This document shows positions 1-61,507 of a DNA stretch of 61,507 nt, piece by piece. Location: assembly GCA_944383355.1 (NCBI GenBank), contig CALWPF010000007.1, forward strand, positions 1 to 61,507, in the 5' to 3' direction. Numbering within the stretch: position 1 is the first letter of the stretch; each line of letters starts with the position of its first letter. Both the position numbers and the translations under genes were made by a program. This DNA is from an uncultured Clostridia bacterium (GTDB lineage: Bacteria; Bacillota; Clostridia; Christensenellales; UBA1242). Under the pieces are notes generated by a model that saw only the letters and a program-made list of their open reading frames with translations, ran no database searches and was not told the origin of the DNA.

Positions 1-142
1 GCGGGGTGAGACCCAAGTTTTAAGGCTAATGGTGCAACATAAGTGTTTCAATTCACTCACCCCTTGCGGGGTGAGACAGATAGCTTGGCTGGAGCTTTTA
101 ATATGGACAGTTTCAATTCACTCACCCCTTGCGGGGTGAGAC
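1..142 (-). CRISPR. Type I-C CRISPR array, leader-proximal end
   Basis: There is one partial repeat (1-12) and two complete 33-bp repeats (45-77 and 110-142), separated by 32-nt spacers (13-44 and 78-109). On the + strand each repeat starts GTTTCAATTCACTCACC and ends GGGGTGAGAC, with an internal hairpin CTCACCCC-TTGC-GGGGTGAG. Read on the minus strand it ends in ATTGAAAC, as I-C repeats do. The repeats are identical, as expected at the leader end. The array is transcribed leftward from the leader at 143-250 and runs out of the window. Confidence 0.97.
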
Positions 143-250
143 GGCAGTTACACTATATATTGATTTGTAACAACCGCTCACCACTATATTTTGCAAGAAG
201 CGGAAAAAATAATATAAAAATCATTATGTTTACTATACTTTCGCACCGAT
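143..250 (-). promoter_or_regulatory. CRISPR leader
   Basis: About 108 bp of AT-rich non-coding DNA separates the cas2 stop from the first repeat. The repeat orientation puts the leader on this side, so array transcription and spacer insertion should start here. TATA-like stretches are present, but no convincing -35/-10 pair can be singled out. Confidence 0.7.
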
Positions 251-541
251 CTACAGTATCAAAGTTCCAGTCATATTTAGAGTTTCCTTTGCTCCATAAT
301 GTTCTATGTGATTCTCAAACTTATTCCCTAAGTTATAAAACCTAACACTATCTGTAGTATTGTCTATCTCTGCAAGTATAGCTTTTTTTAATTTTAAAAA
401 GGTTTGATAATCTATCACACACTCATATACAGAATTTTGTACTCTGATACCATAATTTTGACACAGTTTTGATATATGGCGCAAACGTTTGGCTCCATCT
501 TTGTGAGTAATAGCAATATCATAAGAAATAACAATCATCAT
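251..541 (-). CDS. cas2: CRISPR-associated endonuclease Cas2
   Basis: This 96-residue protein has the usual Cas2 length. It opens with the hydrophobic first strand and conserved Asp of the ferredoxin-like fold (IVISYDIA) and continues with the family's GIRVQNSVYEC segment. Cas2 forms the central dimer of the Cas1-Cas2 spacer integrase. It is the last gene of the operon. Its ATG overlaps the cas1 stop codon by four bases (ATGA), which implies translational coupling, and the leader follows immediately. Confidence 0.97.
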   Translation of the reverse strand: MMIVISYDIAITHKDGAKRLRHISKLCQNYGIRVQNSVYECVIDYQTFLKLKKAILAEIDNTTDSVRFYNLGNKFENHIEHYGAKETLNMTGTLIL

Positions 542-1563
542 AATTTTGGAATAAATGCAAGGTATTCCTCTTGCTCTCCTCTAATATATTTTGCTAATAG
601 TCGTGCTTGAATATAAGGCAGTAAACCAACTTGTACCTTTTCCTTTAATATTGGGTGCATAATGCTTTCTTTTTTGCGATTTTGCCACTCCGTGAGAACA
701 ATTCGCTTTGCATTATCTGTCATAGTTACTGCACCACCAGCATCTATCTCAAAATCTTGCGATGAAAGTTGCCTCAAATTTACCAAAGACAATATATATC
801 TATCCACTAAATAACATCTAAATTCTTCCATTATGTCCAGAGCAAGAGCTGGTCTGCCTGCCCTATCTGTGTGCAAACAGCCTATGTATGGGTCTAACCC
901 AACGGTTTCTAATGCCGATTGACAATCTAATGCCAGCAAGGTATAAAAATAAGATAGTAGCGCATTTACTGCATCTAATGGAGGTCTCTTTGACCTAAAA
1001 CTAAATGTAAATTCTTTATTTAGTATCAATCTATCAAAGATACTAAAATATTGCCTAGCACAATCTCCCTCAATTCCTCTCAGCGTATCTACATCATTGC
1101 AATTTTTTGCTTTTTCTATAGAATCCTTTAAGGTCAACAGAACATTATCCACATATGCTAGCAAACTTTTATTTTCTCTACATTCCTTTGCCAAAAAGTT
1201 CGCCGTATTTTGTAATTTGGTGATGATAATACACTTTGCTAATCCTAAACAAAAATCTTTGTCGTCAAATTTCCTAAATTGCTCTCGTCTAAGGTGAACA
1301 TTGCCCTTGATTGGTCCCTCCACTCTTCCCAAAAACTTACCATTGGGTGTCAAAAAATTCAAACTTACACCTTCCTCAGCACATTTTGACATAAGCATTG
1401 GAGTACAACCCATATAATTAAAACAAACAATACTCTCAATATTGCAAAATGGCACCCTCGCAACAATTTCTTTGCCTTTTGTAGCAACGACATTTAATCC
1501 ATCTAATTTGAGATAAATATCATCTTGGAAAATATATAAAGTATTTAGTAATTTACGCATCAC
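538..1563 (-). CDS. cas1: CRISPR-associated integrase Cas1 (type I-C)
   Basis: At 341 residues this matches I-C Cas1 in length. The N-terminal half is the beta domain. The C-terminal helical domain carries the metal-binding residues: Glu in LRGIEGDCAR, His in GCLHTDRAGRP and the acidic residues of ALDIMEEF. It catalyses insertion of prespacers at the leader-repeat junction together with Cas2. It overlaps cas2 (ATGA) and cas4 by a few bases inside the minus-strand cas operon. All catalytic positions look intact, so adaptation should be possible. Confidence 0.97.
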   Translation of the reverse strand: MMRKLLNTLYIFQDDIYLKLDGLNVVATKGKEIVARVPFCNIESIVCFNYMGCTPMLMSKCAEEGVSLNFLTPNGKFLGRVEGPIKGNVHLRREQFRKFDDKDFCLGLAKCIIITKLQNTANFLAKECRENKSLLAYVDNVLLTLKDSIEKAKNCNDVDTLRGIEGDCARQYFSIFDRLILNKEFTFSFRSKRPPLDAVNALLSYFYTLLALDCQSALETVGLDPYIGCLHTDRAGRPALALDIMEEFRCYLVDRYILSLVNLRQLSSQDFEIDAGGAVTMTDNAKRIVLTEWQNRKKESIMHPILKEKVQVGLLPYIQARLLAKYIRGEQEEYLAFIPKL

Positions 1564-2146
1564 GCCTCCTATCTAGATAGGGTAAACATATCTCATACAT
1601 AGAACAAGCTCTACAACTCTTAGTAATACTTTTTGGAGGAATATTCCCACTGGCTAAATACTGTCGCATTTCATCTAAGGTATCCAGCAAGAGGTTCTCA
1701 TAAAAATCCAAATTTTTTAATTTTACTCTGCGCCTAATAGAATTGTAATAAATATACCCATCAATATTACAATCATATATTGACTGCAAACATCTCATCT
1801 GGGCATATACTTGTAATCCATCGTACACTTGCGCTTCACCATTATCTTGGGGCTTGCCCTTTTTGTATTCTACTACATTGATTCTTGGTGCATCACTATT
1901 TATAAACTCTACCAAATCTGCGATACCATACAACCCCAATGAATCATTATATACTACCACACTTCTCTTTGTTGTTATTCCTTTTCGTTTTTCCACAAAG
2001 TGTGGATCATCTACCTTTGTATGGACTATGTCTCCTAACACTGTATGTACATTTTGCAACCATTCGCCTTGGGTGTAATTTAACCACCATTGGTATTTAC
2101 AAAAACAAAAATGCTCTAAACTATTTAATGTAATATCTGTATTCAT
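1553..2146 (-). CDS. cas4: CRISPR-associated exonuclease Cas4
   Basis: This 197-residue RecB-family nuclease has the signature of an Fe-S Cas4. There is an N-terminal Cys near residue 14 (FCFCKYQWW) and a C-terminal Cys cluster (KSCRACSMYEIC). The catalytic Glu-x-Lys motif lies in VVEYKKGKPQ. Cas4 trims prespacers and selects the PAM before Cas1-Cas2 integration. It starts at the base where cas7 ends and overlaps cas1, as is typical of I-C operons. Confidence 0.96.
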   Translation of the reverse strand: MNTDITLNSLEHFCFCKYQWWLNYTQGEWLQNVHTVLGDIVHTKVDDPHFVEKRKGITTKRSVVVYNDSLGLYGIADLVEFINSDAPRINVVEYKKGKPQDNGEAQVYDGLQVYAQMRCLQSIYDCNIDGYIYYNSIRRRVKLKNLDFYENLLLDTLDEMRQYLASGNIPPKSITKSCRACSMYEICLPYLDRRRDA

Positions 2147-3024
2147 TATTGCTTGTCTACTACTTTTTGCAATTTTACACGGCTATCCCCGCAAATTGTT
2201 ATAGTATAGTCACCTAATTTTGTGGGTATCTCAATATTTTCATTCTTTTTTATAGTTACTGAATCAAACAAATCAACGCTAGGTATATCACCAGATGGCG
2301 AGTTGTGCTCCCACCAATATAATTTGACTACTCTCATACTCCCCTCTGGACGAGCTGATGACATATCATTTTCAAAAATGGTCGCAAGGGCATTTTTTAT
2401 TTTTTCTGCATCTTCCTGTGTAAAATGATTTTTCTCAGCAAAATGTGGATTAATACTACCATTTGTTCTGTACAGGGCATAACTAACACGATGCTTTGTA
2501 CCCATAGTATCGGAAGACTTATTACCAGTATCAGTTACATCGCTATTGACTGATTTTGTAATCTGAATTGATTCTATATCAACATTGTCTATAGAAAATG
2601 CTGGTTGTATAGATACAGCACCTCGAATACCTAAACTAAATCCAGTAAATGCCTTGAGAGCAAAAACCTGACCAAAAGACCTAACATCAAGCCATTTTTC
2701 ATTAATAGCATTCCTAATATTTGTCAGATCAGTAGCTGACATATTTTTGCCCGCCTTGAGATTATTATCCTTGAGAAATTTATCAAATCTTTCGGACAAA
2801 GATTGACAGTCATCTATATTATCATCTTGAGATTGTACAAATATGTTTTCCCCACTCTGTAGCAATCTATTTCTAATCTTTCTCTTTAGACATACATCAG
2901 AAACTTCGCCAAGATCCTCTATATTTGTTCGTGGTCGATTTCCGTTCAAAGGGTCTCCATTAGGATTTGCATTTTGTACCTCAAATATTAATGTAAAATC
3001 TATTTTATTTTGTAATTTAGCCAT
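2146..3024 (-). CDS. cas7: Cascade backbone protein Cas7 (Csd2 family)
   Basis: This 292-residue protein opens with the hallmark Csd2 motif NANPNGDP and has the KIRNRLL and RSFGQVFALK segments of the family. Several copies line the crRNA spacer in the I-C effector complex. The gene sits two bases downstream of cas8c and directly upstream of cas4. The length is normal and there is no sign of damage. Confidence 0.96.
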   Translation of the reverse strand: MAKLQNKIDFTLIFEVQNANPNGDPLNGNRPRTNIEDLGEVSDVCLKRKIRNRLLQSGENIFVQSQDDNIDDCQSLSERFDKFLKDNNLKAGKNMSATDLTNIRNAINEKWLDVRSFGQVFALKAFTGFSLGIRGAVSIQPAFSIDNVDIESIQITKSVNSDVTDTGNKSSDTMGTKHRVSYALYRTNGSINPHFAEKNHFTQEDAEKIKNALATIFENDMSSARPEGSMRVVKLYWWEHNSPSGDIPSVDLFDSVTIKKNENIEIPTKLGDYTITICGDSRVKLQKVVDKQ

Positions 3025-3026
3025 AA

Positions 3027-3413
3027 TTATTCATCTCCTTTTTCTTGTGGTTGTTCTATTTTTTCATTTCTGTAATTTCGCTGACCATAATAACCTAATA
3101 TAAACATATCGGTTACAGCCTTTTTGCTTTCATAATTTTCCGTCCCCATCTTGTCCAATATATCTGCAATGGACTTTTTATAATAATTAACCAAACTAAC
3201 TTTACCCTGACTGTATAATTTATCAAAGTATGGTGCGAGCAATTTATTTAGGGTAGTAAAAGTTTGCCCTGGGCGCATAGTGAATCTAGTAAATAATCTC
3301 TCTGCATTTGTATATTGATCATTACTTGTCGCCGTTTTTTCTACTCGCTCAGCCAGAGCTAGCAATCTACCAAACAAATAACTCCTATCAGTCTCATTTG
3401 TATCTAAACTCAT
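3027..3413 (-). CDS. cas11c: Internal ORF for Cas11c (small subunit) inside cas8c
   Basis: In the last fifth of cas8c an in-frame ATG (3411-3413) follows a near-perfect ribosome site, GGAGGT on the minus strand (3420-3425), with a 6-nt gap. Translation from it gives 128 residues ending at the cas8c stop, starting MSLDTNETDRSYLFGRLL. Type I-C systems are known to make the Cas11c small subunit by internal initiation in cas8c, and the size fits. The site is seen directly; expression is inferred. Confidence 0.75.
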   Translation of the reverse strand: MSLDTNETDRSYLFGRLLALAERVEKTATSNDQYTNAERLFTRFTMRPGQTFTTLNKLLAPYFDKLYSQGKVSLVNYYKKSIADILDKMGTENYESKKAVTDMFILGYYGQRNYRNEKIEQPQEKGDE

Positions 3414-5054
3414 ATATTTACCTCCGTGATTGTAGTATTTATTAAAAATTGCACAAGCAATATTAATAGCATTCCGCCAAACTTTTATAGAAAAATTACC
3501 ACTCATATCTCTAAATGACTCTGGTTTTCGCACTTTTTCAAAAGCTCGCTGTACAAAAAACTTTGGCAAATTTTTGCCCTCTACTACACAAGGAAGAATT
3601 TGTTTATAAAATTGCTTGTGCAACTTATTATCTTCCTTGCTCTCAGCATAAATTAATCTAAATAATTCGTCAAAATTAGGTGTCTTGAGTATATAACCAT
3701 TTACATCTTTACTCCACCACTGCCACTGCAGAGTCTGAAACCAATTTTGCAAATTTTTGTAATACAAAGTACTATCGATTTCATTGTAATAACATATAGA
3801 TATTCTACCTTTTGTGTCACCATCAAGCTCGATAATATTTACTCTATGCTCTTGAGTGAGTTTATCCAAAACCTTGCCTCTATTGCCATAGTATGCTATT
3901 GCTTGTATTGCCTTGTTACTATCTATCCCAAAAGAATAACTTTTTTTTGATTTATTGTCCTCTTCTTGCACAACGCCTGAATATATCAAATTTAACGCAT
4001 TTTGCTCTACTATAAACTCACAACTCCATGCTAATATAACTAGATTATCATAAGAAAATGCATTATTATTACCTATTAACCAGCTGAGCGCATACAGCGA
4101 TTTTGTCATAGCATCTTGCCCTAATGTTGACACCTCTTGAGGATTCCTGGGATTAAATCTACCGCCAAAAGTCCTTATAGATTTATCATTGGCAGATATT
4201 ATTCTTGCGCCATCTCCTTGATGGCGAATTTTCTTTGGAAAGAATGTCTGGGCATCTTGTAAAGTACCTGTAATATAATCAAGTACCGCCTCACTTGGCT
4301 GTCCCAAAATTTGTTTGTAATTATTTGTCCATTCATTTAATAAATCTTCATTCATATACAGCGCAGACTGTGTACTATCATCAACAACCACATGGAATCG
4401 TACAAAGATATCTGCTAATTTTTTGCAGTTTTTCTCATTACTTGCCTTGAGAATATTACTTTGCAATCGTTCTTGAGTATCAATTAGCGCAAACTCTTTT
4501 GTAGCGCTACTCTGAACATCTACTGCTTGCTCTGCATTTATTGCTTCTGCATTTTCTTGATCTTTTGATGACGAACCAATCAAATCTTTTAATTCGAATC
4601 GGCTCAATAACAAATGGAGCAGATCAGTATTGGACACAAAACTATATACTGCATTGATTTGTGGATACTTAGTGGAATGGACCCACTTGCCTAAAGTATC
4701 TACATATGCTTCATATTTTTTAATATGGTTTTGGAGCTGCACTGAATCATTTACCAACAAACTCCAGTCTTTTGCCATGTAATCTAATTTTTCAAACAAA
4801 GGTAATGCTGCTATGGTTTCACCCGAACGTCTCACACTCTCTGGGGTAATAGGAAAAATTGTCCGAGTTTTATCTTTTGCTATAATGCTGGCATCTATGA
4901 GCTCGCCATTTTTATCTAGTATTATATCAATACCTGCATTATTTATGGTCAATCCATCTCTTAACAAAAACTTGTCAACCGACCTAGGATCGTTATTGTC
5001 TGGGTCTTGGCTTATTTTATCATAAGTCTCATATAGTTTTAACCACAAACTCAT
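3027..5054 (-). CDS. cas8c: Cascade large subunit Cas8c (Csd1 family)
   Basis: A 675-residue Csd1/Cas8c-type protein, recognised by its position between cas5 and cas7, its length and its C-terminal segments, including FGRLLALAERVE and the family-typical MFILGYYGQRNYR near the end. Cas8c recognises the PAM and helps open target DNA in the I-C Cascade. It starts directly after the cas5 stop. The 3' end also encodes a likely internal Cas11c. Cas8 proteins diverge fast, so the call depends partly on context. Confidence 0.94.
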   Translation of the reverse strand: MSLWLKLYETYDKISQDPDNNDPRSVDKFLLRDGLTINNAGIDIILDKNGELIDASIIAKDKTRTIFPITPESVRRSGETIAALPLFEKLDYMAKDWSLLVNDSVQLQNHIKKYEAYVDTLGKWVHSTKYPQINAVYSFVSNTDLLHLLLSRFELKDLIGSSSKDQENAEAINAEQAVDVQSSATKEFALIDTQERLQSNILKASNEKNCKKLADIFVRFHVVVDDSTQSALYMNEDLLNEWTNNYKQILGQPSEAVLDYITGTLQDAQTFFPKKIRHQGDGARIISANDKSIRTFGGRFNPRNPQEVSTLGQDAMTKSLYALSWLIGNNNAFSYDNLVILAWSCEFIVEQNALNLIYSGVVQEEDNKSKKSYSFGIDSNKAIQAIAYYGNRGKVLDKLTQEHRVNIIELDGDTKGRISICYYNEIDSTLYYKNLQNWFQTLQWQWWSKDVNGYILKTPNFDELFRLIYAESKEDNKLHKQFYKQILPCVVEGKNLPKFFVQRAFEKVRKPESFRDMSGNFSIKVWRNAINIACAIFNKYYNHGGKYMSLDTNETDRSYLFGRLLALAERVEKTATSNDQYTNAERLFTRFTMRPGQTFTTLNKLLAPYFDKLYSQGKVSLVNYYKKSIADILDKMGTENYESKKAVTDMFILGYYGQRNYRNEKIEQPQEKGDE

Positions 5055-5774
5055 CTAATCACCACCTTTTTGTTGCAAAATATCTAAATCAACAAAATCT
5101 AGCCCTGTAGCGGTTGGCTGATATTCTTGGTTACTAACTACCCTAGACAATTTACACTCCTCTGGGCGCTCAAATTGTATCACGCCATTCCGCATAACTA
5201 CTTGGCTCAAATTGGCAATTAATTTATCACTCTTTGATGTAGGATAAATGAAACTATGAAACATTACTCCAAAATTAATCTCTTGTCTATCAGCATAATA
5301 TCCTGCCTCACCATCAAAATCGCATTCTTTTGCATATCCTACACATTCACGTTTCCCTAAAAATATATCACGCTTTCCACCTTTGCTAAGGTAACGCTTG
5401 GCAATATTTGAATGTTTGTATTCATCTCTATCCTGTGCCAGATCTGGTCTATCATCGTCCCATTCAAAATGTGCATCAACTATATATGCAACATCTTTGA
5501 GATAAGTATATCTATACAAATCACATTCATTTTTTTCTAACTTTCGTAATTTTATGTTTTTTGACTCTGTCTGTATAGGATTGAGTATCTTGACCCTATC
5601 TATTATCCACTTTATTGTCGGCTTCCAGTATATTGCCTCTGTTATCCCACGCAACGCCTCATAAGTGGGCACTTGATAGGTACATAGCTCTCCTCCCAAC
5701 TTGGTGATAGGGTCAGCAAACATAGCATTTTTACCCCAAACCTTGTATGTTATCTTATTGTATATCAACTGCAT
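5055..5774 (-). CDS. cas5c: Cas5c (Cas5d) pre-crRNA endoribonuclease
   Basis: A 239-residue Cas5 of the I-C kind. In this subtype Cas5 replaces Cas6 and cuts pre-crRNA. The known catalytic Tyr-Lys-His set has plausible counterparts in Tyr49 (ITEAIYWKP) and Lys120-His121 (EYKHSNIAKR). No cas6 is present, as expected. The gene overlaps the cas3 stop by about ten bases and abuts cas8c. Confidence 0.95.
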   Translation of the reverse strand: MQLIYNKITYKVWGKNAMFADPITKLGGELCTYQVPTYEALRGITEAIYWKPTIKWIIDRVKILNPIQTESKNIKLRKLEKNECDLYRYTYLKDVAYIVDAHFEWDDDRPDLAQDRDEYKHSNIAKRYLSKGGKRDIFLGKRECVGYAKECDFDGEAGYYADRQEINFGVMFHSFIYPTSKSDKLIANLSQVVMRNGVIQFERPEECKLSRVVSNQEYQPTATGLDFVDLDILQQKGGD

Positions 5775-8161
5775 AATCCCCCTTCGAATTCTAAACTCAA
5801 ACCTTCGTCAACAACCAAGCCCAAATCTGTATCATAATTGTAGGAATACCATACACCAGTATCACTCGCAAAACTAGAATAATTACTAATCTTGTTAGTA
5901 TATACATTCACCATATAACGCTCTATGTCTTTGGGCATAAAATTACCATCATTAATCAATTTTTGTATGTACTCTTGACCATTTTTATAAGGAACCAATA
6001 CTCCGACTTGGTCATTTGATATAACTTTAAAGTTTTGGGATACTGTACCAAATCTAAACTTTAGATAATTAAAATTGTTTGGCGAGAATATCTTTTCTTT
6101 GGTATTTATCAATAAATCTACAGCATTGGTTTCATTAATAATGTACTGTAATTCTTCGTTACTAACGCTACCATACAAAGCCTTGAAATATCTCTCTATA
6201 ACGTCACGAGACATCAAATCCTCTTGACCGTGACAAGTAATATTATACTTATTCACCCTTTCATAAATATCTGGCAAATATTTTAAACTCTCCAAATCAC
6301 TACTGAGTTTTACAACGTATACCTCGCCAAGCTTTTTTGCACCATTTGGATAACAAAGTTTCCCTTCACGATTACATCTACCTGCTGACTGTATAATGGA
6401 CTCCAAGCCACTCTTTGAACGAATAACGCATTCAAAGTCCAAATCTACTCCCGCCTCTATTAATTGAGTGCTAACTAATACAAATTTATCATCTTTTTGC
6501 AAATCAGCTTTTACCTGATTAATAATATCTAATCTATGTTGAGGACATAAATTAGTAGATAGGTGATAACTTTTTACATATTTTTTTAATACCAAAAATA
6601 ATTCTCTAGCTGCTTTCTTAGTGTTGACTACAAATAAAATATGTTTATTTGTCTCCAATTTTTTCAAGACAAAACTACATGCTTGCTCTTTATTCATCTC
6701 TGTAGATTGATAATCAGTGATAATTTGTGTTCTCTTTAGTACTGGATAATTTCCCTCTATTAATGGAACACTCTCTGGCAATTCCAAAATTTTTCTACGA
6801 GAATTTAGCGAATCATAAGTCGATAGTTTGTCCAACACTGGTTGTGTAGCCGTGCACAAAACTACAGTGGTATGGAGGTCTTGGGTCAAAAATTTGACAA
6901 GCAAATTAAATAACCCAATACAATTAATTGGCAAATTTTGTATTTCGTCAAATATAATTACTGAATTAGCTAAATTATGGAATCTTCTATTATTTTGAGT
7001 AGAGCCTCCATATATGCTTTCCAAAAAACTCACCATCGTGGTAAAAATTATTGGCTCATTCCACGTGCACAACAAGGAATCAAATTTACCACTATGGTAT
7101 TCGACAGATTCGTTCGCAAATTGCACCGCATTGCTGTGACTCTCCACAAGCATTTTATCTAGTCCCAAGGGATTTAGCACTTTCCTAATACTTTCTGCAT
7201 TTTGCTCTATAATGGATATATATGGCACCACATAAATAATCCTTGCCAATTTATCATATTGTAATTTCTCCAGTGCAAAACGAAAACTAGCAAATGTTTT
7301 GCCACCACCAGTCTGGACATTAAGATTAAATAATCTATCTGGGGATCGAGCTTTTTTGATACAAGTTTGATAAATTTTATTCCTGATATTATTTAATTCA
7401 TTATGCGGATAACTGGCAATCTTTTTATCCAGTTCACTTGCAATCAACTCAAACTGAGCGAATCTAGATTGTGTACTCACTTTGTGATTTTTATAATTGA
7501 TTTTCCTACCAAAATTATATGCATCAGTCCTATCGGCATCTATGAGAATACTATAAAAATATCTCAAATACATACCTAAATAAAAATTAGCATCACTCCC
7601 GTTTTGATGATTTTGCACTATACCGCTTATTAACCTGCTACACTCAGCAATAAATTGCTCGCCGTATATTATTTGCGTGAGTTTGTCACAAATTTCCTTA
7701 CCGTTTTGCATCACTTCGTCATAGGTAACTTTATATTTGGCATTTTCCAATTTACCCAACAAATTGTCTAGTTGACTCTCCTCATTATCTACCATATCTC
7801 TCAGCCCTGTATGATGACAAGAGGTGACAAAAGCACACATCTGCAAGACTAAAACAGCACAATTTATGTCTTGTTGACTGGTTGTATTAATATGTAATGC
7901 ATAATCCTTGCATTTTGATAGAATAAATATAGCACCAGCAGAAGAATGATCCACACGCTCGGTACCGTTATTTTGTAACTTAATTTGGAACGAAGAACAA
8001 GCCTTGCCTAAGTCATGAGCATAACCAAGCACTTTTGCAATACATGGAAACTTGACCAAAAATTCATCACAGATTTCACTCACATCAGTCAAATGTGCCA
8101 TGAGCGATTGGGTGGAGAGACCGTCTATTCCTATCCTGGCATTTATCTTATCTATTTGCAT
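5765..8161 (-). CDS. cas3: CRISPR-associated nuclease-helicase Cas3
   Basis: A 798-residue Cas3 with an N-terminal HD nuclease (HD in GYAHDLGK, further ligands around VDHSSAG) and a C-terminal SF2 helicase. The helicase shows Walker A QTGGGKT, a DEIQ form of the DExH box (IIFDEIQNLP) and motif VI QSAGRCNREGK. Cascade recruits it to nick and degrade target DNA processively. It is the first gene of the operon. A GGAG ribosome site precedes the ATG, and a consensus promoter lies about 30 bp upstream. Confidence 0.96.
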   Translation of the reverse strand: MQIDKINARIGIDGLSTQSLMAHLTDVSEICDEFLVKFPCIAKVLGYAHDLGKACSSFQIKLQNNGTERVDHSSAGAIFILSKCKDYALHINTTSQQDINCAVLVLQMCAFVTSCHHTGLRDMVDNEESQLDNLLGKLENAKYKVTYDEVMQNGKEICDKLTQIIYGEQFIAECSRLISGIVQNHQNGSDANFYLGMYLRYFYSILIDADRTDAYNFGRKINYKNHKVSTQSRFAQFELIASELDKKIASYPHNELNNIRNKIYQTCIKKARSPDRLFNLNVQTGGGKTFASFRFALEKLQYDKLARIIYVVPYISIIEQNAESIRKVLNPLGLDKMLVESHSNAVQFANESVEYHSGKFDSLLCTWNEPIIFTTMVSFLESIYGGSTQNNRRFHNLANSVIIFDEIQNLPINCIGLFNLLVKFLTQDLHTTVVLCTATQPVLDKLSTYDSLNSRRKILELPESVPLIEGNYPVLKRTQIITDYQSTEMNKEQACSFVLKKLETNKHILFVVNTKKAARELFLVLKKYVKSYHLSTNLCPQHRLDIINQVKADLQKDDKFVLVSTQLIEAGVDLDFECVIRSKSGLESIIQSAGRCNREGKLCYPNGAKKLGEVYVVKLSSDLESLKYLPDIYERVNKYNITCHGQEDLMSRDVIERYFKALYGSVSNEELQYIINETNAVDLLINTKEKIFSPNNFNYLKFRFGTVSQNFKVISNDQVGVLVPYKNGQEYIQKLINDGNFMPKDIERYMVNVYTNKISNYSSFASDTGVWYSYNYDTDLGLVVDEGLSLEFEGGLCS

Positions 8162-8187
8162 AAGGGCTCCAAAAAATAATCTACCAT

Positions 8188-8216
8188 ATTTTACCAGAGA
8201 CTAGCAGACCTGTCAA
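8188..8216 (-). promoter_or_regulatory. Promoter of the cas operon
   Basis: Minus strand: TTGACA (8211-8216), a 17-bp spacer, then TAAAAT (8188-8193). This is a near-perfect housekeeping promoter. The start point would fall near 8181, about 20 nt before the cas3 ATG. Such strength suggests the operon is expressed unless something represses it. Confidence 0.75.
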
Positions 8217-8360
8217 GTATAAGAAAATACATATTTCGACTACAGAGCGCTGTTAATAATATTAAACAAAGTAGTCTAAATGATGTCAAAATTAAAGATG
8301 TATCTTAGGATTATATTGGCGTATTTACGATTGATTTGTATTATTAGTTAGTTTTTAAAA

Positions 8361-8478
8361 TAAAAAAATCCACCTATGTTACCATAGGTGGCAATTGAGA
8401 AGTCTACGCACTAAGACCAAACGTTCTTCTCTGTCCACACGCATTCGCTGTTTCTTCCCTCTACAGGGCTGGTGGCCT
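8361..8478 (-). ncRNA. Small RNA gene upstream of the cas operon, unassigned
   Basis: A transcript of about 118 nt is bounded by a promoter (8485-8514) and a strong terminator (stem 8368-8376/8381-8389, TTAC loop, long U tail). Predicted pairing includes a CCCT-loop-AGGG hairpin (8457-8468) and a seven-base stem joining GAGAAGA near 8430 with TCTTCTC near 8397. I see no ORF that ends before the terminator. It lies between the cas3 promoter and a decayed CRISPR mini-array, on the same strand as both. It matches no RNA family I can recognise. Confidence 0.6.
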
Positions 8479-8484
8479 TTTAAA

Positions 8485-8514
8485 GAGATAGCATGGAGGT
8501 GTTATAATTGTCAA
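8485..8514 (-). promoter_or_regulatory. Promoter of the small RNA
   Basis: Minus strand: TTGACA (8509-8514), an 18-bp spacer, then TATCTC (8485-8490) preceded by an extended -10 TGC. The start point would be near 8478. The perfect -35 box and the extended -10 make up for a poor -10 hexamer. Confidence 0.55.
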
Positions 8515-8655
8515 GTGTAAATTATAATTTAAGTAATAAAGGTGTAAGACTTGTTGATGCTCAAGATGCTAGTCAGCGTGGTAATTGAGGAATTTACAGT
8601 TATACTTAAAAATATATTTATTGATGCCCAATATTATTTATTACTGCATCAAATA

Positions 8656-8820
8656 GTGTTAACTCACTCACCCCTTGCGGGGTGAGACGTTACATAACGC
8701 TACCAGTCGAATACTACAGTAGTTTTAATTCACTCACCCCTTGCGAGGTGAGGCTACAATATCAACACCGCTTAAACTCCAACCGTCATTTCAACTCACT
8801 CATGCCATCGTGGGTGAAAC
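8656..8820 (-). CRISPR. Degenerate CRISPR mini-array
   Basis: Three 33-bp repeat relics (8656-8688, 8722-8754, 8788-8820) are separated by two 33-nt spacers, in the same orientation as the main arrays. The first differs from consensus only at its + strand 5' end, the second has three or four changes, and the third is heavily altered, including in the stem. Exact 33-bp spacing shows it was a real array. No leader-like sequence adjoins the right side, and decay is worst there, on the side where a leader would be. Confidence 0.9.
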
Positions 8821-8900
8821 TATAATGTATATGTTAAACTTGATGATGAAATCTAAGTATTCCTAGGTGGTATATGCAAATAATGCATATTGGGTAATCT

Positions 8901-9542
8901 CTAGCTACCAGAGCTAGTAGAATTTGGCACTAGGAAAATTATTAAACAGAAAATTATATAAATTAATAATAAAACTACTGACAGTATGGTAAAAATATTT
9001 GCAATTTTTTTGTATTTGGTGTCACTAGAACCTCTAGCAAGTGCATTGACTACTATTGATGCTATAGCTAGCAATATTCCTGGTAAAAATGAATAGAATC
9101 CGTATGCTACAACAAAAAGTATTAATGTAAATGCGCTAGCGCTCTCATGCTCTATATCAGTGAATACAGCCAATGTTAGTATAATAGTAAAAATAAGGAA
9201 TGCTACCGACAAGCCAAATAATACTATTCCAGTTATCATTAAGCCTTTTTTGCTGGACTTTGATTTATCTGCCACCATATTAGCCCCAACTTGAGTTGGG
9301 GTACTAGGTGTAACATCACTGACAGTATTACTATCTATATTGTTGCTGGATATTTGCCCTTTTCCCGCAGATTCTTGACTCTCTACAATAGGCTCGCTGA
9401 CTTTATCTTGTACTTTTATTGTATCTTGTGAATTGCCTTGCTCTTGCCCATCTATTTGACTAACAGTATTTGTCGCTTGTAATGATTGAGCAGTATTGTC
9501 TGTCTCTCTTGTTTTATTTTTTTGTTCTCCGTCCTTTGACAT
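8901..9542 (-). CDS. Membrane protein with disordered N-terminal region
   Basis: I do not recognise this 213-residue protein. Residues 1-95 are rich in Gln, Ser, Thr and Asn with no hydrophobic stretch, so they are probably disordered. Three hydrophobic segments follow, at roughly 100-130, 138-168 and 183-205, the last ending near a Ser-rich tail. The ATG has a GGAGATATA ribosome site, and a promoter lies about 55 bp upstream. It seems to be a single-gene unit. The layout resembles DUF4190-like small membrane proteins, but that is only a resemblance. Confidence 0.7.
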   Translation of the reverse strand: MSKDGEQKNKTRETDNTAQSLQATNTVSQIDGQEQGNSQDTIKVQDKVSEPIVESQESAGKGQISSNNIDSNTVSDVTPSTPTQVGANMVADKSKSSKKGLMITGIVLFGLSVAFLIFTIILTLAVFTDIEHESASAFTLILFVVAYGFYSFLPGILLAIASIVVNALARGSSDTKYKKIANIFTILSVVLLLIYIIFCLIIFLVPNSTSSGS

Positions 9543-9597
9543 TATATCTCCAAATATTTTATACCCTAGCTATTCGACCTTTTATGTAATTTATGTA

Positions 9598-9627
9598 ATT
9601 ATTGCACATACTTATTACTTTTGTCAA
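9598..9627 (-). promoter_or_regulatory. Promoter of the 8901-9542 gene
   Basis: Minus strand: TTGACA (9622-9627), an 18-bp spacer, then AATAAT (9598-9603). It lies directly upstream of the gene starting at 9542. Confidence 0.5.
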
Positions 9628-9674
9628 ACCAATTGTTAAATTATCTAAATAACAAAAGTATTTTGATCAAATAA

Positions 9675-9719
9675 AAAAATTACAACTGCTAATTTACTAA
9701 AGCAGTTGTAATTTTTTTA
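9675..9719 (-). terminator. Terminator of the 785-residue lipoprotein gene
   Basis: A long perfect hairpin (arms AATTACAACTGCT and AGCAGTTGTAATT, ten-base loop) with A-rich and T-rich flanks lies right after the stop codon at 9721. It could work in both directions. Confidence 0.85.
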
Positions 9720-9720
9720 A

Positions 9721-12078
9721 CTAAATCTCAGTAATAATAGTCACATATTTTGAAACATGATGCCAGTATTCGTTATTTGTCGTCTGATAACCAACTCCGT
9801 CTCCAATACCTGCCAAGGCAAAGTACAACTTGTTATACGCATCTGCTGGACTGCACTGCGCATAAAGTGCACCTGGAATGCCAGGATACTCCAAGACCTC
9901 AAGTGAACAATAAATACCACTCTGTGTACCAAATAAAGTTTGTTTGCTTACATCTTTTTTCCAAGTTTGAGGGTATTCATTTTGTCCACCATCTGTCACA
10001 TCATAAACCTTGTATGTTTTGGAATCAAAATATCTGTCAGCAAAAGGTACGGTAGAAGATGTTGATTCATACCTTTTTACTGGAAACATTGCCAAATAAC
10101 TAGAGGTCAAGGTGTATTCACCCTTCCACAATATAGATTGACTAATTTGTACTCCAGTAGAATCAAACTCGTACATTACAGCATGCTCTGCTATTATTGT
10201 TGTGTGATCCTGTGGATCATACAAATTTGTATTTCTTAATATCCTCAAACTTTGGAAATCCCTCAACACATTTAGTGTTGTAAAATCTGAAATATAAACA
10301 TTGTCTATAAACATTGAGATAGTGAGATCTTTTTCGTCACCGTGATATATACCACCACTAAAATCATCTCTCCCCTCTATATGTATAGCACATTCCCATT
10401 CGCCACCAGCACAGATAGAATATTTAGTCTCCATTGCGTCATTTGTTGCATAGCTAGCGTTTATTCTCCAGACATCATAGTTTTTGTCTGTTTCTTCGCT
10501 AATATTGTGGGTAAAATCATACTTTACGTAGCCTACTTGAGACGGAACAAAAATCTCCAACTTTTCTGTATCTCCCATAACATAACGCACAAATCCAGTG
10601 TCCTCGTCTTTTGCTGTAGATGAGTATGATACAGATACACTACTTGGATCCTCCGCCCAAATAAATCCAGAAACATAATTCTCACTGTCGCCAGTTATAA
10701 CTTTTATATCCCCACCCATCTCATCATCACTCTCACATGGATAGTCAGATAAATACAATTGGATATTTACATTAGAAAAATTGTAAACTTCGTTAGTATT
10801 GATATAGAGCACAAATTTACCCAAACTCTCACTAGTTATTTGTATATTTTCCATGGTCCGTAATCCATTAGAAATACCGACTAGCGAGCCACCGAGCCTC
10901 ACACCTAGAGATGGAAATCTAGACCCATCTGATTGGCTCTGAGCGTATGTATAGGGGGTTTTTATCGTATATGTTCCCTCTGGAACAATCATATTAGGCA
11001 CAGACAATGATGTTGCTGCCTCGCCTGTAACTAGATCAAAATAACCTCCAGCAGTTGCTGTCCCTGTCATGGATAACCTAGAGCCAGAAATTGTTATAGT
11101 TATACCGTTAAAAGTAGTCGTTCCTTGGAATAAATTATAAAACAAATTCTTGGTCCCTACATGTACTGTTGTATAATTATCTTCCGTCCTTATGACACCA
11201 GTATATGTCGCAGGCAACTGTAAATACTGCTTGTTCTCTACGACAACAACTTGTCCATTGTACATCAACTTGCCATCTTCCTCAGTAAATTTGTCTGTTA
11301 CTTGGTTACTTACCATAATATTAGCAATTATGTCCCATTTTACAGTATCAGCATCATTTACTTTTTTGTAAACATTACAGCTCTCAGTATCTAGGTATAG
11401 ATCGCCAACTGCTCCCAACTCTATGCTAGGTTCACCTACTCCTGTCAACCATGTAGCACCATCTTTACCATCTTCACCCTTTAATGAACTGACAGCAATC
11501 AACTGTTTCCATTCTGTATCTTGCCCAGTCGTATAGCACCACTCAATATTACCTGAATTTACTCTCAGTGCTATCTCTCTACCATCTTTACCTGTCGCAC
11601 CAACCAAAGAACTAACTTGGATCAAATTTTTCCAATCAATATCCTCTCCAGTTGTATAACGCCATTGAATATAACCGTCACTTACCTGCAAAGCAATTTC
11701 TCTACCATCATCACCCTTTTGACCTGCTAGAGAAGCAACTTCGACCAAATTTTTCCACTCCACATCGCTGCCACTTGTGTATTGCCACTGAATGTAACCT
11801 CCATTTACCCTCAAGGCAATCTCTCGCCCGTCTGCTCCGTCCTCTCCAGTCAAGGTATCAATAGCAATCAGATTTTTCCACTCCACATCATCTCCAGTTG
11901 TATAACGCCACTGAATATAATCACCATTCACTTGGAGCGCAATATTACTTGCTTGTTGATTATTACAAGCACCAAATAAAAAAGTCGCACCTAATACAAA
12001 AAGAATACTAAATGCAATAATCAAAAATTTTTGAGCCACTGCAAAAACTTTTTTATTTTCGCCCTCTTTTATTCCCAT
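9721..12078 (-). CDS. Surface lipoprotein with tandem WKxL/GxDG repeats
   Basis: A 785-residue predicted lipoprotein: charged N-terminus, hydrophobic segment 17-36 and lipobox FGAC with Cys38. Residues ~45-205 hold four copies of a roughly 40-residue module (IALxVNxGxIQWxYT, then EWKxL, then SLxGxxGxDG). Next comes a short collagen-like GEDGKDG stretch and a WLTGVGEPS module that is also seen in the esterase at 15352-17934. The C-terminal two thirds look like beta-rich, adhesin-like domains of no family I know. It is probably anchored to the outside of the membrane. GGGGG upstream of the ATG may serve as ribosome site. It is monocistronic, with its own promoter and terminator. Confidence 0.8.
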   Translation of the reverse strand: MGIKEGENKKVFAVAQKFLIIAFSILFVLGATFLFGACNNQQASNIALQVNGDYIQWRYTTGDDVEWKNLIAIDTLTGEDGADGREIALRVNGGYIQWQYTSGSDVEWKNLVEVASLAGQKGDDGREIALQVSDGYIQWRYTTGEDIDWKNLIQVSSLVGATGKDGREIALRVNSGNIEWCYTTGQDTEWKQLIAVSSLKGEDGKDGATWLTGVGEPSIELGAVGDLYLDTESCNVYKKVNDADTVKWDIIANIMVSNQVTDKFTEEDGKLMYNGQVVVVENKQYLQLPATYTGVIRTEDNYTTVHVGTKNLFYNLFQGTTTFNGITITISGSRLSMTGTATAGGYFDLVTGEAATSLSVPNMIVPEGTYTIKTPYTYAQSQSDGSRFPSLGVRLGGSLVGISNGLRTMENIQITSESLGKFVLYINTNEVYNFSNVNIQLYLSDYPCESDDEMGGDIKVITGDSENYVSGFIWAEDPSSVSVSYSSTAKDEDTGFVRYVMGDTEKLEIFVPSQVGYVKYDFTHNISEETDKNYDVWRINASYATNDAMETKYSICAGGEWECAIHIEGRDDFSGGIYHGDEKDLTISMFIDNVYISDFTTLNVLRDFQSLRILRNTNLYDPQDHTTIIAEHAVMYEFDSTGVQISQSILWKGEYTLTSSYLAMFPVKRYESTSSTVPFADRYFDSKTYKVYDVTDGGQNEYPQTWKKDVSKQTLFGTQSGIYCSLEVLEYPGIPGALYAQCSPADAYNKLYFALAGIGDGVGYQTTNNEYWHHVSKYVTIITEI

Positions 12079-12114
12079 TAACTTTTACCCCCATCATCTT
12101 TTAACTTTATTCTA

Positions 12115-12144
12115 ACTATAGCTTAATGATAGTTTGTTTGTCAA
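12115..12144 (-). promoter_or_regulatory. Promoter of the 785-residue lipoprotein gene
   Basis: Minus strand: TTGACA (12139-12144), an 18-bp spacer, then TATAGT (12115-12120), about 37 bp before the ATG. Confidence 0.6.
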
Positions 12145-12278
12145 GCAAATAAAAAGTTTGTAAGATAGCATTAATGTACAGATCTTCAAAACTAGTTTTT
12201 ACTAAATTAGTAATAATATATAAAAATTTTTATATACTTTGTAAAATAATCACAAATACAGAGTACATATTTTATTAA

Positions 12279-12313
12279 CAAAAAAAGTGTGGTACATCAC
12301 CACACTTAAAAAT
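12279..12313 (-). terminator. groEL terminator
   Basis: Hairpin AAGTGTGG-TACATCA-CCACACTT flanked by A and T tracts, about 40 bp after the groEL stop codon. Confidence 0.85.
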
Positions 12314-12348
12314 CTTGACTCTTAATGAAATATTAATTTATTTGGTAA

Positions 12349-13974
<1,626 letters not shown>

Positions 13975-13984
13975 TCAACACCTC

Positions 13985-14293
13985 CTAATCCTCAATCTTA
14001 GCCAAAATATCTTTTTGAGTAATAACTATCACATCTTCGCCATCTATCCTAAACTGGTTGCCCGCATATTGAGGGAACAAAATCTTGTCGCCCACCTTTA
14101 CTACCATAGGTACCAATTTACCATCTACTACTTCGCCCTCGCCTACTGCCAAAACCTCGGCAATTTGAGGTTTTTCGTTTTCAGCGCCTGCTAGTACTAT
14201 ACCACTAGCGGTAGTCACCTCAGCATTAACACGCTTGATTACAACTCTATCAAACAAAGGTTTAATACGCATAATAAATCCTCCTGTCAACAA
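13985..14293 (-). CDS. groES: 10 kDa co-chaperonin GroES
   Basis: A GroES-family protein of 102 residues as read from 14293; the ATG at residue 8 ([14 protein letters not shown]) is a likelier start because GGAGGA precedes it at the right distance. It has the typical LAVGEGEV and [12 protein letters not shown] segments. It forms the heptameric lid on GroEL. A TATAAT box lies at 14334-14339 on the minus strand, with only a weak -35. I looked for a CIRCE element (TTAGCACTC inverted repeat) and saw none, so HrcA control is not evident. Confidence 0.98.
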
Positions 14294-14370
14294 AAATTGG
14301 GTTTTTTAAAAACTCTGACCTCAATTATAACACAAAAATATGCTTTTGCTACTGTCTTTGTTCAACTTTT

Positions 14371-14399
14371 TTGTATTTTTTTGTATTTTTTTTCATAAT
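14371..14399 (+). promoter_or_regulatory. Promoter that would make a leaderless mRNA
   Basis: TTGTAT (14371-14376), a 17-bp T-rich spacer and CATAAT (14394-14399). The expected start, seven bases past the -10, is 14406, one base before the ATG at 14407. No ribosome site exists in the intervening sequence. Confidence 0.45.
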
Positions 14400-14406
14400 G
14401 TGTAGT

Positions 14407-15189
14407 ATGACACAATATAAAATTGACACTCATCGCAAAGTGTGTCCAGCAGAGCACCCTAGGCGCATAAAGTGGCTGGTAACAATTATTATATTATTTA
14501 TTATTTTGATTTTGTGCCTTACATTTTGCGTGATAGGTCCACTGGGTCAACGCACCTGGGCATGGGACATTTTTGGCATAAATAGATACAATATCAACAC
14601 TGGTACACATTATATAGTTTATACCGAGGCCACTGGTACAGAGCGAGATGCCGTCAAGGAAGAGGCTGAGCGTATCAAAGCACGAGGTGGTGCTGGAAAC
14701 ATTGTAGAAAGAGAAAAATTTTACATTGTACTCAATGCATATCAATCACAAGAAAAAGCAGATAGTGTAGTAGTAAACTTGTCCGCACAAAATATTACAG
14801 CAAAAGTATACGCATTGGACACAAAGCAATTAAATATTAGGAAATATGACTCAACAAATAGAGAAATTTTAATTAGCAATAATGATTTTTTGAAAAATCT
14901 AATTATTAACCTAGAAGATTGCATTACACAATTTGACTCATATATGATGAGTGCTAACAAATTACAAATTAATATCAACAGAATAAAATTAAATTGCCAA
15001 CAAGAATTACAAAAATTATCTAGCCTGCCAGATTTTGAGCAAGATGAATTTTATACTAGAATGGTAACGGTATCCAGTATAGTCGAAGTAATGTGTGACA
15101 AAGATTATAATGCGACTACAGTCAGTGCAATCAGCTGCGAGATAAAAAATAATTTAATTAATATTATTTTTGCCCTAGCACAAAGTTAA
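14407..15189 (+). CDS. Single-pass membrane protein with SPOR-like region
   Basis: This reads as 260 residues from the ATG at 14407. Upstream in-frame ATGs lie inside a T-rich stretch that looks like promoter, so I prefer this one. A cytoplasmic N-terminus with a basic stretch precedes one hydrophobic helix (about residues 25-47). An extracytoplasmic part follows, with a YIVYTEATGTERDAVKEEA to YIVLNAYQSQEKADSV segment that resembles the repeat pattern of SPOR peptidoglycan-binding domains. The C-terminal half is helical and unrecognised. No ribosome site is visible. It points away from groES. Confidence 0.65.
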   Translation: MTQYKIDTHRKVCPAEHPRRIKWLVTIIILFIILILCLTFCVIGPLGQRTWAWDIFGINRYNINTGTHYIVYTEATGTERDAVKEEAERIKARGGAGNIVEREKFYIVLNAYQSQEKADSVVVNLSAQNITAKVYALDTKQLNIRKYDSTNREILISNNDFLKNLIINLEDCITQFDSYMMSANKLQININRIKLNCQQELQKLSSLPDFEQDEFYTRMVTVSSIVEVMCDKDYNATTVSAISCEIKNNLINIIFALAQS

Positions 15190-15248
15190 AAAATTATCCA
15201 ACAAATTTTATAATCATATACAAGGAAAATAATTTGTAATCAAAACAA

Positions 15249-15279
15249 AAAAAAGATGATAGAATATATCACCTTTTTT
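15249..15279 (-). terminator. Terminator of the GDSL esterase gene
   Basis: A twelve-base stem with a seven-base loop. On the minus strand every position pairs (one as G-U), while on the + strand one position is mismatched. It therefore serves mainly the minus-strand gene ending at 15352, and possibly also the convergent + gene. Confidence 0.7.
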
Positions 15280-15351
15280 CACTTATTTAATTTAAACCGT
15301 ACAAGCATAAAATTTTTGTTTTCATAGTTATAAATGACAATCCACATCATC

Positions 15352-17934
15352 TTATTGTGGGAAAGTAAAGGTTAGGTAATCAGTGATATCGGTACTCTCC
15401 GTCCCAAAATCAAAATTGGCAGAAGAACTCTTGATAAGAACAAGACCATACCAGCCATCTTCCTCAATAGTAATGGTAGAGGTAGTCCAGCCACTCACCA
15501 TAGTAATAGATGCATTGGTGGTTTCGTTTTCTACATGGTACAAGCCATAACGGAAATTGTTAGTATCAATTACACTAATTTGTGTACCAGCAGTCAAATA
15601 GAATGCTTTGTCAGCTGAGGCACGGTCCAAAGACGAACTATTGCTATTAAATCTGTTACCATAAATTAAGTTATTTACAAATATACTTACTTCACCACAA
15701 TTCCCTTTTGAAGTGAGTACCAAGACTCTAATGACTCCAGAGTCAGAGCCAGTGATGGTACAAGTATTCCCACTCTGTTGAGAGATAACTGCGTAATCTT
15801 CACCCTCGATAATGAGCCAAGAGTACACACTCTCTCCATCATTATCAATATTGGCTGTAATAGTTACTTCGTCAGCAACACCAACTATCCTACTAGTCAC
15901 ATCTACAGATATGGATGTTTGAATGTTTAGAGTCGGAGTAAATGTAAGATAATCTGTAATATCACTGCTATCGTTACTCAAGTCAAAAGTTTCGCCAGAA
16001 GTTTTACAAATAGCAAAGCCATACCAACCATCTTCTGCTATCGTTCTTGAAGTTGTTGTCCAACCTGTAATGGTTTCGGTAATTGTATTTGATGTTTCGT
16101 CTGCAATCTTGTAAAATCCATATTGATAATTGCTCGAATCAATAATACTAACTGTTGTACCAGCAGTTAAATACAGTGATTTATCTGTTGATAATCTTGT
16201 GTTTAGCATACTACCAGCGAATCTGTTGCCATATGCCAAATTGTTAACACTAATAGAAATTCCTCCCATAATAGTACCATCAGTTGAAGAAGCATGGACA
16301 ATCACTCTACCAGAGTCCACTCCCGTAATAGTACAAAGGTTACCATTTGGATAAATAGTAGCAAACTCGCTCCCACTAGCAATTGACCAAGTAATCTCAG
16401 CCTCAACACTCAGAGTAGCAATAATAGTGGCTGAGTCTCCGATACCGATAACTGTATCTAAGGCATTCAAAACAATACCATCTGTAACTGCTGGAGGGTT
16501 GACAGTGATTTCGCAAGTTGCAGTATGCTCACCATCAACGGTCTTTACTATTATTTGTGTCGTACCGTTACTTAGGGCGGTCACCAATCCATCATCACTA
16601 ACTACAGCAATCTCTTGGTTGTTTGATGTCCAAGTGATTTTTTTATTTGTAGCATTACTAGGGAGCACGGTGGCAGTTAGTTGATATTTGTCAGTAATAT
16701 CAAGAGTAAGTTGCGTCTCATTTAGAGAAACACCTGCTACAGGTACATTCTCGACCTCAGGTAATACTGTAGCGTACATCTCAAGCCACTGTTTCATAAT
16801 ATTTGCAACGATTAGATGACCAGCAGTATTTGGGTGAAGCCCATCTGACATGTATTGATCTCTTATGATTTGTATATTTGGATTGAGCCCACTTATAGCA
16901 AATAAATCAATAACAGGAATTGAATTCCTCGTACAAACCTCTTTGATGGCATCTACGTAATCAGCTAAAACTTGCCCAGCAGAATTGTCCACATAATCGC
17001 CTTGCCTGTGCAAAGGTGTCGCAAATACAATCCTAGAATTTGGATGAGCCTCAATCAAACCTGGAATAATCACATTTAACGCACCATAAAAAGATATATC
17101 AGTTTGATCATCGATTGTACCAAGTGGGGTACCATGACCAAAGTCGTTTGTTCCCATAAAAACTACAATCAAATCAGCGTCAGGAATAGTGGTATATCTA
17201 TTGATGAGTGGACTATGAGTTTCTTCATAATCACTTGTCGCACTAAAGCAACTCCCACTCACTCCCATACCTGTAACACTGGATAATCCCAATGATGTTT
17301 CCAACACTTCCCAGTATTTGTCTCCATCACAATAAGCACCAGCAGTGATGCTATCGCCCACAAAAACTGCAGTCTTGCCAGCATAAACTCCTACCTCAGG
17401 CTCAGCGTCCTCTCCCTTGATGTTCCCTATGTATTTCCAAGCCCCGTTCACCTTTTGATACAAATCATACGAACTTTGATTGAGGTAGACATCTCCATCT
17501 TTCCCGAGTGTATTAGATGGGTGCTCATCTCCAACCAATAAAGATGCACCATCTTGACCAGGTGCTCCAGTCTCCCCTATTGCTCCGTCCTGTCCAGGGG
17601 TACCGTCTACACCAGGCTCTCCGTCTTGACCAGGTGCCCCATCTTGGCCAGGCTTACCAAAATTTTGCATAACGACAGTCCAAGTACCGTCTATCTTTTG
17701 ATAAAGCAAGTAATCATCTATATCAACATACATATCTCCGTCAGAGCCCTGATCGGCTGTTGGCACAGTGGTACCAGTAAACCATTTTGAGCCGTCAGCT
17801 CCGTCAGCTCCGTCAGCACCATTTTGTCCATCCTTGCCACAAGCAGTCAGCAAAACACACGAAAGCACAAGTAAAATTGCGACAAAAATAAGGACTGGCA
17901 ATTTTTTTAAAGAAACATTTACCGTTTTGCTCAT
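15352..17934 (-). CDS. Surface GDSL/SGNH esterase lipoprotein with Big2 domain
   Basis: An 860-residue lipoprotein (lipobox LTAC, Cys32). Residues ~33-175 hold collagen-like GxDGxDG stretches and two copies of a module running from the glycines to a Tyr-Gln-Lys motif (WFTGTTVP..YQK). Residues ~185-390 form an SGNH hydrolase: block I GDSIT with Ser195, block III GTND with Asn263, block V DGLHPN with Asp364 and His367. A Big2-type Ig domain follows (~400-480), then two copies of a YGNRF..DGWYG module separated by Ig-like segments. It probably deacylates surface or host glycans; the substrate is unknown. It is monocistronic. Confidence 0.85.
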   Translation of the reverse strand: MSKTVNVSLKKLPVLIFVAILLVLSCVLLTACGKDGQNGADGADGADGSKWFTGTTVPTADQGSDGDMYVDIDDYLLYQKIDGTWTVVMQNFGKPGQDGAPGQDGEPGVDGTPGQDGAIGETGAPGQDGASLLVGDEHPSNTLGKDGDVYLNQSSYDLYQKVNGAWKYIGNIKGEDAEPEVGVYAGKTAVFVGDSITAGAYCDGDKYWEVLETSLGLSSVTGMGVSGSCFSATSDYEETHSPLINRYTTIPDADLIVVFMGTNDFGHGTPLGTIDDQTDISFYGALNVIIPGLIEAHPNSRIVFATPLHRQGDYVDNSAGQVLADYVDAIKEVCTRNSIPVIDLFAISGLNPNIQIIRDQYMSDGLHPNTAGHLIVANIMKQWLEMYATVLPEVENVPVAGVSLNETQLTLDITDKYQLTATVLPSNATNKKITWTSNNQEIAVVSDDGLVTALSNGTTQIIVKTVDGEHTATCEITVNPPAVTDGIVLNALDTVIGIGDSATIIATLSVEAEITWSIASGSEFATIYPNGNLCTITGVDSGRVIVHASSTDGTIMGGISISVNNLAYGNRFAGSMLNTRLSTDKSLYLTAGTTVSIIDSSNYQYGFYKIADETSNTITETITGWTTTSRTIAEDGWYGFAICKTSGETFDLSNDSSDITDYLTFTPTLNIQTSISVDVTSRIVGVADEVTITANIDNDGESVYSWLIIEGEDYAVISQQSGNTCTITGSDSGVIRVLVLTSKGNCGEVSIFVNNLIYGNRFNSNSSSLDRASADKAFYLTAGTQISVIDTNNFRYGLYHVENETTNASITMVSGWTTSTITIEEDGWYGLVLIKSSSANFDFGTESTDITDYLTFTFPQ

Positions 17935-17976
17935 ATCCCCTCCTCAAGTTACAAAAAACTACATTTTGTTTAACAT

Positions 17977-18006
17977 ATTTTATTAAACAACTACTCCGTA
18001 TGTCAA
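17977..18006 (-). promoter_or_regulatory. Promoter of the GDSL esterase gene
   Basis: Minus strand: TTGACA (18001-18006), an 18-bp spacer, then TAAAAT (17977-17982). The gene's ribosome site is GAGGAGG. Confidence 0.6.
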
Positions 18007-18130
18007 CTATTTTGTGCAATTTTAAAACTCTAATGAATTTGTTTAAATTATTAAAAAAATAATATAAATAGTAATATAAAATGTATAGGCAAAAAAATAT
18101 TGCTCAAATAAATTTAATTACAAAAAAAAT

Positions 18131-18158
18131 AAAAAGCACCACAAATGTAATGCTTTTT
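18131..18158 (-). terminator. Probable terminator of the ABC exporter gene
   Basis: An eight-base stem AAAAAGCA/TGCTTTTT with a twelve-base loop, about 135 bp after the stop codon at 18293. It is weaker than the other terminators. The rest of 17935-18292 is AT-rich with no gene visible. Confidence 0.5.
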
Positions 18159-18292
18159 AATTATTAAATTATTTAGTGCCATTGAGCAAATATTGATATC
18201 TTGTATTATTCTAAAAATCAGTTAAATACAAAATATCCTTATTTTACTACCGACATCAAAATGCACTGTGCACTGTGATTTTATAAATCTGA

Positions 18293-20146
18293 TTATTCCT
18301 CTGATTGATAAAGATTGCGATAAACGCTACAAGACTTGCGCAACTCTTCATGCGGACCATCTGCAATAATTTTGTTACCATCTATTACCAAAATCCTATC
18401 ACAGTCTACTACTGTAGTTAACCTATGTGCAACTATCACTACAGTGCGCTCACCGCTCAAGTTGTGAATAACCTCTTTTATCTTACCCTGACTCTCATTG
18501 TCTAGGGCGCTAGTTGCCTCGTCCAATAGCAATACTTTGCTATCTTTGAGCAATGCTCTAGCAATAGCCAATCGTTGCTTTTGTCCACCACTTAGCATTA
18601 TACCACTCTCACCAACTACACTATCGTACCCCTCTGGCTTGGTCATAATAAAGTCATGAATTTGTGCTTTTTTACAAGCGTCAATGATTTCCTCTTGGGT
18701 AGCATCAGGCTTGGCAAACAATAAATTCTCACGAATTGTCATATTAAAGATATATGGAGCCTGTGGTACAACGCTCACTGTATTGCGCAACGCATCTTCT
18801 GTCAAGTCAGCAATATTTATACCATCAAGCAAAATCTCACCTGAGTCTATATCATATATCTTTGGTATTAGATTGATAATAGTACTCTTACCTTGACCAG
18901 ACTTACCAACGATTCCTATTGTCTCACCAGCATTAATTTTGAATGACATATCCTGGAATAGTGACATATCCTCTCTATAACTAAATGTAACATGTTTAAA
19001 CTCTATCTCGCCTCTAGGCTCAGGCAAATCAAGCGTACCAAAATGCTCTTTTGGATATTTTTCATCATTTAATATCTCGCATACACGCTCAGCACTCACC
19101 TCAGCATCTTGCATCAACTCATATACTTGGTTGACGTTATCAAATAACTCAAGCATATACCAACGGTATGTAATCAGCACCAATACCCCACCTAGAGTCA
19201 CGGCATTGCTCTGCAACATTAATACAGCCACAACAAAAAATACAAACAATGCAAGTCCATGCAAAATCGAACCCGTCTTGATAAATGCTTGGCGTTGATT
19301 GGTAGTATCTACAATGGACTTGTAACGATTTAGTGATAGACCAACCATTTTCTTTAGCATTATGTGTTTTAGGTTCAAATTCTTTACATCACAATTACCA
19401 CGCACCATCTCATTAAAGGCACTAGTATTGTTATCATGAATTAATTTGTTTCGCCTCTGATTACGCTTTTGAAAAAACTTGTTGTAGATAAAATAAGTCA
19501 AAAATTGGATAATGCTACAACCAAACAACACGAGCGCAAGCCAAGGATTCACAAAAAACGCATAAATAGTAAAAGCAAACGCCTCTATCAAGTTTGTTGA
19601 ATAATTGATAACCTGTGTAAAGTTATCAGATATCTTTGCAGGGTCATTATTGATACGATTGAGTATATCTCCAGTACTGACTGTGTCGTATTTTTTTGCC
19701 TTGGTATCCAATATAGCCTCTGCCAATGCCACACGCAAGTTGTGGGCTGTACCCTGAGATGCTCTAGATATTACTAACATATATACCCAATATATGCCAT
19801 ACATTCCAGCAAAAGCTACTGCATACACAGCACCCCATATTAATACTTGTTGCCATTCGCTAGCGGTCAAGAGATCAATGATGTTTTGCAAAGCTATTGG
19901 TACCATTAGCGAAACAGCTGCAGCAATAATACCTAATACTATTGCCCAAATATAATAATGCTTTTCTCTACCTGCATAATGCAATAATTGCATCATGTCA
20001 GGAAAACCACGGTGTTTTTTCTTGCCACTTGCTACCTTGTCCATCACCTCACGGTAAGTTACGCCATAGCGTTCTGTGTATCTTGAGTCCAATGCATTTA
20101 GCTTCAGGTCCTTTTGCTCTTGGCGACCTTTCTTGTCAATATGCAT
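18293..20146 (-). CDS. ABC exporter, fused permease and ATPase
   Basis: A 617-residue half-transporter of the MsbA/LmrA type. Six membrane segments lie within about residues 65-340. The nucleotide-binding domain has Walker A GKSGQGKST, signature LSGGQKQR, Walker B VLLLDEATSALD and switch His in VAHRLTTV. As a half-transporter it should act as a homodimer; no partner gene is adjacent. It may export lipid, drug or peptide. A 19-codon ORF with its own promoter lies 148 bp upstream on the same strand. An AAGGGAG ribosome site precedes the ATG. Confidence 0.93.
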   Translation of the reverse strand: MHIDKKGRQEQKDLKLNALDSRYTERYGVTYREVMDKVASGKKKHRGFPDMMQLLHYAGREKHYYIWAIVLGIIAAAVSLMVPIALQNIIDLLTASEWQQVLIWGAVYAVAFAGMYGIYWVYMLVISRASQGTAHNLRVALAEAILDTKAKKYDTVSTGDILNRINNDPAKISDNFTQVINYSTNLIEAFAFTIYAFFVNPWLALVLFGCSIIQFLTYFIYNKFFQKRNQRRNKLIHDNNTSAFNEMVRGNCDVKNLNLKHIMLKKMVGLSLNRYKSIVDTTNQRQAFIKTGSILHGLALFVFFVVAVLMLQSNAVTLGGVLVLITYRWYMLELFDNVNQVYELMQDAEVSAERVCEILNDEKYPKEHFGTLDLPEPRGEIEFKHVTFSYREDMSLFQDMSFKINAGETIGIVGKSGQGKSTIINLIPKIYDIDSGEILLDGINIADLTEDALRNTVSVVPQAPYIFNMTIRENLLFAKPDATQEEIIDACKKAQIHDFIMTKPEGYDSVVGESGIMLSGGQKQRLAIARALLKDSKVLLLDEATSALDNESQGKIKEVIHNLSGERTVVIVAHRLTTVVDCDRILVIDGNKIIADGPHEELRKSCSVYRNLYQSEE

Positions 20147-20206
20147 AAAACTTTTCTCCCTTTTAATCTAAAAAATAATTTTGTATCATACACTCCATCA
20201 AATGGG

Positions 20207-20256
20207 CAAAAAAACAGCGGTATCCATAAACAAAAATACAAAAATAAGATACCGCT
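20207..20256 (-). terminator. Terminator of the 19-codon ORF unit
   Basis: Nine perfect base pairs (AGCGGTATC with GATACCGCT) enclose a 23-base A-rich loop, followed on the minus strand by GTTTTTTTG. It lies between the short ORF and the exporter gene, so it may also attenuate readthrough into the exporter. Confidence 0.6.
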
Positions 20257-20293
20257 ACCAAACTAGTACAAACACCTAACTGTGTCAAAAAAA

Positions 20294-20353
20294 TTAATTT
20301 CCTGCCAATTTGAGGAGCGTATCAAAAAAATAATAATCTAAAATAATGTTCAT
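20294..20353 (-). CDS. Candidate 19-residue peptide ORF
   Basis: The ORF reads MNIILDYYFFDTLLKLAGN. It has an excellent ribosome site (AAAAGGAGG, complement of 20364-20372) ten bases before its ATG, a promoter (20386-20414) and a terminator (20207-20256). This is a complete expression unit, unusual for chance. The peptide has a hydrophobic, aromatic face with few charges, so it could be an exported signal, a small toxin or an amphipathic peptide. The exporter downstream on the same strand is a natural partner. The function is unknown, and it could also be a leader peptide for attenuation. Confidence 0.5.
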   Translation of the reverse strand: MNIILDYYFFDTLLKLAGN

Positions 20354-20385
20354 TTATTTAATACCTCCTTTTGTAAAATTGTCTT

Positions 20386-20414
20386 AGTGTAACATAATAA
20401 AAATTAAAAATCAA
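20386..20414 (-). promoter_or_regulatory. Promoter of the 19-codon ORF
   Basis: Minus strand: TTGATT (20409-20414), a 17-bp spacer, then TACACT (20386-20391) with an extended TG motif in front. Confidence 0.5.
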
Positions 20415-20491
20415 TACCCAATAATGTTTTTTATCAAAAAATATAAATATATAATTGTTAAAATACATATAAAACTTTATAAAATAGGGTA

Positions 20492-20520
20492 TTGAAAGTT
20501 TATAAATCCTATGATATACT
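20492..20520 (+). promoter_or_regulatory. Promoter of the glycosyltransferase cluster
   Basis: TTGAAA (20492-20497), a 17-bp spacer and TATACT (20515-20520). The same pair of hexamers and spacing occurs before dnaN. It overlaps the first in-frame ATG of the next ORF, which argues for the later start at 20574. Confidence 0.6.
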
Positions 20521-20573
20521 CTCTAATGAATGAGGCAAGTAAATATATCGGTACCAACAAAAGCGAGGGAAAT

Positions 20574-21431
20574 ATGGATAGGACAAAAAAAGATAAAGTT
20601 TCAAAATTAATTGAGCAATTGACTCAGGCGGAGACAGTAGCGCTCGGCGATGGCTTGCACCTAATAAAACTTGAGTTAGATGGTCAAGATGTAGAACAAT
20701 TAATCAACACCATGACACAAGAAGATTTTGCTCAACTACTCAATAATATTCAATTGGGTAGACAACCCAACTCAGATGAAGTATTGCAATTAAATATAAT
20801 GGATCTAACAAGTTTGCCTGGAATAGATGCATCAACTCCTATAACATTGGAACCAATGCCAAGCAAAACCACCAACAAAGCGACAAAAAAACTCAATACC
20901 ATAATGGTAAAGTTATTTGCAGATGCCAAAAAATTCGCACAAAACAAAGTGGCACTAAAAAAAGATTTAATGTTGCTTGATATAAAAATCGCATACGCAC
21001 AAAAATTGTTGGAGAAGAGCATACAGGAATACAATGGAAATAGCCTAGCATTTGCAAAGGTAATGGATAGTGAATTAAGAAGCATAGAATCAAGCAGGAA
21101 AAGTGTAAGAACCAAGATAGTGGAAATGCAAAAAATACAGCAAAATATGGACGCTTACGCAAGCAGTTGGGATAAAGAAATTTGTGCATTAAATGCCCAA
21201 CAAAATCAAACAATGGCAATCAGTGATGCAATTATTCTCCGTGAAAATTTGCCCAAATTAAATAGATGCTATGATTACACTACTTTAGATATATCAATAT
21301 ATGATACACAATATCAAGAGGCAAAAAAAGGAATTGAAAATGTTACAACTAGGTACAAAAACTTTGTATCCTCTATCAACACCACTCCTACTACAACAAC
21401 GGTAGCATCACCAATATCAACCCCAAGATAA
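20574..21431 (+). CDS. Coiled-coil protein of unknown function
   Basis: This reads as 285 residues from the ATG at 20574, which has GCGAGGGA in front and lies about 47 nt after the predicted transcript start. The N-terminal ~110 residues are polar, with a repeated pattern of short helices. Residues ~115-270 are Lys/Gln-rich long helices with heptad spacing, probably a coiled coil. A Thr/Ser/Pro tail ends the protein. There is no signal peptide or membrane segment, and I do not recognise the family. It is the first gene of a same-strand run that continues with a kinase and glycosyltransferases about 100 bp on. Confidence 0.65.
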   Translation: MDRTKKDKVSKLIEQLTQAETVALGDGLHLIKLELDGQDVEQLINTMTQEDFAQLLNNIQLGRQPNSDEVLQLNIMDLTSLPGIDASTPITLEPMPSKTTNKATKKLNTIMVKLFADAKKFAQNKVALKKDLMLLDIKIAYAQKLLEKSIQEYNGNSLAFAKVMDSELRSIESSRKSVRTKIVEMQKIQQNMDAYASSWDKEICALNAQQNQTMAISDAIILRENLPKLNRCYDYTTLDISIYDTQYQEAKKGIENVTTRYKNFVSSINTTPTTTTVASPISTPR

Positions 21432-21527
21432 TGTAGCAATACACTATCTTTTATTTTATAAATTATAATAGTTGCAATAAATATCTTAACTAACCTATAA
21501 ATGATATTAAATTATACAGGTGAGAAT

Positions 21528-22067
21528 ATGAAGAAAATAATATTTTTGGAAGGTTTACCAGGCGTGGGTAAATCGACTATAGCAAAAACGATAAAAAATA
21601 ATTACCCCGATATAAATGTAGTAGATGAGATAATTAGTGGTCAAATGCCAAATTATCAAGAGCAAAACCAAGAATGGTTTATGAAAAATGATGATAAAAA
21701 AATATCGCTGTACAATCAAGGTATTATCGTAATAGATAGAGGTCCAATCAGTACATTATCATATAATCAAACCAGATTAATAACCGATAAAAACTATTCT
21801 TTTGATATTACCAAAGTAGTCAAATGGTTTGAAAGCTACCACAGGCTACTCACCGACCCCAATACATATGTATATTACCTTACCAACAAAAAACAAAGTT
21901 ACTACATATCTATAGAACACAAAGATGACCCATATGGCTCAATAAAAAATCAGCAATTACTAGAGGATATTAGTATATATAACTCACAAAAATACGCCAC
22001 TAATCTTAAAATCATAGAATATCACAAACAAAATATGGAGGAAATCATAAATGAGATTATTAATTAA
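21528..22067 (+). CDS. P-loop kinase, deoxynucleoside/thymidylate kinase-like
   Basis: The ATG at 21528 gives 179 residues and is preceded by GGTGAGA. Walker A is GLPGVGKST at residues ~8-16, and a second conserved element IVIDRGPIST fits the DRx motif of nucleoside and dTMP kinases. A lid-like segment follows (KKQSYYISIEHKD). It should phosphorylate a small substrate with ATP; the substrate is not clear. Its stop overlaps the next gene's start by 17 bases, and the next gene's ribosome site GGAGGA lies inside it. This tight coupling implies a shared pathway with the glycosyltransferase. Confidence 0.7.
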   Translation: MKKIIFLEGLPGVGKSTIAKTIKNNYPDINVVDEIISGQMPNYQEQNQEWFMKNDDKKISLYNQGIIVIDRGPISTLSYNQTRLITDKNYSFDITKVVKWFESYHRLLTDPNTYVYYLTNKKQSYYISIEHKDDPYGSIKNQQLLEDISIYNSQKYATNLKIIEYHKQNMEEIINEIIN

Positions 22068-23304
22068 TTTGTGCGCACACGACGGCATCATTAGCGAATA
22101 TACGGGTGTAGCGACAATGGTCCAAAGATACATAAAAATGATACACAAGATTTTGGACCACTCAAATATTGAATTTCAACTCAACCTGATTACCCCACAA
22201 TACAATACGGATAGTTTTGGGTACTCGAGCTCAGTATTAGCAATGCACGATAAATTACCCAATACAAATATTATCCAATTATCAAATGGCTCAGATGGTA
22301 AGATAAATTTTGGCTCTATAGAAAATTGGCAAACGTTGACCAAAAACGCAGCAGATTATATTAATGCTATATCAAACGCCTCATATGACAAAATCATTAC
22401 AATTTACAATGATGTACCATACACATCACTTGCTAGTTTGTTATCCAATCAACCCAACCATATAAAAATATGGATACCGCACTCGACCGTCAAAATACAT
22501 GATACAGATGCATTTACAAAAAAAGATTCCCAAGAATATAACAGTCGACTAAAACTTGAATGTGATGCGATAAATTTTATCAATAATACTGACAATAATT
22601 TTGTAGCATACATTAGTACATTTATGAAAGAGCACTTGGTCAATGAATATGCATTAAACCAAACCAAATTAATTGAACTATTGAATGGAGAAATAGTAGA
22701 TGATATTACACATACTACCCCATCACCTGACGCCTTGCAACTATATCAACAGGTACAAAATTATGACCAAATTATACTATCCTTTGGCAGAGCAGAAAAA
22801 TACAAAAATCATGAGGCAACAATGCTACTAGGAAAAGCAATGAATATAAAACCTATTGTAGCAGTGCATGGTTATTACAAAGGGCAACCTATAATGAATG
22901 ATTACATTAAGTTGTCACAACAAACCAATGCAACAGTATTTATTGACCCACCATATGATTTTGTAAAAGTTTTGTTGGAACGATTTAAAAATACTCTGAT
23001 AATGTTGATTCCGTCAACCAAAGAGCCTATGGGGTTAATAGTAAACGAGGTGAGGAAACTAAACAAACCAAATATATTGATAGTCGCCAATAATATACCT
23101 GGGCTAAGAGAGCAAATAACAGATGGTGTAGACGGTGTACTAGTAGATTTAAGCAACATACAAGCGTCTGCAGAAAAAATACAAAGTTATCTAGACAGAC
23201 AAAAAATGCAACAACTTATGTTTAATGCGCAAGAAACATTGCGCACAAAATACAATTTTAATAAATGTTTTGAAAAATTTTTTGATAGGATTATGAAAAT
23301 ATGA
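22051..23304 (+). CDS. GT-B glycosyltransferase (GT4-like)
   Basis: A 417-residue retaining-type glycosyltransferase. The C-terminal Rossmann domain shows LSFGRAEKYKNHE, a nucleotide-sugar-binding EPMGLIVNE and NIPGLREQITDGVDGVLV, the usual tail of family 4. The N-terminal domain is divergent. There is no membrane segment, so it is cytoplasmic or peripheral. The ribosome site is GGAGGA inside the kinase gene, and the stop overlaps the next start (ATGA). Donor and acceptor are unknown. Confidence 0.8.
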   Translation: MRLLINLCAHDGIISEYTGVATMVQRYIKMIHKILDHSNIEFQLNLITPQYNTDSFGYSSSVLAMHDKLPNTNIIQLSNGSDGKINFGSIENWQTLTKNAADYINAISNASYDKIITIYNDVPYTSLASLLSNQPNHIKIWIPHSTVKIHDTDAFTKKDSQEYNSRLKLECDAINFINNTDNNFVAYISTFMKEHLVNEYALNQTKLIELLNGEIVDDITHTTPSPDALQLYQQVQNYDQIILSFGRAEKYKNHEATMLLGKAMNIKPIVAVHGYYKGQPIMNDYIKLSQQTNATVFIDPPYDFVKVLLERFKNTLIMLIPSTKEPMGLIVNEVRKLNKPNILIVANNIPGLREQITDGVDGVLVDLSNIQASAEKIQSYLDRQKMQQLMFNAQETLRTKYNFNKCFEKFFDRIMKI

Positions 23305-24851
23305 ATAAATGCTTACCACTAAAAGATGAATTAACACCTATTACTAACCCATATACTACATTTTATGAATGCGGCTTTAATAAACCATTTGAGCAACTGG
23401 ACTTTAGACAACAATTACAAGTAGTTAATGATCTAGTGCGCCAAAGTATGATACCTGATGCAAACGCAGACCCACAAACAGATGTGGATACCTTGATTGG
23501 CAATTGTCATACAGCATCACTCGCTACTATAGAATATTTGAATTATCTAGGTATAGGACACAACATTAGATATGTATTGTGTAGGCAGAGACCATACGAT
23601 CCTCTTGATGTAGTATCAAGGCATACTGCAGTACTGGTAGATGATGCTGAGGGCAATACATATTTTGTCGACTCTACCCCATATGTTGGGTACAAATTTG
23701 GTAAAGTGGAAAAATTGAGCGAATGTATGCCATACAAAGAGTTCTCAGTAATCCAAGGTGAGTCATTTGATTTATTACTCAAAATGAGAGAGGTAATATA
23801 CAAGTGCTCAAAAGGTTTGATGAATGCCGATTCCGCAAAAAAATACATAAAATACATTGCACCAAGTATGGCATACCCTTTTTTGAACGGTCATACCTCT
23901 CAATGTTTGTACTATCTGAGTCAATATATTACAAATCCACAAATCAAGTCTAAACTACTACAAAAATCAATAGAGCTAGACCCTTATGAGAGTCTAGCAG
24001 GTAGAGATATACAAAAATGCAAATATCGCAAAAGTTTGATTATACAACAAATCATACAATGGAGACACGAGCTTGATACGCTCAGACAATCACATTTTGA
24101 CCCACAAAAAGAATTTGAATTGGCAAGATATATATACCAAGAAAGCAAACTAATGAACGAGAATCTAGAGACTCGCATAGACCTAGGAGAGCCTCACAAT
24201 AGGATATCAAATCTCACACCTAGATTGTTTATCGAGGAAGGTGTAAATGTAGTAATGCTAAAACCTTCGGCATTCTTTACAAATACCCAAGATGAAATCG
24301 TCCAAAAAATGATACCAGACAAAAATAAAATTGTATACTCCTATACCGCAAACTTGGCCAACAAAAGAGAAATGACAAATCTAAGACCTATGTTGCTATC
24401 TCACACAGTAGGAGTTGACTTTGAGCAAGCGATGTACGGTAAATCTCAAATCTTTTTGGTGAGGGAGCCTGCACAAGATTTGTACAAAAATAAAAAAATA
24501 TTGAGAGCAAATCTTGCTAAAGAATTTCACAACAAAGATGTAATATGGTATGATGGTAGTATTATAAATTGGAATCCTGACTTGCTTAACCTAGTCCACT
24601 CAACAGATGATGCTAGCGAGGCGTGTTTGCATTTTTTGATAGCACAGCCCGAGCAACAGTTGATGACTAGATATATGTACCCTAACCCACTTTGGAGACA
24701 GGTAGAGGATATATTATATCAAAAATATGGTAGTACTCAGCCATACGGCAATCAAAGGAAATTGGAAATAAATCAAGCATTAGATGAGATTCATGGCTAT
24801 ACACAATGGGATACAAATACAGCAAGCGCCAAACAATTTATAAACAACTAA
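23301..24851 (+). CDS. Transglutaminase/NAT-fold-like fusion protein, unknown
   Basis: A 516-residue protein that I cannot name. The N-terminal ~180 residues show an ordered Cys-His-Asp triad: Cys69 in GNCHTASLA, His108 in SRHTAVLV and Asp124 in YFVDSTPYVG. The spacing and context are those of papain-like transglutaminase or arylamine N-acetyltransferase folds. The remaining ~330 residues are helical and alpha/beta with no known motif; a WYDGS segment lies near residue 415. No signal peptide is seen. It is coupled to the glycosyltransferase on its left (ATGA), and the GT-A gene follows 14 bp later. It may process or ligate a peptide or acyl group on the glycan product; that is inference. Confidence 0.6.
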   Translation: MNKCLPLKDELTPITNPYTTFYECGFNKPFEQLDFRQQLQVVNDLVRQSMIPDANADPQTDVDTLIGNCHTASLATIEYLNYLGIGHNIRYVLCRQRPYDPLDVVSRHTAVLVDDAEGNTYFVDSTPYVGYKFGKVEKLSECMPYKEFSVIQGESFDLLLKMREVIYKCSKGLMNADSAKKYIKYIAPSMAYPFLNGHTSQCLYYLSQYITNPQIKSKLLQKSIELDPYESLAGRDIQKCKYRKSLIIQQIIQWRHELDTLRQSHFDPQKEFELARYIYQESKLMNENLETRIDLGEPHNRISNLTPRLFIEEGVNVVMLKPSAFFTNTQDEIVQKMIPDKNKIVYSYTANLANKREMTNLRPMLLSHTVGVDFEQAMYGKSQIFLVREPAQDLYKNKKILRANLAKEFHNKDVIWYDGSIINWNPDLLNLVHSTDDASEACLHFLIAQPEQQLMTRYMYPNPLWRQVEDILYQKYGSTQPYGNQRKLEINQALDEIHGYTQWDTNTASAKQFINN

Positions 24852-24865
24852 TGATGGAGAACTAT

Positions 24866-25900
24866 ATGCAAACAAAAGATAACGAAGAGATTAAATTTTC
24901 CATAATTGTACCTTATCACAATACAAAAGAAGAATATTTTGGCAAATGCTTGGATAGCCTAGCAAACCAAGATTACTCAAACTATGAGGTAATCATCATA
25001 AACGATAGCACCTCTAATGAATATGATAATATTTTGGAACCATACAAAAAATTAAATAATTTTGTAATCAAGCGGGAATCAGCACAAGGAGTATCAGCAT
25101 CTCGTAATCAAGGTGTCCAACTATCGACAGGAGATTATATTTTATTTGTAGATGCTGATGACTGGCTAATGCCAAACACTTGCAAAATATTAGCTCAAAT
25201 TATAGTCAATAATAATTTACCTCAAGTAATAATTGGAAGATGTTTTTTACATAGAGATGACAACATACAGGAAAGTGAATGTAACCAAGCTAGTGAGATA
25301 GTACCAGACAAACAACCATTGATTGATTCAATTTTTTTGAACTATAACAATAAATATACCTATGTAGATACCCCTTGGGCAAAAGCATTTAATAAAAAAT
25401 TTTTACAAGATAACAGTATCAAATTCAAACAAACTCTATCAAATGGAGAAGATGGGGTGTTTAATTATGAAGCTTATACAAAAGCTAACTCCATATATTT
25501 TACTAGAGAAATAATTTATAATTATAGATTTAATCCATACTCTGTATGCGCATCATATACTGACGACTTGGATAAAAAATTTGCTACATTCTATGATGAG
25601 TACAAAAAAGCAATTGATACTCTTGCTACACAAAAAGATAGAGACTTAAACAACCTCAATTATTTAGCAATAAGGAACCTATGTAGATGTCTTCGTAAAC
25701 TTTTAAATAAATGTCCAAATTACAAGAGTTTTAAGGCTAGATTAAAATCAATCTTGGATATGCCAGAATATAGTACTCCACTACGAGATATTAAATTGAG
25801 TGATTTAAACTGTGGCAAGAGATATGTCACAGCATTATGTAGACTAAAAATATATTACCCATTGTATAGAATGTCAAAAAAAGGTTTCAAGATTAGATAA
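24866..25900 (+). CDS. GT-A glycosyltransferase (family 2)
   Basis: This reads as 344 residues from the ATG at 24866, which has GGAGAA in front; longer in-frame starts overlap the previous gene and lack a ribosome site. Family 2 hallmarks are FSIIVPYHN near the start, YEVIIINDSTS, GVSASRNQGV and the metal-binding DADDW motif. A helical C-terminal part follows, with no clear membrane anchor. It is the last gene of the cluster, with a strong terminator right after. It probably adds sugars to a surface or secreted product together with the GT-B enzyme. Confidence 0.88.
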   Translation: MQTKDNEEIKFSIIVPYHNTKEEYFGKCLDSLANQDYSNYEVIIINDSTSNEYDNILEPYKKLNNFVIKRESAQGVSASRNQGVQLSTGDYILFVDADDWLMPNTCKILAQIIVNNNLPQVIIGRCFLHRDDNIQESECNQASEIVPDKQPLIDSIFLNYNNKYTYVDTPWAKAFNKKFLQDNSIKFKQTLSNGEDGVFNYEAYTKANSIYFTREIIYNYRFNPYSVCASYTDDLDKKFATFYDEYKKAIDTLATQKDRDLNNLNYLAIRNLCRCLRKLLNKCPNYKSFKARLKSILDMPEYSTPLRDIKLSDLNCGKRYVTALCRLKIYYPLYRMSKKGFKIR

Positions 25901-25902
25901 AA

Positions 25903-25933
25903 CAGGAGAGAATTGGGTCTCTCCTATTTTTTA
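25903..25933 (+). terminator. Terminator of the glycosyltransferase cluster
   Basis: An eight-base stem AGGAGAGA/TCTCTCCT with a six-base loop followed by ATTTTTT, three bases after the last stop codon. Apart from this and the promoter at 26176-26205, the gap to 26235 holds nothing I recognise. Confidence 0.9.
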
Positions 25934-26175
25934 TCCAAAGTGTTTGTATAAAAACAAATCCCTTAGTATTGCAAGTAATATTATATATTTGCACCAAATG
26001 GTGCATTAATTTGTTTTAATGCCACTGTTGTCTATTTAATTATGCAATTAAAAAGTTATATAACTATAAAAAATATTAACAATATCTTTACTGGACATCT
26101 TTGTTTTTACTTGTGAAAAAAATCTTGATTAGTTATAATAATATAAAACTTGGGTGAAACGAAATAGTATTATTT

Positions 26176-26205
26176 TTGTTTAATATGGGCGATTAAGTTT
26201 ATAAT
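26176..26205 (+). promoter_or_regulatory. Promoter of the frameshifted surface protein gene
   Basis: TTGTTT (26176-26181), an 18-bp spacer and a perfect TATAAT (26200-26205), 29 bp before the ATG at 26235. Confidence 0.6.
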
Positions 26206-26234
26206 ATAAAAAATGGGAATATAAGAGGGAGCTA

Positions 26235-28309
26235 ATGAAAAACATCAAAAAAATAGGGATAATAGGCGGTCTGTTTGCCTGCGTGATGTTGGTATGTTTT
26301 TTGTGTTAGTCCAATTTACAAAACAATATGTTAATGCTGGTTGGATTAATGGCGGGTATTATACCAACGCCCCTGCTTATGTAGCGGGTGCACAAAATGA
26401 CGCAATAGATAGGATTAACAATACTATAAATTCAAGCAAAGTTACTCCTCTCTTTACCGCTAATGGTATAAATTATAGTGTAGTAGCAGACCTACTTAAC
26501 ATATTAAACGATGGTGCAGTGGTAGGTAACAAGACATTTCCAACTGCTGCGGAAGAAGTAACATATTTTACAGCAAAAGATTTTGGGAAATATGATAACC
26601 AAACCAATGCCCAACTACTCCTCAAATTGCTAGACAACACTGGTAACGCAAATTATGGTGCAAGCACGGTTGCATCTACATATTGGCAAGTAGTTTATCG
26701 TACTACAACTACAGATCAAGATATCTTGACTCTATATATGGTCAATGGATATACTGGTAGTTGGTTTAATGATGTAGACGGAGATTATTCTGCAAGTACA
26801 GTTCAAACTTTTGTAAAAAATACCTACGATCAACTTACTCAATCATTCAATCAACTAGATGAATATGTCGTAGCGCCAAAGGACCTGCCAATGGAATGGC
26901 AAAGTAGTGCATATCAGACCTCTCAAAATAGTGTGGGCAATTATTTTGCTGGTGATCAAGCTAGCTCAGCTGGTGCAAGTGGTAATGGCGGCGGATATTC
27001 CATAAACAATGGAATGGATGGGCAAAATGCACGACATAGTAGCTGGGTGGAAGAAGCTGAAGATGCTAATACGCCCTATTCAGACAAACTATGGTTACCT
27101 AGTGCTTTTGAGGTGTTGAGTACAGGATATGGGACAGGTTATATACCTGGAACAGATAGATATTATGATGGTGTTGAGTCAGTATCAGTTATTAGTGATA
27201 CCGCAGATAAAAATACAGGAATGGAAAGCGTAACAGATGATGGGCGTACTGGATTGTGGGAACTAAACGCATATGATAGAGCGACTGGAGCATGGGCATG
27301 GCTGAGGTCGTGTGACTCAGATGGTCGGAGAGCAAATGTAATATTTAATAATGGTAGGACTCATGCATATCAACACAATGATGGCTGTATGGTACGAGCA
27401 GCAATACATATTGATCTAGAAAAACTCAAAACATATACACTTAATTTTGATTCCAATGGCTCTGGAGAACCAAATAAAACATTAACAAAAACTTGTGGTG
27501 AAACTCTCATACTACCTGATAATACAGCGTTTACAAGATATGGATACGAACTTATAGGTTGGGCAACAACGAGCACTGCAACTACCCCTACATATGCTTG
27601 TGGAGCAGAATACAACTCTGATGACTTTACCACTCTGTACGCAGTATGGGAGCAGAATATATTCCAAATAAATGCTTCATCAAATATAACGCATGTGAGT
27701 TGTGTGACTGGTAGTGGCGTATACGAAAAGGGAGCCAATGTAACACTCTCAGCAAATGATGTGGATAAAAGATTTCGTTTTGTGCAATGGCAGAGTGATG
27801 GAGTACCTGTTTCCACCCAAAGCACTTACTCTTTTACCGCATCTGTTGACATCAATCTAGTAGCGATTTATCAATTCAATTTATCTTCTATGGATATCAA
27901 TTATGCGACACAACTTTTTTGGATAGCGGACAGAGTCCAAGATGGTATTACTTTTGATGGTGTTATATTTAACTTGGTTGCGGATATTGACATTACTAAT
28001 GTAACAGACCAAGTATGGCAAACTATAGGTGACAGTACACACAACTTTGCAGGAATTGTTAATGGTAATGGATATAATATACGCTACTCTGCCACAGAGA
28101 GCTCAATAGCAAATGGAGGTGTACCGACTCATGGTGACTATATAACACTGTTTGCAAACAATATAACTGGCGATTTATACGACCTATATATTACTGATGA
28201 TGTAGCCGCTGGCGTAAATATTACTTTTGGAATGTCTACGCTGTACCCATATGACAATAGCCTAGAGCTCACAGATGATGAGAATAAAATAGTATTACCA
28301 CCAAGATAA
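26235..28309 (+). CDS. Secreted InlB-repeat surface protein, frameshifted in a T tract
   Basis: The ATG at 26235 has a good ribosome site (GAGGGAG) and encodes a signal peptide (MKNIKKIGIIGGLFACVMLV). That frame stops at 26309 after 24 codons. The rest is open in another frame from 26294 for 671 codons. The frames join at six Ts (26297-26302); a seventh T would give one continuous ORF. The mature part has a DUF6273-like region (~residues 200-385, ending in a WLRSC..VRAAIHI pattern), one InlB B-repeat (FDSNGSGEP to LYAVW), an Ig-like segment and an unrecognised C-terminus. It may be phase-variable, a pseudogene or a sequencing error. Confidence 0.75.
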
Positions 28310-28387
28310 TTACACTATTACAATATAAAAAACTATGATAAGCGTATAAGTTATCATCATAAATTAATAATACAAAATATAGTTAAT

Positions 28388-28506
28388 AAAAATAGGATAA
28401 CTTAGTCCATAATTTTAAAAACTAAAAAGGAGCTTTGCTATTTTTGTAAAGTTCCTTTTCTTATACTCTGCTAGTTTTAGAGTTTACAGACTTTATCCTA
28501 TTTTTT
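28388..28506. repeat. Palindromic repeat element, copy A
   Basis: A ~119-bp imperfect palindrome with ends AAAATAGGATAA (28389-28400) and TTATCCTATTTT (28493-28504). The centre is a hairpin, AAAGGAGCTTT/AAAGTTCCTTT. Related copies lie at 48507-48636 and 48791-48913. It is non-coding and looks like a small inverted-repeat element. The rest of 28310-28675 is AT-rich with a promoter near its right end. Confidence 0.7.
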
Positions 28507-28626
28507 GTTGCTGCAAAACTCAAAAAATATAATTTAATTGTTGATAAAATAAATTTTGAAATTGGTATAACAAAATAAATTTTTTATGTAATAAAATTTA
28601 TATAAAAATATAATAATTAAAATTAT

Positions 28627-28655
28627 TTGACACCCAAAAGGTTAAAATGTTATCT
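28627..28655 (+). promoter_or_regulatory. Promoter of the CYTH gene
   Basis: TTGACA (28627-28632), a 17-bp spacer and TTATCT (28650-28655), 20 bp before the ATG. Confidence 0.5.
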
Positions 28656-28675
28656 TAGATAGCAAGAGGTGAATT

Positions 28676-29155
28676 ATGAATAATAAAGAGTATGAATATA
28701 GTTTTGAGGTGAAAGATTTGACCCCTTTTATACAATATTGCAAAGATAATGATTATCAGTTTGTCGAAAAACACGAGCAAGAGCGCACCATATACAGAGA
28801 CAAAGACCGAACCATGATGGCTAGACTCACACTAAACATAAAAAATGGTGTGACAACTAGACAATTGGACTTTAAAGAGGATCAATTAGTTGAGGGACAG
28901 ATATTGGGTGAACGCAGAGAATCACTAGCACTGGATTACGATAATAATGATGCCGTCTTGTCAATATTGGACTTTTTGGGGTTTAGCCAAGACAATACCC
29001 TAGTACGCACTAGGTATGTTTATCAAAAAGGCAATGTCAAATTTGAATTAGATGAATATACAGTGCCTCGCACCACATGTGTTGTGGGAATAGAGGGAGA
29101 AAAAAGCGCAGTAGATGCAGTATATAGCGAAGTCAAAGATTTTGCAAAACTATAG
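28676..29155 (+). CDS. CYTH-domain-like protein
   Basis: A 159-residue protein with a good ribosome site (AGAGGTG). The alternating charged strands, an N-terminal EYEYSFEV in place of the ExExK motif, a VRTRYVYQKGNVKFELDEY segment and the GIEGE near the end match the CYTH/triphosphate-tunnel fold. Family members hydrolyse inorganic or thiamine triphosphate, or are adenylate cyclases; which applies here is not clear. The N-terminal motif is imperfect. Stand-alone gene. Confidence 0.65.
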   Translation: MNNKEYEYSFEVKDLTPFIQYCKDNDYQFVEKHEQERTIYRDKDRTMMARLTLNIKNGVTTRQLDFKEDQLVEGQILGERRESLALDYDNNDAVLSILDFLGFSQDNTLVRTRYVYQKGNVKFELDEYTVPRTTCVVGIEGEKSAVDAVYSEVKDFAKL

Positions 29156-29693
29156 TCATTTATATAATAAAAACATAGGTAGCAATTTACCAATATTATC
29201 CTTACATAAAAATATCTTCTACTTATATCTCAAAACCTCATAAAAATACCAGTATTATGAGAAAAAACGTTATTATTTATTTTTCTAAAGTAATTAAGTA
29301 AAATTTTAATAAAGATAAAAATATACAAAGTAATTGGTTTTTAAATAAAGAGAGAAGTTATGAGGAAAATATATTCCAACTTAAAGACACTCCAACATAT
29401 TGAATTTTTTAAGTGATTTTTTGATTGCCTTTTAAATATTAAATTTTGCCATATCTTTTCTTGCCTAAATAATACTTAAATTCAATCATTATCCTAATGC
29501 AAATACAATAATAAAACAACTGAAAAATAACTTCAGTTGTTTTTGTTTGCAGATGATAAAATTATAAAGGTAAAAATTAATCAAAATATCGTGTTTTTTA
29601 ATTATCAATATAATATCAAAAATTTGAACAGCAATACAAAGTATGAATTAATTACCTCTGATTGAGTTAGTGTTTAAATGTAGTATATTTACC
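29156..29693. other. Intergenic region with a bidirectional terminator
   Basis: 538 bp, AT-rich. The only clear feature is a hairpin at 29513-29545 (AAAACAACTGAA arm, seven-base loop, TTCAGTTGTTTT arm). It can terminate both the CYTH gene and the convergent ABC operon. An 18-codon ORF at 29360 has only a weak ribosome site and is not called. Confidence 0.6.
29513..29545. terminator. Bidirectional terminator between CYTH gene and ABC operon
   Basis: A twelve-base perfect stem with A-rich and T-rich flanks on both sides. Confidence 0.75.
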
Positions 29694-31403
29694 CTACAGT
29701 GGCAAATCTTTTTTGTCAAACCTAAATACACCAATAATTATTGTAACTATACCTATCCCTAGCAATATTGCAAATTTCCACAAATAATCCAAGGTACCAT
29801 TTAGTATAGATACAGTATCAAAGAATGAGATAATAGACAAATAGTTAAAGAAATCCATTGCGGATATACGCATTGCGCTAGGTACCACACTAGACCCAAA
29901 TAGACCCAAGATAGTACATACTAGCATAAATATTGTCAGACCTCCACCAACACTCATTGAATGTTTTGAACGATTGAATATTGCAGAACACATAAAGCAG
30001 AAGCCAGCAAAGGCAAACATCGTCAAGAATGCCCCTAGATTAAACAGCAAGATTTCACCATAATTGATGGCAAAACTATTCCCACCGACGACAAATACCG
30101 ATATCACACTGACGATAGTAAGCAAGGCATACATAGCAAACAGCGCTACCACCAAATAAGTCATTTGCGTCACAGACACTGTGCGCCTCTTTGTTGGTGT
30201 CGAGAGCACATATGCCATTGAGCCAGAATCAACCTGTCCTGCTAGTAATGAATTTGCAGTCATTATAACAAATACCATAGGCAACAATAATCCAGCAATA
30301 CGGTAGAATATTGAGCCTATAATCAACCCATACATATCCATATCGCCGAGCTCAGTAAGCGCTGTAGCTACTTGGTCTGGGATTTGATCAGTAATACTCT
30401 TGCAAGCCTCCGTCTTTGCCGCCTCAGGAACTGTCGTCTCGGAGGTATCAACAGTTAATGCAAAATCTTCATCAGTAATGAGCATTTGATATGTTGTAAT
30501 TGCTGTGTTTGAGATAACCTTTACAGCCACAGCGTTTATCCTTGCATCATTATCTGTTTGACCTTCTCCAATCATGATGTCATAAACATTTTGATACATA
30601 GTATCATTCACATAATCAGTTGCAATTGTTAGATAGTTATTAGCATCATAATCGTATGTACCACCAGCATTTGCCACATCACCCTGATACTGTCCCACAA
30701 TATCAATTGCCATAACTCTCGCAGCCTCTGCCCTTGATGTCGCATATTCCTCTGTTGCCCCTTCCTCTGCTATTTCTCTAGCATATGCCTCATTGTAAAT
30801 CTGCTGGGCAAAATAGTTATCAATCACAGGATACTCGGTCTTGTCCTCATCAGTAGGCTCAGCATATACAGTATCATAATAATTAATTATGTCCGCCAAC
30901 ATGGCTTTTAACTCATCGAGGGTCATACCATTTGCCATACCAGGCAAAAATTGCTCTATTAAACTCTCTGGTACTCCAAATGAATCAATAAAAGCTTGAA
31001 TAGTGTCATCAATGATTGTTTGACGCTCTGTCTCATTCGGTTGCCTTCCGTTTTGTGTTACAAAATCTTGCATACTTGTGTCAAACTGCGAGCAGGAATC
31101 TTCGATTTTGGAACCAACAGTCCCACTAAAATTAATGCTCAGCATACCATAGAGCCCATCATAATTACCCATTATGGTAAAATAGGAATCATAGGCATCA
31201 ATAGATTCTTCTTTGAGCTCAGAATCTTGATTGGCTTCGGTAAATACATTTTTTAGCGAATCTCTAATATCATTAATACCGAGATTACCCAATACAACTA
31301 TTACTATTGCCAACATGACACAAGTAGCCACTGTGACGGTTACCCAGCGCATCCAGTTTGCCTTGAGAGACTGTTTAAATAATGCTTTACTAATTAACTG
31401 CAT
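29694..31403 (-). CDS. ABC-2 type permease with large extracytoplasmic loop
   Basis: A 569-residue membrane protein. One hydrophobic helix near residues 18-40 is followed by a loop of roughly 330 residues rich in Asp, Glu, Thr and Tyr, presumably outside the cell. About five further helices follow (~370-565), with the FLLxPMVFVIM and SGSMAYVLSTPTKR patterns of ABC-2 permeases. It is the last gene of a three-gene operon, overlaps the ATPase upstream by 14 bases and is presumably served by both ATPases. The substrate is unknown. Confidence 0.88.
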   Translation of the reverse strand: MQLISKALFKQSLKANWMRWVTVTVATCVMLAIVIVVLGNLGINDIRDSLKNVFTEANQDSELKEESIDAYDSYFTIMGNYDGLYGMLSINFSGTVGSKIEDSCSQFDTSMQDFVTQNGRQPNETERQTIIDDTIQAFIDSFGVPESLIEQFLPGMANGMTLDELKAMLADIINYYDTVYAEPTDEDKTEYPVIDNYFAQQIYNEAYAREIAEEGATEEYATSRAEAARVMAIDIVGQYQGDVANAGGTYDYDANNYLTIATDYVNDTMYQNVYDIMIGEGQTDNDARINAVAVKVISNTAITTYQMLITDEDFALTVDTSETTVPEAAKTEACKSITDQIPDQVATALTELGDMDMYGLIIGSIFYRIAGLLLPMVFVIMTANSLLAGQVDSGSMAYVLSTPTKRRTVSVTQMTYLVVALFAMYALLTIVSVISVFVVGGNSFAINYGEILLFNLGAFLTMFAFAGFCFMCSAIFNRSKHSMSVGGGLTIFMLVCTILGLFGSSVVPSAMRISAMDFFNYLSIISFFDTVSILNGTLDYLWKFAILLGIGIVTIIIGVFRFDKKDLPL

Positions 31404-32307
31404 TTTTTACCTCCTCCTTGTGCTTTTTGAGAACTTCCATAAAATATTTCTCTAGGTTATAGTCCACCTCAGACAAAAATTTTAAGTGATATTTTTTTAG
31501 CACTGTAAATAATTTACCTAGTTTATCATTATCAATTTTGACTGTTACTTGGTTGTATTTCTCCTGGTCACGAACTATCTCAAATTTTAATTTTTTAAAC
31601 TTTTTATACTCATCAACATTCAAAAACTCAATCTTATACATTTTGTAAGGAAGATTCTTTATTTTACTAAGATCCGCTATATCCACAATATGCCCCTCAA
31701 ATATGAGCGCAACTCTATCACATGTATCCTCTAGCTCATCAAACATTTGACTACTCATCAGTATAGTCTTGCCCTTGGCTTTTTCTTCTTTGATCAGCTC
31801 CAAAAATGTCAATCTCATCAAAGGGTCCAATCCAGTTGTAGGCTCATCTAATATCAAAATCTCCTTGTTAGCCATGAGTGCCGCAACTATAGCAGTCTTT
31901 TGCTTCATCCCCTTACTCATACGCTTTAGATTAGCTGATGGGTCCAACTGTAATTTCTCTATTAGATAATTGGCGTACTGCATATCATGTATCCCAAGCA
32001 ACTCTGCTTGACTACGCAAAAACTCGGTCCCTGTACGCAAATCAGGAAAAGCAATCTCTCCCGGAACATATTCAACATATCGCTTTATCTCACTAGCATA
32101 TTTCCATGAATTTTTGCCCACAACCTCAACCGATCCACTGTTTGGCTTGCAAAACCCCATAATGTGTCTAATTGTAGTAGTCTTGCCACTACCATTGGTC
32201 CCGACAAAGCCAAAAGTCTCACCTTTTTTGACATCAAAGTTTAAATCAAATATTCCTCTACCAAAACCATAGTCTTTGGTCAAATTTTGCGCTTTTATTA
32301 CCTCCAT
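31390..32307 (-). CDS. ABC transporter ATP-binding protein
   Basis: A 305-residue ATPase. Walker A is GTNGSGKTT, Walker B LILDEPTTGLDP, and the signature is the variant MSKGMKQK rather than LSGGQ. A C-terminal ~90-residue extension rich in Lys follows the NBD. Its start overlaps the upstream ATPase stop by one base. It probably pairs with the 32307-33254 ATPase on one permease. Confidence 0.93.
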   Translation of the reverse strand: MEVIKAQNLTKDYGFGRGIFDLNFDVKKGETFGFVGTNGSGKTTTIRHIMGFCKPNSGSVEVVGKNSWKYASEIKRYVEYVPGEIAFPDLRTGTEFLRSQAELLGIHDMQYANYLIEKLQLDPSANLKRMSKGMKQKTAIVAALMANKEILILDEPTTGLDPLMRLTFLELIKEEKAKGKTILMSSQMFDELEDTCDRVALIFEGHIVDIADLSKIKNLPYKMYKIEFLNVDEYKKFKKLKFEIVRDQEKYNQVTVKIDNDKLGKLFTVLKKYHLKFLSEVDYNLEKYFMEVLKKHKEEVKNAVN

Positions 32308-33254
32308 TAGAATACACCCCCAAAATCTTTGTCCTCTTTATAAAAGTGCATAAAGTAATCCTCTAGAGTATACTTGTCCTGATGAAAATCTCGTATTGTA
32401 TAACCACTGAGTTTTGCGACTAATTTATCAACATCCTTGTCATTTACTGCAACTACTGCAGTCATATTATCTGGCCTAGTTTCCTGGAGATAAATATTTT
32501 TATATACTTTTAGATTTTTGCGAAATTTAGGAATACCTTGGCAAAATTTTGTCAATTCATCAAGACTACCAAAAGTAATCTCATAAGATTTGTTTTGATT
32601 GTGTTTAATGTCGTTTGCCTCAAAATTGGATACTATCCTGCCATCTTTTATTATAGCAATCCTACCACAAGTAGACTCGACCTCGTTAAACATATGCGAA
32701 GACAACAGTATTGTCTTACCACGTTTTTTCTCCTCTTTGACAAAATCAACAAAAGTCTGTTGCATTACAGGGTCTAGTCCACTAGTGGGCTCATCTAGCA
32801 CCAAAACCTCAGGATCCGCCATAAATGCTGTAACTATGGCAAGTTTCCTCTTGTCACCCAAACTCATACGTTTAGTCTCACCAGCAGGATTCAACTCAAA
32901 TCTATCTAGCAACATATTTAGTCGCTCAACATCTTTGGTGTGTCTGAGCTCTCCCATCATATGTATGAATTCCCAGCCAGTTAAACCCTCAGGTAGTGCT
33001 ATCTCACCCGGTAAGTAACCTACATTCTTTAAAATCTTGTAGTAATTTTTGAATGTATCTTTCCCAAAAACACGTACGCTACCTTTTTGAGGCTTGCTAA
33101 ACCCCATAATATGTCTAATCGTGGTGGATTTACCTGCACCGTTGGGTCCCAAAAAGCCGAAAATCTCGCCCTCTCGCACCGAAAACGAGACATCAAATAC
33201 GCCTCTACCGTGACCATAGTCTTGCGTCAAGTTGTCTATCTCAATTATATCCAT
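32307..33254 (-). CDS. ABC transporter ATP-binding protein
   Basis: A 315-residue ATPase. Walker A is GPNGAGKST, Walker B VLDEPTSGLDP, and the signature is the variant MSLGDKRK. It is about as long as, and clearly similar to, the ATPase downstream, which suggests an old duplication and a heterodimer. It is the first gene of the operon, with a GGAGGTG ribosome site. Upstream on the minus strand TACACT with TTGTAT 17 bp before it could be the promoter. Confidence 0.93.
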   Translation of the reverse strand: MDIIEIDNLTQDYGHGRGVFDVSFSVREGEIFGFLGPNGAGKSTTIRHIMGFSKPQKGSVRVFGKDTFKNYYKILKNVGYLPGEIALPEGLTGWEFIHMMGELRHTKDVERLNMLLDRFELNPAGETKRMSLGDKRKLAIVTAFMADPEVLVLDEPTSGLDPVMQQTFVDFVKEEKKRGKTILLSSHMFNEVESTCGRIAIIKDGRIVSNFEANDIKHNQNKSYEITFGSLDELTKFCQGIPKFRKNLKVYKNIYLQETRPDNMTAVVAVNDKDVDKLVAKLSGYTIRDFHQDKYTLEDYFMHFYKEDKDFGGVF

Positions 33255-34132
33255 AGCGCACCTCCAAAAAGTGCTAATAGTACAACGATTAATATTTTAT
33301 ATGATAAGTGTAACACAACGCCACAAAAAATACAATAATTCTTGACAAATTCATGATTTTTTTACAAAAAATTCATTTAGTACAAAAACTCACTCTACCC
33401 TATTATTTATCTTATAACATTTCAGTAAAAAATTATACTTTAGAGTTGATACTATAACTAAAAAAATTACAACAATTAAAATGATAATAAATACTTATAA
33501 TATAAGAAATAATAATAATAATAACTAGTAATATGAATTTAGTATAAAATTTTTTATGTAGCTTCAAAGTAGTAATATATAAAAAAGTATAAAAAAATTC
33601 CAAATAAAATACAAAAATAATAAATTTAAATTAAATTTTATATTTTTGATAAATAAAAATTAGATTATTTAATTAAAATAAAAATCATTTTTATTATAGT
33701 ATCTTATAAATAACATTCTAGTCATATGTAACCAAGTTACCAACACCATCAGTAGTATCCATACTATTATATAAATAAAAATTTTTTAATAGAATTATTT
33801 TTTACAATATGATTTACTCAAAATATTTATATTATTTTGAATGCTATTTAGTTTAATAATAATTAAAAATAATATTGTATTTTATTAAAAATACATTAAT
33901 TATAAAATATAAAAATTTACAAAAAATTTATAATTAAAAAGTTATCCACTTTTGCACTCTTTTGTGGATAACTTTTTAAAAAATAAAAAGTTGTAAATCA
34001 AATAATGTTTTTTAATTATTTGTGGCAAAAAGAATAAAAATTTGTGCATAGTATAGTGCATAATACTTGTTTTTATACGATATTTAATAAAATTATTATT
34101 TTTATTTAAATTTTTGTTAATTTTATTTATAT
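33255..34132. other. Very AT-rich gene-free region
   Basis: About 880 bp made almost entirely of A/T runs with no coding frame. The only GC-bearing structure is the hairpin at 33936-33977. Candidate promoter boxes for the ABC operon lie near its left edge. Confidence 0.7.
33936..33977 (-). terminator. Terminator-like hairpin carrying two DnaA-box-like sites
   Basis: A perfect 14-bp stem (AAAAAGTTATCCAC with GTGGATAACTTTTT) around a 14-base loop. One arm includes TTATCCACT and the other, inverted, TTATCCACA, the DnaA-box consensus. It lies about 155 bp after the rlmN stop and has a T tail on the minus strand, so a terminator is the simplest reading. Confidence 0.6.
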
Positions 34133-35176
34133 TTACTCATTTATTCCTTTTATGACTTTGTTACGCAATTGACCACACGCGCCCTCTATATCCTCACCCA
34201 TAGTACGCCTAACTGTGGCTGATAAACCTAGTGAAGACAATTTTTTGCAAAAGTCCACAGCGGACTTGTGAGTAACAGTCTTTAGGTTGCGCTCTCTCAC
34301 CTCATTGAGTGGTATCAAATTAATATGACATTGGAAACCTCTCAACAAAGAAGCCAATTGCTCGGCACATTCAGCTGTATCATTTACGCCATGCGTCAAT
34401 GCATATTCAAAGACCACACGCCTACCTGTTACCTTTACATATCTTTTTGCACTATCTACCACTTGATGCACAGTATATTTATTGGCGATAGGCATCAACT
34501 GACGCCTAATCTTGTCATTTGGTGCATGCAAAGATATCGTCAAAGTAATTGGCAAACCCTCCTGTGCTAATTTATCTATATTCTCGACTATACCACAAGT
34601 GGATACCGATATATTCCTTGGTGAAACATTGATACCATCTGGGCTAGTTACCAATCTCAAAAATTTGACTACATTATCATAGTTTGCCAATGGCTCACCA
34701 CTCCCCATCATAACCACATTTGTAATTGCTCTATCTCTTGATGTGCCGTGCAAATATCTATTGACAGTCAAAACTTGCCCCAATATCTCCCCTGCGCTCA
34801 AGTTGCGAATCAAGCCATTGAGAGTAGATGCACAAAACTTACAACCCATAGCACAGCCCACTTGGCAAGATACACACAAAGTGTAGCCATACTTGTACCT
34901 CATCAAAACGCCCTCAATCAAGTTGTCATCATGCAGTTTGTACAAAAACTTTTTAGTACCGTCAGCGCTCTCCACGACTGTATGTATGGTAATGGGCTCG
35001 TCCCAAAATTGCTCGTGCAACTTATCCCTCAATGCTTGAGGAATATTACTCATCTCATCTATAGTTTTACCTAAATAAATATGATCATAGACCTGTCTAG
35101 CTCTATATTTTGCCTCACCCAACTCAACTATAATCTGTTGCAACTCATCTAAACTCAAATCTTGCAAAAACTGCAT
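34133..35176 (-). CDS. rlmN: 23S rRNA (adenine-2503-C2)-methyltransferase RlmN
   Basis: A 347-residue radical SAM enzyme with the CxxxCxxC cluster in GCAMGCKFCAS and the family's MGSGEPLANYDNV, ISLHAPND and LIPLNEV segments. A conserved Cys near the C-terminus (GEDIEGACGQLR) is the methyl-carrying residue. It methylates A2503 of 23S rRNA and A37 of some tRNAs. Single gene with a GGGGGA ribosome site. The length is normal and no residue looks lost. Cfr is a relative, but context and length favour RlmN. Confidence 0.97.
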   Translation of the reverse strand: MQFLQDLSLDELQQIIVELGEAKYRARQVYDHIYLGKTIDEMSNIPQALRDKLHEQFWDEPITIHTVVESADGTKKFLYKLHDDNLIEGVLMRYKYGYTLCVSCQVGCAMGCKFCASTLNGLIRNLSAGEILGQVLTVNRYLHGTSRDRAITNVVMMGSGEPLANYDNVVKFLRLVTSPDGINVSPRNISVSTCGIVENIDKLAQEGLPITLTISLHAPNDKIRRQLMPIANKYTVHQVVDSAKRYVKVTGRRVVFEYALTHGVNDTAECAEQLASLLRGFQCHINLIPLNEVRERNLKTVTHKSAVDFCKKLSSLGLSATVRRTMGEDIEGACGQLRNKVIKGINE

Positions 35177-35501
35177 AAAATCCCCCGTGCTACTTACATT
35201 TGCTTTAGTATATCACAAATAACACCAATAGTAAATAAATTTTGCTCTACAAAAAACACAAAAACACAACTTAACAGAGTTTTTTAATCACATAGTTATA
35301 TAAAAAACAGTATTATGGTACAAATTTTAATATTTTATAAATTTTGTATAACGAGTTTTTGCAAAACCTAAAAAACTATTCTTAGTTAATCGCCTATAAT
35401 CATCTATCGACCTTAATAATATGTAAAATTATGCATTATATTATCATTTTTTGCGTTTAAACCAACAAAAATGCAATACAATGCTATGAAATTTTGTAAA
35501 T

Positions 35502-35539
35502 AAAAAAATCAAGTGCTATAAAATTGCACTTGACTTTTT
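35502..35539 (-). terminator. Terminator of the 361-residue lipoprotein gene
   Basis: Stem TCAAGTGC/GCACTTGA with a nine-base loop and a long T tail on the minus strand, about 90 bp after the stop codon at 35625. A second small hairpin (CTCTAG..CTAGAG) sits between. Confidence 0.7.
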
Positions 35540-35624
35540 GACCTACAAATTGAGTCTCTAGTTTTAACTAGAGTTATTTCATAGACATAGTAAACCTTGA
35601 GGTTACATAGACCCTATATAAAAG

Positions 35625-36710
35625 TTAATCAGTAACTGTGAGAGTTAGGTTTGTATCAGAGGTTATAAACGTTAAATCTCCTTCGCTATAACCATTAAAA
35701 CCACTTTCACTGGAGCCAGACCCCATGATGTAATCATTTATAACAAGTGGACTATCAGCATCATCAGCATCTCCCTCTGTCACACGCAACCAGTAATCAC
35801 AACCAATTGCATATTCAAATGTAACTGAGATTTTATCATCAACTACCGTACAAACAAAATCTTGATAACTAGGTAAATTAGAACCATCTATATGCTGACT
35901 ATTACCGACCCTCACGTTATAAGTATCTGCAATATTAGATAAATCGGATAAATCAAATGTAACAGTCTCAGTCATAGTAGGTATGATAACTTTACCATAC
36001 TCCACAACATCAATCTTAACGATCAATTTCCCCGCTTCGCTACTAATATTGGTACTAGCAAAGTCCATAATCAGATAAGTGCTACCTATGTTGATATCAA
36101 ATGGTGATATCTCTACACTAATTTGCTCAATCACATTACTGCCTGTATGTCCAATTAAGTTGGCATTAGTTATAATATCATAATCAATAGCAGTATCTGG
36201 TATCACTGATTGGTTGGTAGAGGTGATCTCTGCACGACGCAACCCTGTGGTATAATTTGTATCTACATATAACATAAGGTCACGAGTATCCCAATCGAAT
36301 GTACCACTGCCCGCTACTGCAATAATCTTTTGATTTTCCTCACCAAAACTAATAAAATTAGTAGTCAATATCTCCTGCAATTGACTAGTGACTACAGTAA
36401 TCGTCACATCACTATCCGGCATTGTAAATGAGTAACCACTACTAGTTGCAGTACAACTGGTACCATTGTATTGGACATCGTCTACTACGATCTCTGCATT
36501 ATTGAGTGTCACTGTAATTTTTACCGTATCACCTGCTTTTGCAGTACTTGGCGCTGTAACAGTATAATCTGCTGTAGAAGTTGCGGTGATATTATACTCT
36601 TTGTCGGCAGGATTAGCTGGTTCGCCACAGGCACACAAAAGCAAGGCGCACGCCACCAATAATACTATACTGAGAGTAATAGACATAGATAATCTGCTAG
36701 ACTTTGTCAT
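35625..36710 (-). CDS. Surface lipoprotein, Ig-like beta domains
   Basis: A 361-residue lipoprotein: hydrophobic segment 10-26 and lipobox CAC with Cys28. Residues ~35-110 resemble a Big/PKD-like beta domain with the pattern YTVTAPSTAKAGDTVKITV followed by SYSFTMPDSDVTITV, which is common in surface proteins of gut Clostridia. The rest is beta-rich and acidic with no known family. The ribosome site is GAGGAGG. The preceding gap (36711-36942) holds a small TCACTA/TAGTGA hairpin and nothing else clear. Confidence 0.75.
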   Translation of the reverse strand: MTKSSRLSMSITLSIVLLVACALLLCACGEPANPADKEYNITATSTADYTVTAPSTAKAGDTVKITVTLNNAEIVVDDVQYNGTSCTATSSGYSFTMPDSDVTITVVTSQLQEILTTNFISFGEENQKIIAVAGSGTFDWDTRDLMLYVDTNYTTGLRRAEITSTNQSVIPDTAIDYDIITNANLIGHTGSNVIEQISVEISPFDINIGSTYLIMDFASTNISSEAGKLIVKIDVVEYGKVIIPTMTETVTFDLSDLSNIADTYNVRVGNSQHIDGSNLPSYQDFVCTVVDDKISVTFEYAIGCDYWLRVTEGDADDADSPLVINDYIMGSGSSESGFNGYSEGDLTFITSDTNLTLTVTD

Positions 36711-36942
36711 AAAACCTCCTCACCTTTTTAATTTATTTTGATATTTACACAGCATCTCGCAAGATAAAAATACTTTAGATAGGTATGGTGTCAAATACCT
36801 CAACAAAAGTATTGTACCACAAATCACTAACATTTGTATAGTGATATTCTAAATTACACGTTACTTGTTTGTTGCATAATTCAACACATAATAGACCACT
36901 AAAAAATAATCCTAACTAAATAATATCGCATTGGGCACAATA

Positions 36943-37542
36943 CTATCTACTACTATGTGTCTTTAAGGTAGTCTCTGTTGCATTATCGCTTTTCTCAACC
37001 ATAGTGTCGTTGACTTGACGGCCTAAAATGGTTGGTTTTACCACAAAGCCGTGAAAACTATCTGTATCATCGGTCTCAACCGACACCAATCCACGGTTAC
37101 GTAATTGATTCCACCTATAGTACTCTCCGATATTATCATTGTTAATATCAGCACTCATAGATATTGACTCTTGACTTACCACATTGTCTAGCAATGCTTT
37201 TTGCGTATCATCAAGAGTATGATACACTTTGTCCACATACTTTGAATACATACTGTGTGCCAATTGCATTGCATCTTCATCAACAAAAAACATTCGTAAC
37301 CATACTCCAGCCTCAGTACTACGCCTCCAATCGCCATACACAACACCATAATCAAATAATGCATCTATCGCACGAGAGACCTCCCTACGCAAGTCACTTA
37401 TAGTCATAGTATTGTATGGAGTAATGTGCGCTAACTCTTCGCACATATTTACAAACGCACTATCAGCCTTTGATAATACTGTACGCTCATATATTTTAAA
37501 AAACACATATTCTTTTGCAGTATATTGCTCCAGCCCTTTCAT
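36943..37542 (-). CDS. Hypothetical protein, helical
   Basis: 199 residues from the ATG at 37542, chosen because TTTGAGGT precedes it; the longer frame begins with TTG inside that site. It is soluble and mostly helical. An N-terminal ~100 residues look like a winged-helix arrangement (MTISDLRREVSRAIDALFDYGVV), and a second similar piece lies near 150 (YYRWNQLRNRGLVSV). It might be a DNA-binding or replication-associated protein, but I recognise no family. The tail is Thr/Ser-rich. Confidence 0.65.
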   Translation of the reverse strand: MKGLEQYTAKEYVFFKIYERTVLSKADSAFVNMCEELAHITPYNTMTISDLRREVSRAIDALFDYGVVYGDWRRSTEAGVWLRMFFVDEDAMQLAHSMYSKYVDKVYHTLDDTQKALLDNVVSQESISMSADINNDNIGEYYRWNQLRNRGLVSVETDDTDSFHGFVVKPTILGRQVNDTMVEKSDNATETTLKTHSSR

Positions 37543-37739
37543 AAAATACCTCAAACCAGTTTATATCTTATATATTAAATATATAATAAAAAATTGTCAC
37601 TGTCAATATTGTCCTTAATTATGCACTAAAATCAAAATACTCGTAACTACAAAATGTACAGTTATCCAACAAATCAAGGTATTATAAAATAAACTGGCAA
37701 AATGCCAGTTTATATAAATACATATTCAAATTATTTTTA

Positions 37740-38222
37740 CTAAACCATACTCAATATAGCAAGTGCCACGAGGTAACAAAGTAGGAACGCTAGCCCCAAA
37801 GCCACTATAGAGATAATAATCTTGAGCCAAACTTGCTTTACATTTTTGATAATAAAAAGATTCAAAATACTGATTACAGCACTTATCAAGCCACCTACAA
37901 ATCCGCCGACAACAGGCACGATCTCACAGAGTGCCACCACATTGCCCCAAACTAGTATCAGTATAAAAGGTAATATAGACAATACATACTCATACCACTT
38001 TGTCGCTGGTACCACCTCTACCGTGTCATTCCCTATAGTCAACTTTGCCCCAGACATATAGTTACCAGTGACTACAGCCTCTTGACCATCTTGAGTGCTA
38101 AAAGTGTTCTTTGTCTTTTTTGTCAACGACGTACCATTGATAGAAATATCTTTTTTACCCGTCCAAGGATTCTCCTGATAAACAATCTCACCTAGAGTAT
38201 GGTGTTTAATTGTATTCTTCAT
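37740..38222 (-). CDS. Small membrane protein
   Basis: 160 residues from the ATG at 38222, which has AAAGGGAAG in front; the ~35 upstream codons lack a ribosome site and are left out. Residues 1-75 are soluble and polar (repeated Lys, Thr and Gly-Asn turns), and three hydrophobic helices follow at ~78-100, 102-125 and 132-158. The soluble part looks beta-rich. The function is unknown. It stands alone between two unrelated minus-strand genes. Confidence 0.7.
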   Translation of the reverse strand: MKNTIKHHTLGEIVYQENPWTGKKDISINGTSLTKKTKNTFSTQDGQEAVVTGNYMSGAKLTIGNDTVEVVPATKWYEYVLSILPFILILVWGNVVALCEIVPVVGGFVGGLISAVISILNLFIIKNVKQVWLKIIISIVALGLAFLLCYLVALAILSMV

Positions 38223-38460
38223 AATCTTCCCTTTAATTATTTTCGTACTCACTACTAAGTGATACAAAACTATCACTGTTTTGCTCACCAAAATATATAC
38301 ATCCAGTAAGTCTATATATAATAACATATGCTCAATAATTAGGCAAATATGTTTAATGTGTTAATACATTTAATAACTAAATTATAGACTGCTAAGATAT
38401 AGAGCACAAAAAGTCACCTTCGCCAGAGTCCAATATAACCAATGGATACTTGTCTAAACA

Positions 38461-38517
38461 AAAACATCTAGCAAACGATGATGAACCAATACTCAAATCA
38501 TATGCTAGATGTTTTTT
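38461..38517 (-). terminator. Terminator of the dehydrogenase gene
   Basis: A 13-base outer stem (AAAACATCTAGCA with TGCTAGATGTTTT) with a smaller inner stem, flanked by T runs on either strand, 33 bp after the stop at 38550. Confidence 0.7.
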
Positions 38518-38549
38518 ATTATAAAAAATTAATATCCAATCAAGTCTTA

Positions 38550-39608
38550 TTACTTAACATTTGGCTTGTACTCACATACAGGCATCTTGTCTGTAGTAGT
38601 ATATCCTGGCTCTGCTTGCAACAAATCAGTGATACGATTGACTATAGTAGCACAAGTCAACTCTACAGTATTTGGACGGTTAATAACTACAGTAGTGTCA
38701 GGCTCACCAAATATGGTCCACTCATTGGCATCAAACTCATCAGGAGCATACACCTTACCAACACACTCTGTCTCTAGTATGATACCCTCTTTTGTCTTGC
38801 TGGTAACCACAGCTGACATACCAGTAGCGTAGCCTGCTGGTATATCCATATTTAGAGTAGTCGAGTGCAAATCGTTTGGATATGTTTGCGGAACACATTT
38901 TTGGGTTTGCTCTGTAATAGTCCAACCAAATCTACTAGCCAACCAACCGTTTGTATTCCACATGTAACTAGGTGAATATGTACCACTATCAATTAATTTC
39001 TTGCGCTCAGCATCACTCATACGGTCAACGCTAGCTATCTTTGCATCAAACTCATCTAGTGGCATACCTGCACCATGTACCTGCGCCAATGCAATACCAT
39101 AGTCCTCTACATTGTAGCTTGTCCTACCTTTTATCTTGGTAATTTTGTGAGTTGCACCTGCTAATACTGCTATCAAGTTACCCCAGAATACATCTTGGTA
39201 ACCAGTACCAGCAATCACACACTTGTTTTGTTTTGCCAACTTGTCAATCTTGGCAAAAAGGTTTGGATTGGAATTTTGTGGATAAAAGGCCTCCTCACAT
39301 GTAGTAATTGCATTTACTCCCATACTAGCACAGGTAGTCAAAACCTCATCAAGGTCAGAGAGCAAACTCATAGTAGTGACGATAACACAGTCTGGCTTGT
39401 TTGCCTTGATACCATCAACAAACTCAGCACTGGATTGAATCTTTACCCCTAGTTTGCCAATACCAGCATACTCACCAGCATCGGTACCAAACTTGCTCTC
39501 GTCAATATCGTACGCTCCAACCAATTGGTATCCCTTGTCTATACAATAACGAATTGTATACTTTGCCATCTTACCACAGCCATATTGCATTACTTTGATT
39601 TGTTGCAT
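38550..39608 (-). CDS. 2,4-diaminopentanoate dehydrogenase-like oxidoreductase
   Basis: 352 residues from the ATG at 39608 (AAGGAGA in front). The N-terminal Rossmann motif is VMQYGCGKMAKYTIR, followed by the middle segment AGTGYQDVFWGNL, as in the dihydrodipicolinate-reductase-like Ord family of ornithine fermentation. The C-terminal domain (ETECVGKVYAPDE) also fits. Substrate specificity cannot be read from sequence, and no other ornithine-pathway genes are present here, so the role may differ. Confidence 0.8.
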   Translation of the reverse strand: MQQIKVMQYGCGKMAKYTIRYCIDKGYQLVGAYDIDESKFGTDAGEYAGIGKLGVKIQSSAEFVDGIKANKPDCVIVTTMSLLSDLDEVLTTCASMGVNAITTCEEAFYPQNSNPNLFAKIDKLAKQNKCVIAGTGYQDVFWGNLIAVLAGATHKITKIKGRTSYNVEDYGIALAQVHGAGMPLDEFDAKIASVDRMSDAERKKLIDSGTYSPSYMWNTNGWLASRFGWTITEQTQKCVPQTYPNDLHSTTLNMDIPAGYATGMSAVVTSKTKEGIILETECVGKVYAPDEFDANEWTIFGEPDTTVVINRPNTVELTCATIVNRITDLLQAEPGYTTTDKMPVCEYKPNVK

Positions 39609-39728
39609 AAAAATTATCTCCTTTTTTGTAATTAGCAATATTTATTATGCCATAAAAAAGCAAAAATAACAAATATTTTGAATATCAAATTTTAATTTAT
39701 CCAAATATCACAATTGTTGTGCATTTGG

Positions 39729-39757
39729 TTGTAAAAAAAAATTTTTTAGGATATACT
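39729..39757 (+). promoter_or_regulatory. polA promoter
   Basis: TTGTAA (39729-39734), a 17-bp spacer of A and T runs, and TATACT (39752-39757), 29 bp before the polA ATG. Confidence 0.6.
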
Positions 39758-39786
39758 ACCCATAAACAATTTTATTAGGAGACATT

Positions 39787-42330
39787 ATGGATAATTTAGT
39801 GATAATAGATGGTAATAGCCTAATAAACAGAGCCTTTTATGCATTACCACCACTATCCGCATCTAACGGACAAATTTACAATGCCGTGTATGGATTTAGC
39901 ACCATTCTCATTAGACTCATTACAGAGCACAAGCCAGAATATTTGGCAGTAGCGTTTGATTATGGGCACAAGACCTTTCGTAACGAAATCTACCCAGAGT
40001 ACAAAGGCACTCGCAAGGGAATGCCTGCAGAGTTAGCGCAACAATTACCAGTGCTAAAAGATTTGTTACAAAAAATGAATATACAAATAATTGAGCGACA
40101 AGGCATCGAGGCCGATGATATTATTGGGACACTTTGCAAAAAATTTGGCAACAAGGTCCACAGCATAATTGTTACTGGTGATAGAGATTGCTTGCAATTG
40201 ATAGATAGCAACACTGAGGTATGGCTGACAAAACATGGCATTAGTGAAATTGTCTCAGAGAATGAGCGCCAACTAAAAGAGGATTTTGGACTCACTCCTA
40301 GCCAAGTAATAGACCTAAAGTCACTAATGGGCGATGCTAGTGACAATATCCCTGGGGTTGCGGGCATCGGAGAAAAGACCGCCAAGAATCTATTATCAAC
40401 CTATGGTAGCATGCGTGAGGTATACAATAATATTGATAAAATTGGTGGCAAATTAGCACAAAAGTTGATTGATGGCAAAGAAGATGCTGAGATGAGTTAT
40501 AAATTGGCGACAATTGTAACTGATTGCGACATACAGTGTGCATTAGATGACCTGAGATATGATTTTCCTTTTTCAGCAGAGGTAAGAGAGGCGTTTGTAA
40601 AATATGAATTTCGCAGTCTCATCAAGCGTAGTGAGTTATTTGAATATTCACCTAGTCTATCAAAATATAATGCAAAATCAGTACAAGTAATAGAGATATC
40701 TCCTGAGCAAATAGCAGATATAATATCTAGGCATACCGATGCCAAAATGCTTGCTCTGTATATTGCTCCTAGTGGCATTCATTTTGCCTTTGACCAAGAG
40801 ACAAATTATCAAGTACAGTGCAGCGGAGAAACACTTAATGAATGTCTCAAGCAATTCAAAAATATATTTGCAAATACCAAAATACAAAAAATCTTTTATA
40901 GCAAAAAAGCGATGTTGCATACATTAGGGCAATTGGCTTTGCCACTGCAAAATTCGTATGATGTATCGCTGGGAGTTTATCTAATAAACAGTAACGTAAG
41001 AGAAGATGAGCCTAGTTATATGTTTGAATTTTTATCTCTACCCTCACAAACTATCGCCACTAGCCTCTTGTCTGCATGGGAGTTTTTGCTAGAGGAATTA
41101 CCAAAAAAGAAATTGGATAAACTTTACTGGGATATGGAATTGCCTCTGGTAGATGTATTGTATGACATGGAAATCACAGGCTTTAAGATAGACCAAAAAG
41201 TAATTGACGAATTGTCTCCTAGATATCATAGAGAGTTGGATATCATAATGCAACGCATATACGATTATGCTGGACAAACATTCAATATATCATCACCAAA
41301 GCAACTAGGAAAAGTTCTATTTGAGGACCTAAAGTTACCAGACAAGGGCAATAAAAAGCACTCTACAGCAGTAGATAAATTGACAGAATTATATAATAGC
41401 CACCCTATTATACCTGCATTGTTACGCTATAGACAGATAACCAAACTGCTCAGCACTTATATAGACGGTATGCGCAACTATATCTCTAGTGATGGCAAAA
41501 TCCACACTTTATTTAATCAAACATTGACAGTTACAGGGAGATTGAGTAGTAATGAGCCAAATCTCCAAAACATACCAATACGCACAGACGAGGGGCGCGA
41601 AATACGCAAAATGTTTGTACCTAGTAGCCCAGATAATGTCCTACTCTGCGCCGACTATTCACAAATTGAGCTGAGACTACTTGCACATTACTCTGAGGAC
41701 TATAACCTTTGCTCAGCATACCGACACGGATATGATATCCATAGATTAACAGCCTCACAAATATTTGGAGTATCTCCAGACAAAGTATCAGATAGCCAGA
41801 GACGAGCAGCAAAGGCTGTAAATTTTGGCATAATCTATGGTATATCCCCATATGGACTAGCCAACAACATTGGTAATATCACAGCTGAGCAAGCTAGGCA
41901 ATATATCGAAAAATACTTTGAGACCTATCCTACCATTAGGCAGTTTTTGGATAGCAGTGTAGAGGAGGCAAAACGCACTGGTCATGTGTCTACATTGTTT
42001 GGACGAATCAGGAATATTGACCTAGCAACAGAGAGCAAGCGTGAAAATGCATTTGGTGCTAGAGCGGCAATGAATATGCCACTCCAAGGTACTGCCAGTG
42101 ATATTATAAAATTAGCAATGCTACAAATATTCCACGCTCTAAAGGAGCAAGGACTAAAAACAAAAATGATACTGCAAATACACGACGAATTGATATTTGA
42201 TGTACCCAAAAATGAATTACCGACTGTATATGAGTTAGTAAAAAATAGAATGGAAAATGTGGTAGAGCTACATGTACCTCTAATCGTTGCAATCAACTCA
42301 GGCAACAACTGGTACGAATGCGATATGTAA
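39787..42330 (+). CDS. polA: DNA polymerase I
   Basis: An 847-residue family A polymerase. The 5'-3' exonuclease occupies ~1-290 (IIDGNSLINRAF, TGDRDCLQL, ASDNIPGVAGIGEKTA). The middle domain (~300-450) has lost the DxE metal site (LALYIAP at that place), so proofreading should be absent, as in Bacillus. The polymerase domain is intact: motif A DYSQIELRLLAH near 622, motif B RRAAKAVNFGIIYG and motif C QIHDELIFD. It acts in Okazaki fragment maturation and repair. The ribosome site is TAGGAG. A weak TAAGAGC/GCTCTTA hairpin follows the stop. Confidence 0.98.
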   Translation: MDNLVIIDGNSLINRAFYALPPLSASNGQIYNAVYGFSTILIRLITEHKPEYLAVAFDYGHKTFRNEIYPEYKGTRKGMPAELAQQLPVLKDLLQKMNIQIIERQGIEADDIIGTLCKKFGNKVHSIIVTGDRDCLQLIDSNTEVWLTKHGISEIVSENERQLKEDFGLTPSQVIDLKSLMGDASDNIPGVAGIGEKTAKNLLSTYGSMREVYNNIDKIGGKLAQKLIDGKEDAEMSYKLATIVTDCDIQCALDDLRYDFPFSAEVREAFVKYEFRSLIKRSELFEYSPSLSKYNAKSVQVIEISPEQIADIISRHTDAKMLALYIAPSGIHFAFDQETNYQVQCSGETLNECLKQFKNIFANTKIQKIFYSKKAMLHTLGQLALPLQNSYDVSLGVYLINSNVREDEPSYMFEFLSLPSQTIATSLLSAWEFLLEELPKKKLDKLYWDMELPLVDVLYDMEITGFKIDQKVIDELSPRYHRELDIIMQRIYDYAGQTFNISSPKQLGKVLFEDLKLPDKGNKKHSTAVDKLTELYNSHPIIPALLRYRQITKLLSTYIDGMRNYISSDGKIHTLFNQTLTVTGRLSSNEPNLQNIPIRTDEGREIRKMFVPSSPDNVLLCADYSQIELRLLAHYSEDYNLCSAYRHGYDIHRLTASQIFGVSPDKVSDSQRRAAKAVNFGIIYGISPYGLANNIGNITAEQARQYIEKYFETYPTIRQFLDSSVEEAKRTGHVSTLFGRIRNIDLATESKRENAFGARAAMNMPLQGTASDIIKLAMLQIFHALKEQGLKTKMILQIHDELIFDVPKNELPTVYELVKNRMENVVELHVPLIVAINSGNNWYECDM

Positions 42331-42488
42331 TATATTACTAAGAGCATACTGTAACAAGTGCGCTCTTATTAATTTGAACACAAATTGTATTATTTTAATA
42401 ACCAAAGTATATAGTCTAACGATTTGACCAAAGCCTCTTGAATTGTTACAATTATAAGCATTTAATATAAAAAGGATATTTAGACATC

Positions 42489-43358
42489 ATGAAAAAAACT
42501 TTAGCCTTTGACATAGATGGCACTCTATTAAATAAGCAAGGTGAATTGGACAAAAATGTATACCCAATATTCGCTCACCCAAGGTTTGCTGATTGCAATG
42601 TAATTTTTTGCACTGGCAACTCATTAAAAATTGCAGATGCGTTGATGTATCAAATCAAAACACTTTTTCCACACTTGCACAATCTAAAAGCGTATTGTGC
42701 GTCTCGTAATGGCAGCATTATTCACTCGCCATCAAAGATAGAAATAATCAACAAATCTCTAGACAAAACTAGCGTATTGCAAGATATACAAATTTTTAGG
42801 CAATACGACCCCAAAGGTGTAATATTTGTATCAAATCTAAATGATAACTATGCCTCTATCCCAAGTGACCTTACTATCTATAATGAGTTGATTGCATTCC
42901 AGCAACACGAGCAAAAAAAAGGTGACATAGGTATGAATATTATAATACTACCACAGAATGAGCAACAAATCGTGCAAGATGTAAATAAAATTTGTGGAAT
43001 ATTTGCAATTACCCCACAACACAACGCAATCCTAAAATATCTCAGCGAAAAATACAAAGATTCACCATATGGAATATATTATGATGCGCACTACAATTTA
43101 ATACAATTAACTAGCAGTACAAAATGGCAATCATTGCAAGATATAATTGCATATCAAAAAAATATAGGCAATCCAGATGACTATCCAGATAATGCAAAAG
43201 AAATTATATATTTTGGCGATGGTCACAATGATATTGAATGTCTACAAAAATGTGATTTATCCTATGCCAGAGGCAGTAATCTCGCTCCAGAGATAGCTAC
43301 CAGCGCAAAATATTATGTTACAGATTTAACCGATGTCGCAACGAAAATTTTTGGTTAA
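42489..43358 (+). CDS. HAD-superfamily (Cof-type) phosphatase
   Basis: A 289-residue protein with HAD motif I FDIDGTLLN at 5-14, motif II FCTGNS, a Lys near 220 and motif IV GDGHNDIECL near 248. A type IIB cap lies between motifs II and III. Family members dephosphorylate sugar phosphates or cofactors such as FMN and PLP; the substrate is not predictable here. It follows polA on the same strand at 158 bp and shares a bidirectional terminator with the RNase III gene. Confidence 0.9.
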   Translation: MKKTLAFDIDGTLLNKQGELDKNVYPIFAHPRFADCNVIFCTGNSLKIADALMYQIKTLFPHLHNLKAYCASRNGSIIHSPSKIEIINKSLDKTSVLQDIQIFRQYDPKGVIFVSNLNDNYASIPSDLTIYNELIAFQQHEQKKGDIGMNIIILPQNEQQIVQDVNKICGIFAITPQHNAILKYLSEKYKDSPYGIYYDAHYNLIQLTSSTKWQSLQDIIAYQKNIGNPDDYPDNAKEIIYFGDGHNDIECLQKCDLSYARGSNLAPEIATSAKYYVTDLTDVATKIFG

Positions 43359-43370
43359 TATCCACACATC

Positions 43371-43405
43371 AAAAAAATCATATTCTATACGGATATGATT
43401 TTTTT
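43371..43405. terminator. Bidirectional terminator between HAD and RNase III genes
   Basis: A perfect 13-base stem (AAAAAAATCATAT with ATATGATTTTTTT), nine-base loop, between two convergent genes whose stops are 12 bp and 25 bp away. Confidence 0.85.
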
Positions 43406-43429
43406 ATCACCATACACAAACAAATCTCA

Positions 43430-44476
43430 TCAAACCTTATCCGTTATACTATCCAAAACTTCTCTCAAGATAGCATCAGCTACATCTTGCTTTGCACCCC
43501 TTTTTGATGTTGCACTAGAGGAATATTCAATGTCTCCTACCCTACCCTTACACTTCCAAACAGTCTTACCCCTATCATCAACAACAGATTGAAAAGTGTA
43601 AATAGGTTCATCACAATATCCTTTTTGGTACAACTCATGCAAAACACTGACTGGATTCTCGCTACCTGTGTAAATAACGCCCAACTCATTATCTAAATAT
43701 CCTGAATCTTTTAAATATTCATAAAACTCATGAATTGCGTCATCTCTAGCATCTGTCTTTGTGTCGCCAAAGCCCGAAAACTCATCAATGCCATCGACAG
43801 TCAACTGACAAACATACTCTCCAATTATTCGATCACCCAAGCCATCAATAATATTGGATATTCCCACCTCAAGCAAAAACTGATCTCTTGGAATTATCCT
43901 AAATACTGGCTTTATATTATTCCTAGAGCACCATTGTTGCACTATCCTCGACCTTTTTTCCTCTGACGTCAGGTTATTATCATTATAAAATACAGTGTCC
44001 AAGTCTAGCATATCATATACCACATCACAGATGACATCAATATCCCAGTCACAATCCAATGTAATTGCACCAATTATAGCCTCAAACAAATCTTCTTTGA
44101 CACTAGCATCATTCTGTACATTACGAGCAATATCGCCTTGCCCCATTCTCAAAAATCTTTGTAGCCCCATATAAGTAATACACTGCGCCAATGAATCACG
44201 CTCTACTAGTCTTTTTTTGATAGCAGTCAAATCGCCCTCTCTATACCTCGAATTAAAATACCCGTTATCCATAACTTCGCCATACTTATCAGTAAGTATT
44301 TTCATCACTGAGATATCCAGAGCCTTGTCACCAATAAATTCTAGTACCTCGTTATCTTCTACACCTCTATTCTCTTGAGCAAATGAGCGCCTAGTAAACG
44401 CCTGTTCCAACAGATTGGGATTATCAAATTCATAATCTATTATCTCTGTAATTTTATCATAAGTTTGTCTATTCAT
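43430..44476 (-). CDS. rnc: Ribonuclease III with two dsRNA-binding domains
   Basis: At 348 residues it is longer than the usual ~230. The RNase III domain (~5-165) keeps the signature NEVLEFIGD with Glu46 and Asp50, and the second acidic pair Asp129/Glu132 in KEDLFEAIIGA, so it should be catalytic. A first, weakly conserved dsRBD spans ~185-265. A second, better one spans ~275-345 (NPVSVLHELYQKG to SKRGAKQDVADAIL). Tandem dsRBDs are unusual for bacterial RNase III. It processes rRNA precursors and structured RNA. No neighbouring gene shares the operon. Confidence 0.88.
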   Translation of the reverse strand: MNRQTYDKITEIIDYEFDNPNLLEQAFTRRSFAQENRGVEDNEVLEFIGDKALDISVMKILTDKYGEVMDNGYFNSRYREGDLTAIKKRLVERDSLAQCITYMGLQRFLRMGQGDIARNVQNDASVKEDLFEAIIGAITLDCDWDIDVICDVVYDMLDLDTVFYNDNNLTSEEKRSRIVQQWCSRNNIKPVFRIIPRDQFLLEVGISNIIDGLGDRIIGEYVCQLTVDGIDEFSGFGDTKTDARDDAIHEFYEYLKDSGYLDNELGVIYTGSENPVSVLHELYQKGYCDEPIYTFQSVVDDRGKTVWKCKGRVGDIEYSSSATSKRGAKQDVADAILREVLDSITDKV

Positions 44477-44612
44477 ACTTCCCTCCTTGCTATTAGTATT
44501 TTAAGCAAAAAATATAGCAAAAAATTTTTACATTACAATACATAATATCATAATTACAAAAAGTCATCAAACAATCACCAAATTTATTTATAATTACACT
44601 AGGAGGTTTACT

Positions 44613-44936
44613 ATGAAAAACGAAAAAATATCAATGTCAGATATTAGACAAGATTTAAAATTTATCCAAAAATACTACATTCATAAAAAGCAGTTGGATA
44701 ATGCAGAAACTATAGAGGCAATGCATTTTATTTACAAAATAAAAATATACAACCAATTGATTAGATTTGCCCCACCTATGCTTTGCTTGTTATACAAAAG
44801 TTTATACATAGAGGGGCACACCCAAGAATCATTAGCTGCTAAATCTTGTTATGCTATTGAGTACATTTCAAAGTTAAATTTGAGACTAATTTCATTCTTT
44901 TATAACATAATGAATACAAAAGATTTTGTTATATAA
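44613..44936 (+). CDS. Small HTH protein, sigma-region-4-like
   Basis: A 107-residue basic protein with a strong ribosome site (AGGAGG). The C-terminal ~45 residues (YIEGHTQESLAAKSCYAIEYISKLNLRLI) match the helix-turn-helix pattern of sigma-70 region 4 or phage late-gene activators. The N-terminal helix is Lys-rich. It may regulate transcription or be a domesticated phage activator. No phage gene lies nearby. Confidence 0.6.
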   Translation: MKNEKISMSDIRQDLKFIQKYYIHKKQLDNAETIEAMHFIYKIKIYNQLIRFAPPMLCLLYKSLYIEGHTQESLAAKSCYAIEYISKLNLRLISFFYNIMNTKDFVI

Positions 44937-45002
44937 TATACCTAAAATACTCAAAATGAATATATGACAAGTATACTCAACTCAGACCAATAAATCTATA
45001 AA

Positions 45003-45034
45003 GAAAAAGCATCTAATAATGCATTAGATGCTTT
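45003..45034 (-). terminator. Terminator of the tRNA-Arg transcript
   Basis: A twelve-base stem (core GCATCTAAT/ATTAGATGC) with a five-base loop and T-rich tail on the minus strand, eight bases after the tRNA 3' end. It could also stop the + strand gene ending at 44936. Confidence 0.8.
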
Positions 45035-45041
45035 ATTTTAC

Positions 45042-45116
45042 TGGTGCGTCTAGAAGGATTCGAACCCTCGATAATGGTTCCGAAGACCATTGTGATATCC
45101 ACTTCACTATAGACGC
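45042..45116 (-). tRNA. tRNA-Arg (anticodon TCG), CCA encoded
   Basis: On the minus strand a complete cloverleaf is readable: acceptor GCGTCTA/TAGACGC, D-stem GTGA/TCAC, anticodon stem ATGGT/ACCAT with loop CTTCGGA giving anticodon TCG (codon CGA), T-arm with TTCGAAT loop, and an encoded ACCA end. It reads CGA and probably other CGN codons. Confidence 0.96.
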
Positions 45117-45211
45117 AAGAGGCGACAAGAACTTTGGGTAAATCGCCGATGCTTATGTTGAGTTAATTAAAAAGTATAGTTGTCCAAATCTAATCCTCAA
45201 CTCGTGTTGTA

Positions 45212-45241
45212 ATGATACAATATTTTTTAATATATTGTCAA
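45212..45241 (-). promoter_or_regulatory. Promoter of tRNA-Arg
   Basis: Minus strand: TTGACA (45236-45241), an 18-bp spacer, then TATCAT (45212-45217). The start would be near 45205. This leaves about 90 nt of 5' precursor that can form two stems (GTTGAG/CTCAAC and GGCGA/TCGCC). Confidence 0.65.
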
Positions 45242-45311
45242 TACAAAAATTAATATACATTACTCAGCACATTATAATCATGTACTCATAACACCGTGTT
45301 ATAATTTGAAT

Positions 45312-46181
45312 TCATTTTTTGATAGAGCGAAACAAAACAACTTGTGCTCTGTCTTTGACTAATGAATAATTAAACTTAGCATAAATGTGTTTTAAAATAT
45401 AATCTCCAAGTTGCATTAAGACTTCGTGCGCACTAGGTTTTCGATTACTTAGACTCTTTAGATATTTAACTGTACCGTTTAAAAATTGTATGACAACGTT
45501 ATACTCGGGACTTTTTATTGTACTAGATGATAGGGTACAACGGTCCTGTCCTACAGAGTGATACCAACCCAAATAAAAAGCTCCGCTATATACAAAATAC
45601 TTTATCATCAAAAAGAATTTTCGCTCCTTTGCTATGCTCGACTTGAATCTTATCTTTTCAAAAAATTTACTAATTTGCCTATATAATACCAACAAGCGAT
45701 ATAGAGTAATATGCTCAAAATTACTATACTTGGCGAATTCCAAGGAATAGGCATAATACTCCGTCCAAAAAAGAAATCCCAAGCGTTTTAAGTACTCATC
45801 AAAACTCCTCGCCTTTGCCGAAATTTCGTAACCACCTATAGCAAAAAATATCATATCAGAGACATGCACTAACTCATGGTACAAAATAGCCTCCAATACA
45901 TTATTTTGACTATCTGCTATACATCCATCAACAAATTCGGCTAATACTTTTATATGGTACTTTTTACCTACTTTGGTGGTATACCCACCAGTAACACACC
46001 CGGCAACATCATCTGATGGCGTCAGATTATCACAATCAACAATCTCCACAACCAAATCTAAATTTTGGTCAAAGTTTTTGAGTAATCCGAACATCACCTC
46101 ACTGACACAAGATATACGTTGAGCGCTTTTTGTCGAGTCCTGAAAATAATCAATAACCTCTAGTTTGTGTGTTTTATCCAT
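45312..46181 (-). CDS. HExxH zincin-like protein, unknown
   Basis: 289 residues from the ATG at 46181 (AGGTGG in front; earlier in-frame codons lie in that site). The motif YHELVH at ~101-106 is a zinc metalloprotease HExxH in a typical helix (AILYHELVHVSDM), and Glu in FWTEYYAY ~35 residues on could be the third ligand. No signal peptide is seen, so it may act inside the cell. The C-terminal ~150 residues are helical and basic. It lies downstream of the 106-residue gene at 46216-46536, probably in the same operon. Family unknown. Confidence 0.65.
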   Translation of the reverse strand: MDKTHKLEVIDYFQDSTKSAQRISCVSEVMFGLLKNFDQNLDLVVEIVDCDNLTPSDDVAGCVTGGYTTKVGKKYHIKVLAEFVDGCIADSQNNVLEAILYHELVHVSDMIFFAIGGYEISAKARSFDEYLKRLGFLFWTEYYAYSLEFAKYSNFEHITLYRLLVLYRQISKFFEKIRFKSSIAKERKFFLMIKYFVYSGAFYLGWYHSVGQDRCTLSSSTIKSPEYNVVIQFLNGTVKYLKSLSNRKPSAHEVLMQLGDYILKHIYAKFNYSLVKDRAQVVLFRSIKK

Positions 46182-46215
46182 TATTACCACCTAAATACTA
46201 GTCAAGCGATGTACA

Positions 46216-46536
46216 TCAATAACCACAATCGTTCTCGACGGCCTCAATATCATCATCGCTATTATCCGCCTCTACATTAGCACAAATCTTTTCCCACGGA
46301 ACATAGTCATACAATATATCTGCCAACTCTGTAGCGAACTGTCTCAATGGCTCTGCATTTATCGCCTTGTAATAATCGCACATCGCTACTACCTCATCAT
46401 ATAATAACGCTACCGTATCTTCATTAATCTCGGTTATACCCAAATTCAAAAAGAAGTTTTCCTCCAAATATGTCAACTGCTCTGCATTTAATTTGATATT
46501 AAGTTTGTTTATACCTTTTTTAATATTATCCGCCAT
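46216..46536 (-). CDS. Small acidic protein of unknown function
   Basis: 106 residues, strongly acidic at the C-terminus (EADNSDDDIEAVEND), predicted all-helical, with a GAGGTG ribosome site. No motif is recognised. It sits 34 bp upstream of the HExxH protein gene, so it may be its partner, inhibitor or substrate. That is inference from the operon only. Confidence 0.6.
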   Translation of the reverse strand: MADNIKKGINKLNIKLNAEQLTYLEENFFLNLGITEINEDTVALLYDEVVAMCDYYKAINAEPLRQFATELADILYDYVPWEKICANVEADNSDDDIEAVENDCGY

Positions 46537-46744
46537 CGTATCACCTCAATAACAATTGAAAATAAACTTTGTATTGTTGAGTTTTTGTTAATAATATTCT
46601 AACAAAGTGAACCACATTTGTAAATAATTTTTTATTCAAAAACAAACTATTTAGTATTAATTAAGTTACATCAAGACTACTATACTACTTGTATTGAAAG
46701 AGTTAAAAAAATACTTTGAATATCAAAAAATAATTGCAAAATAG

Positions 46745-46773
46745 TTGCTTTACACAGAGCGCAGTGCTACAAT
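46745..46773 (+). promoter_or_regulatory. Promoter giving a leaderless or near-leaderless gtrA mRNA
   Basis: TTGCTT (46745-46750), a 17-bp spacer and TACAAT (46768-46773). The expected start is 46780-46782; the ATG is 46782. No ribosome site precedes the ATG. Confidence 0.5.
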
Positions 46774-46781
46774 AAATTATT

Positions 46782-47342
46782 ATGGAAGACAAATTAGAAG
46801 ATAACGGGATAGACACCAGTCAGTCCCTTGTAAATAATACTAACAATAAAGATGAAACAAAGGCTATTGATACAGTAGAGGAATTGTTTGAGGAAACATC
46901 TACACCTTGTAAACTCACCAAAAAACAAGAGTTTATTAAATTTTTAACCTTTGTAGGATTCTCTATTAGTGCTGGTATCATACAAATGGTAACATTTACA
47001 CTGCTAAATGAATTGGCTACTCTACCGTACTGGCCAAGTTACCTAATAGCGTTGACGGCATCTGTAATTTACAATTTTACCATAAACCGTAGATTCACCT
47101 TTAGGTCTGCAAATAACATACCACTAGCTATGTCATTGGTTATTTTGTACTACTGTGTTTTTACCCCTCTATCTACATGGTGGGGAAACGCACTGACTGC
47201 AATTGGGTGGAATGAATACATAGTTTTATTTGGTACAATGGTAATCAATATGGTGACTGAATTTTTGTTTTGTAGATTCGTGGTTTATCGTAAATCTATC
47301 AACACTCGCACTAGCACAAAAACCGCAAGCAAACAAAGATAA
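46782..47342 (+). CDS. GtrA-family membrane protein
   Basis: 186 residues. A polar, acidic N-terminus (~1-48) precedes four hydrophobic helices at ~50-72, 78-100, 108-130 and 140-162, with the GtrA pattern FLTFVGFSISAGI and NFTINRRFTF. GtrA proteins are thought to help flip or bind polyprenyl-linked sugars for glycan modification. No glycosyltransferase is adjacent here; the cluster at 21.5-25.9 kb is a possible partner. No ribosome site is seen. Confidence 0.88.
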   Translation: MEDKLEDNGIDTSQSLVNNTNNKDETKAIDTVEELFEETSTPCKLTKKQEFIKFLTFVGFSISAGIIQMVTFTLLNELATLPYWPSYLIALTASVIYNFTINRRFTFRSANNIPLAMSLVILYYCVFTPLSTWWGNALTAIGWNEYIVLFGTMVINMVTEFLFCRFVVYRKSINTRTSTKTASKQR

Positions 47343-47462
47343 CATTCAATAAACTCAATGCCCACATATATGCTATATAATAAAAATTTTTGGAAAATTT
47401 TGCAAAAATATGTTTACTTTTTTATAAAATTTTTATATAATAATATCATACAGCGTGTAGCG

Positions 47463-47500
47463 AAAGCGTAAGTCCAGTTGTGGACTTGCGCTTTATTTTT
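47463..47500 (+). terminator. Terminator of the gtrA transcript
   Basis: A 14-base stem (AAAGCGTAAGTCCA with TGGACTTGCGCTTT, one G-T pair) with a GTTG loop followed by ATTTTTT, 120 bp after the stop codon. The following ~490 bp to 47995 is AT-rich; short ORFs there lack ribosome sites and are not called. Confidence 0.85.
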
Positions 47501-47994
47501 TGCTCTCTTAATTGATTTTAATTTGCTCCAACAAAGTAATTTGAGCGATTAATATTAGTATTTGGGACATAGCACGATTGTGCCCAAAATACACCAATAC
47601 CTCGAAGCAAAAATAATATATAGCAAAACAATTTGACAAATTTTTTGTTGATTGTTTTCTTTTTCACCTTATTCACGTTAACAAATAAAAGGAGTAAAAA
47701 AGACACAGAGACAAAAGACGCATCTATAGTAAATACACCAACTCCAAACACTTCAGTGATGCAGACAACAATAAACTTGAGTAATAATACAAATAATTAA
47801 AAACAGAGCAAGATTAGTAATTTTTAAAACCCTCAAAAAAGATAATGTAAATATTTATAACTACTATTTTTTATAAGAAAAACACGAGATATACCCTTGA
47901 TGTTTGACTATTAATTTCATTGACAAAATGTAATAAATATTATATATTAAATATAATAGTTTATGTATTTTTTCTAATTTAAAAGGAGTTTTTA

Positions 47995-48438
47995 ATGGCA
48001 GAATATAAATATTCACTAGAAGCTAATTTCAAACCCACAGACCCTGAAATTATAAAGGGCTTGTTGCGTGCTTATGACAGTGCAAAGGCAGATTTGGACA
48101 GAACTTTACCTTTAATTAAAAAATATCAGGACTTAGGTGAGGAGCTACTGCTTTATGGTGATAGAATGAGCGAGGCAGAAATAGTGGGTTTAGAGTTGGA
48201 AATAACTTCCATAGAGAAAAAGTTTAAAAGAGCAGGTCTAGATTTTGGCGAGATTGAGAGCGCGACTGAAAAACAAGAGCAGTATATAGATGCATCTGAG
48301 GAATATTTGCGTATTGTTGAACACGCAAAAAAAGATAGGCAGGTAAAGTTTGTAGATATTACAAAAGATGAGCAGGATACCTCGCAAGAAGATAAACGGG
48401 ATGAGGCACAAGAAAAAAGTATGAATTATCAAAAATAA
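47995..48438 (+). CDS. Coiled-coil hypothetical protein
   Basis: 147 residues with an AAAAGGAG ribosome site. The protein is highly charged, with long helices from ~15 to 115 in heptad-like spacing and a Lys/Glu/Asp-rich tail. There is no signal peptide or membrane segment. The family is not recognised. It precedes the palindromic repeat cluster. Confidence 0.65.
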   Translation: MAEYKYSLEANFKPTDPEIIKGLLRAYDSAKADLDRTLPLIKKYQDLGEELLLYGDRMSEAEIVGLELEITSIEKKFKRAGLDFGEIESATEKQEQYIDASEEYLRIVEHAKKDRQVKFVDITKDEQDTSQEDKRDEAQEKSMNYQK

Positions 48439-48506
48439 TTGTTGTCTAAATAATACTTAGTTGAAGATAAAAAAACAGAAACGGCAAAGATGATTAAAAT
48501 TTTTAT

Positions 48507-48636
48507 AAAAAAATAGATGCTATATTTAGTTCATAATTTTTGAAACTAATATAAAAAGGAACTTTGCTATTTTGTAAAATTCCTTTTCTTATTTTTTGCT
48601 AGTTTCAAAAGTTTACACCCTTAGTTTTTATTTTTT
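48507..48636. repeat. Palindromic repeat element, copy B
   Basis: A ~130-bp imperfect palindrome running from AAAAAATAG to TATTTTTT with a central AAAAGGAACTTT/AAAATTCCTTTT hairpin. It is alignable by eye with copy A at 28388-28506 across the flanks (TTAGTxCATAATTTT) as well as the core. Confidence 0.7.
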
Positions 48637-48640
48637 AACC

Positions 48641-48680
48641 AAAAAAGAACTTTATCTTATTTAATAAAGTTCTTTTTATT
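48641..48680. repeat. Short hairpin derivative of the palindromic repeat
   Basis: Core-only hairpin: AAAAAAGAACTTTAT, a seven-base loop, then AATAAAGTTCTTTTT, directly after copy B. It could also act as a terminator. Confidence 0.5.
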
Positions 48681-48790
48681 CTACTAGTTTTTATAATTAA
48701 AACTTTTAATAAATTTGTATTAATGTAACAAAAAGTTTATAAATCACAAATTTTTTATGTATTTAACATAAACTATACTAATTAAATTTA

Positions 48791-48913
48791 TATCTTAAAA
48801 ACAATATAGAAACTAAGGTTAAACTTTTTTTACTAGAAGAATAAAATAAAGGAACTCTACACACAAAGTAAAGTTCCTTTTTATATTAGTTTCAAAAACA
48901 ATAAAATAAGATG
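48791..48913. repeat. Palindromic repeat element, copy C
   Basis: Its core is AAAGGAACT..AAGTTCCTTT. Its outer arms pair the left half (ATCTTAAAAACAATATAGAAACTA) loosely with the right half read in reverse (TTATTTTATTGTTTTTGAAACTA). With copies A and B it defines the family. It ends about 110 bp before the stop of the minus-strand gene at 49026. Confidence 0.6.
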
Positions 48914-49025
48914 CTCTGTTTTTTATATCAAATGGTCTGGTGTACAGTGTACAGTTTTACTCCTAGAGTGACAAAAGAATTAACTAAGCAGTGTGATAAA
49001 ATCCACAATTAATATTGAGCCTAAA

Positions 49026-50126
49026 TTATTTTAGAGTCATTTGATTGCTATCAACACATACATCAAATTGTTTGCACAATGATGGAATGGTGCTCGGGCT
49101 CGGTATTTGTGATATCACATCTAGAGATAGATCTATTCCCCTACTCTCTGCCTCAATGATTTGGCTATCAAAAATTTGTTGGAATTGACCATAAATAGTC
49201 TGCCTATCAAGATTATCCAATCTATCCAATATATCCTTGCCTTTTGTAGTTTTACCATAATTAATCTCAAACTCTTTTATAGCATATTCCACTGTAGGAA
49301 TAAATATTTGAGAAACATTTTTGCACTCAGTGTAAATGTTATCATAAACCAATATATCACTTAGGTATTTATCTAATCTTTGTTGATATGCAGAACTAAC
49401 ATATCTTGATAGGTGCCTCATTAGATTATATGACTTGTATCTAGCCAAAACCTCCATAGGCTCACCAGCATACAAATATTTCTCAAGCTCACCAATATTC
49501 CCCATTGTATTGCGCCCATTATCACCGAGATTGGTACTAAATACTAACCCACATAATATACAAAATTGGTCAAACTGCGGGATATTGGCACCACCTAGAT
49601 AAGATTTGGCTAGAGCAAATTGTCTCAAATGCTCATTTTCGTGTGCTATATTGAGAGGCATACCAATACTCAACTCGTCATCTACGGTATCTGTGGAATT
49701 GTGCTTGCTTAGGTAATATTGCACTGTGTTATTGGGGTCTGATGTGGCTAGACAATATTGGGAAACAGATGAATTAAATGTACAATAAACCTGTGGCTGG
49801 GTAATACCATAGGAATCTATTACAATTTCACTAAATTCTTGTATCAATTGCCCTATATTTTTAGTAGTCATAGATGCATATAAATTTCCGTCACAAAAGG
49901 TATTGAGAGATTTGGTAATAAAAGGACGCACATCAAGATATCGCTGATAATCTGGCTCTGCCAATAATATACTGTCAATACCGAGCTTATTATTATATTT
50001 TTTACTAAAAAAATCATCATCAACAAAAACACATCTATTAAAAGTATTCCATTGAGATAATCGCTTACGTATCTTAATCTCTTTATATATAGTGTCAAAC
50101 ATCCAAAGCTTATCCTCTTTATTCAT
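49026..50126 (-). CDS. HENEH zincin-like protein, unknown
   Basis: 366 residues. NIAHENEHLRQF (~159-170) contains an HExxH motif, His162-Glu163-His166, followed ~50-60 residues later by LEKYLYAGEPMEVLARY, where a Glu could be the third zinc ligand. This pattern occurs in uncharacterised phage- and plasmid-type metallopeptidase-like proteins. No signal peptide is seen. The rest is helical, with no motif I know. It is divergent from dnaN and monocistronic. It is unrelated by eye to the HExxH protein at 45312-46181. Confidence 0.65.
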   Translation of the reverse strand: MNKEDKLWMFDTIYKEIKIRKRLSQWNTFNRCVFVDDDFFSKKYNNKLGIDSILLAEPDYQRYLDVRPFITKSLNTFCDGNLYASMTTKNIGQLIQEFSEIVIDSYGITQPQVYCTFNSSVSQYCLATSDPNNTVQYYLSKHNSTDTVDDELSIGMPLNIAHENEHLRQFALAKSYLGGANIPQFDQFCILCGLVFSTNLGDNGRNTMGNIGELEKYLYAGEPMEVLARYKSYNLMRHLSRYVSSAYQQRLDKYLSDILVYDNIYTECKNVSQIFIPTVEYAIKEFEINYGKTTKGKDILDRLDNLDRQTIYGQFQQIFDSQIIEAESRGIDLSLDVISQIPSPSTIPSLCKQFDVCVDSNQMTLK

Positions 50127-50318
50127 AAAATACCACAGGTTTTGCTACTTGTCAACAACTAAATAGGTTACCAAGATAGTCGCATTGCTTTTGTACAAAA
50201 AAATATTTTCATCTAATTACAAGTATTACTGTAGTTAAATACTACAAACAAAAACATTTCACTCCCCGTGCTCATATTATCAATAATCTAGTCAATTAGA
50301 TTTTTTGAGTTTTTTCTA

Positions 50319-50347
50319 TTGAAAAAAAACCTCAAATAAGATATACT
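50319..50347 (+). promoter_or_regulatory. dnaN promoter
   Basis: TTGAAA (50319-50324), a 17-bp spacer and TATACT (50342-50347). The transcript would begin near 50354, about 46 nt before the ATG. A long GAGTTTTTTC/GAAAAAAAACCTC hairpin overlaps the -35 side. Confidence 0.6.
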
Positions 50348-50399
50348 TAGTTAGTCAAAAAAGTATTACAATTTACTAGAACAAAAAGGAGAAAATAAT

Positions 50400-51506
50400 A
50401 TGAAATTTTCGTGTCAAGGTCTGGACCTAGCAGATGCAGTATTAAAAGTAGTAAAAGCAGCAGCAGTGAGGACAACCAATCCAATACTAGAGTGTGTAAA
50501 GATTGTTGCAGAAAATGACAAGTTGACTCTAACATGTACTGACTTGGAATTGACTATAACCAAGGTAATAAAAGCTGACATAAAGTCCGAGGGTACAGCT
50601 GTAATACCTGCAAAATTTTTTGCAGAATTTGCTAGCAAGATTAGTGGAGAGCAGATAGACTTTCATCTAAAAGATGATAAGATTATGGAGGTAAAATACT
50701 CTGACAATACAGCAGTGTTCCAATGTCAAGAGGCTACCGAATTTCCAGCTCCTCACACATTGGACAACCCAAATTATGTAGATATTCGTAGTGATTATTT
50801 TCGTGATTTGGTAACAAAGGCAAGCGTAGCAGTAGCACAAGATGACTCTAGACCTATGTTGCGAGGAATACTGGTAGAGGTAGAGGGCGATGAGATACAT
50901 GGCGTAGCACTAGATGGTGTACGTATGGCACTCATTCGCAAACCTACTGAGGCTCATTCAGCAGAATTTGGTATCATCGTACCTGCTAGATGTTTGCTAG
51001 AAATTGTGAGGTTACTCCCTGAAAACAACCAGGTGGTAAGAGTTTGTACTCAAAAGAATCATCTAGAAATCAACCTAGGAGATACTGTGTTGATGACTAG
51101 ATTGCTGGGTATGAAATCTGACTATGTATCTTATCATCAAATATTGCCTACAAACTTTGCTACAGAGATTAATGTCAATCGTCAACATTTGCTAGATACA
51201 ATTGACCGTGCTAGTTTGCTCGCTAGAGCTGAAAGAAACTATGTAGTAAAATTTAATATATCCAACAATCAAATGGTAATAAACAGTGAGTCGCAATTAG
51301 GTAATATTACCGAAAGACTACTAATCACCCAAAACGGTAATGATTTGGTAATCGAGTTTAACGGTAGACTATATACAGATGCTCTGAGAGTCATCTCAGA
51401 TGAGTTTATCAAAATAAGTTATGTCAATGCTACAAACCCTTGTGTAATTACTCCAACAGAGGGTGACGACTTTTTGTACCTCATACTACCAATGCGACCT
51501 ATGTAA
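50400..51506 (+). CDS. dnaN: DNA polymerase III beta subunit (sliding clamp)
   Basis: A 368-residue clamp of normal length with the three-domain repeat. Recognisable segments are TNPILECVKI, ASVAVAQDDSRPMLRGIL, VALDGVRMALI and the C-terminal FLYLILPMRPM. It is preceded by an AAAAGGAG ribosome site. Unusually, dnaA is not upstream: a divergent unknown gene is there. The 160-residue gene at 51544 follows at 38 bp and is probably cotranscribed. Confidence 0.98.
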   Translation: MKFSCQGLDLADAVLKVVKAAAVRTTNPILECVKIVAENDKLTLTCTDLELTITKVIKADIKSEGTAVIPAKFFAEFASKISGEQIDFHLKDDKIMEVKYSDNTAVFQCQEATEFPAPHTLDNPNYVDIRSDYFRDLVTKASVAVAQDDSRPMLRGILVEVEGDEIHGVALDGVRMALIRKPTEAHSAEFGIIVPARCLLEIVRLLPENNQVVRVCTQKNHLEINLGDTVLMTRLLGMKSDYVSYHQILPTNFATEINVNRQHLLDTIDRASLLARAERNYVVKFNISNNQMVINSESQLGNITERLLITQNGNDLVIEFNGRLYTDALRVISDEFIKISYVNATNPCVITPTEGDDFLYLILPMRPM

Positions 51507-51543
51507 ATATTTCAGTAAAAATTGACTAAACAGGAGCTAAATA

Positions 51544-52026
51544 ATGGATAAGATTTATTACCTAGACAAGATAGTAGGCCCTAGCGATATGGAGCAATTA
51601 CTAAAAGATAGTATAAAGTTTAAAGATACTCCTATGGAAATGGCGTCTTACTCATACACAGTGAATTATCAAAAAATACGCACAAAACTAATAATTGATG
51701 GTGTAACAGCCTCTCGTCCAAAAATAGTTATGATAGATGACTATGGTACAGACAGTGTGTTGTTTGATGACTTTAGATACCAAAAAAATATGTTAAAGTA
51801 TATAATGGACAAAAATGAGCAGGACAAATATCTGGAAAATCTGGTCACCGTGATGCAAGAAAACGATGTCCCTAGAGAAGAAATTGCAAGTAGAATAGAG
51901 GAATTGCGCTCCACTCCAGAGTTTACCACACAGCATCAAAAGACAAATATTGATGCAAATATTCACAAATTAGATGAGTATATTGACACAAATGACCTGC
52001 CACCTACCTTAGGCTTACCACGATAA
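51544..52026 (+). CDS. Hypothetical protein downstream of dnaN
   Basis: 160 residues with a CAGGAG ribosome site. The N-terminal ~75 residues are alpha/beta with an acidic VMIDDYGTDSV loop. Residues ~80-135 form charged helices, and the end is a Pro/Leu tail. I recognise no family. It is probably the second gene of the dnaN transcript, since no terminator separates them and one follows it. Confidence 0.65.
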   Translation: MDKIYYLDKIVGPSDMEQLLKDSIKFKDTPMEMASYSYTVNYQKIRTKLIIDGVTASRPKIVMIDDYGTDSVLFDDFRYQKNMLKYIMDKNEQDKYLENLVTVMQENDVPREEIASRIEELRSTPEFTTQHQKTNIDANIHKLDEYIDTNDLPPTLGLPR

Positions 52027-52080
52027 TCTCATTTATCAAAATAATCACATTACTAATATAGTATTAAAAATATTGCAATA

Positions 52081-52112
52081 AAAGAGCCAAACACTTAAGT
52101 CTGGCTCTTTTT
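52081..52112 (+). terminator. Terminator of the dnaN operon
   Basis: A nine-base stem AAAGAGCCA/TGGCTCTTT with a twelve-base loop and TTG tail, 55 bp after the stop codon. Confidence 0.8.
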
Positions 52113-52245
52113 GTTATAAATTTTTATATGGACTATAAAAAATCTCTATATATCAAGCATACCCTAAACTACTGTACTCATAAAAAGCAAATTAAAGTTA
52201 ATATGATAAAAACTATATTTTACTTAATTAAATGTTACGAGGCTA

Positions 52246-52905
52246 CTACTTCTCCACATTGTCACTTGATGTATTTAGCAAGATACTGTTTTGTAAACAA
52301 TAATTGGAAACTGCCCTAAAATTTGCATCATAATTATATTTTTGTTGTCCAAATTTTAACCACGCCTCAGACAAACTATTGCTGCTTTTTAGCATCTTTT
52401 CTACTGCGTCAACATTAATTACTTTATTGCCCTGTTGAGATTGCAAATCTACGCAACCATTTTCATCATATAATTTACATTGCAAGTCACATTCAAATTT
52501 GTCACACTGATTCGCAAAAATAGCCTCAGGAGTCTTACATTCATCAAACTCAAAAATTATATTTTGTATATACTCCTTGCTCGCTAGCTTACCTAGTACC
52601 TTTGCCACAGCATCATGCCCCATCTGCTTTTTGGTATTTTTGTCAACATCAAACATTGTTAAGTCACCAATCAGCACTTCTTCCATCTCGTGTACGGACA
52701 GCATCAATAAAACTTTTTTTATATCTATATCATAATGATACTCAGACCACATGGCAATTGCTAGCATTTGAGTACCATAAATATGCTCTGCCACACTCTC
52801 TAGACGGTCACTCTTGATATTCCACTCCAACCACCCAGTACGAATAATATATTTTAACTTATTACACAATACATAAAATTCAACTACACTTTGCTCTTTA
52901 TCCAT
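52246..52905 (-). CDS. HD-domain hydrolase (YfbR-like)
   Basis: A 219-residue HD phosphohydrolase. The metal-binding pattern is His in ESVAEHIYGTQ, His-Glu in LSVHEMEEVLIGDLT and Asp in FANQCDKFECDLQ, as in HD families where Glu replaces Asp of the HD pair. Relatives include 5'-deoxynucleotidases. The cytosolic substrate is unknown. It is the last gene before the ncRNA at 53066-53430, whose terminator separates them. Confidence 0.85.
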   Translation of the reverse strand: MDKEQSVVEFYVLCNKLKYIIRTGWLEWNIKSDRLESVAEHIYGTQMLAIAMWSEYHYDIDIKKVLLMLSVHEMEEVLIGDLTMFDVDKNTKKQMGHDAVAKVLGKLASKEYIQNIIFEFDECKTPEAIFANQCDKFECDLQCKLYDENGCVDLQSQQGNKVINVDAVEKMLKSSNSLSEAWLKFGQQKYNYDANFRAVSNYCLQNSILLNTSSDNVEK

Positions 52906-53065
52906 AAAAATACTTTATCCCTCTAAAATTTTACCATTAACTTATGATACTTATGTCATCGCATAAAAATCAACAGTAATATATCATAACCAAATATTTT
53001 TGTACAGCAAAATTTAAGTCGTGATAACAAAAACAAACTACTAAAATAATCAATATTCAAATCAA

Positions 53066-53430
53066 ATAAAAAAGTGTGGAATTTTTTTCCACACTTCCTT
53101 GAGAATTCCTTCCGCTCGCATTTAAACATTTTGTCACTACAAAGCGATAACTAAAATAACTTTGTAGCTGCAGATCGTGTTGCACATTAATGACACGTTG
53201 CCTATTTTGGTCTTCACCAGGGCTCAGATTTTATAAGTATCTCAAATTCTCAAAAACATACTAACTGTGTTAAACTTTAAGGCTGGGCCGAGAGTCCTTA
53301 GATGTTAAGTTGTAGGATTCATACGCTATTTAGTATCACGCCATCTCTTCATAAAAATATGCAGGACTCTTAATGCGCGGGTCGTAATATTTCAACGACA
53401 AATGGATTACTCCAAATTCGCTCGCTACGA
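53066..53430 (-). ncRNA. Large structured RNA gene, unassigned
   Basis: About 365 nt with a promoter-like TAGTAT at its start and a strong terminator at the end (stem 53072-53081/53087-53096, arms AAGTGTGGAA and TTCCACACTT). There is no ORF with a ribosome site. Predicted stems include UGGA-GUAA-UCCA near the 5' end, GUCGU/ACGAC, a long-range AGAGUCCU/AGGACUCU, GGU-GAAG-ACC inside CCU/AGG, CGUGU/ACACG and CUACAAAG/CUUUGUAG. The hallmarks of RNase P RNA (GAGGAAAGUCC, ACAGAAA), of tmRNA (tag ORF, tRNA-like end) and of SRP RNA (GGUCCGGAAGGAAGC) are absent. Confidence 0.65.
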
Positions 53431-53436
53431 TAGATA

Positions 53437-53464
53437 TACTAACCTACCTAATGAATTTTGTCAA
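53437..53464 (-). promoter_or_regulatory. Promoter of the structured RNA
   Basis: Minus strand: a TTGA-type -35 box at about 53459-53464, then TAGTAT (53437-53442) about 16-17 bp further. The start would fall near 53430. Confidence 0.55.
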
Positions 53465-53533
53465 GACCTTTACATTTAAAATTTGATAATAACAAAATTA
53501 TATGATATGCAATAATGCTTGACTATAAATTAC

Positions 53534-54511
53534 TTATACTGTTTCGGTGAAATTATTTGAGTATGTGAATGTGTAACCAGTATCGGTTATTGTAATAGTA
53601 AAACTATCCCTAACTGTTGATTCGTTATTTACAGCTTTTACTTTTACATTAAATTTATTTTCATTGGTACTGTCTTGAGTAATTTCATATTTAACCTTTT
53701 CTCTGTCTGTTTCAGTATTGTTTAAAAATTCTAATTCTAAAACTTTTTGCCTTTGCTCATTTTCAAATTCAACACTAGTTTCGTTAATTAATGTGCCACC
53801 TTGATAGATAGAGTATTGATATTCAACTTCTTCATCTTCTTTTTCGTGCTCAATTACAATATAGTCTAGATTATTTTCTAGTGATCGTGTTGTTAATTTA
53901 ATCTCAATTTCTGTTTCGTTACCCTCTTTTTCATATTCACGCTCACCTGTTACTGCACTATATGGCTCACCATTCAAAACGATTATGCCAGAAAGTGTAG
54001 AGTTAATCTCTAATTCTACTTCATCATCATCTAACTCTTCTTTTGTTTCAGTGTTGATCTCGTTATAATACATTACCAATTGTTGAGTTTGTCCGTTTGC
54101 TTGTGGAACGGAAAGTGTCATTTTTAAATTGTACTCACCATAATATTCGTCAGTTTCTGCGACGGTTGAATTAGTAAAAAAATTATTACCATCTGCCGAA
54201 AGCATACCCTGGAACATTCCCATATAGTTGGATAAATTCGTCACATCATCGCTTGAAATACCGTCTGGCCTAGTCGCTGAAGTTTGGGTCGTGTTTTGAG
54301 TATCATTTGCTGTTGTCAAAAGTGATTGAGACAATGACGAATTTACCTGTAAATAATTCACACTAGAAATGGCTGCCATAGCATAAAAATCTTGTGCATC
54401 AATTTTTGCATTTTGGGGTGTATCACCACACCCACTTAGTCCAATGCCCGCAGTTGCAACAAAAGCAAAAGTTGCTCCCATAAGTAAACCTTTTTTTAGC
54501 TTAGAAAACAT
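53534..54511 (-). CDS. Lipoprotein of unknown function
   Basis: A 325-residue predicted lipoprotein (basic N-terminus, hydrophobic segment 8-25, lipobox LSGC with Cys28). The mature part begins with an Ala/Ser/Thr-rich helical region to about residue 105, then a long beta-rich region with alternating Glu/Lys and Thr/Asn strands that includes many Glu runs (EEDEVEYQYS-like). No family is recognised. The ribosome site is AAGGAGG. The following gap to 54815 is AT-rich without a gene. Confidence 0.75.
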   Translation of the reverse strand: MFSKLKKGLLMGATFAFVATAGIGLSGCGDTPQNAKIDAQDFYAMAAISSVNYLQVNSSLSQSLLTTANDTQNTTQTSATRPDGISSDDVTNLSNYMGMFQGMLSADGNNFFTNSTVAETDEYYGEYNLKMTLSVPQANGQTQQLVMYYNEINTETKEELDDDEVELEINSTLSGIIVLNGEPYSAVTGEREYEKEGNETEIEIKLTTRSLENNLDYIVIEHEKEDEEVEYQYSIYQGGTLINETSVEFENEQRQKVLELEFLNNTETDREKVKYEITQDSTNENKFNVKVKAVNNESTVRDSFTITITDTGYTFTYSNNFTETV

Positions 54512-54814
54512 AACTTAACCCTCCTTAAAAATATTCTACAGCAGTATATCATACGCATAGTATATTTACAAAGCATATTTAACAAATAAATATTAGATAA
54601 ATTAAAATCATATACACAAAATCGTATAAGTTTTTTAATTAAAAATAATGTTGTTGAGTGTACTGGTAGGTTTTTACACAAAAACCCTAGCAACATTATT
54701 TATCTAGGTTTACTTTGTTTAAGTGCCCCTTATGCTATAAACTATTATTTAAGGAGTCTTAACTTAGTTTTTAATATTTAACAAATAGCGGAACAATCTG
54801 TGTATCCATCTAAA

Positions 54815-55486
54815 TTATTGCACAAAATCAATAACTATATTACCATTGTTGCAATCTGCAAAAAGCGATTTTGCTCCACCTTCTTTGTGCGTCGGCAAGT
54901 TACAATTGCCTTTTTTTATGTTACAAGATATACAAAAATCGTCCAAATAACCCACGATACTTCCCTTTATATCACCATTTTTTGCCACCAAATCAATTTG
55001 TTTCCCAACATTTAAATTATTAAATTCTACATCTCCACCATTTGAATTTAGCGTAACAGTATCTACGACAGAAATATTTTCTAATTTTATAGTCTCGTTG
55101 GTTGTGGATATTTTAATACTATCCAAAAGATTTGCTGGTACTTGCAAATAAATTTTTCGGTAAGTTATATTTGGCTTTAATCTAAAATAATCTAGCCAAC
55201 TTTTATTATAAGCAATAGTAAAACTAAGTTCGTTATTATCATTAACCGACAAATTGTAATACTCTTTTTCGCTCTCGTAGTAATCTATATGAATCTGCCC
55301 ATCTGTAGATTGTCTAACCTCCACCTCCCTATCCGCAACATCTACAATAATAGCATTTATTTTTTCATCATTGGATATATAACTTTTTTGAATAAAGTTG
55401 TCATTTGCAGGAATTAGAACAATTACAACTAAAGCAACTAAAATTAAAACTACTAAGACTAATAATATAACCCAAAATTTTTTCAT
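54815..55486 (-). CDS. DUF4097-like membrane-anchored beta-solenoid protein
   Basis: 223 residues. There is an N-terminal membrane anchor (~4-27). The remainder has the repeating short-strand pattern of DUF4097/adhesin-like proteins: SIKISTTNETIKLENISV, TVTLNSNGGDVEFNNLNV, DLVAKNGDIKGSIVG. These are often controlled by envelope-stress or MerR-type regulators and anchored with the beta part outside. The promoter upstream has a MerR-type 19-bp spacer, and the divergent merR gene is next to it. The ribosome site is GAGGTG. Confidence 0.8.
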   Translation of the reverse strand: MKKFWVILLVLVVLILVALVVIVLIPANDNFIQKSYISNDEKINAIIVDVADREVEVRQSTDGQIHIDYYESEKEYYNLSVNDNNELSFTIAYNKSWLDYFRLKPNITYRKIYLQVPANLLDSIKISTTNETIKLENISVVDTVTLNSNGGDVEFNNLNVGKQIDLVAKNGDIKGSIVGYLDDFCISCNIKKGNCNLPTHKEGGAKSLFADCNNGNIVIDFVQ

Positions 55487-55536
55487 AATTCACCTCTTTT
55501 ACACAGTTGACAAGATAATTTATCAATGTTACCATA

Positions 55537-55567
55537 AATGTAAACCTTTGTGTAACACAAAAGTCAA
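55537..55567 (-). promoter_or_regulatory. MerR-type promoter/operator of the DUF4097-like gene
   Basis: Minus strand: TTGACT (55562-55567), a 19-bp spacer, then TACATT (55537-55542). The spacer contains the dyad TTTGTG-TTA-CACAAA (55547-55561). A 19-bp spacer around a dyad is the hallmark of promoters that MerR-family proteins activate by DNA distortion. Confidence 0.8.
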
Positions 55568-55584
55568 GAGGTAAAATAAAAATT

Positions 55585-56370
55585 ATGCAAAAATTATTTT
55601 CTATTAGCGAAACAGCAAAAGCAGTAAATATGACAGCAGAAACATTGCGTCATTACGATCGTATTGGACTGTGTCACCCACACAAAGTAGATGAGTGGAC
55701 TGGTTATAGATATTATTCAATGCAAGAAATAGTCCGTTTAAATACCATATCTGCACTAAAAAGTATGGACCTATCATTAACAGCAATACAAAAAATATTA
55801 GATCTAAATAATCTAGATAAAATAATAGATTTTTTGGACAAGGCAGAAGAAAACGCAAATAAAAAGATATACAATCTAATAGAAACAAAAGAAAAGATAC
55901 GCCGTGCCAAAACTTTTTATGAAACCAAATCTGCAACCACAAAAAAACAAGATGAAGCCATTTTTATACAGGAATTCCCTACACGCATCATTATGCTAGC
56001 CCCAGAATTAACTACACCAACTGTAAGCAATTTATGGAATTATCACCGTCACTTTTACGCTCAAATAGATCCCACTGACAAAAAGGACTACTCTTTTGAA
56101 GATTTGGCTGGAATAATAGAAAAAGACGGCAAAACAAATTTGTTTGCTGTCTGCACCAAATATAAAAGTCACCCAAATCTAAGGACTCTGCCAGCAGGCA
56201 AATACCTATGCGCAAATTGCACCGAAGACAATCGAGAAAAGACCCTAAACCAATTATTAGACACCGCCAAAAATCAATATAATACAGTGCCAGAATTTAC
56301 TATTCAGATAGTTGTTTTGACTGGTATTTTGCAATGGGATTATCAAATTCAAATATATTTGTCAAAGTAG
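55585..56370 (+). CDS. MerR-family regulator with GyrI-like effector domain
   Basis: 261 residues. The N-terminal winged HTH (~5-75) starts LFSISETAKAVNMTAETLRHYDRIGL and has the wing WTGYRYYSMQEI. A dimerisation helix follows (~78-118), then a ~140-residue effector-binding domain of the GyrI/BmrR type (FPTRIIMLAPELTTP to IQIYLSK). It probably binds a small hydrophobic or drug-like ligand. It should activate the divergent DUF4097-like gene at 54815. The ribosome site is AGAGGT. Confidence 0.88.
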   Translation: MQKLFSISETAKAVNMTAETLRHYDRIGLCHPHKVDEWTGYRYYSMQEIVRLNTISALKSMDLSLTAIQKILDLNNLDKIIDFLDKAEENANKKIYNLIETKEKIRRAKTFYETKSATTKKQDEAIFIQEFPTRIIMLAPELTTPTVSNLWNYHRHFYAQIDPTDKKDYSFEDLAGIIEKDGKTNLFAVCTKYKSHPNLRTLPAGKYLCANCTEDNREKTLNQLLDTAKNQYNTVPEFTIQIVVLTGILQWDYQIQIYLSK

Positions 56371-56592
56371 TTATCATGATATCCCCCCCCACTTCTCGTA
56401 TCTAGTCTATATTATGTAAATTTAAAAGGATATTGGTTAAATATATTTGAACCTTATAAAAAATATAACTTTAAATTAGTCACCATTATTTAATTTTTTT
56501 ACTATACACAAAAATCCTCATAGTTCTAAAAAATTAATTTTTGAGCTGGTCATATAACCGCATCAGCAAAAATTTGTAAATTTTATTTACGA

Positions 56593-56832
56593 TTATCTTT
56601 GCTTTTGTGCTGATTTTTTTATTTTACTGTGATAAAAATAATTTACAATCACGGGTTTTGCATTAAATGGTTTAGTAAAGCTGTCATCATTTATTTTGTA
56701 TTCAAGTCCCTGCTCACTTGCAAACTCCTTCAATTCTTTATCTAACTGTTGCCAATATAAATTAATACCTTTATTGTAAATTTCATCATAAAGTGGATAG
56801 AGTCTAGGGTATTTCCCCCTGATGTAATTCAT
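56593..56832 (-). CDS. C-terminal part of frameshifted radical SAM protein
   Basis: A 79-residue ORF that is the C-terminus of the radical SAM protein next door (YIRGKYPRLYPLYDEIYNKG, then a Lys-rich end). The upstream codons in this frame read TFKPAI just before its ATG, which continues the parent protein's ENLNLR segment. The ATG is therefore probably internal and not a true start. Lack of one base near 56852 explains the break. Confidence 0.65.
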   Translation of the reverse strand: MNYIRGKYPRLYPLYDEIYNKGINLYWQQLDKELKEFASEQGLEYKINDDSFTKPFNAKPVIVNYFYHSKIKKSAQKQR

Positions 56833-57476
56833 AATCGCAGGCTTAAATGTACACGCAAATTTAAGTTTTCAAGCCATATAAGATTGCATTTATCCTTTAC
56901 TTTATCTATTATTGTCTTTACATCTGTTATCCCTGGGAATATTGGCGAAATAAAGCAAGTCGTCCTGATACCAGCAGCATAAAAAATCTTCATTGCTTCT
57001 AATCGTCTTTGGATAGATACACCTCTATCCATATCATCTTTAAAGTTTTCGTCTAATGTGTTTATTGACCAAGATACCCTAACCTCAGGAAAGGACTTTA
57101 TGAGCTCCAAATCTCTTAAAATCAAATCACTTTTGGTGGAAATGGAAAGTTTTATGTCACACCCTTTTAATTCTTCGAGCAGTGCTTTTGTCCTTTGGTA
57201 TTCTTTCTCGCAGGGTTGATAAGGGTCAGTAACAGAACCAATAAACATTTCCTTGCCACTATATTTTTGTGGATTTTTGATTTTATCCCAATATTTTACA
57301 TCAACAAACGAGCCCCATTCCTCATCGTGCCCTGTAAATCTTTTCATAAAGCACGCATAACAGTATTTACAAGCATGTTCACAGCCAATATAGGGATTAG
57401 CAGAATAATCACAAACTGGCATACCTGATTTTGTAATAACCTCTTTGACTTTTATTTTGTTTATTATCATTTCCAC
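56829..57476 (-). CDS. Radical SAM protein (photolyase-like), N-terminal part, frameshifted
   Basis: 215 codons. The 4Fe-4S motif CxxxCxxC lies in GCEHACKYCYA (~residues 32-41). The rest of the barrel carries GSVTDPYQPCEKEYQ and LSISTKSDLILRDLEL, as in the SPL/Rv2578c-type radical SAM family. The frame ends RVHLSLRL, which is off-family; the expected continuation lies in the -1 frame. Full length would be about 290 residues. It is coupled to the nitroreductase upstream. It may be a pseudogene or carry a sequencing error. Confidence 0.8.
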   Translation of the reverse strand: MEMIINKIKVKEVITKSGMPVCDYSANPYIGCEHACKYCYACFMKRFTGHDEEWGSFVDVKYWDKIKNPQKYSGKEMFIGSVTDPYQPCEKEYQRTKALLEELKGCDIKLSISTKSDLILRDLELIKSFPEVRVSWSINTLDENFKDDMDRGVSIQRRLEAMKIFYAAGIRTTCFISPIFPGITDVKTIIDKVKDKCNLIWLENLNLRVHLSLRL

Positions 57477-58093
57477 CTACCAAATCGAATTTGTTTGTTG
57501 ACATCTGGCTTGTATTGCTCTAGGTTCGGTTCTTTTGGGTCCGCATATCCAACGCCAATAAATACAGGAATCATGTAACTTGGTGGTACTTTTAGTTTCG
57601 CTTTCACTATGTCATGTTCGTTATTAAGCGGTATTCGCATAGAGCAAGACAAGCCCTCGGCAATTGCTGCTAAAAAAATATTTTCTATTACACACCAAAT
57701 AGTAGCAAATGGGTTCAACTTTGAAACATATTCGCCATTCAACTCTTTTGCTTTAAATAGTGGAATGATCACATAAGGAGCCTCTTTTAACATAGTATAT
57801 TGCTTCGGCACCGCATATCCATACATTTTTTGACCCAGGGTAATTGGATAAGGTCTTGGGAAATTTAAATATTTTTCGGCACCAAACTTGTCTGCAATAG
57901 ATTTTGCATATTCAAAAGCGTATTCTTTTTCCTTATCAGTCCTTAAAACTATAAATTGCCAATTACGGTTGTGGTCCCAAGTTGGCGCTTTATTACCTGC
58001 TTCCAAAATTCTTTTAATTATTTCAAAATCAACTGTTTTATCTAAAAACTGTCTGGTTGTTTTTCTTTTGTTTATAACATCATAAAATTCCAT
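57467..58093 (-). CDS. Nitroreductase-family protein
   Basis: 208 residues from the ATG at 58093, chosen because AAAGGAG precedes it; the longer frame overlaps the regulator. It has the FMN-binding nitroreductase pattern: RKTTRQFLDKTVD, NKAPTWDHNRNWQFIVL near residue 40, a long central part and FIGVGYADPKEP near 180. It should reduce a nitro or quinone-like compound with NAD(P)H. Start and stop overlap the MarR regulator and the radical SAM gene, making one operon. Confidence 0.9.
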   Translation of the reverse strand: MEFYDVINKRKTTRQFLDKTVDFEIIKRILEAGNKAPTWDHNRNWQFIVLRTDKEKEYAFEYAKSIADKFGAEKYLNFPRPYPITLGQKMYGYAVPKQYTMLKEAPYVIIPLFKAKELNGEYVSKLNPFATIWCVIENIFLAAIAEGLSCSMRIPLNNEHDIVKAKLKVPPSYMIPVFIGVGYADPKEPNLEQYKPDVNKQIRFGRWK

Positions 58094-58094
58094 T

Positions 58095-58559
58095 TTAATT
58101 CTCCTTTGCATAGGATATTTTACTAAATTCTTTTTCCATATTTTCTGACAGCATTGTTGTGAGTTTTACGAGTTGCTTAATGTTGTCTATGCCCAAGTTA
58201 GCCATAGCTACATTCTCAGCATTTGCTGCTGGTGGAATAATTTTTTTTACATAGTTTACACCATTTTCAGTAAATTTTATGAGTTTGTTTCGTCTATCTT
58301 CCTCAACTTCAAAGTACTCAACATAACCCTTCCCATAAAACTTGTTCACAATAGAGGCAATCGTTTGCTTATTCGCTGACAAACGATCGCATATTTCTTT
58401 TTGAGTTATTCCATTCTCCGCAAACCAAATAATATCTAAAACAAATAACTCGTTAGTAGATAAATCATTTTGCCTTGCACATTCATGATATACCGCAAAT
58501 TGCCTGTCTCTTAGTCTGCAATAATTATTAACAAGTTGGTTTATTTCTTTACTTACCAT
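58095..58559 (-). CDS. MarR-family transcriptional regulator
   Basis: 154 residues with a winged helix-turn-helix: LSTNELFVLDIIWFAENGITQKEICDRLSANKQTIASIVNKF and the wing VEEDRRNKLIKFTENG. It probably represses or controls the nitroreductase/radical SAM operon that it heads, whose next start overlaps its end. It is followed on the right by an AT-rich gap. Confidence 0.9.
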   Translation of the reverse strand: MVSKEINQLVNNYCRLRDRQFAVYHECARQNDLSTNELFVLDIIWFAENGITQKEICDRLSANKQTIASIVNKFYGKGYVEYFEVEEDRRNKLIKFTENGVNYVKKIIPPAANAENVAMANLGIDNIKQLVKLTTMLSENMEKEFSKISYAKEN

Positions 58560-59210
58560 CTTACCCCCCCTTAATAGTCCATTTTCGTACTAATTATATA
58601 TTAAAAAAATAATAAGTCAAGCATTATCACTTTATACAATCATTTTTTTAGTTGCAAAAAACTGACCCAAAATGTACCTAACAACCCAAAAATAAAACAA
58701 AAAAGCCCTAAAATAAAGGCTTTTTGGGAATTGGCGGAGAGCTTAACTTTAGAACCGTACCGCACAAATGTAAAGACATATAATTATATGCATCTTTTAT
58801 ATATCATTAATATCATTTATTCAAGCATATCATATATATTTATATAACGAAATCAGGTAGATTCATCATAGAATAAAAGAAATCTATTAATTTTGAATTT
58901 AATCTACTTATGTATTCTAATGAATAACATTATTTTTCAGATAGTGCTTCCTGTGTTAAACCTAAAATATAAAGATTGTAGTAAATTTGATATAGATATA
59001 ATGGACAAAAAGTAACAAAACATATTTTGACTAAACCACAAACGGCTTATATAATCAAAGGTGGGCAAGGATAAACTCTCTTTGCTTTGCACTTTTTTTT
59101 ATTTTTACTATAATGTTGTTAATATTGTTATTTATTTAGTTAAATTCTAAACTCCCTTTGTAGGTTTATTTATATTAAAACTTAAATTAACCTAAATTTA
59201 TTAGAACAAA
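58560..59210. other. AT-rich gap with a terminator and a tRNA-like scrap
   Basis: 650 bp without a credible gene. A hairpin at 58700-58725 (AAAAAGCC/GGCTTTTT) can terminate in either direction. Next to it the minus strand reads CTCTCCGCCA (58731-58740), the look of a tRNA-Ser 3' end, but no cloverleaf can be drawn upstream. The stretch may mark an old integration edge; that is speculative. Near 59070-59100 a G-rich then T-rich stretch resembles a weak + strand terminator. Confidence 0.45.
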
Positions 59211-60263
59211 TTAATCATCTATTATTTCTATAAATGGAATAAATACATCGTAAAATTTTGCCATTTCTTTTGCTGTTTGTTTAATATAATTTTCAGAATA
59301 TACATTAAAATTAAAACATTTATATTTATTTTCTAATTCTATTTCTGAGCTTAAATCTGCATCCTTGAAAAATCTTCCAATTCTACTTGCTTTTTTATTC
59401 TCATTTTTGTCCCATACTAATTCATATCCTAACATACTCTCAATTTTATTTTTGTAAAGTAACAGTCTTGCAAATCTATTTTTTGCTTTTGGCCCATATA
59501 AAAATAACGAAATATCTTTTAACATACCACTTTTTATTCTAACATTTATCATAAAACCTCTTTGATTATATATCCAGGCATAAGCCTCATTTGGATAAAA
59601 TCTTAAGGTATACTTTTTGCCATTAATAAGTTTTTTTTCATAATATTCTTTGAGTTTGTTTATATTGTCATATATGGAAAAATCTTTTTGCTCTTTATTA
59701 TCAATGTTAATTAAATTATTTCTATTAAAAGTAGGTTTCATAATATCCTCTAAATTTTCATTTTCGGCATCATAGATACTAATGTCACAATTTTTATATG
59801 CTTTAAGTGGATCATTTCTATGTTTTATATATCCCTTTTTAGAAAGCATAGAATTTTCTTCCTTGGTTATCCAACAAAGTCTTTGGATAGATATCAATTT
59901 TTTTATTTTTTCAACAGTTAGTTCTTCATTTTTATAAAGCCAAAGGATTTCATTTTTGAAATCATAGGCAGTTGTCAAATGCTCGTCAACAAAGTATTGA
60001 TGAACAACTATTTTTTCTCCTGACTTTGTCCTAACCAAACTATTCCAATCAAAATCTCTAATGTCCTTACCTGTTAACTCAAAAAATTGATTGTATGCCT
60101 TTTCGCTTGCCAAATGTTTTGGAAACAAAGAAAGGACCCACTCATCGTGGGTAGCCCTATCAAAAATCCATCTTGTTGCTACCGAATCGTTTTCAAGTTT
60201 TTCTTTTGCGTAAATGTAAATTAAATTTGCCCAAACCTCGAGTTCTCTTTCTTTATCTAACAT
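59211..60263 (-). CDS. Unknown protein with DUF4268-like C-terminal part
   Basis: 350 residues from the ATG at 60263 (AAAGGAG seven bases in front). The N-terminal part contains FELTGKDIRDFDWNSL and RLCWITKEENSML. The C-terminal ~130 residues (RFYPNEAYAWIY to FYDVFIPFIEII, with KASRIGRFFKDAD) resemble DUF4268-type nuclease-like regions. It may be a restriction-associated or defence protein. It is Lys-, Asn- and Ile-rich and more AT-rich than the housekeeping genes, suggesting recent transfer. The HTH ORF at 60324 lies directly upstream. Confidence 0.6.
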   Translation of the reverse strand: MLDKERELEVWANLIYIYAKEKLENDSVATRWIFDRATHDEWVLSLFPKHLASEKAYNQFFELTGKDIRDFDWNSLVRTKSGEKIVVHQYFVDEHLTTAYDFKNEILWLYKNEELTVEKIKKLISIQRLCWITKEENSMLSKKGYIKHRNDPLKAYKNCDISIYDAENENLEDIMKPTFNRNNLINIDNKEQKDFSIYDNINKLKEYYEKKLINGKKYTLRFYPNEAYAWIYNQRGFMINVRIKSGMLKDISLFLYGPKAKNRFARLLLYKNKIESMLGYELVWDKNENKKASRIGRFFKDADLSSEIELENKYKCFNFNVYSENYIKQTAKEMAKFYDVFIPFIEIIDD

Positions 60264-60323
60264 AATCATTCTCCTTTGTTAAAATCTTTAAATTGTTTTG
60301 TTTTAAAAGCGCTACAAATTTTT

Positions 60324-60581
60324 TTATATTCTGATTTTTGCAACCCATAAATTCCAACTTACTTTTTTATCAAAATAATAACCACCAGTTTTATTTTTCT
60401 TTATTGGACAACCTATTTGAGTTAAATATTTAATGTTTCTACCAACAGTTTTTCTATCACATTCAATTCCAAATCTTCCTAAAACTTTTGCAATTGTAGT
60501 TTGTGTCATTGGTAAAGTCTCATCAAAAAAATTTTCAAATAATTTTAGTATGTAAATTATAATAACTTTTTTATTTTCCAT
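60324..60581 (-). CDS. Truncated HTH protein (WYL-type N-terminus)
   Basis: 85 residues that match only the DNA-binding N-terminus of WYL-type regulators: TTIAKVLGRFGIECDRKTVGRNIKYLTQIGCPI followed by GGYYFDKK. After that the sequence diverges (VSWNLWVAKIRI) and stops where the WYL domain should begin, so it looks like a 3'-truncated gene. It has a good ribosome site (GAGGTGG) and lies 60 bp upstream of the 59211 gene. Confidence 0.6.
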   Translation of the reverse strand: MENKKVIIIYILKLFENFFDETLPMTQTTIAKVLGRFGIECDRKTVGRNIKYLTQIGCPIKKNKTGGYYFDKKVSWNLWVAKIRI

Positions 60582-60851
60582 TTTCCACCTCTTTTATATT
60601 ATATCATATTGCGTGGGCGAAAAACAACCCAGATAGAATATGAGGTGCTTTTCTTATTTAGTCAATCACTTCTAGGTTGAATTATAGGATAAGGTATCTT
60701 TCATTTCAACATTCATAATTATTAAATAAAATTTTTATAAAGTAAAAAGATTATTCTTAATAATTTCCTTATTATTTAAACAAATTTCCATTCATTAAGT
60801 TTAAGTTAATATCTTTTTTGTTGGGGAATTTTATCATTCCTAACATAATAT

Positions 60852-61147
60852 ATGGTTATGAAATATTTTAAAAAAATTATTTGTGGCAATATTAAAAATT
60901 ATGAAGTTAAAAAGCATGTAGAAAAAGTGTTATTTAATCAATTATTCTTTATAACGATGCAATAGTCTTTTATAACTTTACAGATTTAAACTATACACAA
61001 AGTGCGATAACAAACATTATAGACAACTTTGTTTTAGAACAAGAAAAACAAAAACTATTAACAGAACAAGAAGTAAATAAAAATATAGACCTATCAATCT
61101 TCTACTCAAAAGAATATTTTGCAGTACTTCAAAAAAGAGGACAATGA
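60852..61147 (+). pseudogene. Frameshifted remnant of an unknown gene
   Basis: An ATG at 60852 opens 37 codons, ending at a stop at 60963-60965. A different frame is then open from ~60937 to a TGA at 61145-61147 and reads like the end of a real protein (NDAIVFYNFTDLNYTQ, YSKEYFAVLQKRGQ). Both halves have coding-like composition, so an ancient gene was probably truncated and frameshifted. No family is recognised. Confidence 0.4.
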
Positions 61148-61180
61148 AAATCGTAGTGGCATAATTAATTACCGCTTTTT

Positions 61181-61220
61181 TTTATAAAAATCCACCCATA
61201 CCAGAATTGGTACGGATGGA
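61181..61220 (-). terminator. Terminator at the leader-distal end of the right-hand array
   Basis: Twelve pairs on the minus strand (two as G-U wobbles, which become mismatches on the + strand), a six-base loop, then TTTTTATAAA. It directly follows the last, decayed repeat in the direction of array transcription, so it probably ends the pre-crRNA. Confidence 0.65.
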
Positions 61221-61230
61221 CAAGTTCATG

Positions 61231-61507
61231 GCGGGGTGAGACGTTCTAAACTTGCAATTTTTCTTTTACACAAGGTTTCAATTCACTCACCCCTTGCGGG
61301 GTGAGACGACCAGGACATTATTTCAACTGTGCTAAAACTGTTTCAATTCACTCACCCCTTGCGGGGTGAGACTGAGTTTCCCATTAGTTCACCCCATTGT
61401 TTATAAATGTTTCAATTCACTCACCCCTTGCGGGGTGAGACCACTACTACTTGATGTTGGTATATTTCCAAGAGGTTTCAATTCACTCACCCCTTGCGGG
61501 GTGAGAC
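61231..61507 (-). CRISPR. Type I-C CRISPR array, leader-distal end
   Basis: A truncated terminal repeat (61231-61242 matches only its last 12 bases) is followed by complete, identical 33-bp repeats at 61275-61307, 61340-61372, 61409-61441 and 61475-61507. Spacers are 32, 32, 36 and 33 nt. The repeat and orientation equal those of the array at 1-142. The decayed end and the adjacent terminator mark the leader-distal side; the array continues rightward out of the window. Confidence 0.97.

Follow-up and report, generated by a model that had tools for sequence, protein, structure and literature searches.

A rare four-gene module of gut Clostridia links a nucleotide-type kinase and a GT4 glycosyltransferase to a predicted transglutaminase-like–TPR–NDK-like fusion protein

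Introduction

Do the tightly packed genes for a kinase, two glycosyltransferases and a 516-residue protein in an uncultured gut bacterium form one functional system, and if so, what might that system do? The question arose from a 61,507-nucleotide stretch of DNA from an uncultured Clostridia bacterium (contig CALWPF010000007.1 of assembly GCA_944383355.1), which is referred to here as the window. A preliminary description had grouped five genes into one coupled cluster, from a coiled-coil protein to a GT-A enzyme, and had pointed to a Cys-His-Asp triad in the 516-residue protein. Here the locus is compared with the other loci that carry the same gene, and the proteins are analysed by profile searches and structure prediction.

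Organization of the locus

All five ORFs of the preliminary description are present in the ORF listing of the window. The kinase and GT4 genes overlap by 17 nt, and the GT4 and 516-residue protein genes by 4 nt, which confirms the overlapping starts and stops proposed for these three genes. The GT2 gene may start within a TAATG that includes the stop of the 516-residue protein, position 24851 in this TAATG being its likely start. For the kinase, the position of the ribosome-binding site and the homologues make 21528 the most likely start, the ORF call from 21501 being over-extended; the same two kinds of evidence suggest a start at 20574 for the coiled-coil gene, whose original ORF was also too long. 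The features are as follows.

20492..20520, + strand: Sigma-70-like promoter upstream of the coiled-coil gene (TTGAAA-17-TATACT, extended -10, 10/12 match)
20574..21431, + strand: coiled-coil protein, 285 aa; upstream neighbour, not conserved; sub-threshold LemA match only
21528..22067, + strand: P-loop nucleotide-type kinase, 179 aa; Walker A GLPGVGKST; ORF opens at 21501
22051..23304, + strand: GT4-family (GT-B) glycosyltransferase, 417 aa; Glycos_transf_1 (PF00534), E 2.4e-12
23301..24851, + strand: fusion protein, 516 aa; predicted transglutaminase/NAT-like domain (about 1-160), TPR-like helices (about 176-285) and NDK-like domain (about 311-451)
24851..25900, + strand: GT2-family (GT-A) glycosyltransferase, optional; Glycos_transf_2, E 3.6e-28; ORF opens at 24806
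25904..25925, + strand: intrinsic-terminator-like hairpin closing the kinase-GT4-fusion-GT2 unit; 8 pairs, T-rich tail
26236..28309, + strand: InlB/Listeria-type repeat surface protein (family named by eye), between the GT2 and CYTH-like genes
28676..29155, + strand: CYTH/triphosphate-tunnel-like protein, 159 aa; fourth conserved member, 2.8 kb beyond the end of the cluster as originally drawn

The promoter and terminator that were said to bracket the genes can both be located, but taken alone the promoter does not reach significance: promoter-like matches in this AT-rich region number 65, barely above the 51 ± 7.5 found in shuffles. Terminator-like sites number 7, against 5.0 ± 2.5 in shuffles. 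Base composition is not informative about a foreign origin, as the GC content of the module genes (0.29-0.37) lies inside the spread of the window's genes. Type I-C Cas genes are found 12 kb from the module. The ORF listing of the window shows no flippase, polymerase or sugar-nucleotide synthesis gene among the module ORFs, and the unit is therefore not an ordinary capsule or exopolysaccharide operon, in agreement with the preliminary description.

A conserved set of four genes

Nine carrier loci have readable neighbourhoods (the window, L011, L012, L013, L014, L015, L018, L020 and L030); a tenth, L016, is a contig-edge fragment. The kinase and GT4 genes accompany the fusion gene in all nine. 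Together with the CYTH/triphosphate-tunnel-like gene they make up the conserved set, and both this membership and the linkage of the four genes in the carrier loci are firm. The order and strand of the genes differ among loci, the fusion gene facing the opposite way in L012 and coming first in L030. Given this variation, the linkage is more than the inheritance of a fixed gene order; and chance is ruled out, since the set persists in different genera, its proteins about 31-59% identical and its order shuffled.

The module so defined is not the original five genes. The coiled-coil gene must be removed, having no homologue near any other carrier. The GT2 gene is an optional member, found in four of the nine loci (the window, L011, L013 and L018; hence three of the eight others), and the CYTH-like gene had been left out. 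Comparison of neighbourhoods thus upholds the idea of a single functional unit containing a kinase, a GT-B enzyme and an acyl/peptide-transfer-type fold, but with a variable gene order and a different membership. Of the two findings that the preliminary description had named as fatal to a single system, a missing triad is seen in three of nine homologues, and a failure of the gene set to be conserved is not seen. The InlB-type gene is not part of the module. It is absent between the GT2 and CYTH-like genes in the sister locus L011, and it carries a frame break in the window, the signal-peptide ORF (26236) and the body ORF (26294) lying in different frames.

The fusion protein

Sequence-profile searches of the fusion protein against Pfam, NCBIfam, PHROGs and PDB gave no match, so that its folds are seen by structure prediction only. 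AlphaFold models of the whole protein and of residues 1-292 have pTM values of 0.86 and 0.88, respectively.

The C-terminal domain, missed in the preliminary description, is strongly predicted to have the fold of nucleoside diphosphate kinase (NDK). The structural match has a Z score of 11.7 and an rmsd of 2.6 Å over 114 aligned of 129 target residues, all 50 entries listed in that comparison being NDKs, and Foldseek gives a probability of 1.00. K321, R402, N430 and H433 correspond to NDK Lys12, Arg88, Asn115 and the phospho-acceptor His118, and each of the eight copies that extend over these positions keeps all four. Compared by profile with the NDK of the same genome, the fusion places its NLVHSTD on NLIHGSD, which supports this residue register. 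As read from these alignments, the putative NDK-type site is the invariant site of the protein. The domain is nevertheless divergent: five fusion members gave no match to PF00334 at E values up to 10, and, in a register inferred from sequence, WxDG replaces TIRGD so that no equivalent of Arg105 is evident, Ser434 stands for the glycine of HGSD, and His444 occupies the position of Glu129. A canonical NDK is encoded elsewhere in the genome, and the fusion copy is therefore not the housekeeping enzyme.

For the N-terminal domain (model pLDDT 90.6), the structural matches are LapG (Z 9.1), menin (8.9), TglA, NAT and GdmF (8.8 each), with transglutaminase 3 also among them (Z 8-9). The Z scores are middling, with a single superfamily throughout, and we therefore have moderate confidence in a transglutaminase-like/NAT-like fold, much as the preliminary description had supposed. 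Cys69, His108 and Asp124 do sit at the expected elements of this predicted fold. However, Cys69 is replaced by Ser in L020 and L030 and His108 by Arg in L014, while Asp124 is kept in all nine copies. Being complete in only six of nine copies, the triad cannot be the universal core of the system, and the Cys-centred account of it is weakened.

The kinase and the glycosyltransferases

The kinase matches a phage thymidylate kinase (PHROG) over its full length (E 1.2e-6), and E17, K24, D79 and R80 are invariant in six homologues. The Pfam families AAA_18, AAA_33 and Thymidylate_kin match it below cut-off, PF02223 scoring 18.3 bits against a cut-off of 27.

In the GT4 enzyme, R247, K252 and the E325-x7-E333 motif are invariant. 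Its relatives include glycosyltransferases (24% identity) encoded on Agrobacterium/Rhizobium plasmids in a quorum-sensing-linked glycosyltransferase/methyltransferase cluster, the Agrobacterium match spanning half of the protein, and an Embleya plasmid gene (about 24%) with QueD/QueE/FolE-like surroundings, as read by eye. At about 24% identity these relatives are too distant to serve as a functional clue.

The CYTH-like protein

No Pfam match was found for the 159-residue protein. A profile search located it in the window's own genome with E 2.1e-61. Its alignment with a PF01928 protein is end-to-end (132 aligned columns, P 0.003), and matches to solved CYTH/TTM structures are local only (2dc4, E 2e-4; Saci_0718, E 0.011). 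On overall profile similarity the protein can be described as CYTH/triphosphate-tunnel-like. The lysine of the ExExK motif, the hallmark of the CYTH/TTM family (PMC8233210), is absent: the alignment shows EYEYS, with two Glu kept.

The gene was found in all ten carrier genomes and was not found in a sister genome that lacks the module. In L014, L018 and L020 it shares 4 nt with the fusion gene, and in L030 it directly abuts the GT4 gene (0-nt gap); in the window it is positioned behind the InlB-type gene. It is not a module-only gene, occurring in about 42 of the 297 genomes of the family, in about 35 of them without the module. In the 20 CYTH-like neighbourhoods that were read, the gene stands alone among unrelated genes outside the carriers; in several genomes the lone gene adjoins inorganic-pyrophosphatase-like, Nudix-like or PF01928 CYTH genes.

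Distribution and horizontal transfer

The fusion protein is present in 7 of the 297 genomes of the window's own family, two further weak matches being discounted. It is also carried by two more MAGs, and a divergent copy is found in one genome of another family; searches of 396 genomes of the order and 319 of the phylum did not find it in other families. The module is thus rare and almost confined to one family of small-genome gut Clostridia.

Within this range it does not follow the phylogeny of its hosts. For the eight carriers with RpoB, module and RpoB identities do not track each other (Spearman -0.19, p 0.34). G000 and G178 are 77% identical in RpoB and 38% in the fusion protein, whereas G178 and G024, 62% identical in RpoB, fall into one group in the module tree; a cassette of thymidylate-synthase-like, QueC-like and Nudix genes in these two genomes is 80, 68 and 66% identical, respectively. 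Because its divergence departs from that of RpoB, we conclude that the module moves horizontally. It can also be lost, since the fusion gene of G024 is broken into two ORFs. An origin in phages or plasmids was rejected: searches of viral contigs, plasmids and phages did not find the fusion, and a search of viral contigs did not find GT4.

Possible functions

The reading that we tentatively prefer, while thinking it may well be wrong, is that the four enzymes produce or handle a small molecule that is glycosylated, activated by phosphate and built on a nucleotide-like or aminosugar-like acceptor. It is proposed because three phosphate-related members recur with one GT4, because the genes are coupled, and because some loci have neighbours of nucleotide or aminosugar type. 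We infer the substrates, product, order of steps and biological role as follows. The thymidylate-kinase-like P-loop enzyme would phosphorylate the acceptor, and the NDK-like domain would pass on phosphate through phospho-His433. GT4 would then add a sugar, and the optional GT2 a second. Where its triad is intact, the transglutaminase/NAT-like domain could make or break an acyl or amide bond on the same molecule, and where the triad is lost it may be a scaffold. Finally, the CYTH-like protein might hydrolyse or bind a triphosphate intermediate or by-product.

In support of this proposal, we note the recurrence of three phosphate-transfer or triphosphate-type members, the NDK fold with its four residues kept in every copy that covers them, the full-length thymidylate-kinase-type match, the invariant catalytic residues of GT4, and the translational coupling. 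The extra neighbours also bear on it. Thymidylate-synthase-like, QueC-like and Nudix genes lie beside the module in L014 and L015; in L012, GHMP kinase/methyltransferase, aminotransferase and GNAT genes of aminosugar type form one coupled run that also includes an M23/P-loop protein; and a dTDP-glucose 4,6-dehydratase gene adjoins the module in L020, the only locus that has one. There is a precedent in MilA, a thymidylate-synthase homologue that serves the nucleoside-antibiotic (mildiomycin) pathway (PMC5175136). Against the proposal, nucleotide-type extra genes occur in only two of the nine loci and aminosugar-type genes in one. Pfam does not recognise the divergent NDK-like domain, in which Arg105 is not evident and HSTD stands in place of HGSD, and the CYTH-like protein lacks the ExExK lysine and also stands alone in about 35 genomes of the family. 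No dedicated exporter is conserved, and three copies have lost the triad.

A rather doubtful alternative is that the module carries out accessory glycosylation of a cell-surface polymer or protein, the glycosyltransferases building a short glycan, the kinase and NDK-like domain activating or phosphorylating a sugar, and the transglutaminase-like domain attaching the product to a protein or peptide. The two glycosyltransferases and the InlB-type surface protein in the window would fit, but the InlB gene is missing in the sister locus and GT2 in five of the nine loci. GT4 is weakly similar to PglA/BshA-type enzymes, and the dehydratase of L020 and the M23/P-loop protein of the L012 run could also be accommodated. 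However, the carrier loci do not share a flippase, polymerase or priming transferase, and the usual glycan pathway has no place for the CYTH-like and NDK-like proteins.

The preferred reading, that of a phosphate-activated, glycosylated small molecule, has a bolder form, which we regard as improbable: the module would be a small mobile system of a new class, for biosynthesis or signalling. An NDK-fold domain fused to a transglutaminase-like domain would pass phosphate from phosphohistidine to a non-standard acceptor, GT4 would glycosylate that acceptor, a triphosphate-tunnel partner would process the product, and the result would be a previously unseen antibiotic, signal or cofactor of nucleotide type from gut Clostridia.

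Still less probable is an anti-phage or conflict system whose enzymes would respond to infection by modifying nucleotides or by producing a toxin or signal of nucleotide type. The patchy, horizontal and strongly diverged distribution and the broken copy in G024 would be in keeping with such a system. So would the type I-C Cas genes that the window carries 12 kb from the module, the type III CRISPR genes directly downstream of the module in L018, the AbiU2-like gene near it in L012, and the serine recombinase near it in L030 (read by eye). The other carrier loci, however, adjoin ribosomal-protein or housekeeping genes, no sensor or effector is recognisable, and the viral, phage and plasmid collections are empty of the fusion, as are viral contigs of GT4. 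PADLOC gave no convincing match for GT4, the fusion or GT2, and only P-loop matches for the kinase; since no PADLOC model fits, the module is not a known defence system.

Least likely of all is the salvage or house-cleaning of unusual nucleotides, with the kinase and NDK-like domain raising triphosphates, the CYTH-like protein removing them and a glycosyltransferase diverting them, for although the kinase resembles thymidylate kinase and lone CYTH-like genes in several genomes have pyrophosphatase-like, Nudix-like and CYTH neighbours, GT4 and the transglutaminase-like domain would be superfluous and a restriction to 2-3% of genomes would be unexpected.

Whatever its product, the fusion keeps the same three partners from genus to genus, despite changes in gene order, strand and host lineage. 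A unit that stays together under such shuffling offers a good handle on the metabolites or conflict chemistry of uncultured gut bacteria with small genomes, and its invariant His433 allows a direct biochemical test.

Comparison with known systems

The transglutaminase-like–TPR–NDK fusion is unmatched among Pfam, NCBIfam, PADLOC and PHROGs models, and a search of the open-licence literature found no paper describing the combination of kinase, GT4, fusion and CYTH-like genes. The individual components can nevertheless be set beside known families. With thymidylate-kinase-like P-loop kinases the kinase shares the Walker A and DR motifs, its size and the full-length phage match, but it falls under Pfam and NCBIfam cut-offs. 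GT4 has the C-terminal nucleotide-sugar domain and E-x7-E motif of BshA, MshA and PglA-type glycosyltransferases, whereas its acceptor domain has distant relatives only. The CYTH-like protein conserves the ExE start, paired Arg, DxY and late Glu of CYTH/TTM proteins (PF01928; SaTTM, PMC8233210), with ExExS for ExExK. Nucleoside-antibiotic clusters such as that of mildiomycin MilA (PMC5175136) have a parallel in the cassette of thymidylate-synthase-like, QueC-like and Nudix genes beside the module in two of the nine loci; no other pathway gene was recognised there, and the cassette is absent from the other seven loci, including the window.

The fusion protein differs from the transglutaminase-like/NAT superfamily in having no sequence-profile match, in the replacement of Cys or His in three of nine copies, and in the fused NDK-like domain. 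That domain shares with NDK (PF00334) the fold and, in register, the Lys, one Arg, the Asn and the phospho-acceptor His, but it has Ser after the His, no evident Arg105 and His at the Glu129 position, and is joined to other domains. The architecture predicted for the N-terminal half has a parallel in menin, in which, as in the fusion, a transglutaminase-like domain is followed by TPR-like helices.

Genes surrounding the module

Genes of interest around the module (kinase, GT4, 516-residue fusion protein and CYTH-like gene) or relatives of its members are as follows:

Window 538-8161, minus strand: genes of a CRISPR-Cas system resembling type I-C, among which Pfam identifies Cas1, Csd1/Cas8c and Cas3
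Window 26236-28309, plus strand: InlB/Listeria-type repeat surface protein, family assigned by eye
L012 12924-18562: tightly coupled gene run continuing into the kinase and GT4 genes
L014 7668-9664 and L015 2523-4510: thymidylate-synthase-like, QueC-like and Nudix genes, forming a cassette
L018 8908-14170: type III CRISPR genes (Csm6 CARF, Cas10, RAMP), shortly downstream of the module
L030 13513-18670: serine-recombinase-like and transposase-like genes (by-eye reading), adjoining the module
L094 3000-11829: GT4 relative on an Embleya plasmid, surrounding ORFs identified by eye

The cassette, whose QueC-like gene has a Cys-rich zinc-type motif, is 66-80% identical between its two loci, compared with 62% for RpoB of the two genomes. 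The cassette has thus moved by horizontal transfer, either together with the module or independently. L030 is the only carrier known to fall outside the family of the window.

In the window, the module lies 12 kb downstream of the CRISPR-Cas genes. The signal-peptide ORF of the InlB-type gene (from 26236) runs into a stop, and is in a different frame from the 671-residue body ORF (from 26294), implying a frameshift, a sequencing error or a decayed gene. The sister locus L011 has no InlB-type gene at the corresponding place.

The L012 run encodes a GHMP kinase/methyltransferase fusion, a HisC-type aminotransferase, a U32-like protein, a P-loop/M23 fusion and a GNAT protein.

Stand-alone CYTH-like genes at L056 and L065 adjoin genes read by eye as inorganic-pyrophosphatase-like, which suggests a triphosphate or polyphosphate role for the CYTH-like family. 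Around the Embleya GT4 relative, the ORFs resemble QueD/QueE/FolE, PIG-L, WbqC, SUMF1 and reverse transcriptase, possibly forming a 7-deazapurine-type cluster.
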